DNA of 52,838 nucleotides from Lachnospiraceae bacterium (lineage in GTDB: Bacteria; Bacillota; Clostridia; Lachnospirales; Lachnospiraceae): positions 1 to 52,838 of the forward strand of contig JAFYZH010000070.1 of the NCBI GenBank assembly GCA_017548765.1. The letters run 5' to 3'. A program made the translations under genes and the position numbers. Below are positions 1-52,838 of the stretch, one piece after another. Below the pieces are notes generated by a model. That model had not been told where the DNA came from. It searched no databases and saw only the letters and a program-made list of their open reading frames with translations. How positions within the stretch are numbered: position 1 is the stretch's first letter; the number at the start of each line of letters is the position of its first letter.

Positions 1-300
1 ACTTGAAAAATGCTTGGCTTTTACTTTGTTCTTTATTTCCTCCGCTTGAAGCATGTTTCGCCCGAGTTATGCGGTCACGACCGGGCATTGGAGCGAGCGG
101 ATGTAAAACGCCGTGAGAGTGCAGCCGGATGAGTGGCGAAAAGCGATCTCCGAGGTCGCTTTTCGCGCGAGCTGATGGCGTTTTCATCAAGAAAACGCCA
201 TCTGTCGAAGCGGGCCCCCTCGAATCCATCATTGAACGAGCGGTTTGTTTTTCACAGCGAGCGAACTGACCGCGAGCAAACGCCCCCTGCGCCCTCTCAG
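1..300 (+). ncRNA. Structured RNA candidate, element E1 (5' end may lie outside the window)
   Basis: This stretch has no convincing gene but clear RNA-like structure. A 7-bp stem joins 41-47 to 95-101 (one U.G pair, which favours the plus strand). Hairpin A pairs 136-146 with 156-166 (11 bp, loop 147-155 containing TCTCCGAG). Hairpin B pairs 174-184 with 192-202 (11 bp, 7-nt loop). A further stem can pair 241-246 with 268-273. Unpaired blocks CGGGCATTGGAGCGAGC (82-98), AAAACGCCGT (105-114), GCGCGAG (165-171), TCGAAGCGG (205-213) and the 19-nt block at 255-273 recur in the same order in element E2 near 20.4 kb, where the stem sequences differ but still pair. That is seen directly; that it is transcribed is inference. 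Strand is assigned from U.G pairs and from similarity to E2. Function and family are unknown. Confidence 0.7.
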
Positions 301-309
301 CCTTCTCAC

Positions 310-346
310 AAAAAAAGTGCCAAAGGAACCCTTCCTTTGGCACTTT
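310..346 (-). terminator. Rho-independent terminator of typA
   Basis: A 15-bp perfect stem pairs 314-328 with 332-346 around a CCC loop. Read on the minus strand it follows the typA stop codon and ends in a run of T (the A-run at 310-316). It could also stop plus-strand transcription coming from element E1. Confidence 0.9.
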
Positions 347-351
347 CTCTA

Positions 352-2187
352 TCAATTTTTTTTGAAGCCGGCGCGTTTGCGCATGATCGGATCCAGGATC
401 TTTTTACGGATACGGAGCGACTTCGGCGTTACCTCCAGGTATTCGTCGGTGTCGATGAACTCGAGGCACTGCTCGAGGCTCATGACCTTCGGGGTGATCA
501 GGCGGAGTGCCTCATCAGCCGCGGAGGAACGGGTGTTGGTCAGCTGCTTCTTCTTGCAGACATTGACCTCGACGTCCTCAGGCTTACCGTTCTGGCCAAT
601 GACCATTCCGGCGTAGACTTTCTCGCCTGCGCCGATGAAGAGCGTACCACGCTCCTGAGCGTTGAACAGACCGTAGGTTACTGCCTCACCGGTCTCGAAG
701 GCGATGAGGGAGCCCTGCTTACGGTAGCTGATGTCGCCGGCCCACAGGTCGTATCCGTCGAATACGGTGTTCAGGATACCATTACCCTTCGTGTCGGTCA
801 TGAACTCACCGCGGTAGCCGATCAGGCCACGGGCGGGAATGCGGAACTCCAGACGGGTGTAGCCGCCGGTCGTCGCGGTGGACATACCCTGCAGTTCGCC
901 CTTACGGGAGCTGAGTTTCTGGATGACGTTGCCGGAGAATTCGTCCGGGACGTCGACATATGCCAGCTCCATGGGTTCGAGCAGGCGGTTTCTTTCATCC
1001 GTGCGGGTCAGGACCTGTGCCTTACTTACGGCAAATTCGTAGCCCTCACGGCGCATATTTTCGATCAAAACGGACAGATGGAGCTCGCCGCGGCCGGAAA
1101 CCTTAAAGGTGTCGGTCGAATCGGTCTCCTCCACACGCAGGCTGACGTCGGTGTTCAGCTCGCGGAACAGACGATCACGCAGGTGACGGGAAGTTACGAA
1201 CTTACCCTCCTGACCGGCGAACGGACTGTCATTGACCACGAAGTCCATGGACAGGGTCGGCTCGGAGATCTTCTGGAACGGGATGGGCTCCATGCCCTCT
1301 TCTGCACACAGGGTGTCACCGATGTGGATCTCGGCGATACCGGAGATCGCCACGATGGCGCCGTACTTAGCTTCATTGACCTCGACTTTATTCAGGCCGT
1401 CAAATTCATACAGGCGGCTGATCTTTACACGCTGTTTCTTCGACAGATCGTGCGCATTGACCAGGAACATATCCTGATTCACACGCAGGGTGCCGTCTTC
1501 GATCTTACCGATACCGATACGGCCGACGTACTCGTTGTAGTCGATCGTGCTGATGAGGATGCGGCCGGGAACGTCCGGGTCGCCTTCGGGCGCCGGGATG
1601 CTCTCGACGATGGTCTCCAGCAGCGGGATCATGTTCTCCTGCGGGTCGTCCAGGTTGCGAACGGCAAAACCTGCCTTCGCGGACGCGTAGATGAACGGGC
1701 AGTCGAGCTGCTTATCGTTCGCGTCCAGTTCGAGCAGAAGCTCGAGCACCTCGTCGATGACCTCCGCGGGGCGCGCCTCGGGGCGGTCGATCTTGTTGAT
1801 GCAGACGATCAGGGACAGGTCGAGCTCCAGAGCCTTACGAAGCACGAACTTCGTCTGGGGCATCGCGCCCTCGAATGCGTCAACAACGAGGATAACGCCG
1901 TCGACCATCTTCAGGACACGCTCTACCTCGCCGCCGAAATCGGCATGTCCGGGGGTGTCGACGATATTGATCTTTGTATTCTTATAGTATACCGCAGTAT
2001 TTTTGGACAAAATGGTGATGCCGCGCTCACGCTCGATATCGTTGGAGTCCATGACACGCTCTGCCACTTCCTGGTTTTCGCGGAACACGCCGCTCTGCTT
2101 GAGCAGGCCGTCTACCAGTGTGGTCTTACCATGGTCTACGTGGGCAATGATCGCAACATTTCTTACATCTTCTCTTCTCGACTGCAT
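352..2187 (-). CDS. typA: Ribosome-associated translational GTPase TypA/BipA
   Basis: A 611-residue protein of the EF-G-like GTPase family that binds the 70S ribosome; in other bacteria it aids ribosome assembly and growth under stress or cold. The N-terminal G domain shows AHVDHGKT (about residues 15-22), [13 protein letters not shown] and NKID in order, followed by EF-G-like domains and the TypA-specific C-terminal part with the [16 protein letters not shown] stretch. Length matches the family. The start at 2187 is chosen because AGAGAGG lies just upstream and TypA proteins begin at this point; a longer open frame to 2256 adds 23 unlikely residues and covers the promoter. Single gene with its own promoter and terminator, convergent with element E1. 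Confidence 0.96.
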
Positions 2188-2259
2188 ATAAACCTCTCTA
2201 AATCTTCTCTTCTGAATGTGTATGTATAACGAAACTGCGTCGAAACGCAATCCCAATGT

Positions 2260-2287
2260 ATTTTAGCACGTTTTCTTTCGATTGCAA
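2260..2287 (-). promoter_or_regulatory. Candidate promoter of typA
   Basis: On the minus strand, TTGCAA (2282-2287) and TAAAAT (2260-2265) are separated by 16 bp, with TGC directly before the -10 box (extended -10). Transcription would start near 2253, giving a leader of about 65 nt. Confidence 0.65.
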
Positions 2288-2334
2288 GTGTTTTTTGAAG
2301 AAATACATTTGGTATGTCCACAGGCATGATCCGC

Positions 2335-2961
2335 TCAGACGGGCGCGTCGGCATAGCCTTCGCCGATCTTTTCGTACCGGATCTTACCGTTCACGGCGTT
2401 CGTCAGTGCCTTCAAAACCGCGTCCTCGCGATCCTTCGGGAGGCCGACGCAGACCTTCACATCAGACTCGTACCGAATGTCCGTCGGGGTCAATTCTTCC
2501 CGCGCCAAAAGGTACTGCACCTTACCGAGTTCGGTGTACTCGAGCGCCAGTTCCATGAAGTCGACACTCACCTTCTTCACTGGGACGGCGTCCGCCACAG
2601 CATTGGCCGAAGCCTGCGAGTAGGCGCGCACCAGGCCGCCGGTCCCCAGGAGCACGCCGCCGAAATAACGCGTAACGATGACGCAAACATTCGTCAGTTT
2701 CCGGCCCGCGAGCACGTCCAGCATGGGTCGTCCGGCAGTTCCGCCGGGCTCGCCGTCGTCGGAGAAACGCATCAGCGCCCCGTCCTCTCCCAGGATATAG
2801 GCATAGCAGTTATGCCGCGCGTCCCAGTATTTCTTCTTATGTGCTTCGATGCGCGCCAGCACTTCCTCTTCCGACTCCGCCGGAAAAACAAACGCCAGAA
2901 ACCGCGATTTCTTCTCTTCGTATTCACCGAAGCCTTCCTTCGAAACGGTTATATAGTCCAT
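2335..2961 (-). CDS. YigZ/IMPACT-family protein (UPF0029)
   Basis: A 208-residue protein of the YigZ/IMPACT family. The N-terminal domain carries the conserved pieces KKSRF, DARHNCYAY, DDGEPGGTAG and VTRYFGGVLLGTGGL, and a C-terminal ferredoxin-like domain follows. Eukaryotic IMPACT regulates the GCN2 kinase; the bacterial role is not settled, so no reaction is assigned. The start at 2961 begins MDYITVSKEG, which matches the usual start of the family, and an AAAGGAG-type site lies upstream. Divergent from the class A PBP, with back-to-back promoters between them. I see no clear terminator between it and typA. Confidence 0.93.
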   Translation of the reverse strand: MDYITVSKEGFGEYEEKKSRFLAFVFPAESEEEVLARIEAHKKKYWDARHNCYAYILGEDGALMRFSDDGEPGGTAGRPMLDVLAGRKLTNVCVIVTRYFGGVLLGTGGLVRAYSQASANAVADAVPVKKVSVDFMELALEYTELGKVQYLLAREELTPTDIRYESDVKVCVGLPKDREDAVLKALTNAVNGKIRYEKIGEGYADAPV

Positions 2962-3014
2962 TCGCCTGACACAACTGCTCCTTTCTTTCGTCTTAACAGG
3001 CCGAAGCCCACATC

Positions 3015-3044
3015 ATTATATTATAGAAGTACGGAAAATGTAAA
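3015..3044 (-). promoter_or_regulatory. Candidate promoter of the yigZ-type gene
   Basis: On the minus strand, TTTACA (3039-3044) and TATAAT (3015-3020) are 18 bp apart. A second overlapping TATAAT sits at 3020-3025. Confidence 0.6.
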
Positions 3045-3056
3045 GAGGAAGGCTTC

Positions 3057-3085
3057 TTGATTCACATACCGATAAGTAGTATAAT
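3057..3085 (+). promoter_or_regulatory. Candidate promoter of the class A PBP gene
   Basis: TTGATT (3057-3062) and a perfect TATAAT (3080-3085) are separated by 17 bp on the plus strand, about 75 bp before the start codon. Confidence 0.75.
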
Positions 3086-3162
3086 ATGTTATTGAGGGTA
3101 ATATGTCCTCCTGTACCGATAACTATCGATCATGACCATGCAAGAAAAGGCAAGGATACTAT

Positions 3163-5805
3163 ATGAATTTTAACAAACGAAATCTGGATCGCGCCATACG
3201 GCGGATGACGAACCCGCCCGGCCGGATCTATCATAAATGTCTGCTCTGGATCGTGCGGATCACGGTCTTCGGCGGCATCGCCGCCGCCCTGATCCTGGGC
3301 GCCTTCGGTGCGGGAACCATCCAGTCCCTGCTCGACCGTTCGCCCGACATCAGCACCATCGATGACACTCCGCTCGGCGAACACACCAACATCTACGACT
3401 CCTCGGGTCATATCATCCAGACCCTGGTGACGGCAGGTGCAAACCGCGAGTCCGTCTCGATCGACCAGATCCCCGAATACCTCAAACAGGCATTTATCTG
3501 CATCGAGGACGAACGTTTCCTCGAACATGACGGTATCGACCTCAAGGGCATCCTGCGTGCGGCCTTCATCGGTGTGACCTCCGGAAACTTCTCCGAGGGC
3601 GCCAGCACCATCACCCAGCAGTGGATCAAGAACCGCTTCTTTGAAGGCGGCCGCGAGAAGGGCCTCGGCGCGCAGATCGAACGTAAGGTCATGGAACAGG
3701 CCATGGCGCTCGCCGTCGAGAACACGCATTCGAAGAACATCATTTTGGAAAACTACCTCAACACCATCAACCTGGGCAATAACACCCTGGGCGTGCAGGC
3801 GGCTTCCAAGCGATATTTCAACAAATCGGTCTCCGACCTGACATTGTCCGAATGTGCCGTGATCGCCGCGATCACGCAGAACCCGTCGCGTTTCAACCCG
3901 ATCCGTTTTCCGGAATACAACCGGGAGCGCCGCGATACCGTACTGGCGAAGATGAAAAACGCAGGCGTCATCACTTCCGAGGAATATGACGAAGCGATCA
4001 ACGACGACGTGTACGCCCGCATCCTCACGGATAACCCGAGTGCGCCGCAACAGTCGACCTACTCCTATTTCACGGATGCGCTGATCCAGGTCGTGCTCTC
4101 CGATCTGCAGAATAAGCTCGGTTACACGAACCAGCAAGCGTGGAACATGCTCTACTCCGGAGGTCTTAAGATCGAATCCACCCTGGACTCCGACATCCAG
4201 AAGATCATGGATGACACGATCAACAACGAGACCCTGTATCCCTACACTTACTACAGTTTGAATTATCGGGCCAATGTCACCAGCGGGGACGGCAGTGTCC
4301 GGATGATCAACGAAGACATGATCAACGCTTACGCATTGACCTTAGGCGTACTCAGCAATGGCCGCTACTACACCAGTATCAAGTCCATTGAGGATACGCT
4401 CGAGAAATACAACCGTTCCCACAATATCACATCGGAGAACTGCGAAGTCATCGTGTACAATACAACGCTGGAGCCGCAGGTATCCATGGTCATCATCGAG
4501 CAGTCGACCGGCCATGTCGTAGCGATCAGCGGCGGCCGCGGCGAGAAGCCCGGCAGCCTGACCCTGAACCGCGCGACGGATACGACGCGTCAGCCCGGTT
4601 CCTGCTTTAAGGTCCTTTCGACCTTCGTTCCGTTCCTGGACACCATGGGCGGAACACTTGCCACTCCGATCTACGCGGGGCCGTACTCCTACCAGGGGCA
4701 CGACATCCACGACTGGTGGGGCGATGAATGCCTCGGTTATGTAAACGTCCGGGACTGTATCGCCTACTCTATGAACCTGGGCACCATGCATTTCCTGATG
4801 GACCAGGTCGGCATCAATGTTGCTTACGATTATCTGCAGAAGCTCGGCATCACAACACTCGTTGACTCCCGCCGGCAGGCAGACGGAACGGTCATCACCG
4901 ACCGTGTTCCTTCCCTTTGCTTAGGTGGTATCGTAGACGGCGTCACCAACCTCGAACTTACGAACGCCTATGCGACCATCGCCAACCAGGGCACGTACAC
5001 CGAGCCCGTTTATTACACACGCATCACCGACCGCAACGGTAAGGTCATCTTGGAAAATGAACCCAACCGCCGTAAGGTCTTAAAGTCCACGACCGCGACG
5101 CTCCTGACCTACGCTATGGAAAGCACCATGCAACTTCCGGAAGCATCGAAGTACCTGGACATCAATCCCAACATCATCCCGACCGGCGGTGACTGTCTCT
5201 TCGATGGCATGCGTCTGGCAGGAAAGTCCGGTTCCACCACCGATAAAAACGACCTCTGGTTCGTCGGATATTCACCGTATTACACTTGCGGTGTTTGGTC
5301 CGGTTACGATGTCGGCCAGGCAGAAGAAGCCGGCGGCATCTATCACAAACTGATATGGCGTGAAGTCATGAGTAAGATCCACTCCACCCTTCCTGATAAG
5401 GAATGGGGCCCGGAGAGCTCGGATATCGTCACCGCGAAGGTCTGCTCGAAGAGCGGTAAACTCGCGATCAATGGAGTGTGCGACCATCCGGACTCCAACG
5501 CAGTCGTCTACACCGAATACTTCACACGAAGCACGGTTCCTCATGAATACTGTGATTGCCATAAGATGATCTCGATCTGTAAGGAGTCTCAAAAACCTGC
5601 AGGCGATGACTGTCCGAAGTACCTTTGCGAAGACCATGTCTACATGATCCTCGATGAGAAGATCACCGATATGGACGTCGAAAGCGACGATACGAAGCAT
5701 GCATTGCCCGCTGAACTCAAAGATGTGGTATGTGACATCCACAAACCGAAACCGACGACCGCTGCCGCTACGGAGGAAGAAACCGACGGAGACGCGGATG
5801 ACTGA
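3163..5805 (+). CDS. Class A penicillin-binding protein (bifunctional transglycosylase/transpeptidase)
   Basis: An 880-residue membrane-anchored enzyme that polymerises lipid II into glycan strands and crosslinks the peptides. A short basic N-terminal tail is followed by one membrane segment (about residues 25-50). The GT51 domain shows EDERFLEHDGID (near 115) and GASTITQQW (near 147). The transpeptidase domain has the nucleophile motif SCFK (near 479), SMN (near 536) and KSG (near 687). The last 130 residues are cysteine-rich (CSKSG, CDHP, YCDCHK, CKES, DDCPKYLC) and end in a Thr/Glu/Asp tail; I cannot assign this part. The start has AAGGAT upstream. Monocistronic, ending at a terminator shared with ftsZ. 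Family membership is clear; the exact orthologue (PBP1a/PonA type) is inferred. Confidence 0.95.
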   Translation: MNFNKRNLDRAIRRMTNPPGRIYHKCLLWIVRITVFGGIAAALILGAFGAGTIQSLLDRSPDISTIDDTPLGEHTNIYDSSGHIIQTLVTAGANRESVSIDQIPEYLKQAFICIEDERFLEHDGIDLKGILRAAFIGVTSGNFSEGASTITQQWIKNRFFEGGREKGLGAQIERKVMEQAMALAVENTHSKNIILENYLNTINLGNNTLGVQAASKRYFNKSVSDLTLSECAVIAAITQNPSRFNPIRFPEYNRERRDTVLAKMKNAGVITSEEYDEAINDDVYARILTDNPSAPQQSTYSYFTDALIQVVLSDLQNKLGYTNQQAWNMLYSGGLKIESTLDSDIQKIMDDTINNETLYPYTYYSLNYRANVTSGDGSVRMINEDMINAYALTLGVLSNGRYYTSIKSIEDTLEKYNRSHNITSENCEVIVYNTTLEPQVSMVIIEQSTGHVVAISGGRGEKPGSLTLNRATDTTRQPGSCFKVLSTFVPFLDTMGGTLATPIYAGPYSYQGHDIHDWWGDECLGYVNVRDCIAYSMNLGTMHFLMDQVGINVAYDYLQKLGITTLVDSRRQADGTVITDRVPSLCLGGIVDGVTNLELTNAYATIANQGTYTEPVYYTRITDRNGKVILENEPNRRKVLKSTTATLLTYAMESTMQLPEASKYLDINPNIIPTGGDCLFDGMRLAGKSGSTTDKNDLWFVGYSPYYTCGVWSGYDVGQAEEAGGIYHKLIWREVMSKIHSTLPDKEWGPESSDIVTAKVCSKSGKLAINGVCDHPDSNAVVYTEYFTRSTVPHEYCDCHKMISICKESQKPAGDDCPKYLCEDHVYMILDEKITDMDVESDDTKHALPAELKDVVCDIHKPKPTTAAATEEETDGDADD

Positions 5806-5825
5806 AAAACTTAATGAAACGCATA

Positions 5826-5861
5826 AAAAGAAGCGGTCCCCATGGCGGGGACCGCTTTTAT
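5826..5861. terminator. Bidirectional terminator between the class A PBP gene and ftsZ
   Basis: An 11-bp GC-rich stem (5831-5841 with 5847-5857, loop ATGGC) is flanked by A-runs on one side and T-runs on the other, so it can serve both convergent genes. Confidence 0.85.
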
Positions 5862-5874
5862 ATTATCTTCTTGT

Positions 5875-7107
5875 TTAGTGCTTCAAAAATGTAGGAATGC
5901 GGATTCCTGTGCTGCCGTTTCCGTCGTCCTTACCCGGCTTCTTCTGGGTAAATGCGGGCGGTGTGTAGGTAGCGGGCTCAGCGGGCTGAGCAGGAGCTGC
6001 CTGGTTGGGAACGACCGGAGCCTCGGCGCTCTGTACCGGAGCTGCGTCTGTCACAGGCTTCTCGAATGTCTGCGGCTGATAGTTGAATGTGCGGTTCATC
6101 TGCGGCTTAACTGCGCTCTTGAAAGAAGAACCAACGCTATTATTCAGGTTCAGGGAACGATCCTCAACGCCGGTAGCGATAACGGTGATCGATACGGTAT
6201 CCGGTGCGGATGTCTCGAAGGTGGTACCGAAGATGATGTTTGCATCCTCTCCTGCCATCTCCTGAACGTTGCTGACTGCTTCATAGATCTCGGGAAGGGA
6301 AACTTCACCGGAGATGTTAACGAGAACGTGGGAAGCGCCCTCGATGGTGGTTTCGAGAAGCGGGCTGGACACTGCCAGACGCATAGCCTCGATCGCCTTA
6401 TCATCACCCTTAGCGGTACCGATACCGATATGAGCGATACCCTTATCCTTCATGACGGTCTGAACGTCTGCGAAGTCGAGGTTGATGAGACCCGGGCTGT
6501 TGATCAGGTCTGTGATACCCTGAACACCCTGCTGCAGTACTTCGTCGGCACGCTTGAATGCGTCCAGAACAGAAGTTCTGCGATCTACGATCTCAAGGAG
6601 ACGGTCATTCGGGATAACGATAAGAGTATCCACTGCCTCCTTCAGATTTGCGATACCTGCGAGCGCGTTCTGCATACGAACACGACCCTCGAATGCGAAA
6701 GGCTTGGTTACAACACCAACGGTAAGGATACCGGCTTCCTTCGCAAGGCGGGCGATAACAGGCGCAGCACCGGTACCGGTTCCGCCGCCCATACCACAGG
6801 TAATGAATACCATATCAGCGCCGGTCATAAGACCGCGCAGCTCCTCGATGTTCTCCTCAGCTGCCTTCTCACCTACTTCAGGCTTAGCTCCGGCACCGAG
6901 ACCCTTCGTCAGTTTCTCACCGATCTGAAGATAGGTAGGAGCCTTGCACATCTGCAAAGCCTGACGATCTGTATTTACTCCGATGAATTCAACACCGGCG
7001 ATATTCTCATCGATCATACGGTTTACGGCGTTATTTCCTGCTCCGCCGACACCGATCACTATAATTCTGGCTGCTCCCTCAGTTTCATTAATCTTAATCT
7101 CTAACAA
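5875..7107 (-). CDS. ftsZ: Cell division protein FtsZ
   Basis: A 410-residue tubulin-like GTPase that forms the cytoplasmic division ring. Seen: [15 protein letters not shown] near the N-terminus, the tubulin signature [10 protein letters not shown] (near residue 105), [11 protein letters not shown] (T7 loop region), a Pro/Ala/Gln/Thr-rich linker from about 320, and a conserved C-terminal peptide [10 protein letters not shown] that binds FtsA/SepF-type anchors. The start is taken as TTG at 7107, because a perfect AAGGAGG (7116-7122) lies 8 nt upstream; the longer frame to 7152 would add 15 atypical residues and cover that site. It follows the ftsQ-like gene but has its own promoter and terminator. 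No ftsA is present next to it in this window. Confidence 0.97.
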
Positions 7108-7212
7108 GGTGATTTCCTCCTTATGTTGTCTTGTGCTGCATCGGGAAAACAAATATCACATCCCGTCACTTTCCATCGATACCCCATCCCGATTTCACGC
7201 GACACACTTAAT

Positions 7213-7241
7213 ACTATATTTTATTTCCCTGAAATAATCAA
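7213..7241 (-). promoter_or_regulatory. Candidate promoter of ftsZ
   Basis: On the minus strand, TTGATT (7236-7241) and TATAGT (7213-7218) are separated by 17 bp in the AT-rich gap between the ftsQ-like gene and ftsZ. The leader would be about 100 nt. Confidence 0.7.
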
Positions 7242-7270
7242 CCACAAATTCAAAAAAAATCAAAGAAATT

Positions 7271-8050
7271 TTAATTTTCCCCATCCTCAGGCTCGTATTC
7301 GTCCTTTTTGAAAATGATATCGGCGTCGGGGTTGTCGTTATCATATGTCCGCAGGATCAAGGAACCGGCCTGTCCTTCCACTTTCGGATAGATCTCTGCC
7401 AGACGACGGATCTTTCCGGTAATGCTCTTCGGCGTTCCGAGGTACACATGCACCCGATCCATGTTCAGTATGATCTCACCGCTTAAAGTGAAGCGGATCA
7501 ACGATACCGGCAGGTTCTTCTTTTGGATCTCCCCGGCGAGGGAAACGATGGTCCGAAAGATCTCGGGGTCTTCCACGGGTAATGGTTCATCCTTCACGAA
7601 GTAGCCGAAATCCAGTCCCTCCACATGCGGGATGATATTTCCCTCGGAAGGATCTTCCGGGGCCGCAGGCGGTTCGCTCGAGACCTCCGCAACATAACCG
7701 TTCGAGTCCAGATAGAGGTAATCTCCCATGTAACTCATATAGGCGATGATGCTCTTTTCATAGACCACGATGGAAACTTCGCGCATCGAAACATCATCCA
7801 CTTCATATGATTCAACAAAGGGAATGGATACTACCTGTTCTTTTTTAAACCATTTGCGGAATAGCCGCACAACATAACGGCGATCGTTCTCGGTCGGAAA
7901 GATATAATTGAATATCTCTTCGTCCGTGTAACGTTCGTTTCCGTCGACGCGGTATGCGGTGATCTTGATCGACCAAAGGCCGATGCACGCTATGCCCAAT
8001 ATCAATAATAAAGCAATCGGAATCACGATTCTTCTGGTCTTCTTACCCAT
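7271..8050 (-). CDS. ftsQ: FtsQ/DivIB-type cell division protein
   Basis: A 259-residue single-pass membrane protein of the divisome. A basic N-terminus (MGKKTRR) is followed by one membrane segment (about residues 7-27), then a POTRA-type start (ITAYRVDGNERYTDEEIFNYI) and a beta-rich extracytoplasmic domain containing YLYLDSNGYV and NMDRVHVYLG, ending in an acidic tail. This order is typical of FtsQ/DivIB, which bridges FtsL/FtsB with other division proteins. The start at 8050 has AGGAGAG upstream and gives a normal topology; the frame to 8089 is longer but lacks support. Overall sequence conservation in this family is low, so the call rests on topology, the POTRA start and position between ftsW and ftsZ. 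Confidence 0.85.
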   Translation of the reverse strand: MGKKTRRIVIPIALLLILGIACIGLWSIKITAYRVDGNERYTDEEIFNYIFPTENDRRYVVRLFRKWFKKEQVVSIPFVESYEVDDVSMREVSIVVYEKSIIAYMSYMGDYLYLDSNGYVAEVSSEPPAAPEDPSEGNIIPHVEGLDFGYFVKDEPLPVEDPEIFRTIVSLAGEIQKKNLPVSLIRFTLSGEIILNMDRVHVYLGTPKSITGKIRRLAEIYPKVEGQAGSLILRTYDNDNPDADIIFKKDEYEPEDGEN

Positions 8051-8100
8051 CTTCTCTCCTGAAAACCTTAAAATGTCAAGGGCGTGCACCTTTGTATCCT

Positions 8101-8129
8101 ATCATAACACGAAGTCGGTGTTTTTTCAA
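8101..8129 (-). promoter_or_regulatory. Candidate promoter of the ftsQ-like gene
   Basis: On the minus strand, TTGAAA (8124-8129) and TATGAT (8101-8106) are 17 bp apart, downstream of a hairpin that may end the ftsW transcript. This suggests ftsQ is transcribed separately from the upstream cluster. Confidence 0.65.
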
Positions 8130-8162
8130 TTCCTTTTTGAAAACTGCACGATATTCTTTTAT

Positions 8163-8208
8163 CGAAAAATAAAGGAGCGGGAGCCGCCGATTTTTCGGTA
8201 ACTCTCGC
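8163..8208 (-). terminator. Probable terminator after ftsW
   Basis: On the minus strand 8195-8208 pairs with 8177-8190 (14 positions, several G.U, about one mismatch) with a short A-rich loop, followed by TCCTTTATTTTTC. It lies directly after the ftsW stop codon. Confidence 0.55.
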
Positions 8209-8214
8209 CCTATA

Positions 8215-9594
8215 TCACTCTTCGGAATCTTCTTCCGATCGATTTTCCGCCGCCCGAAGTTCGCGGTCGATCTGCTTCACGCGGATCTTTCGGGAAATGT
8301 TTAACAGGATGCCGACCTCTGCCATGGAGGCCATCAGTGCACTACCGCCGTTACTGATAAACGGCAGGATAACGCCGGTGTTCGGCATCATATTCGTCGT
8401 AACTGCGATGTTCATCAGGATCTGGAACGAAAAATGCAGGAAGATACCGACGGCTAAAAGGAAACCGTGGTAGTCCGGCGCGTTCCGGATGATGAAGAGG
8501 ATACGCCACAGAAGGAGGACGAAAACGAACAGCACCAGCATGGCGCCGAACAGGCCGAGCTCCTCGCAGACGATGCAGAATACCATGTCGTTCTGTGCCT
8601 CGGGAAGGAGGCCCAGTTTCTGCACGCTCGATCCCAGGCCGCGGCCGAACAAACCGCCGGAACCGATGGTATAGAGACCTTGCAGGATCTGGTAGCCTTT
8701 ACCCGCAGGGTCGCTGTCAGGATCCAGCCACATCTTGATTCGTGTCACCTGGTAGTCTTTCATGAGCGGGAAGGATCCGGTCTCACGGATACGCAGGATG
8801 ACGATTATGATCAGGAGGACCATGGCGATCGCCATGACCGCAAAGATCTTCTTTTTATCACTTACGATGAAGAACATACCGAAGATGATCAGGAATACGA
8901 TGATCGCGGTACTTAAGTTCTCCGATACGATCAGGAGCAGGAAGGGGCTCATCAGCAGGAAACCGCCGATGAAAAACAGGTTGTTCCCGGAGAAACGTCC
9001 CAGCATTCCGTATTCGATCGCCTCATCCTTAACACGGAGTTTCGGCTTTCCTTCACGTACTCGTATCTTATTCTCTTCTTTTACGACGCGCGAACGTTTT
9101 TGGTTACGTTGCTTGCGCATCATTATGCCGTATTTGGAATTCAGGAACGCGGACAGCATGACGATGATACCGGGCTTTGCGATCTCCGAAGGCTGGATGT
9201 AGAACGGTCCAAAGTTCAGCCAGCGCTGCGAAGCATTGGCCGTGGTACCGCTGATCAGAAGGGCGATAAACAAGCCCAGCAAAACGATGTAGATGCCCAC
9301 AAAGATCACTTTTCCATAGAGGTGGTAGTTGATCATGGAAACGATGAACATACCGACCACACAGAGGATCAACGTCTTAAACTGTTTGAGCGTGGAATAC
9401 CACTCGCTTCTGCCCAGCTGGATATCCGAATACGAGGTCGTCGAATAGACCATCATGATACCGAACAGGCACAGGCAGATCACCAGAAAGATCAGACTGT
9501 AGTCATAGTAACCCTGGGTCAAAAACCGCCGTATTCGGTTACGGAAACGTATGAAAATGTTTTCATTTGCCTTACGCGGCTGTTTTTCACTCAT
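8215..9594 (-). CDS. ftsW: FtsW-type peptidoglycan glycosyltransferase (SEDS family)
   Basis: A 459-residue polytopic membrane protein of the SEDS family, which polymerises lipid II at the septum together with a class B PBP. About ten hydrophobic segments are visible. Family motifs include GRGLGSSVQKLGLLPEAQND followed by MVFCIVCEELG, and NTGVILPFISNGGSALMAS near the C-terminus. A strongly basic loop of about 40 residues (RKQRNQKRSRVVKEE...) lies between early membrane segments and is longer than usual. The start at 9594 is supported by AAGGAG; the open frame extends 7 codons further. FtsW rather than RodA is inferred from its place between murD and ftsQ in the division cluster. Confidence 0.93.
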   Translation of the reverse strand: MSEKQPRKANENIFIRFRNRIRRFLTQGYYDYSLIFLVICLCLFGIMMVYSTTSYSDIQLGRSEWYSTLKQFKTLILCVVGMFIVSMINYHLYGKVIFVGIYIVLLGLFIALLISGTTANASQRWLNFGPFYIQPSEIAKPGIIVMLSAFLNSKYGIMMRKQRNQKRSRVVKEENKIRVREGKPKLRVKDEAIEYGMLGRFSGNNLFFIGGFLLMSPFLLLIVSENLSTAIIVFLIIFGMFFIVSDKKKIFAVMAIAMVLLIIIVILRIRETGSFPLMKDYQVTRIKMWLDPDSDPAGKGYQILQGLYTIGSGGLFGRGLGSSVQKLGLLPEAQNDMVFCIVCEELGLFGAMLVLFVFVLLLWRILFIIRNAPDYHGFLLAVGIFLHFSFQILMNIAVTTNMMPNTGVILPFISNGGSALMASMAEVGILLNISRKIRVKQIDRELRAAENRSEEDSEE

Positions 9595-9630
9595 GCTCTC
9601 AACTCCTTGCAACATTCGTTCTAACGAACT

Positions 9631-11037
9631 TTAAGCTTCTTTCTCTGCCTTCTCGAGGGCGCGCGCGTATTCCTTAAACAGGCGGCCGCGCTGTTCGAAA
9701 TTATCGAACATGTCCCAGCTCGCGCATGCGGGCGACAGAAGGACGTTCTCACCGGGCAATGCCATCTCGTGTGCGACCTTCACTGCCTCTTCGAGCGTAT
9801 CCACGAAGCGGTATGCAGTGAAACCGCAGGCGTCGCATGCCTTCGCGATCTTCTCTTTCGTCGCTCCCAGCAAAAGCAGGAACTTGATGTGTCCGGGAAA
9901 TGTCCGGATCCACTCTTCGTACTCGGACTGCTTATCATATCCGCCGCCGATGAGGACGGTCGGGGACGGCATGGCCAGGACGGCGCGGATCGCTGCGTCC
10001 GGGTTCGTGCCCTTCGAATCGTTGTAATACTTCACGCCATTGACCGTGCAGGTGTACTCGATGCGATGCTCTACGGCGTGGAAATTGCGGATGGTCTCGC
10101 GGATGGTATCGAGCGAAACGCCGACCGCCATGGTCATGGCGATGGCAGCCATCACGTTTTCATGGTTGTGTGTACCGATCAGGTTCATCTCGTTCGTCTT
10201 GCAGACCGGTGTCTCAACGCCATCCTTCTTATAGATGATCTGGTCACCACGCAGGAACACGCCCTCTTCGAGCTCGCCCTGGCTGTAGAAATAGATCACC
10301 TTCGTCTTCACCTTCTTACCGAATTCGCGAAGCACGGGATCGTTGTAGTTGAGGACGCAGACATCGTCCTCGCACTGGAAACGTGTGATCTTCTCTTTCA
10401 TCTCGATGTAGCACTCCATCGTCTTATGACGGTTGAGATGATCGGGTGTGATATTCAGGATCGCGGAAACATTCGGGCGGAAGGACGTTGCGGTCTCCAG
10501 CTGGAAGGTGGAGATCTCCGCTACGGTCACCGAACGCTCCGTCGTCAGCGGCGCGCGCTGTGCGTACGGGATTCCGATGTTTCCCACGGTAAATGCCTGG
10601 TCGTAAGCGCCGCGTCCGCTCTTCACGTCTGCATCCATGATGGCGCCGACGAGGGAGGTGGTCGTGGTCTTTCCGTTGGTTCCGGTGATGGCGAGGATGT
10701 CGCCCTTGCTGTAGCAGTAAGCCAGCTCGATCTCACCGATGATCGGGATATTCAGTTCGCGGACCGGGATCAGGAACGGTACCGTCAGGTCGATACCGGG
10801 GCTCATAACGCAGGCGGTCACGCCCTCTTCGATCAGGATGTCACGGGTCATCTCGCCGAGACAGATCTTCAGGTTCGTCGTGTCGTATTGACCATTATCC
10901 GCACATTTTATGCAGATCGTTTCCGGATCCAGGCGATCGTTCGAATCATAGAGGAGCACACGCTCTCCGGTCTGTAATAAAAGTCTTGCTGCGGACAGGC
11001 CGCTGATGCCGGTACCGGCAACCATATAAGTTTTCAT
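9631..11037 (-). CDS. murD: UDP-N-acetylmuramoyl-L-alanine--D-glutamate ligase
   Basis: A 468-residue cytoplasmic Mur ligase that adds D-glutamate to UDP-MurNAc-L-alanine using ATP. The N-terminal Rossmann-type region begins MKTYMVAGTGISGLSAARLL; the ATP loop is TGTNGKTTTT (near residue 115); the central domain has NITPDHLNRH; the C-terminal domain has the NDSKGTNPDA and LIGGGYDK stretches typical of MurD. The start at 11037 has AGGAAA upstream and agrees with the family; an in-frame ATG at 11061 lacks a ribosome site. Lies between mraY and ftsW, the usual order. Confidence 0.96.
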   Translation of the reverse strand: MKTYMVAGTGISGLSAARLLLQTGERVLLYDSNDRLDPETICIKCADNGQYDTTNLKICLGEMTRDILIEEGVTACVMSPGIDLTVPFLIPVRELNIPIIGEIELAYCYSKGDILAITGTNGKTTTTSLVGAIMDADVKSGRGAYDQAFTVGNIGIPYAQRAPLTTERSVTVAEISTFQLETATSFRPNVSAILNITPDHLNRHKTMECYIEMKEKITRFQCEDDVCVLNYNDPVLREFGKKVKTKVIYFYSQGELEEGVFLRGDQIIYKKDGVETPVCKTNEMNLIGTHNHENVMAAIAMTMAVGVSLDTIRETIRNFHAVEHRIEYTCTVNGVKYYNDSKGTNPDAAIRAVLAMPSPTVLIGGGYDKQSEYEEWIRTFPGHIKFLLLLGATKEKIAKACDACGFTAYRFVDTLEEAVKVAHEMALPGENVLLSPACASWDMFDNFEQRGRLFKEYARALEKAEKEA

Positions 11038-11128
11038 AGTTATTTTCCTATCTGTTGCCATGCGTTCGATCGACGCGGCAACGTTTTATTTTGCGGCGAA
11101 TGCGGCGCGTGGCCGTTTTCGCTTATTC

Positions 11129-12091
11129 TCACAGGAGGGGCAGGAGACAAATGCATGCCAGAATGAGGGTCACCACGGAGAACACCGTGACGATGCGTAC
11201 CTCGGACCAGCCGCCCTTTTCATAGTGGTGGTGGATCGGCGCCATACGGAAGAAACGCTTGCCTCCGGTGTGGCGGAAGTACTGCACCTGGATGATCGTG
11301 CTGACCAGCTCGATCACGTAGATAAATGCGACGATGAGGATGTAAAGCGGCATCTGCATCAGGATAGCATACATAGCCACGAAGCCTCCGATCGCGAGGG
11401 AACCGGTATCACCCATGAAGAGTTTCGCCGGATAAGCATTGAACAAAAGGAAACCGATCAGGGCGCCGATGAATGCGCCGCCGGGAACGCCGAGGCTCTC
11501 ACCGTAGATGAAGGACGCAGCGAGGAAAAAGCCCATAATGATGATGGTGACCATGCTGCAGAGGCCATCCAGGCCGTCGGTCATGTTCGCTCCGTTCTCG
11601 GTGCCGAGCATCGTGAAGAAGAAAAACGGGATGAACAGGAACGAGATATTGATCTTGTAACCTGCCAGGATCGGCAGTCTCAGGCTGCCCCATTCAGACG
11701 GGTCACGCCAGTACAGAAAGACTAACAGGATCGCAGCGACTGCGAACTGGCCCAGAAGCTTCTGCTTCGGCGACAAGCCGTCCGAAGAGTGGCGTTTGAT
11801 CTTAAGGTAGTCGTCCAGGCCGCCGACGAATGCATTGCCCACGAGGGCGAAAAGCACCGCCAGATGACGGGCGCGCAGGAACGGCAGGCAGGCCAGAACG
11901 GTCGCCGCGATGAACGCGATGCCGCCCATGGTCGGAGTTCCCTGTTTCTTCAGGTGCTCCTGCGGACCCAGCGCACGGATCTGCTGACCGAATTTGAATT
12001 TATGCAAGATCGGGATCAGGATGCGGCAGAAGATCGCGCTTGCGACCAGCGCCAGCATCATGGCCACTATGGTTTGTTTTAACTCTGACAT
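11129..12091 (-). CDS. mraY: Phospho-N-acetylmuramoyl-pentapeptide transferase
   Basis: A 320-residue polytopic membrane enzyme that moves phospho-MurNAc-pentapeptide from UDP to undecaprenyl phosphate, making lipid I. Motifs seen: the DDYLK aspartates, the NMTDGLDGL catalytic region, GDTGSLAIGG and the C-terminal APIHHHYEKGGWSE, all diagnostic of MraY. Around ten membrane segments are visible. The start at 12091 is preceded by an AAAGGA site; the frame continues open for 43 codons upstream, but that part is made of intergenic palindromes and is not protein-like. Follows the class B PBP gene and precedes murD. murE, murF and murG are absent from the cluster. Confidence 0.96.
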   Translation of the reverse strand: MSELKQTIVAMMLALVASAIFCRILIPILHKFKFGQQIRALGPQEHLKKQGTPTMGGIAFIAATVLACLPFLRARHLAVLFALVGNAFVGGLDDYLKIKRHSSDGLSPKQKLLGQFAVAAILLVFLYWRDPSEWGSLRLPILAGYKINISFLFIPFFFFTMLGTENGANMTDGLDGLCSMVTIIIMGFFLAASFIYGESLGVPGGAFIGALIGFLLFNAYPAKLFMGDTGSLAIGGFVAMYAILMQMPLYILIVAFIYVIELVSTIIQVQYFRHTGGKRFFRMAPIHHHYEKGGWSEVRIVTVFSVVTLILACICLLPLL

Positions 12092-12248
12092 GGGGAGTCC
12101 TTTCCGGTTAATGAAAATTCTCTCAGAATTAACTCGGAAAACCTTCGGTTTTCCTCGAGTAGAGAAGTTTATTTTTCTGTGGCTGCGTTCCGCAGCCTCG
12201 AAAAACCAAACTTCTCGCATTGCAGGTCAGAATTCTCTGACCTGCAAT
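12092..12248. repeat. Cluster of intergenic palindromes between the class B PBP gene and mraY
   Basis: Three inverted repeats lie side by side: GGAAAACC-TTC-GGTTTTCC around 12138-12156; a longer one joining AGAAGTTT (near 12163) to AAACTTCT (near 12208) with an inner GGCTGCG/CGCAGCC hairpin; and TTGCAGGTCAGA...TCTGACCTGCAA just before the PBP stop. No T-run follows, so these are not simple terminators. Possibly RNA processing or stabilising hairpins, or small repeat elements. Confidence 0.6.
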
Positions 12249-14735
12249 TTACTCGTCTCGTTCATCGTCGATGATGACGGGCGTATCCGGCTGCGCGGGT
12301 TGCGGATCCGGCTGTGCGGGCTGCGGCCCCGGCTGCTCTGCCGGCTGGCCCGGAGTCACGGGCTCACCATCCAGGCGGTGCAGCTGCTCACCGTTTTCGT
12401 CCACAGTGATAAATCCTTCCGGATCATAACCATCCACGGGCGGCGGATCCGGATCCTCTCCCGATTCGTTCGGAAGCAGGTAGTCTATACCCTCTTCCTT
12501 CGAATGGAGGTTCAGATACGGGATGATTTCCATCCAGATACGCTTGGATACGAGCTGTGCCCATTTACTGGAATTCTGCTCATCCAAATGCGGCTGGTCG
12601 ATCACGACATATAGGAACAGATCCGGTTCCGAGACCGGAATGAAACTAGCCAGAGAGATGACGTAATTATTTTCGGCGTAATTACCCTTCTGTGCAGTAC
12701 CGGTCTTACCGCCGATCTCATAACCTGCGATCTTAACGTAGCTAGCGGTACCTTCTTCAACGACTTCGTACATCGCTTCGCGCAGGAAATCGCTGGTCTT
12801 CTTGCTGATGACCTGCGTCACCGGCGTGGAGTACGGACGTGCTACGACCTGACCGTCTGCCGAGCGCTCCTCCGTTACAACGTGAGGAACATAATAATAT
12901 CCGCCGTTGATGGTCGTGCAGAGCGCTGCCGCCATCTGCATCATAGTCGTATTAAAGCCCTGACCGAACGAGGATGTCGCCAGTTCCAGAGGATTTAACT
13001 GATCCGCGGTAAAGTTCAGGTTCTCCGCGGAAACCTCACCCGGAAGATCGACGCCGGTCTTCGAACCGATATTGAAACGGCAACGGTAATCAAAGAAATT
13101 ATCGCGGCCGACCAAACTCGAAACGTACATCAGATAGTCGTTACAAGAGTTTGCCAAAGCTCCCGCCAGGTTCAGTTCACCGCATCCATCACGGTTATGA
13201 CAGCGTACCTTCGTACCACTGAAATCGGTAAATCCGTCGCAGACGAACAATGTGTTTTCATTGACCTTTCCGAGCTCGTAACCCATCGCCACCGTCAGCG
13301 GCTTAAATGCAGAACCGGGCTCGTAAGTATTCGACAGGCAGTAGTTCCGGTAGACATAGTTCAGAATGCCGGAGGTCTGCAGGGTCTTCTGCTCTTCCGG
13401 AGTAGCGCCCAGCAGCTTCTTCTGCATGCTCTTATCTTCTTTCAGGATCTTCTGCCACATTTCATCCAGCTGCTCCTGTGTGTAGTAGCTGGCCATATCG
13501 TCGTGCTTATTCGGATTGTAAATGCGGTCATCCGCCATCGCAACGATGGTTCCGTTCTGCGGATTCATGCAAACGACTGCGATATTCTCCGCGCCGATCT
13601 CATCCGCAAACTGTTTGATATTTTTCTCGATAATGGACTGGATGTGAATGTCGATACCGGTCACAAGTGTATTACCCTGCTGCGGTTCGATATTCGTCGC
13701 GTCACGGTTCAGGTCCTCCGTCATGTAAGTCTTGCGGACACCGTCCGTGCCGGAAAGGCTGGAATCATACGAACGCTCCAGGCCCATGGAACTCTCCGGG
13801 AAATACGGCGAGTAGAAGCCCAGGATCTTGCAGGCCAATGTTTCATAAGGGTAAACACGTTCGTATTCGGTCTCGAAGCGAATGCCGACGATACGCAGGA
13901 CGGACATGTAGCCTATGCCCTTCGCCGTCAATTCATCCACGCTCCACTTCTTCGCGATCTCCGCATAGTCGATGGTCTTCACTTCACGTGTAGCGCCGGT
14001 GATCAGATCACCGATACGTGTAAGGATATTACCTTTTGATTTTTTGATCGCGGCGCGCTGCTCTTCCACGTCGGCCTGAATGCCCGTGATCTGCTCGTCC
14101 GTCACTTTAAACAACGTCCTCAGCGCTGCGATCTTATCTGCACGTTTCGTCGAACGGAGCTGCTCTGCCAGAGTCTGGACATCACGCATGACCTCGCCGT
14201 CGATAACGGTGCGGTTTTCATTTTCAAATTCGGGATAACGCCAGTACCAGCGGCGATTATAGATCGCCTTCTTCTCATCGGACAGTTCGCCGACTAAGTT
14301 TTCCTTCTCCTCGCAGACTTTTTCGATCTCAGCCAGCCTTTCGTCCAGAACCTCGGAATCGAAACCGAGCACGTTCTTATAGACCATGAGGGCAGCGATC
14401 CGGTAATACTCCTGCTCCATGATCGCCTTCGGCTCGATAACGAGAACGTACTCTGCATTTGAAGTCGCCAAAACATCCCCATTCCGATCGAGGATCTTTC
14501 CTCTCGGAGCCGGGATAGTCGTGGTCTGATATCCATAGTTGTTATTTACGTTTTTGATGTATTCGTCGTTCTTCCAGACAGCCAGATAAACCAATCGTAC
14601 AAACAACAATAGGAAAGCTACGATGAACACTGCGGTTACAAGAAGTAGCTTTCCTTCCATGTATTCTTTAACATATGGAGGACGCGGCGCCCGTGTGGGC
14701 CTTTCCTCCTGGTTGTTGGGTTCCTTTGTTGCCAT
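12249..14735 (-). CDS. Class B penicillin-binding protein (FtsI/SpoVD-type septal transpeptidase)
   Basis: An 828-residue membrane-anchored transpeptidase that crosslinks septal peptidoglycan with FtsW. One N-terminal membrane segment (about residues 30-52), then the PBP dimer domain (APRGKILDRNGDVLA). The transpeptidase domain shows the nucleophile motif SAFK (near residue 473), SCND (near 528) and KTGT (near 676). Two oddities: about 130 extra, charged, helix-prone residues (roughly 110-240) inserted in the N-terminal domain, and a C-terminal Pro/Gln/Asp-rich tail. No PASTA domain is seen. AAGGGGG precedes the ATG. It lies between ftsL and mraY, the normal place of ftsI or spoVD; I cannot choose between the two names. 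Confidence 0.94.
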   Translation of the reverse strand: MATKEPNNQEERPTRAPRPPYVKEYMEGKLLLVTAVFIVAFLLLFVRLVYLAVWKNDEYIKNVNNNYGYQTTTIPAPRGKILDRNGDVLATSNAEYVLVIEPKAIMEQEYYRIAALMVYKNVLGFDSEVLDERLAEIEKVCEEKENLVGELSDEKKAIYNRRWYWRYPEFENENRTVIDGEVMRDVQTLAEQLRSTKRADKIAALRTLFKVTDEQITGIQADVEEQRAAIKKSKGNILTRIGDLITGATREVKTIDYAEIAKKWSVDELTAKGIGYMSVLRIVGIRFETEYERVYPYETLACKILGFYSPYFPESSMGLERSYDSSLSGTDGVRKTYMTEDLNRDATNIEPQQGNTLVTGIDIHIQSIIEKNIKQFADEIGAENIAVVCMNPQNGTIVAMADDRIYNPNKHDDMASYYTQEQLDEMWQKILKEDKSMQKKLLGATPEEQKTLQTSGILNYVYRNYCLSNTYEPGSAFKPLTVAMGYELGKVNENTLFVCDGFTDFSGTKVRCHNRDGCGELNLAGALANSCNDYLMYVSSLVGRDNFFDYRCRFNIGSKTGVDLPGEVSAENLNFTADQLNPLELATSSFGQGFNTTMMQMAAALCTTINGGYYYVPHVVTEERSADGQVVARPYSTPVTQVISKKTSDFLREAMYEVVEEGTASYVKIAGYEIGGKTGTAQKGNYAENNYVISLASFIPVSEPDLFLYVVIDQPHLDEQNSSKWAQLVSKRIWMEIIPYLNLHSKEEGIDYLLPNESGEDPDPPPVDGYDPEGFITVDENGEQLHRLDGEPVTPGQPAEQPGPQPAQPDPQPAQPDTPVIIDDERDE

Positions 14736-14758
14736 GGTTCCCCCTTGAATTCTCCGGA

Positions 14759-15322
14759 TTAAGGGTTAGTATTATCGGCATTCATTTCAAAGTATTCAGA
14801 TTTCTCCGCCGTATAGTAGATCAGCTGATCCTTTCCGGGATAGGTCATACCGAGATCATTGACCGCCTGCTCATAGATCGCAGCGTAGTCGATCCCGACG
14901 TTGATCTTATTTTCCATTTCATCGTTACGCATGCGCATAGAGGAAAGCTCGCTTTCCAATGCAGCTGCCTTCGCGATCTTCGCATCCAAACCGGTGTGAA
15001 GCTGCAAATGCATAACAGCCGCTGCGATACAAATTGTAACACAAATCGCTGCAACAATCAACTCTTTCAGATTCATGGACTCCAGACGATTGCGATTCTT
15101 CTGGAGAGCTTTCCGGTTCGGGGCCGGCGCCGGGCGGCGTTGCGGCCGACGGACGGGCTGTTGCTGTGGCTCGCGCTCGGGCTCCGGATAGATCTGCGGA
15201 GCCACTTCGAGCTGACGTGCCGCACCGCCTTCATAGCGGTATTCGTAATAGGGCTTGTATGTGTAATCCGCGCGGCCGGTTGTAGGGGTACCGGTTGCAG
15301 ATTTCAAATTTTCATTTGCCAT
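14759..15322 (-). CDS. ftsL: FtsL-like division protein
   Basis: A 187-residue protein with a long, Pro/Gln/Arg-rich cytoplasmic N-terminus, one membrane segment (about residues 98-118, LIVAAICVTICIAAAVMHL) and a heptad-like coiled coil after it (AAALESELSSMRMRNDEMENKI). This topology and its place between rsmH and the class B PBP fit FtsL, which forms a complex with FtsB/DivIC and FtsQ. Sequence alone would not prove it, since this family is poorly conserved; the N-terminal tail is longer than in classical FtsL. The start at 15322 has a perfect AAGGAGG upstream and leaves a 23-nt gap to rsmH. Confidence 0.82.
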   Translation of the reverse strand: MANENLKSATGTPTTGRADYTYKPYYEYRYEGGAARQLEVAPQIYPEPEREPQQQPVRRPQRRPAPAPNRKALQKNRNRLESMNLKELIVAAICVTICIAAAVMHLQLHTGLDAKIAKAAALESELSSMRMRNDEMENKINVGIDYAAIYEQAVNDLGMTYPGKDQLIYYTAEKSEYFEMNADNTNP

Positions 15323-15345
15323 GGTTAAAACCTCCTTACTGAGAT

Positions 15346-16332
15346 TTATTTTTCCCATCCCGTAAGTTTCGCCTTCTGCGGCTTCTGATCTTCGTCGGTC
15401 CGTTCAAACACACGGAGCTTCGCGCTCTTCGAACGGCTGTTCTCTTCCATCTCCTCATCGGATGGCAGGATGGGCTTCTTTGTGATAACGATCCCTTTCG
15501 AGATCCTTCCGCACACGCACACCGGAAAATGCGGCGGGCATATGCAGGGGCGTTCGTTCGTGCGAAACGCCGATTTAACGATGCGATCTTCCAATGAATG
15601 GAAGGTGATGATGCTGAGTCTTCCCTGCGGTTTCAGGTGCCGGATCATGGCGTCGATGGAGTTCTCCAGGACTTCCAATTCGCGGTTGCATGCGATGCGC
15701 AATGCCTGAAAAGTCCGCTTTCCGGGATGTCCGCCGGTCTGCTGGGATTTCGCCGGTATCGAGCTTCGCAGGATCGCAAGCAGGTCGCCTGCGGTCGTAA
15801 GCGGTCTCTCCGCTCTCACCTTGCAGATGTTACGGGCAATGTTTCCGGCGAACCGTTCCTCGCCGTAATCCCACAGGATCTTTTTGATCTGTTCCTCGGG
15901 CCATGTATTGACGATCTCGGCTGCCGTCAGTTCCTGGCGTACGTCCATACGCATGTCCAGCGGCGCTTCCTCGTCCCGATAGGTAAATCCGCGTGCCGCA
16001 TCATCCAACTGGTAGGAGGAAACTCCCAGGTCCAACATGATGCCGTCGACGAGGTCGACATTTTGTTCGCGGAGAATGGTCTCAATGTTCTCGTAATTGC
16101 TTCGAACGATCGTTACGATGTCCTGAAACTCCGAAAGTCTGGCGCTTGCCGCCGCGATCGCGTCTGCATCCTGGTCGATGCCGATCAGCCTTCCCTGATG
16201 CATGAGGCGCTTGCAGATCTCGTAGGAATGTCCGCCGCCACCGAGCGTTGCATCCACGTAGATGCCGCCGGGTCTTACGTTCAGACTGTCCACGGTTTCA
16301 TTCAGCAAAACGGATCGATGCGAAAACTCCAA
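15346..16332 (-). CDS. rsmH: 16S rRNA (cytosine-1402-N4)-methyltransferase RsmH
   Basis: A 328-residue SAM-dependent methyltransferase that modifies C1402 in the decoding centre of 16S rRNA. Seen: the N-terminal [13 protein letters not shown], the SAM loop [23 protein letters not shown] and the C-terminal [11 protein letters not shown], all typical of RsmH (MraW). The C-terminus is Lys/Arg-rich. Length is normal. It follows mraZ by 18 nt and is probably translated from the same message, the standard arrangement at the head of division clusters. Confidence 0.97.
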
Positions 16333-16350
16333 AACTACTCCCTCCGGGCT

Positions 16351-16797
16351 TTACAGGGACACACCGTTTGCCGCCAGTTTCGCGGCGATCGCCGATATAT
16401 CCAGATTAGCGTTGTATTCGTCGTAACGCTGCTTATCCCAAACTTCAATTCTCTCGCCGACGCCGACCAGCATGACTTCCTTCGTCAGGTGTGCGTGCTC
16501 TCGCAGGTTCTGCGGGATCAGCATACGTCCCTGCTTATCGATCTCGCCGGGCTTTCTCGAACCCATCAGGTAACGCATCAGGATACGGTGATCCTGGTCC
16601 AGCAGGTTCGTGTTCTGGCTCATCCTCTCGGACAATGCATCCAGATCTTCTTTGCAATATATATACAGACAGGGATCAAGGCCCTTCACGATATAATACT
16701 CGTCGCTGCCTTCATCTCTGTGACGAATGGGAACGATGACACGTCCCTTCGAGTCCAGCGAGTGTACATACTCACCGGAGAAATTACCCTTGCTCAT
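16351..16797 (-). CDS. mraZ: Transcriptional regulator MraZ
   Basis: A 148-residue protein made of two SpoVT/AbrB-like halves, each with a DxKGR-type motif (HSLDSKGRVIVPIRHR and EIDKQGRMLIPQNLR). MraZ proteins form rings and in other bacteria bind repeats upstream of their own gene to repress the division cluster. The start is the ATG at 16797 (MSKGNFSGEY); a strong AAGGAGG lies 11 nt upstream. The open frame continues 22 codons to 16863 but that would cover the ribosome site. First gene of the cluster, with a good promoter about 100 bp upstream. Confidence 0.95.
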   Translation of the reverse strand: MSKGNFSGEYVHSLDSKGRVIVPIRHRDEGSDEYYIVKGLDPCLYIYCKEDLDALSERMSQNTNLLDQDHRILMRYLMGSRKPGEIDKQGRMLIPQNLREHAHLTKEVMLVGVGERIEVWDKQRYDEYNANLDISAIAAKLAANGVSL

Positions 16798-16846
16798 GAC
16801 CTTGATCACCTCCTTGCTTCCAAATTCGAGTCGTGCCCCGGCAAAT

Positions 16847-16890
16847 CCGCCACTTTTTGACACTGATCCACCCCTAACTCACTACTCACT
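16847..16890 (-). promoter_or_regulatory. Possible MraZ operator in the mraZ leader
   Basis: On the minus strand, five GTG trinucleotides occur between 16889 and 16851 (steps of 7, 11, 8 and 10 nt; one is GGGGTGG), starting right at the expected transcription start. MraZ sites in other bacteria are short GTGG/TGGG-type direct repeats. Spacing here is irregular, so this is only a candidate. Confidence 0.3.
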
Positions 16891-16894
16891 TACC

Positions 16895-16923
16895 ATTTTA
16901 GAGTAGTTTCCTTGAAAATGCAA
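16895..16923 (-). promoter_or_regulatory. Candidate promoter of the division cluster (mraZ)
   Basis: On the minus strand, TTGCAT (16918-16923) and TAAAAT (16895-16900) are separated by 17 bp. The leader to the mraZ ATG would be about 90 nt. Confidence 0.75.
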
Positions 16924-17035
16924 GACCTTTTTTCATTTTTTTCGAATTTTCTTTGCACTGTGAGGCTTTTGTGGGCGGCGCTATCGAAAACCCGGTGGGG
17001 CTCAGTGGGGGAATTTTGCATTTCCGTGGTGAAAA

Positions 17036-17082
17036 AAGAAAAAAAGCGGGCCGGCGAAGCTTTTTTTGCTTCGCCGGCCCGC
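17036..17082 (-). terminator. Strong terminator after the Ig-repeat protein gene
   Basis: A perfect 15-bp GC-rich stem (17046-17060 with 17068-17082, 7-nt loop) is followed on the minus strand by a long T-run. It separates the Ig-repeat gene from the division cluster promoter. Confidence 0.92.
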
Positions 17083-17098
17083 AGGTCGATGTTCATTT

Positions 17099-19765
17099 TT
17101 ATTTTACGTTTAATGTGACCGTTTTCGTTGCAATGGTCTTTCCGTCGGCAGCCGTTACAACGCATCGGAACTGCCAGCCGTTTAAACCGGCGATCGCCGC
17201 CACGCTCAGTGTCGGAGTTTTGGCTCCGCTCTGACCGGAATTCGCCCAGGAAGCACTGCTGTTCTTTCTGGATTGCCACTGATATTTTATCGGGCTCACG
17301 CCGGTCGCTTCTATGGTAAATGTAGCCGTTTTACCCGCGGACACGGTAGCATTGTTCGGTTGCTTCGTGATCTTCGCGATAACGACCAACTGCGCCTCAC
17401 TCGATACACTCTGCATATTATTTCCGTCCGTGACGATGCAGCGGAACCGCCAACCATTCAGTCCTGCTACGACCGGCACCGAAAGCGTCGACGTTTTCGC
17501 GCCGCTCATGCCGGAATTCGACCACGAAGCATTGCTGTCCTTTCTGGATTGCCACTGATATTTCAGTGTTCCCGCGCCGGTCGCCTCTACGGTAAATGTG
17601 GCGGTTCCTCCCACAGTTGCAGACGCATTCTTCGGAATGGATGTGATCTTCGGACGTACCGTCAGCGTGTACGCATCCGTCGCCCTCGTGTTTCCTTTTC
17701 CGTCTGTGATCAGGCAACGGAACTGCCAACCGTGCAGTCCTGCAAGCGCCGTTACCGAAAGTTTCTCCGTCTTCGCGCCGCTCTGGCCGGAATTCGACCA
17801 GGCTGCACTGCTGTCCTTTCTGGATTGCCATTGATATTTCAGCGTTCCCGGCCCCTCTGCCGTCACCTTGAAGGTTGCGGTTTCACCAACAGCCACAGAA
17901 TTATGAAGCTCTGTCTTTGTTATCATGATCGGGCATACGGACAAAGTGATCGTTCTGGATGTCTTCGTCTTCCCATTTCCATCCGTGACGATACAGCGGA
18001 ACTGCCAGCCATCTAAGCCGGCGATGGCAGCAACCTTAAGGCATTCCGTTTTCGCCCCGGTCTGCCCGGAATTCGTCCATTCCGAGGACGCATTTTTCCG
18101 CGACTGCCACTGATACGTAAGAGGTTTCGCCCCGGTCACGCCCAGGAAGAAGGAGGCCGTTTCACCGGCGTTCACCTTCTGGTCCTCCGGCTGCGAATAG
18201 AAGTCCATAGCGACATTGAGTTTCGCCGTTTTCGATATGATCTGCTTTCCTTCCGCGTTTTTAACGATGCATCGGAACTGCCAGCCGTTCAAGCCGGCCG
18301 TTACATTCGTGGTCAATGTATCGGTCTTAGCTCCGGACAGTGAGGAATTCGCCCATGCAGAGGAGGCATCCTTCCGGCTCTGCCACTGAAATGTAACTCC
18401 ATCTCCGTCCGCTCTGACAAAAAACTCGGCGGACGATCCCACTTTAGCGTTCACGTTCACGGGTTGCTCCCAGAGCACCAGAGATGATGGAGCCGAGAGC
18501 AGGACCGGTTCACACGCATAGTCGGTCTCATGATACCCGTTTTCAATTTCCGCAAGCATATATACGTAATATGCTTCGTTCCAATCTACCATCGCAAAAC
18601 CTTCAGGAAGATCGAAAGAGACCATATGGTTTTGGACCAGACTGGAGCCCTGCAAAACTCCCGGAACCAGATCCATCTTACCATAATAGAAGATCTGTGC
18701 GTTGTTACTGTTGCCGGGCTGATACTCTCTGTCGAGGATCAGGACCGACATCCGGGTGCACTTCGCTGCATTTCCCCCGCTCAGAGTATAATACGCGTTA
18801 ACCTTGTTGCCGGAGTTATATACAGGTATACTACCGGACAATGCCAACCGAATGTCGCTGTCTTTCACGGTCAATTTATACTCTGCACCATCTTCCCACG
18901 CGCGCCCTCTGACACACTCCGTAAAGATGACCGACGAAAGATCGATGTTTATGGCCGGACTCACTCCCCAGGTTTCACTGTAATTTCCAATTGTCAGGCA
19001 ACCTGTTTCATCAACGGCTCCCGCCGATTTGCCAAAGGACGTAGCCGTCGCACGCAACCACCACGTTTCAGCAGTCCCGTTGTAATACTTAATTTTTGCC
19101 GGTATATCATAATGTAACAACTTATCCGAATTGTAGCAGTAGAATGCTTCGGCTATATCGTCTACATCCAGCAGGAATACCTTTTCGCCCTCCACACGAG
19201 CTACTCTCTGGTTTGAAAAGTATAGATAACCACCTTTCTCATCATATGGCTCGTGAGGGCGTATACTTCCTGCTATAGCCGCCCTTTCCACAGACGTAAA
19301 ACCGTTCTGCTTCATCAAAAAGCTTCTACCGTTCAGATTAGCCCGTATATCGCTGTTCGTCCAATCATCATTTTGCTTTCCATTGACTTTGTCGATACCA
19401 TTCACATCATATGGTGCTTTGTACAGAATACTGTCACAATCCAATAGCATCGTCGACCCGCCGTACCTCGTCGTGTTCGGTTCCAAAACGCGATATTTCA
19501 CCGGCTCTCCGTCATATTTTCCGAACCAGACATAACTTCCCTTCCAGTATGTATCACTTTCCTGCAACGCCGGCGGAGCCTTGATCGCAGTCGTACCCAG
19601 ACTGTTGATCTCCTTCCCGGAGTCGTTGTGAGGCGAAATGATACTTCCGAACGAGTCTTCCGCAAACACCTGCTCCCCGAAGGAACCCTGCAACAACACT
19701 GCCGCCACCATAAGCGCGGACAAAAACACCATCGCTAACCGTTTTCCTAAACCATGCTGTTTCAT
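17099..19765 (-). CDS. Secreted protein with DUF6273-like domain and five Ig-like repeats
   Basis: An 888-residue exported protein. A signal peptide is clear (MKQHGLGKRLAMVFLSALMV, then AAVLLQGSFGEQVFA). Residues about 60-290 resemble the DUF6273-type module of clostridial surface proteins (YVWFGKYDGEPVKYRVLEP, WWLRAT, GVSPAINIDLSSVIF). A middle region of unknown type follows. From about residue 445 to the end are five repeats of 88-90 residues, each with YQWQSRK, W.NS, SGAKT, AGL.GWQFRC; these look like bacterial Ig-like adhesion or spacer domains. No LPXTG or choline-binding anchor is seen, so release or non-covalent attachment is likely. The start at 19765 has AGAGGAAGG upstream. Function unknown; a cell-surface or matrix role is inferred. 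Confidence 0.88.
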   Translation of the reverse strand: MKQHGLGKRLAMVFLSALMVAAVLLQGSFGEQVFAEDSFGSIISPHNDSGKEINSLGTTAIKAPPALQESDTYWKGSYVWFGKYDGEPVKYRVLEPNTTRYGGSTMLLDCDSILYKAPYDVNGIDKVNGKQNDDWTNSDIRANLNGRSFLMKQNGFTSVERAAIAGSIRPHEPYDEKGGYLYFSNQRVARVEGEKVFLLDVDDIAEAFYCYNSDKLLHYDIPAKIKYYNGTAETWWLRATATSFGKSAGAVDETGCLTIGNYSETWGVSPAINIDLSSVIFTECVRGRAWEDGAEYKLTVKDSDIRLALSGSIPVYNSGNKVNAYYTLSGGNAAKCTRMSVLILDREYQPGNSNNAQIFYYGKMDLVPGVLQGSSLVQNHMVSFDLPEGFAMVDWNEAYYVYMLAEIENGYHETDYACEPVLLSAPSSLVLWEQPVNVNAKVGSSAEFFVRADGDGVTFQWQSRKDASSAWANSSLSGAKTDTLTTNVTAGLNGWQFRCIVKNAEGKQIISKTAKLNVAMDFYSQPEDQKVNAGETASFFLGVTGAKPLTYQWQSRKNASSEWTNSGQTGAKTECLKVAAIAGLDGWQFRCIVTDGNGKTKTSRTITLSVCPIMITKTELHNSVAVGETATFKVTAEGPGTLKYQWQSRKDSSAAWSNSGQSGAKTEKLSVTALAGLHGWQFRCLITDGKGNTRATDAYTLTVRPKITSIPKNASATVGGTATFTVEATGAGTLKYQWQSRKDSNASWSNSGMSGAKTSTLSVPVVAGLNGWRFRCIVTDGNNMQSVSSEAQLVVIAKITKQPNNATVSAGKTATFTIEATGVSPIKYQWQSRKNSSASWANSGQSGAKTPTLSVAAIAGLNGWQFRCVVTAADGKTIATKTVTLNVK

Positions 19766-19820
19766 AAACCTTCCTCTCTTTCTGTTATCACTTTCTCCGT
19801 TTCTCAAAAAACCCACTTTG

Positions 19821-19850
19821 ATTGTAGCACAGCCAACTCCGCCCACGCAA
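19821..19850 (-). promoter_or_regulatory. Candidate promoter of the Ig-repeat protein gene
   Basis: On the minus strand, TTGCGT (19845-19850) and TACAAT (19821-19826) are separated by 18 bp, with TGC directly before the -10 box. Confidence 0.5.
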
Positions 19851-19895
19851 TACCGAATTATTATATACCCTTCCCCACCTACGAGAATGAACTTT

Positions 19896-20183
19896 CCTCT
19901 TGCATTCTTCTCCCACGACCCGGCATCTTTTCCTGCCGGGTCTTTTTGCCGGTGTCATGGGCGCTGCCGGCCACAACGTTAGCTGTGGGCGGCTTCTGCC
20001 CTCGGCGGAGTCTACGGTAGTGGCCCCGGGTGCATATCGGGTTCACAGCTTAGCTCGTTTGGGATACGCGATCATAAGGCGGGCATTGGAACGAGCTGTA
20101 TGAAAACGCCGTCCATGAACAGGCGGACCCGGGTCAAAAACCGCGTCTCCGAGACCGGTTTTTGCGCGAGACGAAGACGTTTC
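19896..20183 (+). repeat. Partial tandem copy of the E2 element (copy 1)
   Basis: This 288-bp stretch is repeated at 20187-20475 with a period of 291-292 bp. I count about three substitutions and one inserted base between the copies, so the duplication is recent. Copy 1 contains the upstream terminator-like hairpin, the 5' arms, the CGGGCATTGGAACGAGC and AAAACGCCGT blocks and hairpin A, but it breaks off inside the left side of hairpin B (GACGTTT). It therefore lacks the 3' half of the element and is probably a non-functional or regulatory remnant. Confidence 0.9.
19917..19947 (+). terminator. Terminator-like hairpin at the head of copy 1
   Basis: GACCCGGCA (19917-19925) pairs with TGCCGGGTC (19934-19942), followed by TTTTT. 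The orientation is plus strand, yet no plus-strand gene precedes it. Confidence 0.7.
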
Positions 20184-20186
20184 CTG

Positions 20187-20475
20187 CCTCTTGCATTCTT
20201 CTCCCACGACCCGGCATCTTTTCCTGCCGGGTCTTTTTGTCGGTGTCATGGGCGCTGCCGGCCACAACGTTTAGCTGTGGGCGGCTTCTGCCCTCGGCGG
20301 AGTCTACGGTAGTGGCCCCGGGTGCATATCGGGTTCACAGCTTAGCTCGTTTGGGATATGAGATCATAAGGCGGGCATTGGAACGAGCTGTATGAAAACG
20401 CCGTCCATGAACAGGCGGACCCGGGTCAAAAACCGCGTCTCCGAGACCGGTTTTTGCGCGAGACGAAGACGTTTT
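20187..20475 (+). repeat. Tandem copy 2, forming the 5' half of element E2
   Basis: Second unit of the tandem repeat that starts at 19896. Unlike copy 1 it continues into the 3' half of E2. Confidence 0.9.
20208..20238 (+). terminator. Terminator-like hairpin between copy 1 and the E2 core
   Basis: GACCCGGCA (20208-20216) pairs with TGCCGGGTC (20225-20233), followed by TTTTT. It would end any plus-strand transcript of copy 1. The right half can instead pair with 20723-20740, 18 bp perfectly. Confidence 0.75.
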
Positions 20476-20741
20476 CGCCCCGATGGCAGGTCACTGCCCC
20501 GAAAACGTCTGAGTTCGAAGCGGTGCCCGAGGTCCGACTGCGAAGGGACGTTCCGTTTTCAACAGCGAGCGACCTGACCGCCGTTGATCGCATATCCAAA
20601 CCACACAAAACTAAACTATCGTCCCCCGATATGCCCCGGGGCCTCCTCCATCATTCCCCGCCGAGGGCAGAGGTCCGCCCGCATGAAAACAATTTTCCGG
20701 CAGCGCCATCTTCAGGGTACAAAAAAAGACCCGGCAGGAAA
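20221..20741 (+). repeat. Four nested inverted-repeat arms enclosing E2
   Basis: Complementary blocks in nested order: 20221-20238 with 20723-20740 (18 bp, perfect); 20248-20261 with 20697-20709 (13 bp, one bulge); 20279-20300 with 20658-20680 (about 21 bp, one bulge, includes U.G); 20314-20333 with 20625-20643 (19 bp, one bulge). Together about 70 bp of pairing closes a domain of roughly 290 nt. Confidence 0.85.
20314..20643 (+). ncRNA. Structured RNA candidate, element E2 (homologue of E1)
   Basis: Core of a second copy of the E1-type element. Stem 20344-20351 with 20382-20389; hairpin A 20427-20435 with 20448-20456, extended near the TCTCCGAG loop (20438-20445); hairpin B 20467-20477 with 20500-20510, with an inner GGCAG/CTGCC hairpin. 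Shared blocks with E1: CGGGCATTGGAACGAGC (20372-20388), AAAACGCCGT (20395-20404), GCGCGAG (20456-20462), TCGAAGCGG (20515-20523) and the 19-nt block at 20563-20581 (18 of 19 identical). The stems of A and B differ strongly from E1 but still pair, which is what a conserved RNA fold predicts. No protein-like frame spans it. Transcription and function are inferred, not seen. Convergent with pfkA, as E1 is with typA. Confidence 0.75.
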
Positions 20742-20750
20742 CCGGGTCTT
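20721..20750 (-). terminator. Terminator of pfkA
   Basis: AAGACCCGG (20726-20734) pairs with CCGGGTCTT (20742-20750); on the minus strand the hairpin is followed by T7. It lies 20 bp after the pfkA stop and doubles as the outermost 3' arm of element E2. Confidence 0.85.
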
Positions 20751-20769
20751 CTCTATCGCCTCGCGGCGT

Positions 20770-25330
<4,561 letters not shown>

Positions 25331-25380
25331 CGTAACCTCCATTCCATTCAGGTCTTACGACCCTCGTATGATTTCACAAT

Positions 25381-25414
25381 GCCCCGGTCTGCATGCTTCC
25401 ATGCAAATCGGGGC
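25381..25414 (-). other. Stable hairpin between the HPr-like gene and dnaE
   Basis: A stem of about 15 positions (25381-25395 with 25400-25414) with two G.U or weak positions and a 4-nt loop. No T-run follows in either direction, so it is not a standard terminator. It could be an mRNA processing or stability element separating the two messages. Confidence 0.55.
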
Positions 25415-25438
25415 AATCCAATAAACTCTTGCGGCTGT

Positions 25439-25690
25439 TTAGCAGGCCAAATATCCTTCCAGCTTCTCAACAGCGGCGGCTTCGTCGCTGCCATCGGCAA
25501 TGACCGTGATCACCTTACCAGGTGTCAGTCCCAGCGTCATCATGCCCATGATGCTCTTCGCGTTGATGTGGCGGTCGTCCTGCTCCATGTAGATGCTGGA
25601 CTTGTACTGGCTGGCGATCTGAACCAGCATAGCGACGGGACGCTGTTCTTTACTTGCCTTGATCTGTACTGTGATATCTTTCTTCAACAT
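25439..25690 (-). CDS. HPr/Crh-like phosphocarrier-domain protein lacking the PTS histidine
   Basis: An 83-residue HPr-fold protein. The regulatory serine is exactly at position 46 (NAKSIMGMM), the site phosphorylated by HPr kinase, but position 15, where HPr has the phosphate-accepting histidine, is glutamate (SKEQRP). The following Arg-Pro is kept. It therefore cannot carry phosphate in the sugar PTS and resembles Bacillus Crh (glutamine at 15), which works only as a Ser46-P cofactor of CcpA. Location supports this: it follows whiA, as crh does in Bacillus, and hprK lies 3 kb upstream in the same run. AAGGAG precedes the ATG. The Crh-like role is inference. Confidence 0.88.
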   Translation of the reverse strand: MLKKDITVQIKASKEQRPVAMLVQIASQYKSSIYMEQDDRHINAKSIMGMMTLGLTPGKVITVIADGSDEAAAVEKLEGYLAC

Positions 25691-25707
25691 TGACCGTAAC
25701 TCCTTTT

Positions 25708-26637
25708 CTAGTTCGACGATTCTCTTAATGCGTCTGCGAGTTGTTTGATCTTCCGCAGACGATGATTGACTCCGGACTTACCGACCGGCGGGTCGAGCAT
25801 CTCCCCTAACTCTTTCAGGGAAGTCTCCCGATACGTCAGCCGAAGCTGAGCCAACTCCCGTAATCCCTCCGGGAGGTTCTCCAGGCCTACCTTCTCCTGC
25901 AGAAACAGGATATCCTCTGCCTGGGAAGACGAAGCAGTTATGGTCTTCTTGATGTTCGCGGTCTCGCAGTTCACCTGTCGGTTCACGGAGTTTGCGATGT
26001 CCTTTCGGATGCGGGCATCTTCAAACGCCATCAGCGCTACATGCGCTTTCATCATGTTCAACAGGTCGCTGATCCCGTCCCCTTCCTTAATGTAGACCAC
26101 ATAGGCCAGTCTTCCGGATGCCTTCTTTCGTTCGACGAAATGCGCCTCGATCCCAAACGCGGCGATCACTTCGACGAGCTGCTTAGCCTGCCCGCTTGTA
26201 TTGCACACAAATTCCAGGTGGTAAGCTTTCTGCGGATCGGACAATGATCCCGCCGCGAGAAATGCGCCGCGAATGAATGCACGCTTGCAGCATTCACTCC
26301 GGATCAGCACCTCATCCGCGATCCCCGCATGACCGTTTTGCAGTTTGAATGCCTCCGAGATTCGGACGACATCCTCCGGCCGGTCCACGCTCACCGAGCA
26401 GCTTTGATTTTCGGCTCCGCTCTCTATACTAAATGCTTTCTTGAATAAAGTAAAGCACTTTTTTTCAACGAAACTGTTTTCGGTTTCGATTTTTATGATT
26501 TTTTTACCGTTTCTGTCCGTCCGGACCGCGCCGATCAGTCCGAAGATCGCGGCCAATTCTGCGATCTGGCAGTGCAGGGCATGCGGGACATGCTCTGCCG
26601 CTTCTTCCTTCACCATGCGTGAAAAAGACACGCCCAT
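25708..26637 (-). CDS. whiA: WhiA-type DNA-binding protein
   Basis: A 309-residue protein with an N-terminal region related to LAGLIDADG homing endonucleases (RSECCKRAFIRGAFLAAGSL) and a C-terminal helix-turn-helix (LAQLRLTYRETSLKELGEML, then PPVGKSGVNHRLRKI). WhiA controls sporulation septation genes in Streptomyces and influences division and chromosome segregation in Bacillus. The start at 26637 (MGVSFSRMVKEE) is supported by AAGGAGG 8 nt upstream; the frame to 26724 overlaps rapZ heavily and is rejected. It follows rapZ directly. In Bacillus a yvcK/glmR gene lies between rapZ and whiA; it is missing here. Confidence 0.94.
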   Translation of the reverse strand: MGVSFSRMVKEEAAEHVPHALHCQIAELAAIFGLIGAVRTDRNGKKIIKIETENSFVEKKCFTLFKKAFSIESGAENQSCSVSVDRPEDVVRISEAFKLQNGHAGIADEVLIRSECCKRAFIRGAFLAAGSLSDPQKAYHLEFVCNTSGQAKQLVEVIAAFGIEAHFVERKKASGRLAYVVYIKEGDGISDLLNMMKAHVALMAFEDARIRKDIANSVNRQVNCETANIKKTITASSSQAEDILFLQEKVGLENLPEGLRELAQLRLTYRETSLKELGEMLDPPVGKSGVNHRLRKIKQLADALRESSN

Positions 26638-26650
26638 GTCGCACACCTCC

Positions 26651-27556
26651 TTATTCTGCGCTGATCGCCGTGTGCTCCTTTCGTATTCCGAAATCCCCGC
26701 CCGAAAGCGCGTCGTAGAGCGCATTTGCGATCGTTACCGAACGATGCCGGCCGCCCGTGCAACCGATGGCGATGACGAGTTGTGTCCGTCCTTCTGCCTG
26801 GTACAGCGGGATCAAAAAGCGTACCATCTCGGTCAGCTTCTTAAAAAACTCCTGCGTAACTTCATGCCCCATCACATAATCCGCGACCGGCTTATCCAGG
26901 CCGGACAGGGACTTCAGTTCGGGGATATAAAACGGATTCGGCAGGAAACGCACGTCGAAGACCAGGTCTGCCTCCTTCGGGATACCGAACTTATAACCAA
27001 ACGACAAAATGTTTACATACATGCTGTTGTAAGAGCCTGCATCGACGAAGATGCGGTGCAGCTCCGCACGCAGATCGCGCGTCAAAAACGAACCGGTGTC
27101 CAGCACGCAGTTCGCCTCGGAACGCATAAACTTCGTCTTCTCGCGTTCGAGGGCAATGCACTGTGCCAGCGAGTGAAAATGCTCGCCGTCTTCCGTGTTC
27201 GCCTTATCATTATCCTCCGAATACGTAGCCATCGGGTGCGGTCTGCGGGTCTCTTTATACCTGCGCATCAGGACTTCATCGTCCGCGTCCAAAAACAGGA
27301 TCTCGCAGGGATATTTTTCCTTAAATTCAGAAGAAAGCAGCTGGCGCAGCATCTCGAAAGAGTTCGCGCTGCGGGCGTCGATCCCGAGCGCCACGCGGTT
27401 TCCCAGAACGCTCTTCTCTTCGAACGCGATCTTCGCAAAAGGCAACAAAAGTTCATTCGGCAGATTATCTACGCAATAATAGCCGAAGTCTTCCAAAATA
27501 TTAAGCGCAGAGGATTTTCCGGCCCCTGACATTCCGGTCACGATGACAAAACGCAT
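26651..27556 (-). CDS. rapZ: RapZ/YvcJ-type nucleotide-binding protein
   Basis: A 301-residue P-loop protein. The N-terminal ATP site is VTGMSGAGKSSALN, followed by FGYYCVDNLP; the C-terminal domain has PLYQAEGRTQLVIAIGCTGG and the RHRSV motif. In enteric bacteria RapZ binds small RNAs controlling glucosamine-6-phosphate synthase; in Bacillus YvcJ hydrolyses GTP and affects competence. Which role applies here is unknown. Length and ATG start are normal, with AAGGGG upstream. It sits 12 nt after murB and 13 nt before whiA, so co-transcription is likely. Confidence 0.94.
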   Translation of the reverse strand: MRFVIVTGMSGAGKSSALNILEDFGYYCVDNLPNELLLPFAKIAFEEKSVLGNRVALGIDARSANSFEMLRQLLSSEFKEKYPCEILFLDADDEVLMRRYKETRRPHPMATYSEDNDKANTEDGEHFHSLAQCIALEREKTKFMRSEANCVLDTGSFLTRDLRAELHRIFVDAGSYNSMYVNILSFGYKFGIPKEADLVFDVRFLPNPFYIPELKSLSGLDKPVADYVMGHEVTQEFFKKLTEMVRFLIPLYQAEGRTQLVIAIGCTGGRHRSVTIANALYDALSGGDFGIRKEHTAISAE

Positions 27557-27568
27557 ATCGTTTTCCCC

Positions 27569-28510
27569 TTATTGATCGAACGAACCCAAAAAGCAGATCT
27601 CGGGTTCCAAAACAAAACCGGTCTTCTCTTTTACGATCTTCTGAACAGCCTTACACAGGCGGTAAATGTCGTCCGCGGACGCGTGGCCGCGGTTCACGAT
27701 GAAACCGCAATGCTTCGACGAAACGGCGGCATCCCCGATGGAAAATCCGGCCAGACCGGCCTCCATGATGAGTTTCCCCGCGTACGCTCCTGTCGGGCGC
27801 TTAAACGTGCTGCCTGCGCTGGGGTATTCCAGCGGCTGCTTTTGTTTCCGGGACTGTATGTATTCCTCTGCCTGACGCTTCTCGGCTTCCAGAGCCGCCG
27901 CATCGGCCGAATGTTTCAATGTAAACGTCGCTTCCAACACGATCCAGCGCGTGTCCATCAGGATGCTCCGACGGTACGCGAACTGCATGTCTTCCTTTGA
28001 AAGGGTAACGACTTTTTGCGTCTCCGGCTGGTAAACACGGACCGAAGCCAGAACGGACGCGATATCCTTTTCATAGGCGCCGCAGTTCATGTAGATGGCT
28101 CCGCCGACACTGCCGGGGATGCCCGCGGCAAATGAAAGACCGACGTATCCGTTCTCCAGAGCGCCGTTGAGAAGACGCTTTAAGGACGCACCGCCCCCCG
28201 CCTTTACCGTCTGACCGGAAAAGACCACATCGGAAAAATGCTTTTTCAAACGGATGATGACGCCCTTATAGCCATGGTCGCTGACTAAGAGATTGCTGCC
28301 GTATCCCAGAACGAAATACGGAACCTCCTCTTTTTTACACAGTTCGATCACGCGGATCAGTGCATCTTCATCCTGCGGGCTCACGAACCAACGCGCAGGA
28401 CCGCCTACAGCGAACGTCGTGCACGTACTGAGCAAAACCCGTTCTTCCAGATCCTCGGTAGCCACGATCTGCGCCAATTCACCGGTAAACTCTATGTCTG
28501 AAACCTTCAT
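27569..28510 (-). CDS. murB: UDP-N-acetylenolpyruvoylglucosamine reductase
   Basis: A 313-residue FAD enzyme that reduces UDP-GlcNAc-enolpyruvate to UDP-MurNAc. Seen: TTFAVGGPARWFV for the pyrophosphate of FAD, LGYGSNLLVSDHGY, SFAAGIPGSVGGAIYMNCGA, the active-site serine stretch PSAGSTFKRP and the final EPEICFLG. The start codon follows the hprK stop with no gap, so translation is probably coupled. Lies away from the main wall cluster, between hprK and rapZ, an order found in many Clostridia. Confidence 0.96.
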   Translation of the reverse strand: MKVSDIEFTGELAQIVATEDLEERVLLSTCTTFAVGGPARWFVSPQDEDALIRVIELCKKEEVPYFVLGYGSNLLVSDHGYKGVIIRLKKHFSDVVFSGQTVKAGGGASLKRLLNGALENGYVGLSFAAGIPGSVGGAIYMNCGAYEKDIASVLASVRVYQPETQKVVTLSKEDMQFAYRRSILMDTRWIVLEATFTLKHSADAAALEAEKRQAEEYIQSRKQKQPLEYPSAGSTFKRPTGAYAGKLIMEAGLAGFSIGDAAVSSKHCGFIVNRGHASADDIYRLCKAVQKIVKEKTGFVLEPEICFLGSFDQ

Positions 28511-29443
28511 TTACTCTTCTTCCCTGGGCTGAAAATTTTTGGAAACGCGGTTGTAGAACTCTTCCACCGCATTGTAACCCATTTTCTTCTGGCGGTAGTT
28601 GACCGCTGCCGACTCGACGATGATCGCGAGGTTACGGCCGGGACGGATGGGGATATTATGGCATACGATCTTATTTCCCAGGTACTCGGTGTAATGCTCT
28701 TCGAGACCCAGACGGTCGTACTCCTTCTCTTTATCCCACTCCTCGAGGTTGATGACCATATCGATGGACTGGGTATTCTTTACGCTTTCAACACCGAACA
28801 GCGTCTTAACATCGATGATACCGATACCGCGCAGTTCGATAAAGTGACGCAGCACTTCCGGCGCAGCGCCGACCAGGGTTTCGTCGGAGACCTTGCGGAT
28901 CTCGACGGAGTCGTCGGCAACGAGACGGTGACCGCGCTTGATCAGTTCCAGGGCGGCCTCACTCTTACCGATGCCGCTCTCACCGGTGATCAACACACCT
29001 TCGCCGTAAACATCGACCAGTACGCCATGAATGGTGATCATGGGAGCCAGCTCGACCTTCAGCCAGCGGATGACCTCCGCCATGAGCTCCGAAGTCGTCT
29101 GCGTCGATACCAGAAGCGGTACGCCGTGACGCATCGCGGAATCGATATCCTCCGCGGTCGGCTGGAAATTACGCGAAAAGACCAGGCAGGGCACCTTACT
29201 CGAAAGCAGGCGGTCCATCGTCTGGTCACGCAGGGTCGCGGGCAATGACTTCAGATACGCAAATTCTACGTTTCCGATGATCTGCACGCGTTCATTATCA
29301 AAGTGATCATAAAAGCCCGTGAGCTGAAGCGCCGGGCGGTTAACATCGACGTCGTTGATGCGGATCGTTTCCGTATCGATCGCCGGTGTCATATTTTTCA
29401 GTGACATTTTCTCAATCAGTTTCGTAAGGGCGATGCCTTTCAT
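28511..29443 (-). CDS. hprK: HPr kinase/phosphorylase
   Basis: A 310-residue bifunctional enzyme that phosphorylates or dephosphorylates Ser46 of HPr and Crh according to energy state, feeding carbon catabolite control. The Walker A motif is GESGIGKS (about residues 154-161), preceded by the catalytic histidine in TIHGVLVDV; the family signature ELRGIGIIDVKTLFG follows. Length is normal. The start is set at the ATG at 29443, 7 nt after AGGAGAG; a TTG at 29449 is in frame but too close to that site. Its probable substrate, the HPr-like protein with Ser46, is encoded 3 kb downstream. Confidence 0.96.
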   Translation of the reverse strand: MKGIALTKLIEKMSLKNMTPAIDTETIRINDVDVNRPALQLTGFYDHFDNERVQIIGNVEFAYLKSLPATLRDQTMDRLLSSKVPCLVFSRNFQPTAEDIDSAMRHGVPLLVSTQTTSELMAEVIRWLKVELAPMITIHGVLVDVYGEGVLITGESGIGKSEAALELIKRGHRLVADDSVEIRKVSDETLVGAAPEVLRHFIELRGIGIIDVKTLFGVESVKNTQSIDMVINLEEWDKEKEYDRLGLEEHYTEYLGNKIVCHNIPIRPGRNLAIIVESAAVNYRQKKMGYNAVEEFYNRVSKNFQPREEE

Positions 29444-29536
29444 AGCCAATCTCTCCTGAACAGATATTGCAGATGAAACACCTCTGCACTATCATTTTAC
29501 AAAACTTGTCGGCTTCTGTAAAGAGGGAAAAAACTG

Positions 29537-31396
29537 CTATGCTTCCTTGTGGAAGAACGAGTAGACGGCCTGTGCGCTCCTCAAGTCCATGCCGGGAACG
29601 GCGCGGAGCGTGTCCAGGTCGGCCTTTCGGATGTCGTCGGGGCTGTCGAAATTCGTCATCAGCGCCACCCGGCGCTTCGGTCCGATGCCGGGGATGTCGT
29701 CCAGGATCGAGTGCGTCTGTGCCTTCTGGCGCAGGCTGCGGTGGTACTCGATCGCAAAGCGGTGTGTCTCGTCCTGGATCCGCGTGATCAGCTGGAATAC
29801 CGGTCCGTGAAGGTCGATATCCACCAGCTCGTCGTGGAAATACAGGCCGCGCGTGCGGTGGCGGTCATCCTTCACCATGCCGCAGACGGGGATCTTACCG
29901 GACAGGCCCAGGCTCTCTAAAACCTTCTCCGCGATGTGGACCTGGCCCTTTCCGCCGTCCATCAAAAGCAGGTCAGGCAGACGCTCGAAGCCCTTCCGCT
30001 CATCCTCCTGTGCCTGCGCGCGCTGGAAACGGCGCGTCAGGACTTCCTCCATGCAGGCATAGTCATTCATGCCCTGCACCCATTTGATGCGGAACTTGCG
30101 GTAGTCCGGTTTGCGGGGACGTCCGTCCTCAAACACGACCATGGAGGCCACGCTATTGAAGCCTCCGGTATTCGATATATCAAAGGACTCAACGCGCGAC
30201 AGCCCTTCCATCCCAAGCAGGGCGGAAAGTTTCCGCATGGCGCCTTCGGTCCTCTCTTCTTCTTTTTTCAGTTTCTCGCCATCCTTCGTCAGATAGACCT
30301 TCGCATTTTCCGCTGCCAGACGCACCAGGCGCAGCTTCTCGCCGCGTTCCGGCACCGCCAGTTCGACCTTCGCCCCGCGGCGCGCCGTGAGTGCATCGGT
30401 CAATATCTCCGTCTCCGACACAGCGGACGGAAGCAGGATGCGCGCGGGTACGTACGGCGTTCCTGCGTAATACTGGTTCAGGAAACCTTCGAGGATGTCC
30501 GCCGGCTCGTCGCCCTCCGCCGCCTGCATATGAAAATGCTCGCGGCCGATGATCTTTCCTTCGCGGAAGAACATAACACAGACCACGGCGTCGCCTTCCT
30601 GCACATGCAGGCCGACCACGTCCATATCGTCGTAATTGCGGTCCGACAGCTTCTGACGCGTCGCCACGAAGCGCACGCTGCCGATCAGATCGCGATATTG
30701 CATGGCTTCTTCGTAATCCAGCCGCTCCGCCGCCTCTTCCATCTTCTGGTTCAGCATCTTCGTGATGATGCTGTCGTTACCGTTCAGCAACGCCACAGCC
30801 GCCTGGATCTTCTTCTGGTATTCTTCGCAACTGATGAAGCCCTGGCACGGTGCGTCGCACAGCTTCATCTGATAGTTCAGACAGGGGCGTCCGACCGGAA
30901 TGGTTTCGGCCGTGATCACCTTACGGCAGGTCCGCAGTTTCAGCGTCTTCTGCAGCAGATCCAGCGTCTCTTTCACCGCCGTCCCACTCGTGTACGGTCC
31001 GAAATATTTATTCTTATCCTTCTGCATCTGGTGCGCATACAGCACCCGCGGGTATTCTTCATTTACCGTCACGTAAAGATAAGGATAGCCCTTGCTGTCC
31101 TTCAGGAGCGTGTTGTATTTGGGCTGGTATTCCTTTATGAGATTACTCTCCAGGACCAGCGCCTCCGCCTCCGAGTCCGTCACGATGTACTCGAAACGGC
31201 GGATGTGATCGACCATCTGCAGGATCTTCGTCGTCTTACCGCGCCCGCTCTGGAAATACTGGCGCACGCGGTTCTTCAGCACGACCGCCTTACCGACGTA
31301 GATCACCTCATCCAGATCTCCGTGCATCAGGTAGACCCCGGGAAGATCCGGCAATTTCTTCAGTTCTTCTTCAAAGTTAAATTCCAGTTCTTCCAT
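29537..31396 (-). CDS. uvrC: Excinuclease ABC subunit C
   Basis: A 619-residue nuclease that makes both incisions in nucleotide excision repair with UvrAB. N-terminal GIY-YIG domain (PGVYLMHGDLDEVIYVGKA), a UVR motif region near residue 210, the RNase H-like domain with SFDISNTGG and DLLLMDGGKGQV, and a C-terminal helix-hairpin-helix pair (ILDDIPGIGPKRR). The start at 31396 has GGAG upstream and matches the family; the frame to 31450 is open but would almost reach ftsH. Between ftsH and hprK in the long minus-strand run. Confidence 0.96.
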   Translation of the reverse strand: MEELEFNFEEELKKLPDLPGVYLMHGDLDEVIYVGKAVVLKNRVRQYFQSGRGKTTKILQMVDHIRRFEYIVTDSEAEALVLESNLIKEYQPKYNTLLKDSKGYPYLYVTVNEEYPRVLYAHQMQKDKNKYFGPYTSGTAVKETLDLLQKTLKLRTCRKVITAETIPVGRPCLNYQMKLCDAPCQGFISCEEYQKKIQAAVALLNGNDSIITKMLNQKMEEAAERLDYEEAMQYRDLIGSVRFVATRQKLSDRNYDDMDVVGLHVQEGDAVVCVMFFREGKIIGREHFHMQAAEGDEPADILEGFLNQYYAGTPYVPARILLPSAVSETEILTDALTARRGAKVELAVPERGEKLRLVRLAAENAKVYLTKDGEKLKKEEERTEGAMRKLSALLGMEGLSRVESFDISNTGGFNSVASMVVFEDGRPRKPDYRKFRIKWVQGMNDYACMEEVLTRRFQRAQAQEDERKGFERLPDLLLMDGGKGQVHIAEKVLESLGLSGKIPVCGMVKDDRHRTRGLYFHDELVDIDLHGPVFQLITRIQDETHRFAIEYHRSLRQKAQTHSILDDIPGIGPKRRVALMTNFDSPDDIRKADLDTLRAVPGMDLRSAQAVYSFFHKEA

Positions 31397-31462
31397 ACGC
31401 CAACTCCGGTCAATGATTCGCCGAAAGCGGACGACACCTCCCGGCACCATCCGCTTCTGCTG

Positions 31463-33442
31463 TTATTCCACATCGAACTTCGCCGATGTCTTATTAAGTA
31501 TCTCTTTCTTCTCTTCTTCGGAGAACAGGGAAGGAACTTCCGCCTCGCCTCCGCGCTGGATGCGACGCAGGATATCCATGAATTCCTTACCGGTAATGGT
31601 CTCCTTCTCGATCAGGAAGTGGGCGATGCGATCCAGGGCGATGCGGTTCGCCAAAAGAAGCGATTTCGCCTCATCGTACGCCTTCTTCAGCATATCCTTC
31701 ACTTCGTCGTCGACCAAGGCTGCTGTCTGGTCCGAGCAGTTCATGCGGGTCGCTCCGCTCAGATACTGGCTCTCAACGGTCTCCAGCGCCATCAGTCCGA
31801 AGCGCTCGCTCATACCGTACATGGTGACCATGGAACGCGCCAGGTGCGTCGCCTTCTCGATATCATTTGCCGCGCCCGTCGTGACCTTACCGAAGACGAT
31901 CTCTTCGGCCGCACGGCCTGCGAGCATGCCCACCAGCATGGCCCACAGTTCGGGCTTCGTGTTCAGGAAATGCTCCTCCTCGGGCGTCTGCATAACGTAG
32001 CCGAGGGCGCCCATGGTACGGGGCACGATCGTGATCTTCTGAACGGGCTCCGCATCCTTCTGCAGGGCATTTACCAGCGCGTGACCTACCTCGTGGTAGG
32101 AAACGATGCGCCGCTCCTCCGCGTTCATCACGCGGTCTTTTTTCTCTTTTCCGACCAGAACGACTTCCACCGCCTCGAACAGATCCTTCTGCGATACGGC
32201 GTTGCGGCCCTTCTTTACAGCATTGATCGCTGCCTCGTTGATCATGTTTGCGAGGTCGGAACCTGCGGCACCGCTCGTCGCGAGGGCGATCGCCTCGAAG
32301 TCCACGGTGTCGTCCATGGCAACGTCCTTCGCATGCACCTTCAGGGTAGCGATACGACCTTTCAGGTCAGGCTTGTCGACGATGATGCGGCGGTCCAAAC
32401 GGCCCGGACGCAACAGCGCCTTATCGAGTACCTCGGGGCGGTTCGTCGCCGCGAGGATAAATACACCTTTCGAACTGTCGAAACCGTCCATCTCAGCCAG
32501 CAACTGGTTCAATGTCTGCTCACGCTCGTCATTGCCCCCGCCAAAACGGCTGTCACGGCTCTTACCGATGGCATCGATCTCATCGATGAAGATGATACAC
32601 GGCGCATTGGCCTGCGCCTGCTTAAAGAGGTCACGCACTCGGGATGCGCCCACGCCGACATACAATTCGACGAAATCGGATCCGGACAATGAGAAGAACG
32701 GAACCTGCGCTTCGCCTGCTACGGCCTTCGCGAGCAATGTCTTACCGGTTCCGGGCGGGCCGACCAGGATGGCGCCCTTCGGAAGCTTCGCGCCGATACG
32801 CTGGTAGCGCTGCGGCCGATGTAAGAAATCTACGATCTCGGTCAGGGACTCTTTCGCTTCGTCCTGACCTGCAACATCCTTAAATGTAACGCCGGTCTTC
32901 TTCTGGATGTAGACCTTCGCGGTGCTCTTGCCGACGCCGCCGGCGCCGCCGCTGCCGATCCGGCGCATCATGAACATGAAGAAGATCCACACGAATACGA
33001 TGGGAAGCACCACAAAGAGCAGGAAATCCATGATGCCCGAACTGGTGCTCGGGATCTCGCCTTCAAACTCGATGTTCGCTCTCTCCAGACGCTCGACCAG
33101 ATTATCATCGCCGACATAGCCGGTGAAATAAGTCTGGACCAGACTATCATCGGGCGTAAGACGTACACCCTCCTTCGGCGTGATGACGATCTTATTTGTT
33201 TTCAGATCCACCCGCTGTATCTGACCGTTTTCGATCATCGCGGTGAATTCATTGTAGTTGATCTTCTTATTTCGCGCGTTCTCGATATAGTTATTCAGCA
33301 TCGTAACGATCAGGATAACAACGACTGTGGCGAGGATAAAACAGATCAGTGTCTGAGAGCCCTTCGGGCCCTGATTTCTGCCGTTATTGTTGTTGTTATT
33401 ACGGTCATTACGGTTATTATCGGAATTGTTATTGATATCCAA
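31463..33442 (-). CDS. ftsH: ATP-dependent zinc metalloprotease FtsH
   Basis: A 659-residue membrane-bound AAA protease for quality control of membrane and regulatory proteins. An Asn-rich N-terminus is followed by a first membrane segment (about 32-50), a short outside domain, a second segment (about 133-155), the AAA domain ([17 protein letters not shown], second region of homology) and the zinc site HEVGH. The only usable start is TTG at 33442: an AAGGAGG lies 12 nt upstream and an in-frame stop sits just above. That spacing is longer than ideal. It has its own promoter and heads the run ending at pfkA. Confidence 0.96.
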
Positions 33443-33479
33443 GGGTAGGAATTACCTCCTTTTCTTCGTTCCTGAAATG

Positions 33480-33508
33480 ATTTTACCCTCTAACCCGTAA
33501 AAAAGCAA
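33480..33508 (-). promoter_or_regulatory. Candidate promoter of ftsH and the downstream run
   Basis: On the minus strand, TTGCTT (33503-33508) and TAAAAT (33480-33485) are separated by 17 bp. No equally good promoter was found before the following genes. Confidence 0.7.
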
Positions 33509-33659
33509 GGTGTATTGTGTGAAATTCCTGTGAACTTTCCTTACGTTTTTCTTACAGGAACACGCGGAAAATGTGCCTCTTTCCGCCCCTTTCGGGAAGC
33601 ATTTTCCCCGAAAACCGTCGCTTTTTGCGATTCACGGCACAAAAAACCGTGGTTTTGGG
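33509..33659. other. Non-coding part of the ftsH / glycosyltransferase intergenic region
   Basis: The divergent gap from 33443 to 33755 holds the two promoters listed separately. The remainder is C/T- and A-rich with a CCTTTCGGG-type hairpin and short inverted repeats (AACCG...CGGTT-like near 33610-33655). I see no gene in it. Confidence 0.5.
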
Positions 33660-33688
33660 TTTACTTTTTCCTTGTATTATTATAGAAT
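33660..33688 (+). promoter_or_regulatory. Candidate promoter of the gtrB-type glycosyltransferase cluster
   Basis: TTTACT (33660-33665) and TAGAAT (33683-33688) are separated by 17 bp on the plus strand, about 65 bp before the start codon. Confidence 0.65.
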
Positions 33689-33755
33689 AGATAAGTGACG
33701 TTACTAGCAAGCGGCGAATGAGCGCCGCGAGTAAATGCCGCTATTTGGAGTGTTT

Positions 33756-34760
33756 ATGAAAACTATCGATATCGTAGTACCCTGCTACAATGAAGAAGAG
33801 GTACTGAATAACTTTTACGAAGTCACGCGGTCCTGGTGCGATAAGATCGAAGGCTACGATTTCCGCTTCATCCTGGTGGATGACGGAAGCCGCGACCGCA
33901 CGGTCTGCATCATGCGTGAACTGGCACAGGCCCATTCCGAAGTGCGCTACATCAGTTTTTCCCGCAACTTCGGTAAGGAGGCGGCCATGTATGCCGGCCT
34001 TTCGAATTCGACCGGTGACTATGTCATCGTAATGGACGCAGATCTGCAGCACCCGCCTTCGATGTTCCCGGATTTCATCGCCGGCATCGAGGAAGGCCAC
34101 GACTGTGTTGCCGCAAGACGAACATCCCGCAAAGGCGAGGCGAAGATCCGCAGTTTCCTGTCCCGTCAGTTTTATAAAGTCAGCAACCGCATGAGCGATG
34201 TGAAGCTGGAGTATGGCGCGGTGGACTACCGCATCATGACCCGCCGCATGGTGGACTCTATCTTGCGTCTCTCGGAAGTACAGCGTTTCTCGAAGGGCAT
34301 CTTCGCCTGGGTCGGCTACGACACCAAATGGATCCCTTATGAAAATGTCGAGCGCGAACTGGGAACTTCCAAATGGAACCTTCGTTCGTTGCTTCGCTAC
34401 GCGATCGACGGCATCACGTCGTTCTCGACCGCGCCGCTGCGTTTCGTAAGCGCCATGGGCTTCTTCATCTGCTTCGCGGCGTTTGTCTATCTGATCTTCA
34501 CCATCGTGAAGACGCTCCTGGGCTACAACGACGTTGCAGGTTATCCGACCATCATTTGCCTGATCCTGTTTTTGGGCGGCATCATCGAGTTTTCCATCGG
34601 CATCCTCGGCGAATACATTGCCCGCATCTACATGGAGTCGAAACACAGGCCGATATATATCGCCCGCGAATCTAACATCCCGGGCATGGAGGGCGTGAGC
34701 CTGCCGAAAAACAGCGTGAAGGAAACGGAGCCGGAACAGAAGCCGGACCAACCGGAATAG
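33756..34760 (+). CDS. Family 2 glycosyltransferase of the GtrB/DPM1 type
   Basis: A 334-residue membrane enzyme. The GT2 domain shows VVPCYNEEEVL, LVDDGSRDRT, SFSRNFGKEAAMYAG and the metal-binding MDADLQHPP; two membrane segments follow near the C-terminus (about 228-255 and 265-290), the classic GtrB/DPM layout. Such enzymes load a sugar onto undecaprenyl phosphate for use outside the membrane. The start at 33756 (MKTIDIVVPC) has GGAG upstream; the frame is open 7 codons more. First gene of a four-gene cluster with a GtrA-like protein and YfhO, fitting surface glycosylation. The sugar cannot be told. Confidence 0.93.
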   Translation: MKTIDIVVPCYNEEEVLNNFYEVTRSWCDKIEGYDFRFILVDDGSRDRTVCIMRELAQAHSEVRYISFSRNFGKEAAMYAGLSNSTGDYVIVMDADLQHPPSMFPDFIAGIEEGHDCVAARRTSRKGEAKIRSFLSRQFYKVSNRMSDVKLEYGAVDYRIMTRRMVDSILRLSEVQRFSKGIFAWVGYDTKWIPYENVERELGTSKWNLRSLLRYAIDGITSFSTAPLRFVSAMGFFICFAAFVYLIFTIVKTLLGYNDVAGYPTIICLILFLGGIIEFSIGILGEYIARIYMESKHRPIYIARESNIPGMEGVSLPKNSVKETEPEQKPDQPE

Positions 34761-34764
34761 GATC

Positions 34765-35250
34765 ATGAAACTACCGAAATTACCGAAATCACTGGAAAAA
34801 TATCAAAAATTTATCAACGAAGAGACCATATCGTACCTGTTCTGGGGCGTGATGACGACCATTCTCAACATCGCGTGCTTCGACATCTGCTACTATGTTC
34901 TCCATATTTCGACGACCGTATCCAATGTGATCGCCTGGGTCGTTGCAGTCATCTTTGCTTTCTTCGTAAATAAGATCTTCGTTTTCCGAAGCAAGCAGTG
35001 GAAACTGAAAAAAGTCTCGTATGAATTTTGGACGTTTATCGCGGGCCGTCTTCTGTCCCTCGGTTTCGAGACCGCATTCATGTACCTCACGGTGGATGTG
35101 TTCCACTTCGAGGCCTTCATCATGAAGCTGTTCGCAAGCGTCGTCGTAATGATCATGAACTACATTACCAGCAAGCTCTTCTCGTTTAAGAAGGCAAAGC
35201 CGCAAAACACGGATGCTGGAACCCAAGGAGATACAAATGGAAACGAATGA
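34765..35250 (+). CDS. GtrA-family membrane protein
   Basis: A 161-residue protein with four membrane segments and the GtrA-type pieces EETISYLFWGVMTTILNIAC, VIAWVVAVIFAFFVNKIFVF and a basic C-terminus. GtrA proteins are thought to flip polyprenyl-phosphate sugars to the outer face. It starts 4 bp after the glycosyltransferase stop and overlaps the next gene by 14 bp, so all three are likely co-translated. Confidence 0.92.
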   Translation: MKLPKLPKSLEKYQKFINEETISYLFWGVMTTILNIACFDICYYVLHISTTVSNVIAWVVAVIFAFFVNKIFVFRSKQWKLKKVSYEFWTFIAGRLLSLGFETAFMYLTVDVFHFEAFIMKLFASVVVMIMNYITSKLFSFKKAKPQNTDAGTQGDTNGNE

Positions 35251-38200
35251 AAAGAACTTTAAAGCCTGGTTTAAGCGTCAGCTCCCGCTGATACTGGCCT
35301 TCCTGATCCCGCTCGTAGCGATGTTGCTCGTCTTCATCCAGAGAGGAATATTCCCGTTCGGCAGCCGCAGCTTCCTGCGGACCGACCTCTATCACCAGTA
35401 CGCACCGTTCTTCCGTGAGCTGAAGGATAAATTCCTAAACGGCGAGAGCCTCCTGTATTCCTGGGATATCGGCGGCGGTACGAACTTCGTGGCTCTGATG
35501 GCCTACTATCTGGCCAGCCCGTTAAACTGGTTCCTCTTCCTGTGTCCGGTGGATTTCGTTATCGAATTCATCAGTTACATGATCGTTTTGAAGATCGCTC
35601 TCTGCGGCCTTTCCTTTGCGTGGTACCTGCGTAAGCACACCCGTACCAACCACCTGGGTATCGCATTTTTCGCGACCTTCTACGCACTCTCCGGTTACAT
35701 GGCGGCATATAGCTGGAACATCATGTGGCTCGACTGCCTGATCCTGTTCCCGATCATCATCCTGGGACTGGAACGTCTGGTCTACGAGGATAAATGCCTG
35801 ATGTACTGCATCAGCCTGTCCCTCTGCGTACTCTCCAACTACTACATCTCGATCATGGTCTGCCTGACCCTGATCCTCTACTTCCTGGCGCTCCTCTTCA
35901 TCGCCCCCATGCGTCGTGAGGAGATCGAACGGCTGGACTCCCACCGTCTCGTGAAGCGCTCCATCTTTATGAACTATCCGAAGAAGATCTTCGAGTTCGC
36001 CTTCTATTCCTTCCTGGCAGCCGGCATCGCCATGATCGTCCTGCTCCCGGAGATGAAGGCCCTGCAGATGTCTGCATCCGCTGACTCTACCTTCCCGAAG
36101 ACCTTTTCGTCCTACTTTACCATGCTGGAAATGCTGGCTCGTCACCTGGTCGACGTAGAAGTCCACATCGGTCTCGAGCATTGGCCGAACTTGTACTGTG
36201 GTGTCGGCATCCTGCTGTTCATTCCGCTCTACGTCATGAACCGGAAGGTGAATTACCGCGAGAAGTTCGCGTACGCTGCTCTCGTCCTGATCTTCCTGGC
36301 CAGCTTCAGCATGAACTTCCTGAACTTCATCTGGCATGGTTTCCATTATCCGAACTCCCTGCCTTGCCGTCAGTCGTTCGCCTACGATTTCATCATCCTC
36401 GTAGCGTCGTATAAAGGTTTCATGGGATTGAAGGACCGCTCCCTGAAAGAGATCGGCCGCGCCGTTCTCATCGCGTTGGGTCTCGTCCTTCTCTTCGAGC
36501 AAGTCACGAAGGGCAACAAACTCTTCCACTTCAGTGTCTTTTATGTAAGCGCGATCTTCATCGGGTTCTATGGTCTGTTTGCCTACCTGCACCGTAAGAA
36601 GAACACGAACGGCTATAAGGTCGGCCTCGCGATCGCGGCGAGCTTCCTCGTCCTGGTCGAGGGCTTCCTGAACACGACTGTGACCAGTGTTACCACGATC
36701 GACCGTCCTTCCTACGTAGCGGAAAACGGCGACTTCGGCGCACTGTACAACTACGCACGACAGAAAGCCGATACAGCGGCAGATGAAGAATTCTATCAGC
36801 CGGAATTCGGTGATGTTAAGGATTTCACCAACCTCTTCCGCTTGGAGCGTTTCAACCTCCGTACGAAGAACGATGGTTCCTGGTTCCAGTATCCTTCCAT
36901 CTCCGTCTTCTCCTCTGTGGCAAATGCACGCATGACCGACTTCTATAAGAAGGTCGGCATGGAGTCGAATACGAACGCTTACTCCAGCACCGGCTTTACG
37001 CCGCTGGCCAGCGCACTCTTCAATATCCGCTATGTCTTCCACGACACCGAGATCCCGAACAACAATGTGACCACACTGCTCGGAACCTCGAATAGACTCT
37101 ACCTGTACGAGAACAACCATGTGCTCTCCATCGGTTACGCCATCGGAATGACTTCCGAAGAGTTTGCTACCGTTTGGGACCTCAATTCCAACGCTGTCAC
37201 AACACAAAATAACTTCGTAAAGAACATCGTAGGCATCAATCGCCCCATTTTGGAGACGATCGCGCCCGATTCTTCGGAAGATAAAGTACAACGTTATACC
37301 GCATTTAAAGACGGTTATTATTTCTTCTACACATCCAATACAACCATGGACGACGTCGAAGTCTCAGTTGAAGGCCGCGCTACCAAAAAGACCGGTTCTT
37401 TGAAGCGCCGGTATTTCGTAAGCGTCGGATATGTAGAAGCCGGCAAAACCATTAAAGTATCTACTCCAAACGATGTAAAGATCACGGGTAACCTCTACTA
37501 CTTCAACGGCGATGTATTGGCCGACACGGTCGACGCGCTGAAGCCCGGTTGCCTCGCAGTTACCGACTATGACAGCACACATGTCAACGGACTCGTAAAA
37601 GCGAATAGCAATGGAATACTATTCACTACAATTCCTTATGAAAAAGGATGGACAGCGCGCGTCGATGGTGTTATAGTAGATACAGAGAAGTGTCTCGATA
37701 CGTTCCTGGCGATCCCGATCACCGCAGGAACCCATAAGATCGAGCTCACTTATATGCCGGATGGACTCATGCCGGGTCTGTGGATCACCTTAGGTTCGAT
37801 CCTCTTCCTGGTATGTATTACGATGCTCCGCAGCATCTTCAAGCAGAAGTTCGGCTATCGTTTCAATGTCTTCGTTGAAGAAGAAGAGATCGACCTTCGT
37901 GACCTGGATGCAAACGCAGAAAGCGAGGAAACTCCGAAGGACGCTTCGACTGAAAAAGCTGAAGGAGCTAAGGAAACCAAATCTGTGGATGAAGAGCCCG
38001 AAAGCCCCGTAAAGGCAGAGGAAACTGCTCCGGAAGCTGAGAAGGATCCGGATGACAAAGAGACACAGAAGAAGCCCGAGGCTGAAGAAAAGGCCGACGA
38101 AGCTAAGTCCGAGGAAAAATCGGACAACGCTGACGATACGAAGGCTGACGATGAAACGAAGGAAACTCCGGCAGAGGATAAGCCGGAAGCCGATGAGACA

Positions 38201-38296
38201 ACAAAAACCGAAGCTAATGACAAACCGAATGCGAACAACAACGGCAACAACAATCGGAAACACTTCGGTAAGAAAAAACGGAACAAGCTGAAATAA
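35237..38296 (+). CDS. YfhO-family membrane glycosyltransferase-like protein
   Basis: A 1019-residue protein of the YfhO family (PF09586). About a dozen membrane segments occupy the first half, with FLRTDLYHQYAPFFRELKD and YSWDIGGGTNF near the N-terminus and YALSGYMAAYSWNIMWLDC after; a large outside domain follows, then a final membrane segment (near 855-875). In Bacillus and Listeria YfhO is used to glycosylate lipoteichoic acid with the sugar lipid made by a GtrB-type partner, which agrees with the two genes before it. The last 135 residues are a low-complexity Glu/Lys/Asp/Ala/Thr tail ending NNNRKHFGKKKRNKLK. The start at 35237 has AAGGAG 6 nt upstream. Confidence 0.92.
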   Translation: METNEKNFKAWFKRQLPLILAFLIPLVAMLLVFIQRGIFPFGSRSFLRTDLYHQYAPFFRELKDKFLNGESLLYSWDIGGGTNFVALMAYYLASPLNWFLFLCPVDFVIEFISYMIVLKIALCGLSFAWYLRKHTRTNHLGIAFFATFYALSGYMAAYSWNIMWLDCLILFPIIILGLERLVYEDKCLMYCISLSLCVLSNYYISIMVCLTLILYFLALLFIAPMRREEIERLDSHRLVKRSIFMNYPKKIFEFAFYSFLAAGIAMIVLLPEMKALQMSASADSTFPKTFSSYFTMLEMLARHLVDVEVHIGLEHWPNLYCGVGILLFIPLYVMNRKVNYREKFAYAALVLIFLASFSMNFLNFIWHGFHYPNSLPCRQSFAYDFIILVASYKGFMGLKDRSLKEIGRAVLIALGLVLLFEQVTKGNKLFHFSVFYVSAIFIGFYGLFAYLHRKKNTNGYKVGLAIAASFLVLVEGFLNTTVTSVTTIDRPSYVAENGDFGALYNYARQKADTAADEEFYQPEFGDVKDFTNLFRLERFNLRTKNDGSWFQYPSISVFSSVANARMTDFYKKVGMESNTNAYSSTGFTPLASALFNIRYVFHDTEIPNNNVTTLLGTSNRLYLYENNHVLSIGYAIGMTSEEFATVWDLNSNAVTTQNNFVKNIVGINRPILETIAPDSSEDKVQRYTAFKDGYYFFYTSNTTMDDVEVSVEGRATKKTGSLKRRYFVSVGYVEAGKTIKVSTPNDVKITGNLYYFNGDVLADTVDALKPGCLAVTDYDSTHVNGLVKANSNGILFTTIPYEKGWTARVDGVIVDTEKCLDTFLAIPITAGTHKIELTYMPDGLMPGLWITLGSILFLVCITMLRSIFKQKFGYRFNVFVEEEEIDLRDLDANAESEETPKDASTEKAEGAKETKSVDEEPESPVKAEETAPEAEKDPDDKETQKKPEAEEKADEAKSEEKSDNADDTKADDETKETPAEDKPEADETTKTEANDKPNANNNGNNNRKHFGKKKRNKLK

Positions 38297-38424
38297 CGGT
38301 AACGTAGGGTTTGTTATTTCAGAGTTCATAGTCCGAGGAAAGTATAGGGTGATCTTCGGACCCGCGCCGCAGGTTATAGCGGTTGCATGAAAATAAGAAA
38401 AAGGATCAGGATGGAGGAACATTT
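38297..38424 (+). promoter_or_regulatory. Structured leader before the pilT-type gene
   Basis: The gap holds a hairpin joining GTCCGAGGA (near 38330) to TCTTCGGAC (near 38353) and a CCGC/GCGG hairpin just after. No T-run follows. I do not recognise a known riboswitch; a c-di-GMP-I core was looked for and not found. Confidence 0.35.
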
Positions 38425-39468
38425 ATGACAATTGATGAACTTATTGACTATGCGAAGTCGAATAACTGCTCGGATATTCATCTGACAGTCGGCGGCGAGA
38501 TGGCGCTGCGTCGTTACGGCGATCTGCGTAAGGTAGATCAGCCCATCTCTGAAGATGAGATGGAGGGGCTCATTTTCCAGATGCTCAATGAAAAGAGAGC
38601 TAAACAGGTCCGCGACGGTATCGACCTCGACTTTACTTACGAAACGCCCAGCATGATCCGCTGCCGTGTTAACGTATATTCGCAGAAGGGAAAGAAGGCA
38701 GCCTGCCTTCGTATCATGGGCGACAGTGTTCCTACCATGGAGAGCCTGAAGCTTCCCGCAAACATTCTCCGCTCCCTCGCGGATAAGCCGCGTGGTCTCG
38801 TTCTTTTGACAGGACCTACAGGTAGCGGTAAGTCTACTACCCTCGCTACGATGGTCGACTACGTTAACCGTAGCCGTGCGGAGCACATCATCACGATCGA
38901 AGACCCGATCGAGTACGTTTACGAAAAAGGTAAGTCCACGATCCACCAGAGAGAGATCGGCCAGGATATCGATACATTCTCCAACGCGCTTCGTTCCGCA
39001 CTCCGTGAGGACCCGGACGTTATCCTCGTAGGTGAGATGCGTGACTACGAGACCATCTCCGCTGCTATCACCGCAGCCGAGACCGGACACCTCGTAATGT
39101 CCACGCTCCATACCACAGGCGCAGCCGAGACGATCAACCGTATCATCGACGTATTCCCGGCACAGGCACAGAACCAGATCCGTAACCAGCTGGCCAGCGT
39201 TTTGATCGGTGTTATCACCCAGCAGCTCATCCCGCTTGCAAACGGTAACGGCCGTATCGCAGCGACTGAGATCCTGGTAGTAAACGACGCGGTTTCGAAC
39301 CTGATCCGTACCGATAAGGTTTATCAGATCGAGACGAGCATGCAGACCAGTATGTCACAGGGTATGCACACTCTGAACTATGACCTGAAGCAGCTTGTTG
39401 CACGTGGTGTCATCACCCGTGAGCAGGCGATCAAATACTCGAACGATCCTAAGGACTTCCTGATGTAA
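38425..39468 (+). CDS. pilT: PilT-like type IV pilus retraction ATPase
   Basis: A 347-residue hexameric secretion ATPase. An N-terminal PAS-like part (DIHLTVGGEMALRRYG) precedes the RecA-like core with Walker A GPTGSGKSTT, the Asp box ITIEDPIEYV, Walker B DPDVILVGEMRD and the His box GHLVMSTLHT. The AIRNLIRE helix of true PilT proteins is seen only in part (VSNLIRTDKVYQI). PilT powers pilus retraction and twitching. The start at 38425 has GGAGG upstream; 14 further codons are open. No other pilus gene is in the window, so it may act with a pilus system encoded elsewhere. It ends at a terminator before argH. Confidence 0.93.
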   Translation: MTIDELIDYAKSNNCSDIHLTVGGEMALRRYGDLRKVDQPISEDEMEGLIFQMLNEKRAKQVRDGIDLDFTYETPSMIRCRVNVYSQKGKKAACLRIMGDSVPTMESLKLPANILRSLADKPRGLVLLTGPTGSGKSTTLATMVDYVNRSRAEHIITIEDPIEYVYEKGKSTIHQREIGQDIDTFSNALRSALREDPDVILVGEMRDYETISAAITAAETGHLVMSTLHTTGAAETINRIIDVFPAQAQNQIRNQLASVLIGVITQQLIPLANGNGRIAATEILVVNDAVSNLIRTDKVYQIETSMQTSMSQGMHTLNYDLKQLVARGVITREQAIKYSNDPKDFLM

Positions 39469-39481
39469 TCGTTCGATCTTC

Positions 39482-39538
39482 ACCCGGATGCGGTTTCGTT
39501 TTACGCCCCTGTCGGGCCGCGGCGCATCCGGGTCTTTT
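39482..39538 (+). terminator. Terminator after the pilT-type gene
   Basis: ACCCGGATGCG (39482-39492) pairs with CGCATCCGGGT (39523-39533), 11 bp, followed by CTTTT. The 30-nt loop holds a further small hairpin. Confidence 0.8.
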
Positions 39539-39571
39539 AATGTATTAAGACTGGAATAAATCAAATACATT
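39539..39571 (+). promoter_or_regulatory. Inverted repeat in the argH leader
   Basis: AATGTATT (39539-39546) and AATACATT (39564-39571) are a perfect 8-bp inverted repeat about 30 bp before the argH start. It could be an operator (an ArgR-type repressor would be the natural guess), but the centre does not fit an ArgR box well. Confidence 0.3.
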
Positions 39572-39601
39572 TGCCGATATGGCAGATGGCGGAGGTAGAT
39601 T

Positions 39602-40975
39602 ATGAAACTTTGGGGCGGACGCTTCACGAAGGAAACCAACGAACTGGTCAATGCATTCAATGCATCGCTTCCTTTTGACCGCAGATTTTATAAGCAGGAT
39701 ATTCGCGGAAGCAAGGCGCATGTGACCATGCTCGCGAAGCAGGGCATCCTGACCGAATCGGAACGTGACGTGATCATCGAGGGACTGGACAGCATCTTGA
39801 AGGATATCGAGTCGGGCGCACTGCCGTTCGACGAGACCAGCGAGGACATCCACAGCTTTGTTGAGGCAAATCTGATCGAGCGCATCGGCGATCCCGGTAA
39901 GAAACTGCACACCGGACGCAGCCGTAACGACCAGGTGGCTCTCGATATGCGCCTGTATACGCGTGACGAGATCGATGAGACCGACTCTCTCCTGCTCTCG
40001 CTCCTGAAGACGATCTACCAGATCATGGCGGACCATGTCCACACTTATATGCCGGGCTTCACGCACCTGCAGAAGGCGCAGCCCGTTACGGTCGCTCACC
40101 ATTTCGGCGCATATTTCGAGATGTTTAAGCGTGACCGCAGCCGCCTTAAGGACATCCGTTCCCGTATGAACTACTGCCCCTTAGGCGCCGGCGCCCTCGC
40201 AGGCACCACCTATCCGCTGGATCGCGAGTACACCGCGAAGCTTCTGGATTTCGACGGAGCGACCTTAAACAGCATGGACTCGGTCTCCGACCGTGACTAT
40301 CTCATCGAATTCCTTTCAGCCATGTCTACGATCATGATGCACCTCTCCCGCTTCTCGGAAGAGATCATCATCTGGAACTCGAACGAGTACCGTTTCGTGG
40401 AATTGGATGATGCATATTCCACCGGAAGCAGCATCATGCCGCAGAAGAAGAACCCGGACATCGCCGAGTTGGTGCGCGGTAAGACCGGACGCGTTTACGG
40501 CGCTCTGATGGGCCTCCTGACCACCATGAAGGGCATTCCGCTCGCATACAACAAAGATATGCAGGAAGACAAGGAAATGTTCTTTGACGCCCTCGATACG
40601 ACGAAGGGATGCATTGCCCTCTTCAACGGCATGATCGCCACCATGAAGTTCCGCAAGGAGGTCATGGAGAAGAGCGCGATGGCAGGCTTCACCAACGCGA
40701 CCGACGCAGCTGACTACCTCGTTAAGAACGGCGTTCCGTTCCGCGACGCGCACGGCATCATCGGCCAGCTCGTCTTGCTCTGCCTGGACCGCGGCATCTC
40801 CCTCGACGAGCTTCCGCTCGCCGACTACCAGGCCATCTGCCCCGTCTTCAAGGAAGACATCTACGAGGCCATCAGCCTCGCGACCTGCGTCGAAAAGCGG
40901 ATCACTCTCGGCGCTCCCGGCCCGGCAGTGATGGAGAAAGTCCTTAAAAAGCATAAAGAATATCTGGGACTGTAA
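39602..40975 (+). CDS. argH: Argininosuccinate lyase
   Basis: A 457-residue enzyme of the fumarase/aspartase superfamily that splits argininosuccinate into arginine and fumarate, the last step of arginine synthesis. Seen: [20 protein letters not shown] at the N-terminus, [23 protein letters not shown] and the superfamily signature [12 protein letters not shown] with the catalytic serine loop. Full length; GGAGG precedes the ATG. argG is not adjacent, so argH stands alone, between two terminators. Confidence 0.97.
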
Positions 40976-40990
40976 GATTACTCAGTCACA

Positions 40991-41027
40991 TAAAAAACGG
41001 GGATGCCTGCGGCATCCCCGTTTGTAT
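40991..41027. terminator. Bidirectional terminator between argH and the metallophosphoesterase gene
   Basis: A perfect 13-bp stem (40995-41007 with 41011-41023, loop TGC), with an A-run before and a T-rich stretch after, serves both convergent genes. Confidence 0.88.
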
Positions 41028-42164
41028 TTATTGATCTTTTCTTTTTTCACGGATATCGATGATCACATATTCCGAATATGTGCAGGTCTTGAAAATGATC
41101 TCCCAGTCGGAGATGCCCGATGTAACGATAAAGTCTGTGTTGTTTCTCGTTTCGTGTCCATAGACGCGGTCGTCCGCGTGGAACAGCGCCTCCAGGATAT
41201 TCGCAGGGAACACCTGCCCGCCGTGGGTATGACCGGACAGGACCAGGTCCACGCCCGACGCCGCCTGGGCATCGTAGTCATGCGGCTGATGATCGATCAC
41301 GATCATGTACTTCGACGTATCCAGCCCGGAGATCAGCGCCTCCATCGACGCTCTGCCGCCGCCCCGCTGCTGCTCCGAGCGGTCTTTTCTTCCGATCACG
41401 TAGAAACGTCCATCGATCAGCATCGCTTCGTCATGCAACACATGCACGCCGTTTTTCTCAAGTTCGGCGATCACGTCGTTTCCCGAATAGCCGCGGCTAT
41501 TCATATAGCCCTTATCATGATTTCCGAACGATACATACACGCCATACTTGGTTTTGACATTTCCCAGAGCCTCGCAGCTCCGGATCATATCTTCCTTCGT
41601 CGTGCTGTCATCCACGAAGTCTCCGGCCACGACCAGAATGTCCGGCTCGGTCTTCTCGATCTCCTTCAGATGCTCGGCAAATCCATCCCCGTCAAAGGTC
41701 GTCCCCACATGTGAGTCGGCGATCATCGCCACCCGGATGTGACCGACTTTCTTATCGGTCCCAACGTCATATTGGGTCTCAAATACGTGGAAGTCCAGAT
41801 ACGCGCCGATGCACAGATAGACCGCGGTAAACACGATAGCGATCGCGCCCGCGTAATACCGTTTCGGCGTCTTACCGCGCTTTTTGCGGACAATGCTGTT
41901 CACCAGGTCGGCCAACAGCCAGAACACGATCAGATGCAGGAAGACGATCACCGCGTTCATAGCCTTGATCGTGAACACCAGCACCGTCATGAGCGCTGCC
42001 ATTATCAGCAGACTGATGAGCACGGTCCAGCGCTTCTTATCCTTCGCCAGCTTCTTGATGAAACCGAATTTGGACATCTTAAACGCTGCGGCTACGGCTG
42101 CGATCATGCCGCCGATATAGATTCCCCCAAATAATAATATCCAGCCCATAAATATCCAGCCCAT
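41028..42164 (-). CDS. Membrane-anchored metallophosphoesterase (YkuE-like)
   Basis: A 378-residue protein. Four membrane segments in the first 135 residues are followed by a calcineurin-like phosphoesterase domain with all metal-binding motifs in order: ADSHVG, GDFVDD, FGNHD, VIDHQPHD and SGHTHGGQ. These enzymes cleave phosphomonoesters or diesters; some remove phosphate from lipids at the membrane. The substrate here is unknown. The start at 42164 lies 7 bp after the stop of the upstream gene, with AGGGGG overlapping that stop; the ATG at 42149 is an alternative. Last gene of the GH5-to-phosphoesterase run. Confidence 0.9.
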   Translation of the reverse strand: MGWIFMGWILLFGGIYIGGMIAAVAAAFKMSKFGFIKKLAKDKKRWTVLISLLIMAALMTVLVFTIKAMNAVIVFLHLIVFWLLADLVNSIVRKKRGKTPKRYYAGAIAIVFTAVYLCIGAYLDFHVFETQYDVGTDKKVGHIRVAMIADSHVGTTFDGDGFAEHLKEIEKTEPDILVVAGDFVDDSTTKEDMIRSCEALGNVKTKYGVYVSFGNHDKGYMNSRGYSGNDVIAELEKNGVHVLHDEAMLIDGRFYVIGRKDRSEQQRGGGRASMEALISGLDTSKYMIVIDHQPHDYDAQAASGVDLVLSGHTHGGQVFPANILEALFHADDRVYGHETRNNTDFIVTSGISDWEIIFKTCTYSEYVIIDIREKRKDQ

Positions 42165-42171
42165 AAACCCC

Positions 42172-43407
42172 CTATTCTTTCACACGCAGGATGTCGCCTG
42201 CGGCCGCCGGCTCGGACAATGTCACGCGGAGCGCCTGCAACGGATGCGGCGCGCTCTCCATCTCCTCCCCGGTCTCGATATTCACGATACGAAGCACCTT
42301 CACGGGAACATTCTCAAACGAAGGCTTCATGATCTCGATCGCATCGCCCACGCAGAATTTGTTTCTCTGGGTAATACGGACCGTGCGCTCGGCTTCGTCC
42401 GCCTCCTCGATCACGCCGAGGTAGGTGTAGTTGTGCACGTAGGTGTTGTTGTCGTAGATCTGCGTGTTCGAATCCGGCTTTCCGAAGAAGAAACCGGTCG
42501 TATATTCACGATAGGTGCATTTGCCGATCTCCTCACGGTAGAGCGGCAGATTCTTTTTATACAGTTCCGGATCGGCGAGATAATCGTCGATCGCTTTACG
42601 ATAGGTCCGCGCGACGGTAGCAACATACAGTGCTGTCTTCATGCGCCCCTCGATCTTAAACGAATCGATACCCGCCTCGATCAGCTCCGGAATATGCTCG
42701 ACCATGCACAGGTCCTTGGAATTGAAGATGTAGGTGCCGCGCTCATTTTCCTCGACGGGAAAATACTCGCCGGGCCGCTTCTCTTCCATCAGCGTGTACT
42801 TCCAACGGCACGGATGCGTGCAGGCGCCCTGGTTGGCGTCGCGCCCCGTCAGAAAGGCCGACAGCAGGCAGCGTCCCGAGTAGGAAATGCACATGGCTCC
42901 GTGAACGAAGGTCTCGATCTCCATGTCCTCCGGGATCTGCGCGCGCATCTGCGCGATCTCGGCGAGCGAAAGCTCGCGCGCCGTCACGATACGCTTCGCG
43001 CCCTGCTTATACCAGAACTGCGCCGTCGCAAAGTTCGTGTTGTTCGCCTGGGTGGAAATGTGGATGTCCGTGTCCGGCATCACGCGCTTCGCGATCTCAA
43101 AGATACCGGGGTCCGAGATGATGAGCGCATCCACGTTGCCGGCCTTTTTGAGCTCGTTGAAGTATTCTTCCGCCTCGGCAATGTCGTTGTTGTGCGCCAG
43201 GATATTGGCCGTGACGTAGAATTTCACGCCATGCGCGTGCGCGTAGCGGATACCTTCGGCCATGTCTTCCATGGAGAAATTCTTCGCCTTCGCCCGCAGG
43301 CTGAAGGCCTCACCTCCCACATAGACGGCATCCGCGCCGAAGTTCACTGCGCTGTATAACACCTCCAGGCTTCCCGCCGGGATCAGCAATTCCACGTTAC
43401 GTCTCAT
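42172..43407 (-). CDS. U32 peptidase-family protein (YegQ/TrhP/RlhA-like)
   Basis: A 411-residue protein of the U32 family. It begins RRNVELLIPAGSLEVLYSAV and carries the family signature ETFVHGAMCISYSGRCLLS with conserved cysteines, then NQGACTHPCRW; the C-terminal part (YTTGFFFGKPD, NTQIYDNNTY) is a beta-barrel-like region. Originally annotated as collagenases, several members are now known to hydroxylate tRNA or 23S rRNA (TrhP, RlhA) using prephenate-linked chemistry, so a role in RNA modification is the better guess. The start at 43407 has GGAG upstream; 4 more codons are open. Confidence 0.92.
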   Translation of the reverse strand: MRRNVELLIPAGSLEVLYSAVNFGADAVYVGGEAFSLRAKAKNFSMEDMAEGIRYAHAHGVKFYVTANILAHNNDIAEAEEYFNELKKAGNVDALIISDPGIFEIAKRVMPDTDIHISTQANNTNFATAQFWYKQGAKRIVTARELSLAEIAQMRAQIPEDMEIETFVHGAMCISYSGRCLLSAFLTGRDANQGACTHPCRWKYTLMEEKRPGEYFPVEENERGTYIFNSKDLCMVEHIPELIEAGIDSFKIEGRMKTALYVATVARTYRKAIDDYLADPELYKKNLPLYREEIGKCTYREYTTGFFFGKPDSNTQIYDNNTYVHNYTYLGVIEEADEAERTVRITQRNKFCVGDAIEIMKPSFENVPVKVLRIVNIETGEEMESAPHPLQALRVTLSEPAAAGDILRVKE

Positions 43408-43452
43408 ATTACGCTCCAAATCCTCGTAAACGGGCCAAATTCGCCCTTTTTA

Positions 43453-45204
43453 TCAATCCGTGTAGCCGAAGCCGAGGATGGTGAAATCCTTATCCTCGTC
43501 GCCCTGAGCGGGCGCTACGGTGATCTCGTAGTCCGCGCGCTCCTGTCCTTCGGCCAGAAGTTTAACATTACAATGTGTCCAGTTGTTGCGATGCGGGTCG
43601 GCGATGAAGACCTCCTGCCCGTTTACGCTGACCGACGCGCGGCCGGTCGTCGCGTTGCCGCTGTCTTTGAAGATCAGGAAGACCGAACGCGCCGAAAGTT
43701 TCAGCACGAACGGCGCCGAGCCTGCGCCCAGCGGCCGCTTCCAGTTCGCGGCAAATTCGGGACTCGGGATGACATCCAGGTCGCGCTCTACGCACTGGAG
43801 TTCCGGGTCCGTCTCGGTAAATGAACCCACATCCACGCACACGCCGTCCGGATACGAAGCCGCGCGCTCGATCAGCTTGATGCCGTCGAACGTCGGTCCG
43901 CAGCAAGGATAGGCGGCTGCCTTCTCATAATCTTCCGCAAGGGAAGCATCGCTGCGTGAGAAACCGTTGAGGGACGGATCCGCCAGAACGACGTCAAACA
44001 AGTTCAACAAACAGTCACTCATCACGGTGTGACCCATGTTCGTCGGATGGAAGGTATCATAGAAATACTGGCGTTTCGAGATCACACGACCCGCGTTCTG
44101 GGGAAATGCGAACTGCGGAACGACAGCGTTTTTCACGCTCACCATCGGAACACCGTACTCGGTTCCGATCGGGATCAGACGATCCTGCAGGTTTTCATTG
44201 TTTGCGAAAACCGAAAACAGGAGGATGACTGCCGGATGGTTGTCGGCGCTTAACGCCGTGCGCAGCAAGCTCTCAAAGCAGCGACCACGTGTCTCGTCGT
44301 CGTAGTCATTGACCGCGAACTCGATGAACACGATGTCCGGCTTACGCTCGCCGAAGAGGCAGACCTCCTTCGTATAACGCATCAGGCCGAACTCCGAGGA
44401 GGTGCCGCCCGCGCCCGCCTTCACGTAACTGAAACGGGACGGGTCGCCCAGGCGCTCCGTGATCCCCTTAAAGGACTGATATGCATAGCAATTTGTATTG
44501 ATGGGCTTCGCTCCCGCGCCCTGCGTGATGGAACCGCCGATATAGGCAACGGTCATGGACTCGCCCGCCTTTGCGCGCTCGATCGCGCGGCGCAGGCGTC
44601 CGTCGGTACCCGCAGACACCAGGCTGCGGCGGATCACGGACTTGTAAGCCTCACTCTCCCGCTCCACCTTCGAATCGCGCTCGCCGGACGGCACGTCCAG
44701 GGCATCATCCACGAAGAGGCGGACATTGACCTCCGCCAACTGGCCGGGGTGCTGCAAGATAAACGTGATGTTTCCGATCACATCATCCTCTTCGTCCCAC
44801 TGCACCTGATCGAACATGTAGATAAACTCGCCGCCATCAGCCGGCACGTCAAAACGAAGCGTCGTTCCGCGGCCGTAACGGTCATGCTTTCCGTAATGCT
44901 TCCAAATCACGGGCACGGTCTTCAGGCCCGGGTCGTCCGGTGCCGAGATCGACACGCCGAGACCCTTCACCAGCTTATAGAAACCATCCTCACGCTGCAG
45001 ATCGACCAGCTGATTACACAGCCCGAAATCAGAGATGCCTCCGATGATCTCAAGCTTTCCCTGCAGGCGTCCGGAGTCCAGGTAGATCTCCTGGCTGCAC
45101 GTTCCGTCCTGCCTCTGCGTCGCTTCGATCAGCGTATCCATCAGGATGTAGACCCCTTTGCGGTCCACCGCGTCCTTCGGCGCGTTAACTGAAAATTCAC
45201 TCAT
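43453..45204 (-). CDS. SGNH/GDSL-type hydrolase with N-terminal beta domain
   Basis: A 583-residue protein without a signal peptide. Residues about 1-195 form an uncharacterised beta-rich part; from about 205 comes an SGNH hydrolase with block I AYIGGSITQGAGA (serine near 225), the block III asparagine in FIEFAVND (near 300) and the catalytic pair in DTFHPTNMGH (near 390). The final 150 residues look like a second beta-sandwich, as in carbohydrate esterases. Such proteins often remove acetyl groups from xylan or other plant sugars; its place next to a GH5 cellulase agrees with that. AGAGAGGAAA precedes the ATG. The substrate is inferred. Confidence 0.85.
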   Translation of the reverse strand: MSEFSVNAPKDAVDRKGVYILMDTLIEATQRQDGTCSQEIYLDSGRLQGKLEIIGGISDFGLCNQLVDLQREDGFYKLVKGLGVSISAPDDPGLKTVPVIWKHYGKHDRYGRGTTLRFDVPADGGEFIYMFDQVQWDEEDDVIGNITFILQHPGQLAEVNVRLFVDDALDVPSGERDSKVERESEAYKSVIRRSLVSAGTDGRLRRAIERAKAGESMTVAYIGGSITQGAGAKPINTNCYAYQSFKGITERLGDPSRFSYVKAGAGGTSSEFGLMRYTKEVCLFGERKPDIVFIEFAVNDYDDETRGRCFESLLRTALSADNHPAVILLFSVFANNENLQDRLIPIGTEYGVPMVSVKNAVVPQFAFPQNAGRVISKRQYFYDTFHPTNMGHTVMSDCLLNLFDVVLADPSLNGFSRSDASLAEDYEKAAAYPCCGPTFDGIKLIERAASYPDGVCVDVGSFTETDPELQCVERDLDVIPSPEFAANWKRPLGAGSAPFVLKLSARSVFLIFKDSGNATTGRASVSVNGQEVFIADPHRNNWTHCNVKLLAEGQERADYEITVAPAQGDEDKDFTILGFGYTD

Positions 45205-45304
45205 TGCTCTTTTTTCCTCTCTCTGCGTGCCCGCTGCGGCACGCCCTTCTGCTTTCTATCCGCATCTCCCGCCGATCGGCTCTTTCCGCGAAAGACACGT
45301 TATA

Positions 45305-46774
45305 TCATGAAGCCTGGTCCAGCACTGCCGGCAGGTTCTCCTTGATCGAATAATGGATCAACTGGTCCACGATCGTCTGGTAGACGATGGAACAGTCGTT
45401 GCGGCGGATCAGTCCGAAGATCTCTCCGCTTCCGGAGAAGATATGGTTGTCCCACCAGATGGCGGTCATGCCATAGTTGCGTGCCTCTGCCACATAGTAC
45501 GCGGCAAATTCTTCGCGGGCGCGGTCGTTTCCGTTCTTCAGACGCGCGCCGAACTCACCGATCACGACGCCTACGCCCTTCGAAACAAACTTCGCGTAGA
45601 TCGCCTTCATAAACGAATCGATGTCCTTGCGGTCCGCTGCCTTCGCGATGGTGAACTTCTCCGTGTACTGGCTCTCGTTCGTTCCTGCAAGCGCGAAATA
45701 ATACGGACGGTATGCATGCACGGACAGCAGGATGCGGTTCTCCTTCGTCGCCTGCTCGTCGGTCGGCAGTTTAAATGCCTCCGGGGTCTCCAGATCCGGT
45801 GACGCACAATAGCCCGGCACCATGATGTAACGGCTGCGGTTTGCCTCACTGCCCTGCGCACGGATCGTGTCAACGATGGTCTGGTTCAACTGGTTTACGC
45901 AGTCGATGCACTCCTTACCCTCTCTGCTGTTCGGGGTGACCCACCACTCGTACGAGGTTCCGACCTGGCGCGGCTCGTTCATCGCCTCGAACACCAGGTG
46001 CTCGTCGTAATCGGCAAATGTCTCTGCCACCTGCGACCAGATCGCAGTCACGTATTTCTTTGACGTCTCCAGCTCGTCGTAGGACGGGTACAGGTAGAGT
46101 CCCTTATCATTCTTATCGTTATCATGATGGATGTTGATGATGACATACAGTCCGGCTTCCAGCGACCAGTCTACGACCTCCTTCACGCGGTTCAGCCACG
46201 CTTCGTCGATCTTCATCGTGTCCGGATCGACATGGCCATGCCATGAAACCGGGATACGGATGGTCCGAAAACCTGCGTCATACACCGTCTGGATGAGTTT
46301 CTGCGATGTCTTCACACCGACCCACGCGGACTCCAGAGCGAGGCCCTTCGCGCCCGTGTGCGCGTCAAATGTATTTCCCAGGTTCCAGCCGATCTGCAGG
46401 TTCTCCACGAAGCGGATCGCTTCGGTATCCGGGATCTCCACCTCGGGAAATGCACTCAGCGAGATGATCTCGCCCGGCTGCGTCACCGGATCCGTGGGGG
46501 CTTCCGTCGTCGGAGCCTGGGTAGGTGCCGCCGTCGGTGCCTGTGTAGGTGCAGCTGTAGTATCCGCCGGCTTCGCGGTCGTATCTGCCTCGGTCGTATT
46601 CGCCGCCGTGGAGTCTGCGATCGCAGCCGTCGTGTTCTGCGCAGCCGTAGCTGCCGTCGTCTCGTCCGATGAGCCCTTACCGCATCCGGCCAATGTACTC
46701 ATGCAGAGCGCCCCCGCCAGCACTACGCTGACTGCCTTCTTAAAACATCTTGTAGTGATCATATTCTTTCTCAT
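45305..46774 (-). CDS. GH5-family cellulase-like lipoprotein
   Basis: A 489-residue secreted glycoside hydrolase. The signal peptide ends in a lipobox (LCMSTLAGC), so it is probably lipid-anchored. A Thr/Ala/Pro-rich linker (about residues 25-100, with repeated APTQAPT) precedes the catalytic domain: IGWNLGNTFDAH, FRTIRIPVSWHGH, the acid/base NEP (near 255) and the nucleophile glutamate in VVIGEFGA (near 400), plus the WWDNH stretch. This pattern is typical of GH5 endoglucanases. The start at 46774 has GGAGG upstream; 9 more codons are open. Own promoter; followed by the SGNH hydrolase, suggesting joint plant-fibre breakdown. Confidence 0.94.
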   Translation of the reverse strand: MRKNMITTRCFKKAVSVVLAGALCMSTLAGCGKGSSDETTAATAAQNTTAAIADSTAANTTEADTTAKPADTTAAPTQAPTAAPTQAPTTEAPTDPVTQPGEIISLSAFPEVEIPDTEAIRFVENLQIGWNLGNTFDAHTGAKGLALESAWVGVKTSQKLIQTVYDAGFRTIRIPVSWHGHVDPDTMKIDEAWLNRVKEVVDWSLEAGLYVIINIHHDNDKNDKGLYLYPSYDELETSKKYVTAIWSQVAETFADYDEHLVFEAMNEPRQVGTSYEWWVTPNSREGKECIDCVNQLNQTIVDTIRAQGSEANRSRYIMVPGYCASPDLETPEAFKLPTDEQATKENRILLSVHAYRPYYFALAGTNESQYTEKFTIAKAADRKDIDSFMKAIYAKFVSKGVGVVIGEFGARLKNGNDRAREEFAAYYVAEARNYGMTAIWWDNHIFSGSGEIFGLIRRNDCSIVYQTIVDQLIHYSIKENLPAVLDQAS

Positions 46775-46854
46775 AAAACCTCCGCTGTTGATCGGGATCA
46801 TTACTCACTTTAAAGCATACACTGCTTCTCTCATTTACACAGCATTCTTTAGCA

Positions 46855-46883
46855 ATTATACCCTCTATTATCCTGCTTTTCAA
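46855..46883 (-). promoter_or_regulatory. Candidate promoter of the GH5 gene
   Basis: On the minus strand, TTGAAA (46878-46883) and a perfect TATAAT (46855-46860) are separated by 17 bp, about 80 bp before the start codon. Confidence 0.75.
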
Positions 46884-46898
46884 TGGTTTATCCTGTAC

Positions 46899-46940
46899 AA
46901 AAAAAATAACTGCCGCCGAAACGATCGTTTCGACGACAGT
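46899..46940 (-). terminator. Terminator of the cold-shock gene
   Basis: A 15-16-bp stem centred on a palindrome of CGAAACGATCGTTTCG spans 46909-46940, followed on the minus strand by TATTTTTTTT. Confidence 0.88.
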
Positions 46941-46983
46941 CCTTGATGATCGGCTTACACCGACGTGTGCGAAGACGCTCCGC

Positions 46984-47184
46984 TTAAGCGAGTGTTACAT
47001 TCACTGCCTGCGGTCCGCGAGCTCCGTTGGTCACATCGAAGTTGACCTTCTGGCCATCCTCCAGGCTCTTGTAGCCTTCAGCTACGATACCGGAGAAATG
47101 TACGAACACGTCCTTACCATCCTCATCACCGGTGATAAAGCCATAACCCTTTGTTGCATTGAACCACTTAACTGTACCCTTCAT
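46984..47184 (-). CDS. Cold-shock domain protein
   Basis: A 66-residue CspA-type RNA/DNA-binding protein, [20 protein letters not shown] with both RNA-binding motifs (KGYGFI and VFVHF) and the usual C-terminal NVTLA. Single-stranded nucleic-acid chaperone at low temperature or in growth transitions. GGAGG precedes the ATG. It has a leader of about 205 nt, long like those of other csp genes that are regulated through mRNA structure. Confidence 0.97.
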
Positions 47185-47425
47185 GTAAAGATACCTCCCA
47201 CAAAATCTTGTATCTTATTAATGTCAGATCCGATCTGTCTTGCAGCGTCGGTCGGTTAGAATACAATCATGTCCGGCATGAGCCGGGATATCTCCTTCCT
47301 CGTCAATCACTCTAAACAAAAACTCTTGCGTTTCAAAGCCAATCTCACGAATACATCATGAAACTTTCGGTGAAACGATTAATAAAATACGACTTTACAG
47401 TAGCATATGCAATAAAAAGTGTCAA
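47185..47425 (-). promoter_or_regulatory. Promoter and long leader of the cold-shock gene
   Basis: On the minus strand a perfect TTGACA (47420-47425) is 17 bp from TACTGT (47397-47402), with TGC before the -10 box (extended -10). The transcript would begin near 47390. The leader contains several short inverted repeats (for example CCGGCATGAGCCGG near 47274). No gene is seen in it. Confidence 0.65.
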
Positions 47426-47500
47426 GCGGTTTTCTTAAATTTTCTGAATTTTACGAATGTTTTTTTCGCCGAAATTCCATAAAACCGAACAAAAGCAGAC

Positions 47501-47533
47501 AAAATGAGGGGTAAAGCATGCTTTACCCCTCAT
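47501..47533 (-). terminator. Terminator after glycogen phosphorylase
   Basis: A perfect 30-nt palindrome at 47504-47533 is followed on the minus strand by TTTTG and a T-rich stretch. Confidence 0.85.
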
Positions 47534-47536
47534 GGA

Positions 47537-49993
47537 TCATAATTCTACGGTTACTTTTTCAAGTTTCCAAATATCGTTTACATACTCCATGATCGTACGA
47601 TCGGAAGAGAATTTTCCGCTGCTTGCGGTGTTCAGAAGCGCCATGCGCGCCCAGCGGGCTTCGTCACGGTAAGCCTCCTCAACCTTCTGCTGTGCCTCAT
47701 GATACGAACGGAAATCCTTCAGGATGAAGTAAGTATCTGCACGGTCAGAACTGTAGGTGTTGAGCAGCGAGTTGTACAGGTCGCGGAACAGTTCCGGATC
47801 GTTCGGCGAATAATAGCCGTTGATCAACTGCATCAGCACGCGGCGGATCTCCATGTCGTTGTTGAAGATCTCCATGGGATCATAACCGCCCTCGTTCTCG
47901 TACTTGATGACCTCATCGGAGGACAGACCGAAGATGAACGCATTGTCCTCGCCGACTTCCTCGACGATCTCGATGTTCGCGCCATCCATGGTTCCGAGCG
48001 TTACCGCACCGTTCAGCATGAACTTCATGTTACCGGTACCGGAAGCCTCCTTACTAGCTGTGGAGATCTGCTCGGATACATCCGCGGCCGCGAAGATCAT
48101 CTCCGCGTTGGATACGCGGTAGTTCTCGATGAATACGACCTTGATCTTATCGTTGATGCTCTTGTCGTTGTTGATGACGTCGGCAACCGAATTGATCAGT
48201 TTGATGGTCAGCTTCGCGCGGCGATAGCCGGCAGCTGCCTTCGCGCCGAAGATAAACGTACGGGGATAGAAATCCATGTCCGGGTTATCCTTCAGCATAT
48301 TGTACAGGTGCATAACATGCAGGATGTTCAGCAACTGGCGCTTGTACTCGTGCAGACGCTTTACCTGCACGTCGAAGATGGAACGAGGATTGACCTCGAT
48401 GCCGTTCTGCTCCTTGATGTACTGTGCCAGACGCACCTTGTTGCGATATTTGATGTTCATGAACTCCTTCTGTGCCTTCGGATCGTCGGCATAGATCTTG
48501 AGTTCTTTAATGTGGGACAGGTCGGTGATCCACTCGTTGCCGATGTGCTCGGTCACCCAGTCTGCCAGCAGCGGGTTGCCGTGCAACAGGAAACGACGCT
48601 GTGTGATACCGTTCGTCTTATTGTTGAACTTCTCCGGCATCATCTCGTAGAAATCACGCAGCTGCTGTTTCTTCAGGATCTCCGTGTGGAGGCGCGCAAC
48701 ACCATTGACCGAATAACCGCCGACGATGGCCAGATGAGCCATACGTACCTGGCCGTCATATACGATGGCCATGCTGCGGATCTTATCCTGGCGGTCCGGA
48801 TAGCGGCTCTGGATCTCTAAAACGAAGCGACGGTTGATTTCCTCAACGATCTGGTAAATACGCGGCAGAAGGCGCGAGAACAGCTCTATAGGCCATTTCT
48901 CGAGCGCTTCGCTCATGATCGTGTGGTTGGTGTAAGCGCAGGTCTTCGTCGTAACTTCCCACGCCTCATCCCAGGTCAGCATCTCCTCATCCATCAGGAT
49001 ACGCATGAGTTCTGCTACCGCCATGGACGGGTGGGTATCGTTCATCTGGAACGTCACCTTCTCATACAGTTTGCGAACATCCGGATGATGCTCCTTATAT
49101 TTCTTCAGCGCGGTCTGGATGGTCGCGGAAATGAAGAAGTACTGCTGCTTCAGACGCAGCTCCTTACCTGCATAGTGGTTGTCGTTGGGGTACAGGACCT
49201 CTACGATGTTTTTCGCCAGGTTCTCCTGCTCCACCGCCTTGCGGTAATCTCCACGGTCGAAATCGTCGAGGCTGAACGTGTTGATGGGCTCAGCATCCCA
49301 GATTCGGAGCGTATTGACCACGTTGTTGTTATAGCCGACGATGGGCAGGTCATACGGGATGGCGCGCACGGAGCGGTAGCCGTCCTGGTAGAAATGCTCA
49401 CGGCCGGTATCGTCATACTCGACGCGTACATAGCCTTCGAAATGAACCTCGCAGGCATACTCGGGGCGGCGCACCTCAAACGGGTTGCCGTTCTTCAGCC
49501 AGTTATCCGGCACCTCGACCTGATAACCGTCTTCAATCTTCTGCGCGAACATACCGTATTTGTAACGGATGCCGGCGCCGTAAGCCGCGTAACCGAGCGT
49601 TGCCAGCGAATCCAGGAAGCACGCTGCAAGACGGCCCAAACCGCCGTTACCGAGCGCCGCATCCGGCTCCTGATCCTCGATCGCGTTCAGGTCAAAGCCC
49701 AACTCCTCCAGAGCCTCCTTGACCTCTTTCTGTGCACAGAGGTTGATGATGATATTGCCCAGGGCACGTCCCATCAAAAACTCCATGGACAGGTAGTATA
49801 CGGTCTTTACATCCCGCTTCTCGTATTCCTTATGTGTAGCGATCCAGCGGTCAATGATGACCTCCTTCATCGCGTATGCCACCGCCTGATAGACCATCTG
49901 CGGTGTCGCTTCCTCCAGATTTCTCCGGTATAAACTCTTTACGGCAGACCGAACCTCTTTTTTAAAACTCTCTTTATCAATGGTTGCAGCCAT
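47537..49993 (-). CDS. glgP: Glycogen/maltodextrin phosphorylase
   Basis: An 818-residue GT35 enzyme that releases glucose-1-phosphate from alpha-1,4-glucans with PLP as cofactor. Seen: YYLSMEFLMGRAL, DAALGNGGLGRLAACFLDS, the substrate region NDTHPSMAVAELMR, FDVQVKRLHEYKRQLL and the PLP-lysine site EASGTGNMKFMLNGA. Full length. The start at 49993 has GGAGG 7 nt upstream. It follows ileS by 16 bp on the same strand, an unusual neighbour, and is probably read from the ileS message. Confidence 0.96.
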   Translation of the reverse strand: MAATIDKESFKKEVRSAVKSLYRRNLEEATPQMVYQAVAYAMKEVIIDRWIATHKEYEKRDVKTVYYLSMEFLMGRALGNIIINLCAQKEVKEALEELGFDLNAIEDQEPDAALGNGGLGRLAACFLDSLATLGYAAYGAGIRYKYGMFAQKIEDGYQVEVPDNWLKNGNPFEVRRPEYACEVHFEGYVRVEYDDTGREHFYQDGYRSVRAIPYDLPIVGYNNNVVNTLRIWDAEPINTFSLDDFDRGDYRKAVEQENLAKNIVEVLYPNDNHYAGKELRLKQQYFFISATIQTALKKYKEHHPDVRKLYEKVTFQMNDTHPSMAVAELMRILMDEEMLTWDEAWEVTTKTCAYTNHTIMSEALEKWPIELFSRLLPRIYQIVEEINRRFVLEIQSRYPDRQDKIRSMAIVYDGQVRMAHLAIVGGYSVNGVARLHTEILKKQQLRDFYEMMPEKFNNKTNGITQRRFLLHGNPLLADWVTEHIGNEWITDLSHIKELKIYADDPKAQKEFMNIKYRNKVRLAQYIKEQNGIEVNPRSIFDVQVKRLHEYKRQLLNILHVMHLYNMLKDNPDMDFYPRTFIFGAKAAAGYRRAKLTIKLINSVADVINNDKSINDKIKVVFIENYRVSNAEMIFAAADVSEQISTASKEASGTGNMKFMLNGAVTLGTMDGANIEIVEEVGEDNAFIFGLSSDEVIKYENEGGYDPMEIFNNDMEIRRVLMQLINGYYSPNDPELFRDLYNSLLNTYSSDRADTYFILKDFRSYHEAQQKVEEAYRDEARWARMALLNTASSGKFSSDRTIMEYVNDIWKLEKVTVEL

Positions 49994-50009
49994 AAGCACA
50001 CCTCCGTAA

Positions 50010-52838
50010 TTATTTCTTTTTAACGCCCAGCGTTACCTTCTGTCCGTTGACATCCCACTCTTTCACATAGCCGTCGACCTCGCCGCCGATGATCTCGTCG
50101 GCCAGAACGTCCCCAGCAACTTCCTTCGCGTAGGTGTCCATGATGCGGGTGATCTCCGCATTGTCCTTATGATACAGGACGATGTGATCCATCACTTCAA
50201 AGCCGGCCTCTTTACGCATGGTCTGCACCTTCGAGATGATCTCGTTGACATAGCCTTCGTCGATCAGCTCCGGTGTCAGATTGCCATCCAAAACGACGGT
50301 AACCTCGCCTGCGCTCTCGGTCGCATAGCCCGGTGTCTGGGTCATGTCGATGAGCAGATCCTCTTCTGCCAGCTCCGCCTTGTCATCGCCGAAGGAAAGT
50401 GTCAGCACACCTTTTTCCTTCAGTTCGTCCATCGCGGCATTGCCATCGATCGAATCCAGGGCTGCACGGATCTGTCCCAGCAGTTTTCCGTACTTCGGAC
50501 CCACCGTACGCAGCTGCGGCTTAAATGTATAGGTGGTATACGAGCGAACATCATCGGTGAATTCCACCGCCTTAACGTTCAATTCATCTTCGATGATATC
50601 CACGAAGAAACGCTCCAGCGTGAAAGGTGCCTTTACGAACATCTTTGCCAGCGGCTGGCGGTTCTTCAGGTTCGCTGCATTACGCGCAGCGCGGCCCAGG
50701 ACTACGACCTTCAGAACGAGGTCCATGTCCGCCTCGAGCTCTTTGTCGATCCACTCGGTGTGAACCTCCGGGTAGTCGCAAAGGTGTACGCTCTTCGGCG
50801 CATTCGGGTCAATGCTGCATACGAGGTTGCGGTAGATGGACTCCGTCATGAACGGGATCATCGGCGCCGCTGCCTTCGAGATGGTTACGAGCGCTGTGTA
50901 CAACGTCATGTACGCATTGATCTTATCCTGCTCCATGCCCTTCGCCCAGAAACGCTCACGGCTGCGACGAACATACCAGTTACTCATGTCGTCGACGAAA
51001 TCCTGCAGGACCTTCGTGGTCTCGGTGATCTTATACTGCTCCAGGTTCTTATCGCAGGTATCTACGACAGTCTGCAGACGGGACAGCAGGTAGCGGTCCA
51101 TAACGCTCAGTTTCTCGTAATCCAGCGTATACTTCGTCGCATCGAACTCGTCGATATTCGCGTACAAAACGAAGAAGGAGTACGTATTCCACAAAGTGCT
51201 CAGGAATTTGCGCTGGCCTTCGATCACGGCCTTATCGTGGAAGCGGTTCGGCAACCACGGCGCACTGTTGGAGTAGAAATACCAGCGGATCGCGTCCGCG
51301 CCGTACTTCGCCAGAGCCTCGAACGGATCGACCGCATTGCCCTTACTCTTACTCATCTTCTGTCCGTTTTCGTCCTGAACGTGGCCCAAAACGATAACAT
51401 TCTTATACGGTGCCTTGTCGAACAGCAACGTCGAGACAGCCAGCAGCGAATAGAACCAGCCACGGGTCTGATCGACCGCCTCACTGATGAAATCCGCCGG
51501 GAAATGCTTCTCGAACAGTTCCTGGTTTTCAAACGGATAATGATACTGCGCAAACGGCATGGAACCGGAATCGAACCAGCAGTCGATAACTTCCGGAACA
51601 CGCTTCATGAGCTTACCACAGTGCGGGCAGGTCACATGCACTTCGTCGATGTACGGACGGTGCAGCTCCACGCCGCCCTCCGGATAATCCGGAGACATTT
51701 TCTTCAGTTCTTCTTTACTTCCGATCGCCGTCTGGTGGCCACAAGCCTCACACTCCCAGATATTCAGAGGAGTGCCCCAGTAACGGTTACGGGAGATGCC
51801 CCAGTCAGCAACGTTCTCCAGCCAGTTTCCGAAACGGCCGGTACCGATGCTCTGCGGGATCCAGTTGATGGTGTTGTTGTTTTTGATCAGGTCGTCGCGG
51901 ACCTCGGTCATACGGATGAACCAGGACTCACGCGCATAGTAGATCAGCGGTGTGTCACAACGCCAGCAGTGCGGGTAGCTGTGCTCGAACTTCGGCGCCG
52001 CAAACAGCAGGCCGCGCGCGTCGAGATCCTTCAGGACCTCCGGATCCGCCTTCTTAACAAACAGGCCGGCGAACGGAACGTCATCGGTCATGTTACCCTT
52101 GCCATCGACAAACTGTACGAACGGCAGGTCGTAGTTTCTTCCGACGCGGCTATCGTCCTCACCGAAGGCCGGGGCGATATGTACGACGCCGGTACCGTCA
52201 TCCATGGTAACATAGCCATCGCAGGTCACGAAGAAGCCCTTCTTACGCTGCTTCTCCGCTACACGTGCAGCTGCCTCGTAGAGCGGCTCATACTCACGGC
52301 CTTCCAGCTCGGTTCCTTTAAAACGATCTGTGATCGTATACGGAGCTGCCGGAGTTCCGGAGAGAACCTTCTCGCAAAGCGCTTCCGCCATATAGTAAAC
52401 GTAACCGTCGGCGGTCTCTACGCGAACGTAGGTGTCCTCCGGGTTTACACAAAGAGCAACATTGCTCGGAAGGGTCCAGGGCGTCGTCGTCCAGGCCAGG
52501 ATGTACTCATTCTCCTGTCCCTTCACCTTAAAGCGAACGATCGCCGAACGCTCCTTCACATCCTTATAGCCCTGAGCCACCTCGTGGGAAGACAGCGGGG
52601 TTCCGCAACGCGGGCAGTAGGGAACGATCTTAAAGCCCTTATACAGCAGGCCGCGATCCCAGATCTTCTTCAGCGCCCACCACTCGGACTCGATGAAATC
52701 ATCATGATAGGTAACGTAAGGATCGTCCATATCCGCCCAGAATCCGACGGTATAGGAGAAATCCTCCCACATTCCCTTATACTTCCAAACGTTTTCCTTA
52801 CAACGCTCGATGAACGGCGCCACGCCATACTGCTCGAT
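50010..52838 (-). CDS. ileS: Isoleucyl-tRNA synthetase, 3' part (N-terminus outside the window)
   Basis: The frame is open to the window edge, so about the first 90-100 residues, including HIGH, are missing. 942 residues are visible. In order: the zinc-ribbon VPYCPRCGTPLSSHE, the CP1 editing domain (AWTTTPWTLPSNVAL), a second CxxC pair (CEACG, CPHCG), DQTRGWFYSLLAVSTLLFDK, the catalytic KMSKSKGN and the anticodon-binding domain. The C-terminal region (VNEIISKVQTMRKEAGFEV) is of the long, eukaryote-like IleRS type found in many Clostridia, which is often associated with natural mupirocin insensitivity; that property is inference. Confidence 0.96.
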   Translation of the reverse strand: MEQYGVAPFIERCKENVWKYKGMWEDFSYTVGFWADMDDPYVTYHDDFIESEWWALKKIWDRGLLYKGFKIVPYCPRCGTPLSSHEVAQGYKDVKERSAIVRFKVKGQENEYILAWTTTPWTLPSNVALCVNPEDTYVRVETADGYVYYMAEALCEKVLSGTPAAPYTITDRFKGTELEGREYEPLYEAAARVAEKQRKKGFFVTCDGYVTMDDGTGVVHIAPAFGEDDSRVGRNYDLPFVQFVDGKGNMTDDVPFAGLFVKKADPEVLKDLDARGLLFAAPKFEHSYPHCWRCDTPLIYYARESWFIRMTEVRDDLIKNNNTINWIPQSIGTGRFGNWLENVADWGISRNRYWGTPLNIWECEACGHQTAIGSKEELKKMSPDYPEGGVELHRPYIDEVHVTCPHCGKLMKRVPEVIDCWFDSGSMPFAQYHYPFENQELFEKHFPADFISEAVDQTRGWFYSLLAVSTLLFDKAPYKNVIVLGHVQDENGQKMSKSKGNAVDPFEALAKYGADAIRWYFYSNSAPWLPNRFHDKAVIEGQRKFLSTLWNTYSFFVLYANIDEFDATKYTLDYEKLSVMDRYLLSRLQTVVDTCDKNLEQYKITETTKVLQDFVDDMSNWYVRRSRERFWAKGMEQDKINAYMTLYTALVTISKAAAPMIPFMTESIYRNLVCSIDPNAPKSVHLCDYPEVHTEWIDKELEADMDLVLKVVVLGRAARNAANLKNRQPLAKMFVKAPFTLERFFVDIIEDELNVKAVEFTDDVRSYTTYTFKPQLRTVGPKYGKLLGQIRAALDSIDGNAAMDELKEKGVLTLSFGDDKAELAEEDLLIDMTQTPGYATESAGEVTVVLDGNLTPELIDEGYVNEIISKVQTMRKEAGFEVMDHIVLYHKDNAEITRIMDTYAKEVAGDVLADEIIGGEVDGYVKEWDVNGQKVTLGVKKK

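Follow-up and report, generated by a model that had tools for sequence, protein, structure and literature searches.

What kind of genetic element is E2, a sequence in a 52,838-nt stretch of Lachnospiraceae bacterium DNA (assembly GCA_017548765.1, contig JAFYZH010000070.1; hereafter the window), which the initial annotation, made from the sequence alone, placed at 20314–20643 and took to be a structured RNA with one diverged homologue, E1? The sequence blocks shared by the two copies and hairpins A and B, whose stems differ and remain complementary, were all found in the sequence, and E1 and E2 were true homologues with a common fold. The annotated interval holds the E2 core but only part of the longer, imperfect palindrome (~20208–20334 / 20625–20749) within which that core sits. 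The relevant features of the window are listed here by position.

80..274, + strand: E1 core (full model 1–196; covariance model R2, 153.4 bits)
136..166, + strand: E1 hairpin A (GCGAAAAGCGA / TCGCTTTTCGC; sequence and predicted fold)
174..202, + strand: E1 hairpin B (GATGGCGTTTT / AAAACGCCATC; sequence and predicted fold)
352..2256, − strand: typA, convergent, downstream of E1 (TIGR01394, 903.9 bits, above cut-off)
20078..20182, + strand: truncated tandem copy of the 5' half of E2 (R2, 79.5 bits across 20078–20263)
~20208..20334, + strand: E2 left palindromic arm (flank against the reverse complement of the right flank, score 92; repeats I2/I4)
20370..20582, + strand: E2 core (full model 1–196; R2, 167.1 bits)
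20427..20456, + strand: E2 hairpin A (CAAAAACCG / CGGTTTTTG; sequence; helix 7 of the counted structure)
20467..20510, + strand: E2 hairpin B (AGACGTTTTCG / CGAAAACGTCT; sequence; helix 9 of the counted structure)
~20625..20749, + strand: E2 right palindromic arm (sequence; repeats I2/I4; flank alignment)
20770..21744, − strand: pfkA, convergent, downstream of E2 (TIGR02482, 412.5 bits, above cut-off)

Results

E1 and E2 reach the threshold of no Rfam family

The two-copy view overlooked a third copy. With up to 3 mismatches allowed, the block CGGGCATTGGARCGAGC was found at three positions of the window (82, 20080 and 20372; 0.30 expected from shuffling), and the occurrence at 20080 lay in a truncated repeat of the E2 left half, arranged in tandem with a 292-bp period (19979–20182 versus 20271–20474, 99% identity). 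The tandem duplication as a whole (19896–20474), which takes in the E2 left arm and 5' half, could be genuine or an assembly artefact. The predicted fold of E2 with its inner arms (20261–20660) was better than those of 100/100 shuffles (z −7.6), and the 5' 123 nt of E1 also folded well relative to shuffles (z −5.2); the 5' 131 nt of E2 alone gave an ordinary fold (z −1.05, with 26/200 shuffles equally good).

The large structured bacterial RNAs raiA, OLE, GOLLD, ROOL and HEARO, which the initial annotation had named as classes to be excluded, are all contained in Rfam 15. No Rfam 15 family reached its gathering threshold anywhere in the window, nor in 8 loci from other genera, and permissive scans gave best E-values of 0.76 at 19800–20800 and 0.0075 at 1–400 (21.4 bits against a threshold of 97). 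Identity with a known RNA class was thus unsupported by either kind of scan, and E differs from the RNAs named above in lacking a match at threshold, in being multicopy and in often being flanked by palindromic arms. No published description of the family was found in the openly accessible journal literature searched, where three surveys of structured non-coding RNAs (PMC8632094, PMC6429828 and PMC11109978) came up with 0 uses of the word Lachnospiraceae.

E is a multicopy family of Lachnospiraceae

A covariance model identified 18 full-length and 5 partial or minimal copies in the query genome, after one row had been set aside as the reverse-strand match of a copy in that tally. By blastn, E2 matched 10 places in this genome, itself included, and had matches in 6/61 genomes, which were precisely the six of the query's genus (6/6). 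Fetching 59 regions gave an own-genus set of 68 near-full copies, of which 67, all but the truncated one at 20056, were aligned. A covariance model then revealed further copies in other genera, and a second model had matches in at least 27/397 sampled Lachnospiraceae genomes, representing at least 22/334 genera. When the best candidates per genome were scored, the query genome alone matched in a class-wide sample of 391 genomes, and the query plus one other genome of the same family matched in an order-wide sample of 392. Copy numbers and presence across the family, class and order are lower bounds, because these searches scored the best 6 or 12 candidates per genome under stricter filters. 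So far, among the samples searched, the E family is confined to Lachnospiraceae; homologues in further genomes, for which the initial annotation had looked to clostridia, were thus found, but not a clostridia-wide spread.

In some minimal copies the two ends of the core were all that remained, as though a deletion had removed the hairpin tip (L027:1863–1973, − strand; L056:2762–2872, + strand; L043:1700–1817, − strand; L059:1342–1471, − strand; L numbers denote loci and G numbers genomes). The Lachnospiraceae genome G1069 (L239, L240) contained at least six weaker matches, five spanning model positions 28–170 and one 47–149, which are perhaps a shorter variant family.

The core fold is conserved through compensatory change

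The core fold comprises 196 positions and 56 pairs, arranged as a long rod whose internal loops are purine-rich, with one branch point, a three-way junction, and two hairpins. RNAalifold on the 67 near-full own-genus copies predicted 54 pairs, 46 of which showed one or more compensatory double changes; covariation scores were consistent with this structure, and the core also contained conserved unpaired nucleotides. In an alignment made from sequence only (35 of 65 trimmed copies), 89.5% of paired cells were standard pairs, compared to 76.6% in shuffles and to 38.7–50.8% when the partners were slid, a comparison that favours the scored structure because it was derived from the same family of copies. 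Double changes occurred in 43/56 pairs of this alignment, a level reached by 0/500 shuffles. The corresponding figures from a 40-sequence alignment (91.4% of cells paired, double changes in 54/56 pairs) lean towards the model because that alignment was fitted to it. Six closely related copies in genome G142 yielded 75 changed pair comparisons, comprising 50 pair-keeping double changes, 15 pair-keeping one-sided changes and 10 broken pairs. Selection on the E fold is well supported by the 89.5% of standard pairs and the double changes in 43/56 pairs; the initial proposal of a selected fold with changing yet paired stems therefore stands. Own-genus copies fell into subtypes, one with an A-rich inner stem and another that has an additional hairpin and whose inner stem is GATGAT/GAGGATC-like.

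On the E strand, G-U outnumbered A-C by 131:55 in the core, and there was no such excess in the outer stem P1 (36:37). In a smaller set the ratios were 46:24 for the own genus and 30:30 for other genera, and in larger sets, with all pairs counted, 110:62 and 130:94, respectively, a weaker excess than in the core; helices that aligned cleanly, picked after the table had been seen, gave 63:13 and 96:25 in the larger sets. The own-genus model set held 56/60 sources (L049, L056, L067 and L083 left out) and the other-genus set 51 loci, selected so that no place entered twice; the larger-set counts were made after dropping 3 of 67 rows as self matches on the opposite strand and 5 of 69 rows as truncated. 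The G-U asymmetry favours the E strand as the one that folds, most simply as RNA. The balanced outer stem, the balanced smaller set from other genera and the weaker all-pair excess imply that part of the complementarity may be maintained by a DNA process.

E lies antisense to the 3' ends of genes, often in divergent pairs

The gene downstream of E was convergent in 51/62 own-genus and 43/59 other-genus copies, so that the element lay antisense to the 3' end of that gene (binomial P = 3e-7 and 6e-4, respectively, with copies partly dependent). Directions were taken from codon-scored gene calls for 62 of 69 own-genus and 59 of 64 other-genus copies examined. The median distance to the convergent gene was 99 nt in the own genus and 68 nt in other genera; the downstream gene had the same direction as E in the remaining 11/62 and 16/59 copies. 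Upstream genes had no clear bias (34 opposite and 19 same in the own genus; 22 opposite and 33 same in other genera). A scan of 20/44 convergent neighbours identified upp, leuS, LL-diaminopimelate aminotransferase, dnaJ, an RpoD-like sigma factor, part of rpoC, rpsA, O-acetylhomoserine sulfhydrylase, an ABC transporter and a xylosidase-like enzyme, among others, and four of the 20 matched no family at the cut used. A terminator-like hairpin with an A-run adjoined the 3' side of many own-genus copies.

Copies also occurred close to one another, with 48/133 belonging to close pairs. Among neighbours within 1.2 kb, 22/24 pairs were divergent and 0 convergent; the plus-plus exception was the E2 tandem duplicate, and the minus-minus exception, at L135, was an artefact of the overlap filter, as the second copy there scored higher on the plus strand. 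Five own-genus pairs (L057, L060, L065, L066 and L074) joined an A-rich copy to a GATGAT/GAGGATC-like one, and two others (L069 and L070) fell outside this pattern.

Many copies are flanked by palindromic arms

Flank complementarity exceeded the 95th percentile of mismatched flanks (score 39.0) in 34/60 own-genus copies, with symmetric register in 31 of the 34, and did not exceed this control in the other 26/60. This test covered 60 of the 68 own-genus copies, L067 and L068 being excluded because they begin at a contig end, and 600 control pairs, among which the maximum reached 97 because a REP-like sequence is common to several sites. Inverted copies of a REP-like sequence (TGTGTCAA..GGAACCGTCC), perhaps a RAYT-type repeat reused as a terminator, flanked many own-genus E copies on both sides, for example L075 and L083. 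The E2 score of 92 was among the highest of the own-genus copies. In other genera, scores exceeded 39 in 11/15 copies of one set and 20/22 of another, where the sets partly overlap, the stretches include the inner stem and the threshold is that of the own-genus control; arms in the 22-copy set were 18 to 122 nt long.

The outer end of the E2 right arm is a terminator-like hairpin beyond the pfkA stop, with an A-run on the + strand, and the left arm contains an inverted copy of this hairpin, with a T-run, at its own outer end (~20208–20239). Direct target duplication as the origin of the copy left of E2 was rejected, because the two copies match inverted, loop included (repeats I3/I4). At L027 the arm likewise contains inverted gene-end sequence: 13 bases of the left arm were identical to the coding bases that end the neighbouring penicillin-binding-protein-like gene.

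Copies appear to move between sites

Genome G142 carried its six copies at different loci, 89–97% identical and with common ends, in outer flanks that were unrelated by eye; target-site duplications were not seen by eye around any of the six. With site orthology defined by shared neighbouring proteins and flanks, the pfkA site contained the core in genomes G000 and G005, retained the left flank and both outer arms with the core absent in G003, and had unrelated sequence past pfkA in the three remaining genomes of the genus. Several cores were closer to a second copy within their own genome than to those at orthologous sites: L031 was 92% identical to L030 of its own genome and 72–76% to orthologous-site copies, L035 was 96% identical to L052 and 76–77% to its orthologues, and L039 was 93% identical to L035 and 81% to its orthologue. 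At other orthologous sites this was not the case (L025/L033, 97%; L026/L037, 99%; L034/L036, 89%; L053/L059, 98%), and E2 was 83% identical to its orthologue L032, no higher than L032 was to another copy in its genome. The near-identical G142 copies, the core-less orthologous site and the cores closer to same-genome copies strongly indicate that E copies move or are copied between sites. The structured RNA of the initial annotation is thus upheld as a fold, but as a dispersed, mobile-looking repeat family, often palindrome-flanked and tied to gene 3' ends, rather than as a non-coding RNA gene in one or two copies.

Neither candidate mobiliser accompanied E throughout. A Y1 transposase acting as general mobiliser was unsupported, as Y1_Tnp had no match in 7 of the 20 genomes with E that were tested, among them the query genome and one of 3.4 Mb in a single contig, and 19/30 fetched Y1 loci had no E match. 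Reverse transcriptase (RT) matches were present in 6/6 genomes of the genus and in 9/12 tested genomes without known E, and absent from E-bearing G031 and G062 among 20 E-bearing genomes tested, which led us to reject RT as a general mobiliser. The genus RT match lay in an open frame of ~402–416 aa in all of G000–G005 (e.g., G000:C26:53881–54519), with a second one in G001. In G075 (single contig, 6.9 Mb) there were 38 RT domain matches, many of them equal-scoring, which suggests a large expansion. Carriage of E as phage or plasmid cargo received no support: blastn of E2 against 50,697 phage records and of the element from G142 against 72,556 plasmid records found no match, and exact patterns of two E subtypes had no match in viral contigs.

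Discussion

We tentatively prefer, at somewhat less than an even chance, to regard E as a small, non-autonomous mobile element which comes to lie beyond gene ends and, when it is transcribed across, folds into a barrier. Near-identical dispersed copies with common ends, as in G142, are what is expected of MITEs and other non-autonomous elements. Settling would favour the ends of transcription units, and when polymerase arrives from outside, through read-through from a neighbour or antisense transcription, the emerging RNA would fold into the element and act as a barrier protecting the convergent gene; with two divergent copies, the convergent genes on both sides would be protected. More speculatively, snap-back or template-switch copying of the neighbouring gene's end may be part of how the arms arise and stay complementary. 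The copies with a same-direction downstream gene count against this explanation, as do the own-genus copies with flanks no more complementary than the control, and a read-through barrier might also predict upstream genes enriched for the same direction, which they were not.

It is possible, if unlikely, that E is instead a giant REP/BIME-like single-stranded DNA hairpin, a substrate of an HUH (Y1) transposase whose fold serves transposition and has no RNA role. Like REP, BIME and REPIN sequences, E is dispersed, extragenic, often palindromic, positioned downstream of genes and found as inverted dimers (the 22/24 divergent pairs), often heterodimers, as in the five own-genus pairs of two different subtypes. 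REPs carry a tetranucleotide tag, GTAG or CGTC, at one end; in E, the aligned arm lay between a CA on its left and a GT on its right in 15/32 other-genus copies, 7 of which had CCA and GTCC, a count made post hoc and without a chance level. CGTC-tagged REPs have CCA tails and frequently form heterodimers, and REPs measure 20–40 bp (PMC3733652). Against this reading, E is far larger than such hairpins, with a branched, covarying core of 196 positions plus arms in place of a short single hairpin, it has been seen in Lachnospiraceae only, and the association with RAYT (Y1) proteins was not found, given the E-bearing genomes without Y1_Tnp and the Y1 loci without E.

A reading in which E acts from the other strand is decidedly unlikely: as the 3'-end element of the convergent gene's mRNA, its reverse-complement hairpin would terminate transcription or block 3' exonucleases. 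The short distance to the gene end fits this, as does L206, where no T-run terminator was evident by eye ahead of the arm; but for many genes of the own genus a terminator-like hairpin already lies between gene and element, and the G-U asymmetry points to the opposite strand. That asymmetry, the deep covariation and the conserved unpaired nucleotides would all suit an independently transcribed structured RNA class, an sRNA or ribozyme with many paralogous copies. We consider this quite improbable, since the copy number and gene-end positions resemble a repeat element and sigma-70 promoters were not enriched upstream of 62 copies (mean best mismatch 4.73 versus 4.67 in shuffles and 4.21 on the opposite strand), leaving an independent transcript unsupported in this sequence-level analysis. 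That E is retro-mobile, with priming at terminator T-runs and possibly as a SINE-like RNA served by RT in trans, is very improbable: the terminator-like hairpin and A-run beside many own-genus copies and the RT matches throughout the genus agree with it, but RT was lacking from two E-bearing genomes and present in most tested genomes without known E, E had no Rfam intron match at threshold, and its orientation to the terminator is opposite to that of group IIC introns.

Group IIC introns, the model for such retro-mobility, choose targets at terminator T-runs and, like E, associate with intrinsic terminators. Among mobile intergenic repeats, the bcr1-type repeats of the Bacillus cereus group have a predicted conserved RNA fold; they occupy other hosts, and their likeness to E is one of description. 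The bcr1 repeats are not known to have site-specific palindromic arms or a gene-end orientation rule.

Beyond the preferred reading of a non-autonomous element forming a transcribed barrier lies a broader claim, which we regard as doubtful: that E represents an entirely new class of bacterial mobile element. It would be a structured RNA that spreads itself, inserts antisense at the 3' ends of genes, housekeeping genes among them in many cases, forms its own palindromic arm at every site through inverted copying of the adjacent gene end, swaps cores between sites and, in divergent pairs, insulates transcription in both directions. Whether stems and arms that change and yet remain complementary between recent copies reflect selection on RNA or template-switch DNA repair is a testable question. 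In other gut bacteria, elements of this kind may escape notice, being short, intergenic and quick to diverge in sequence. To the mobile elements with a clearly selected structure, E adds a repeat family whose conserved fold is unusually elaborate, and its association with gene ends suggests a role in setting transcription boundaries.
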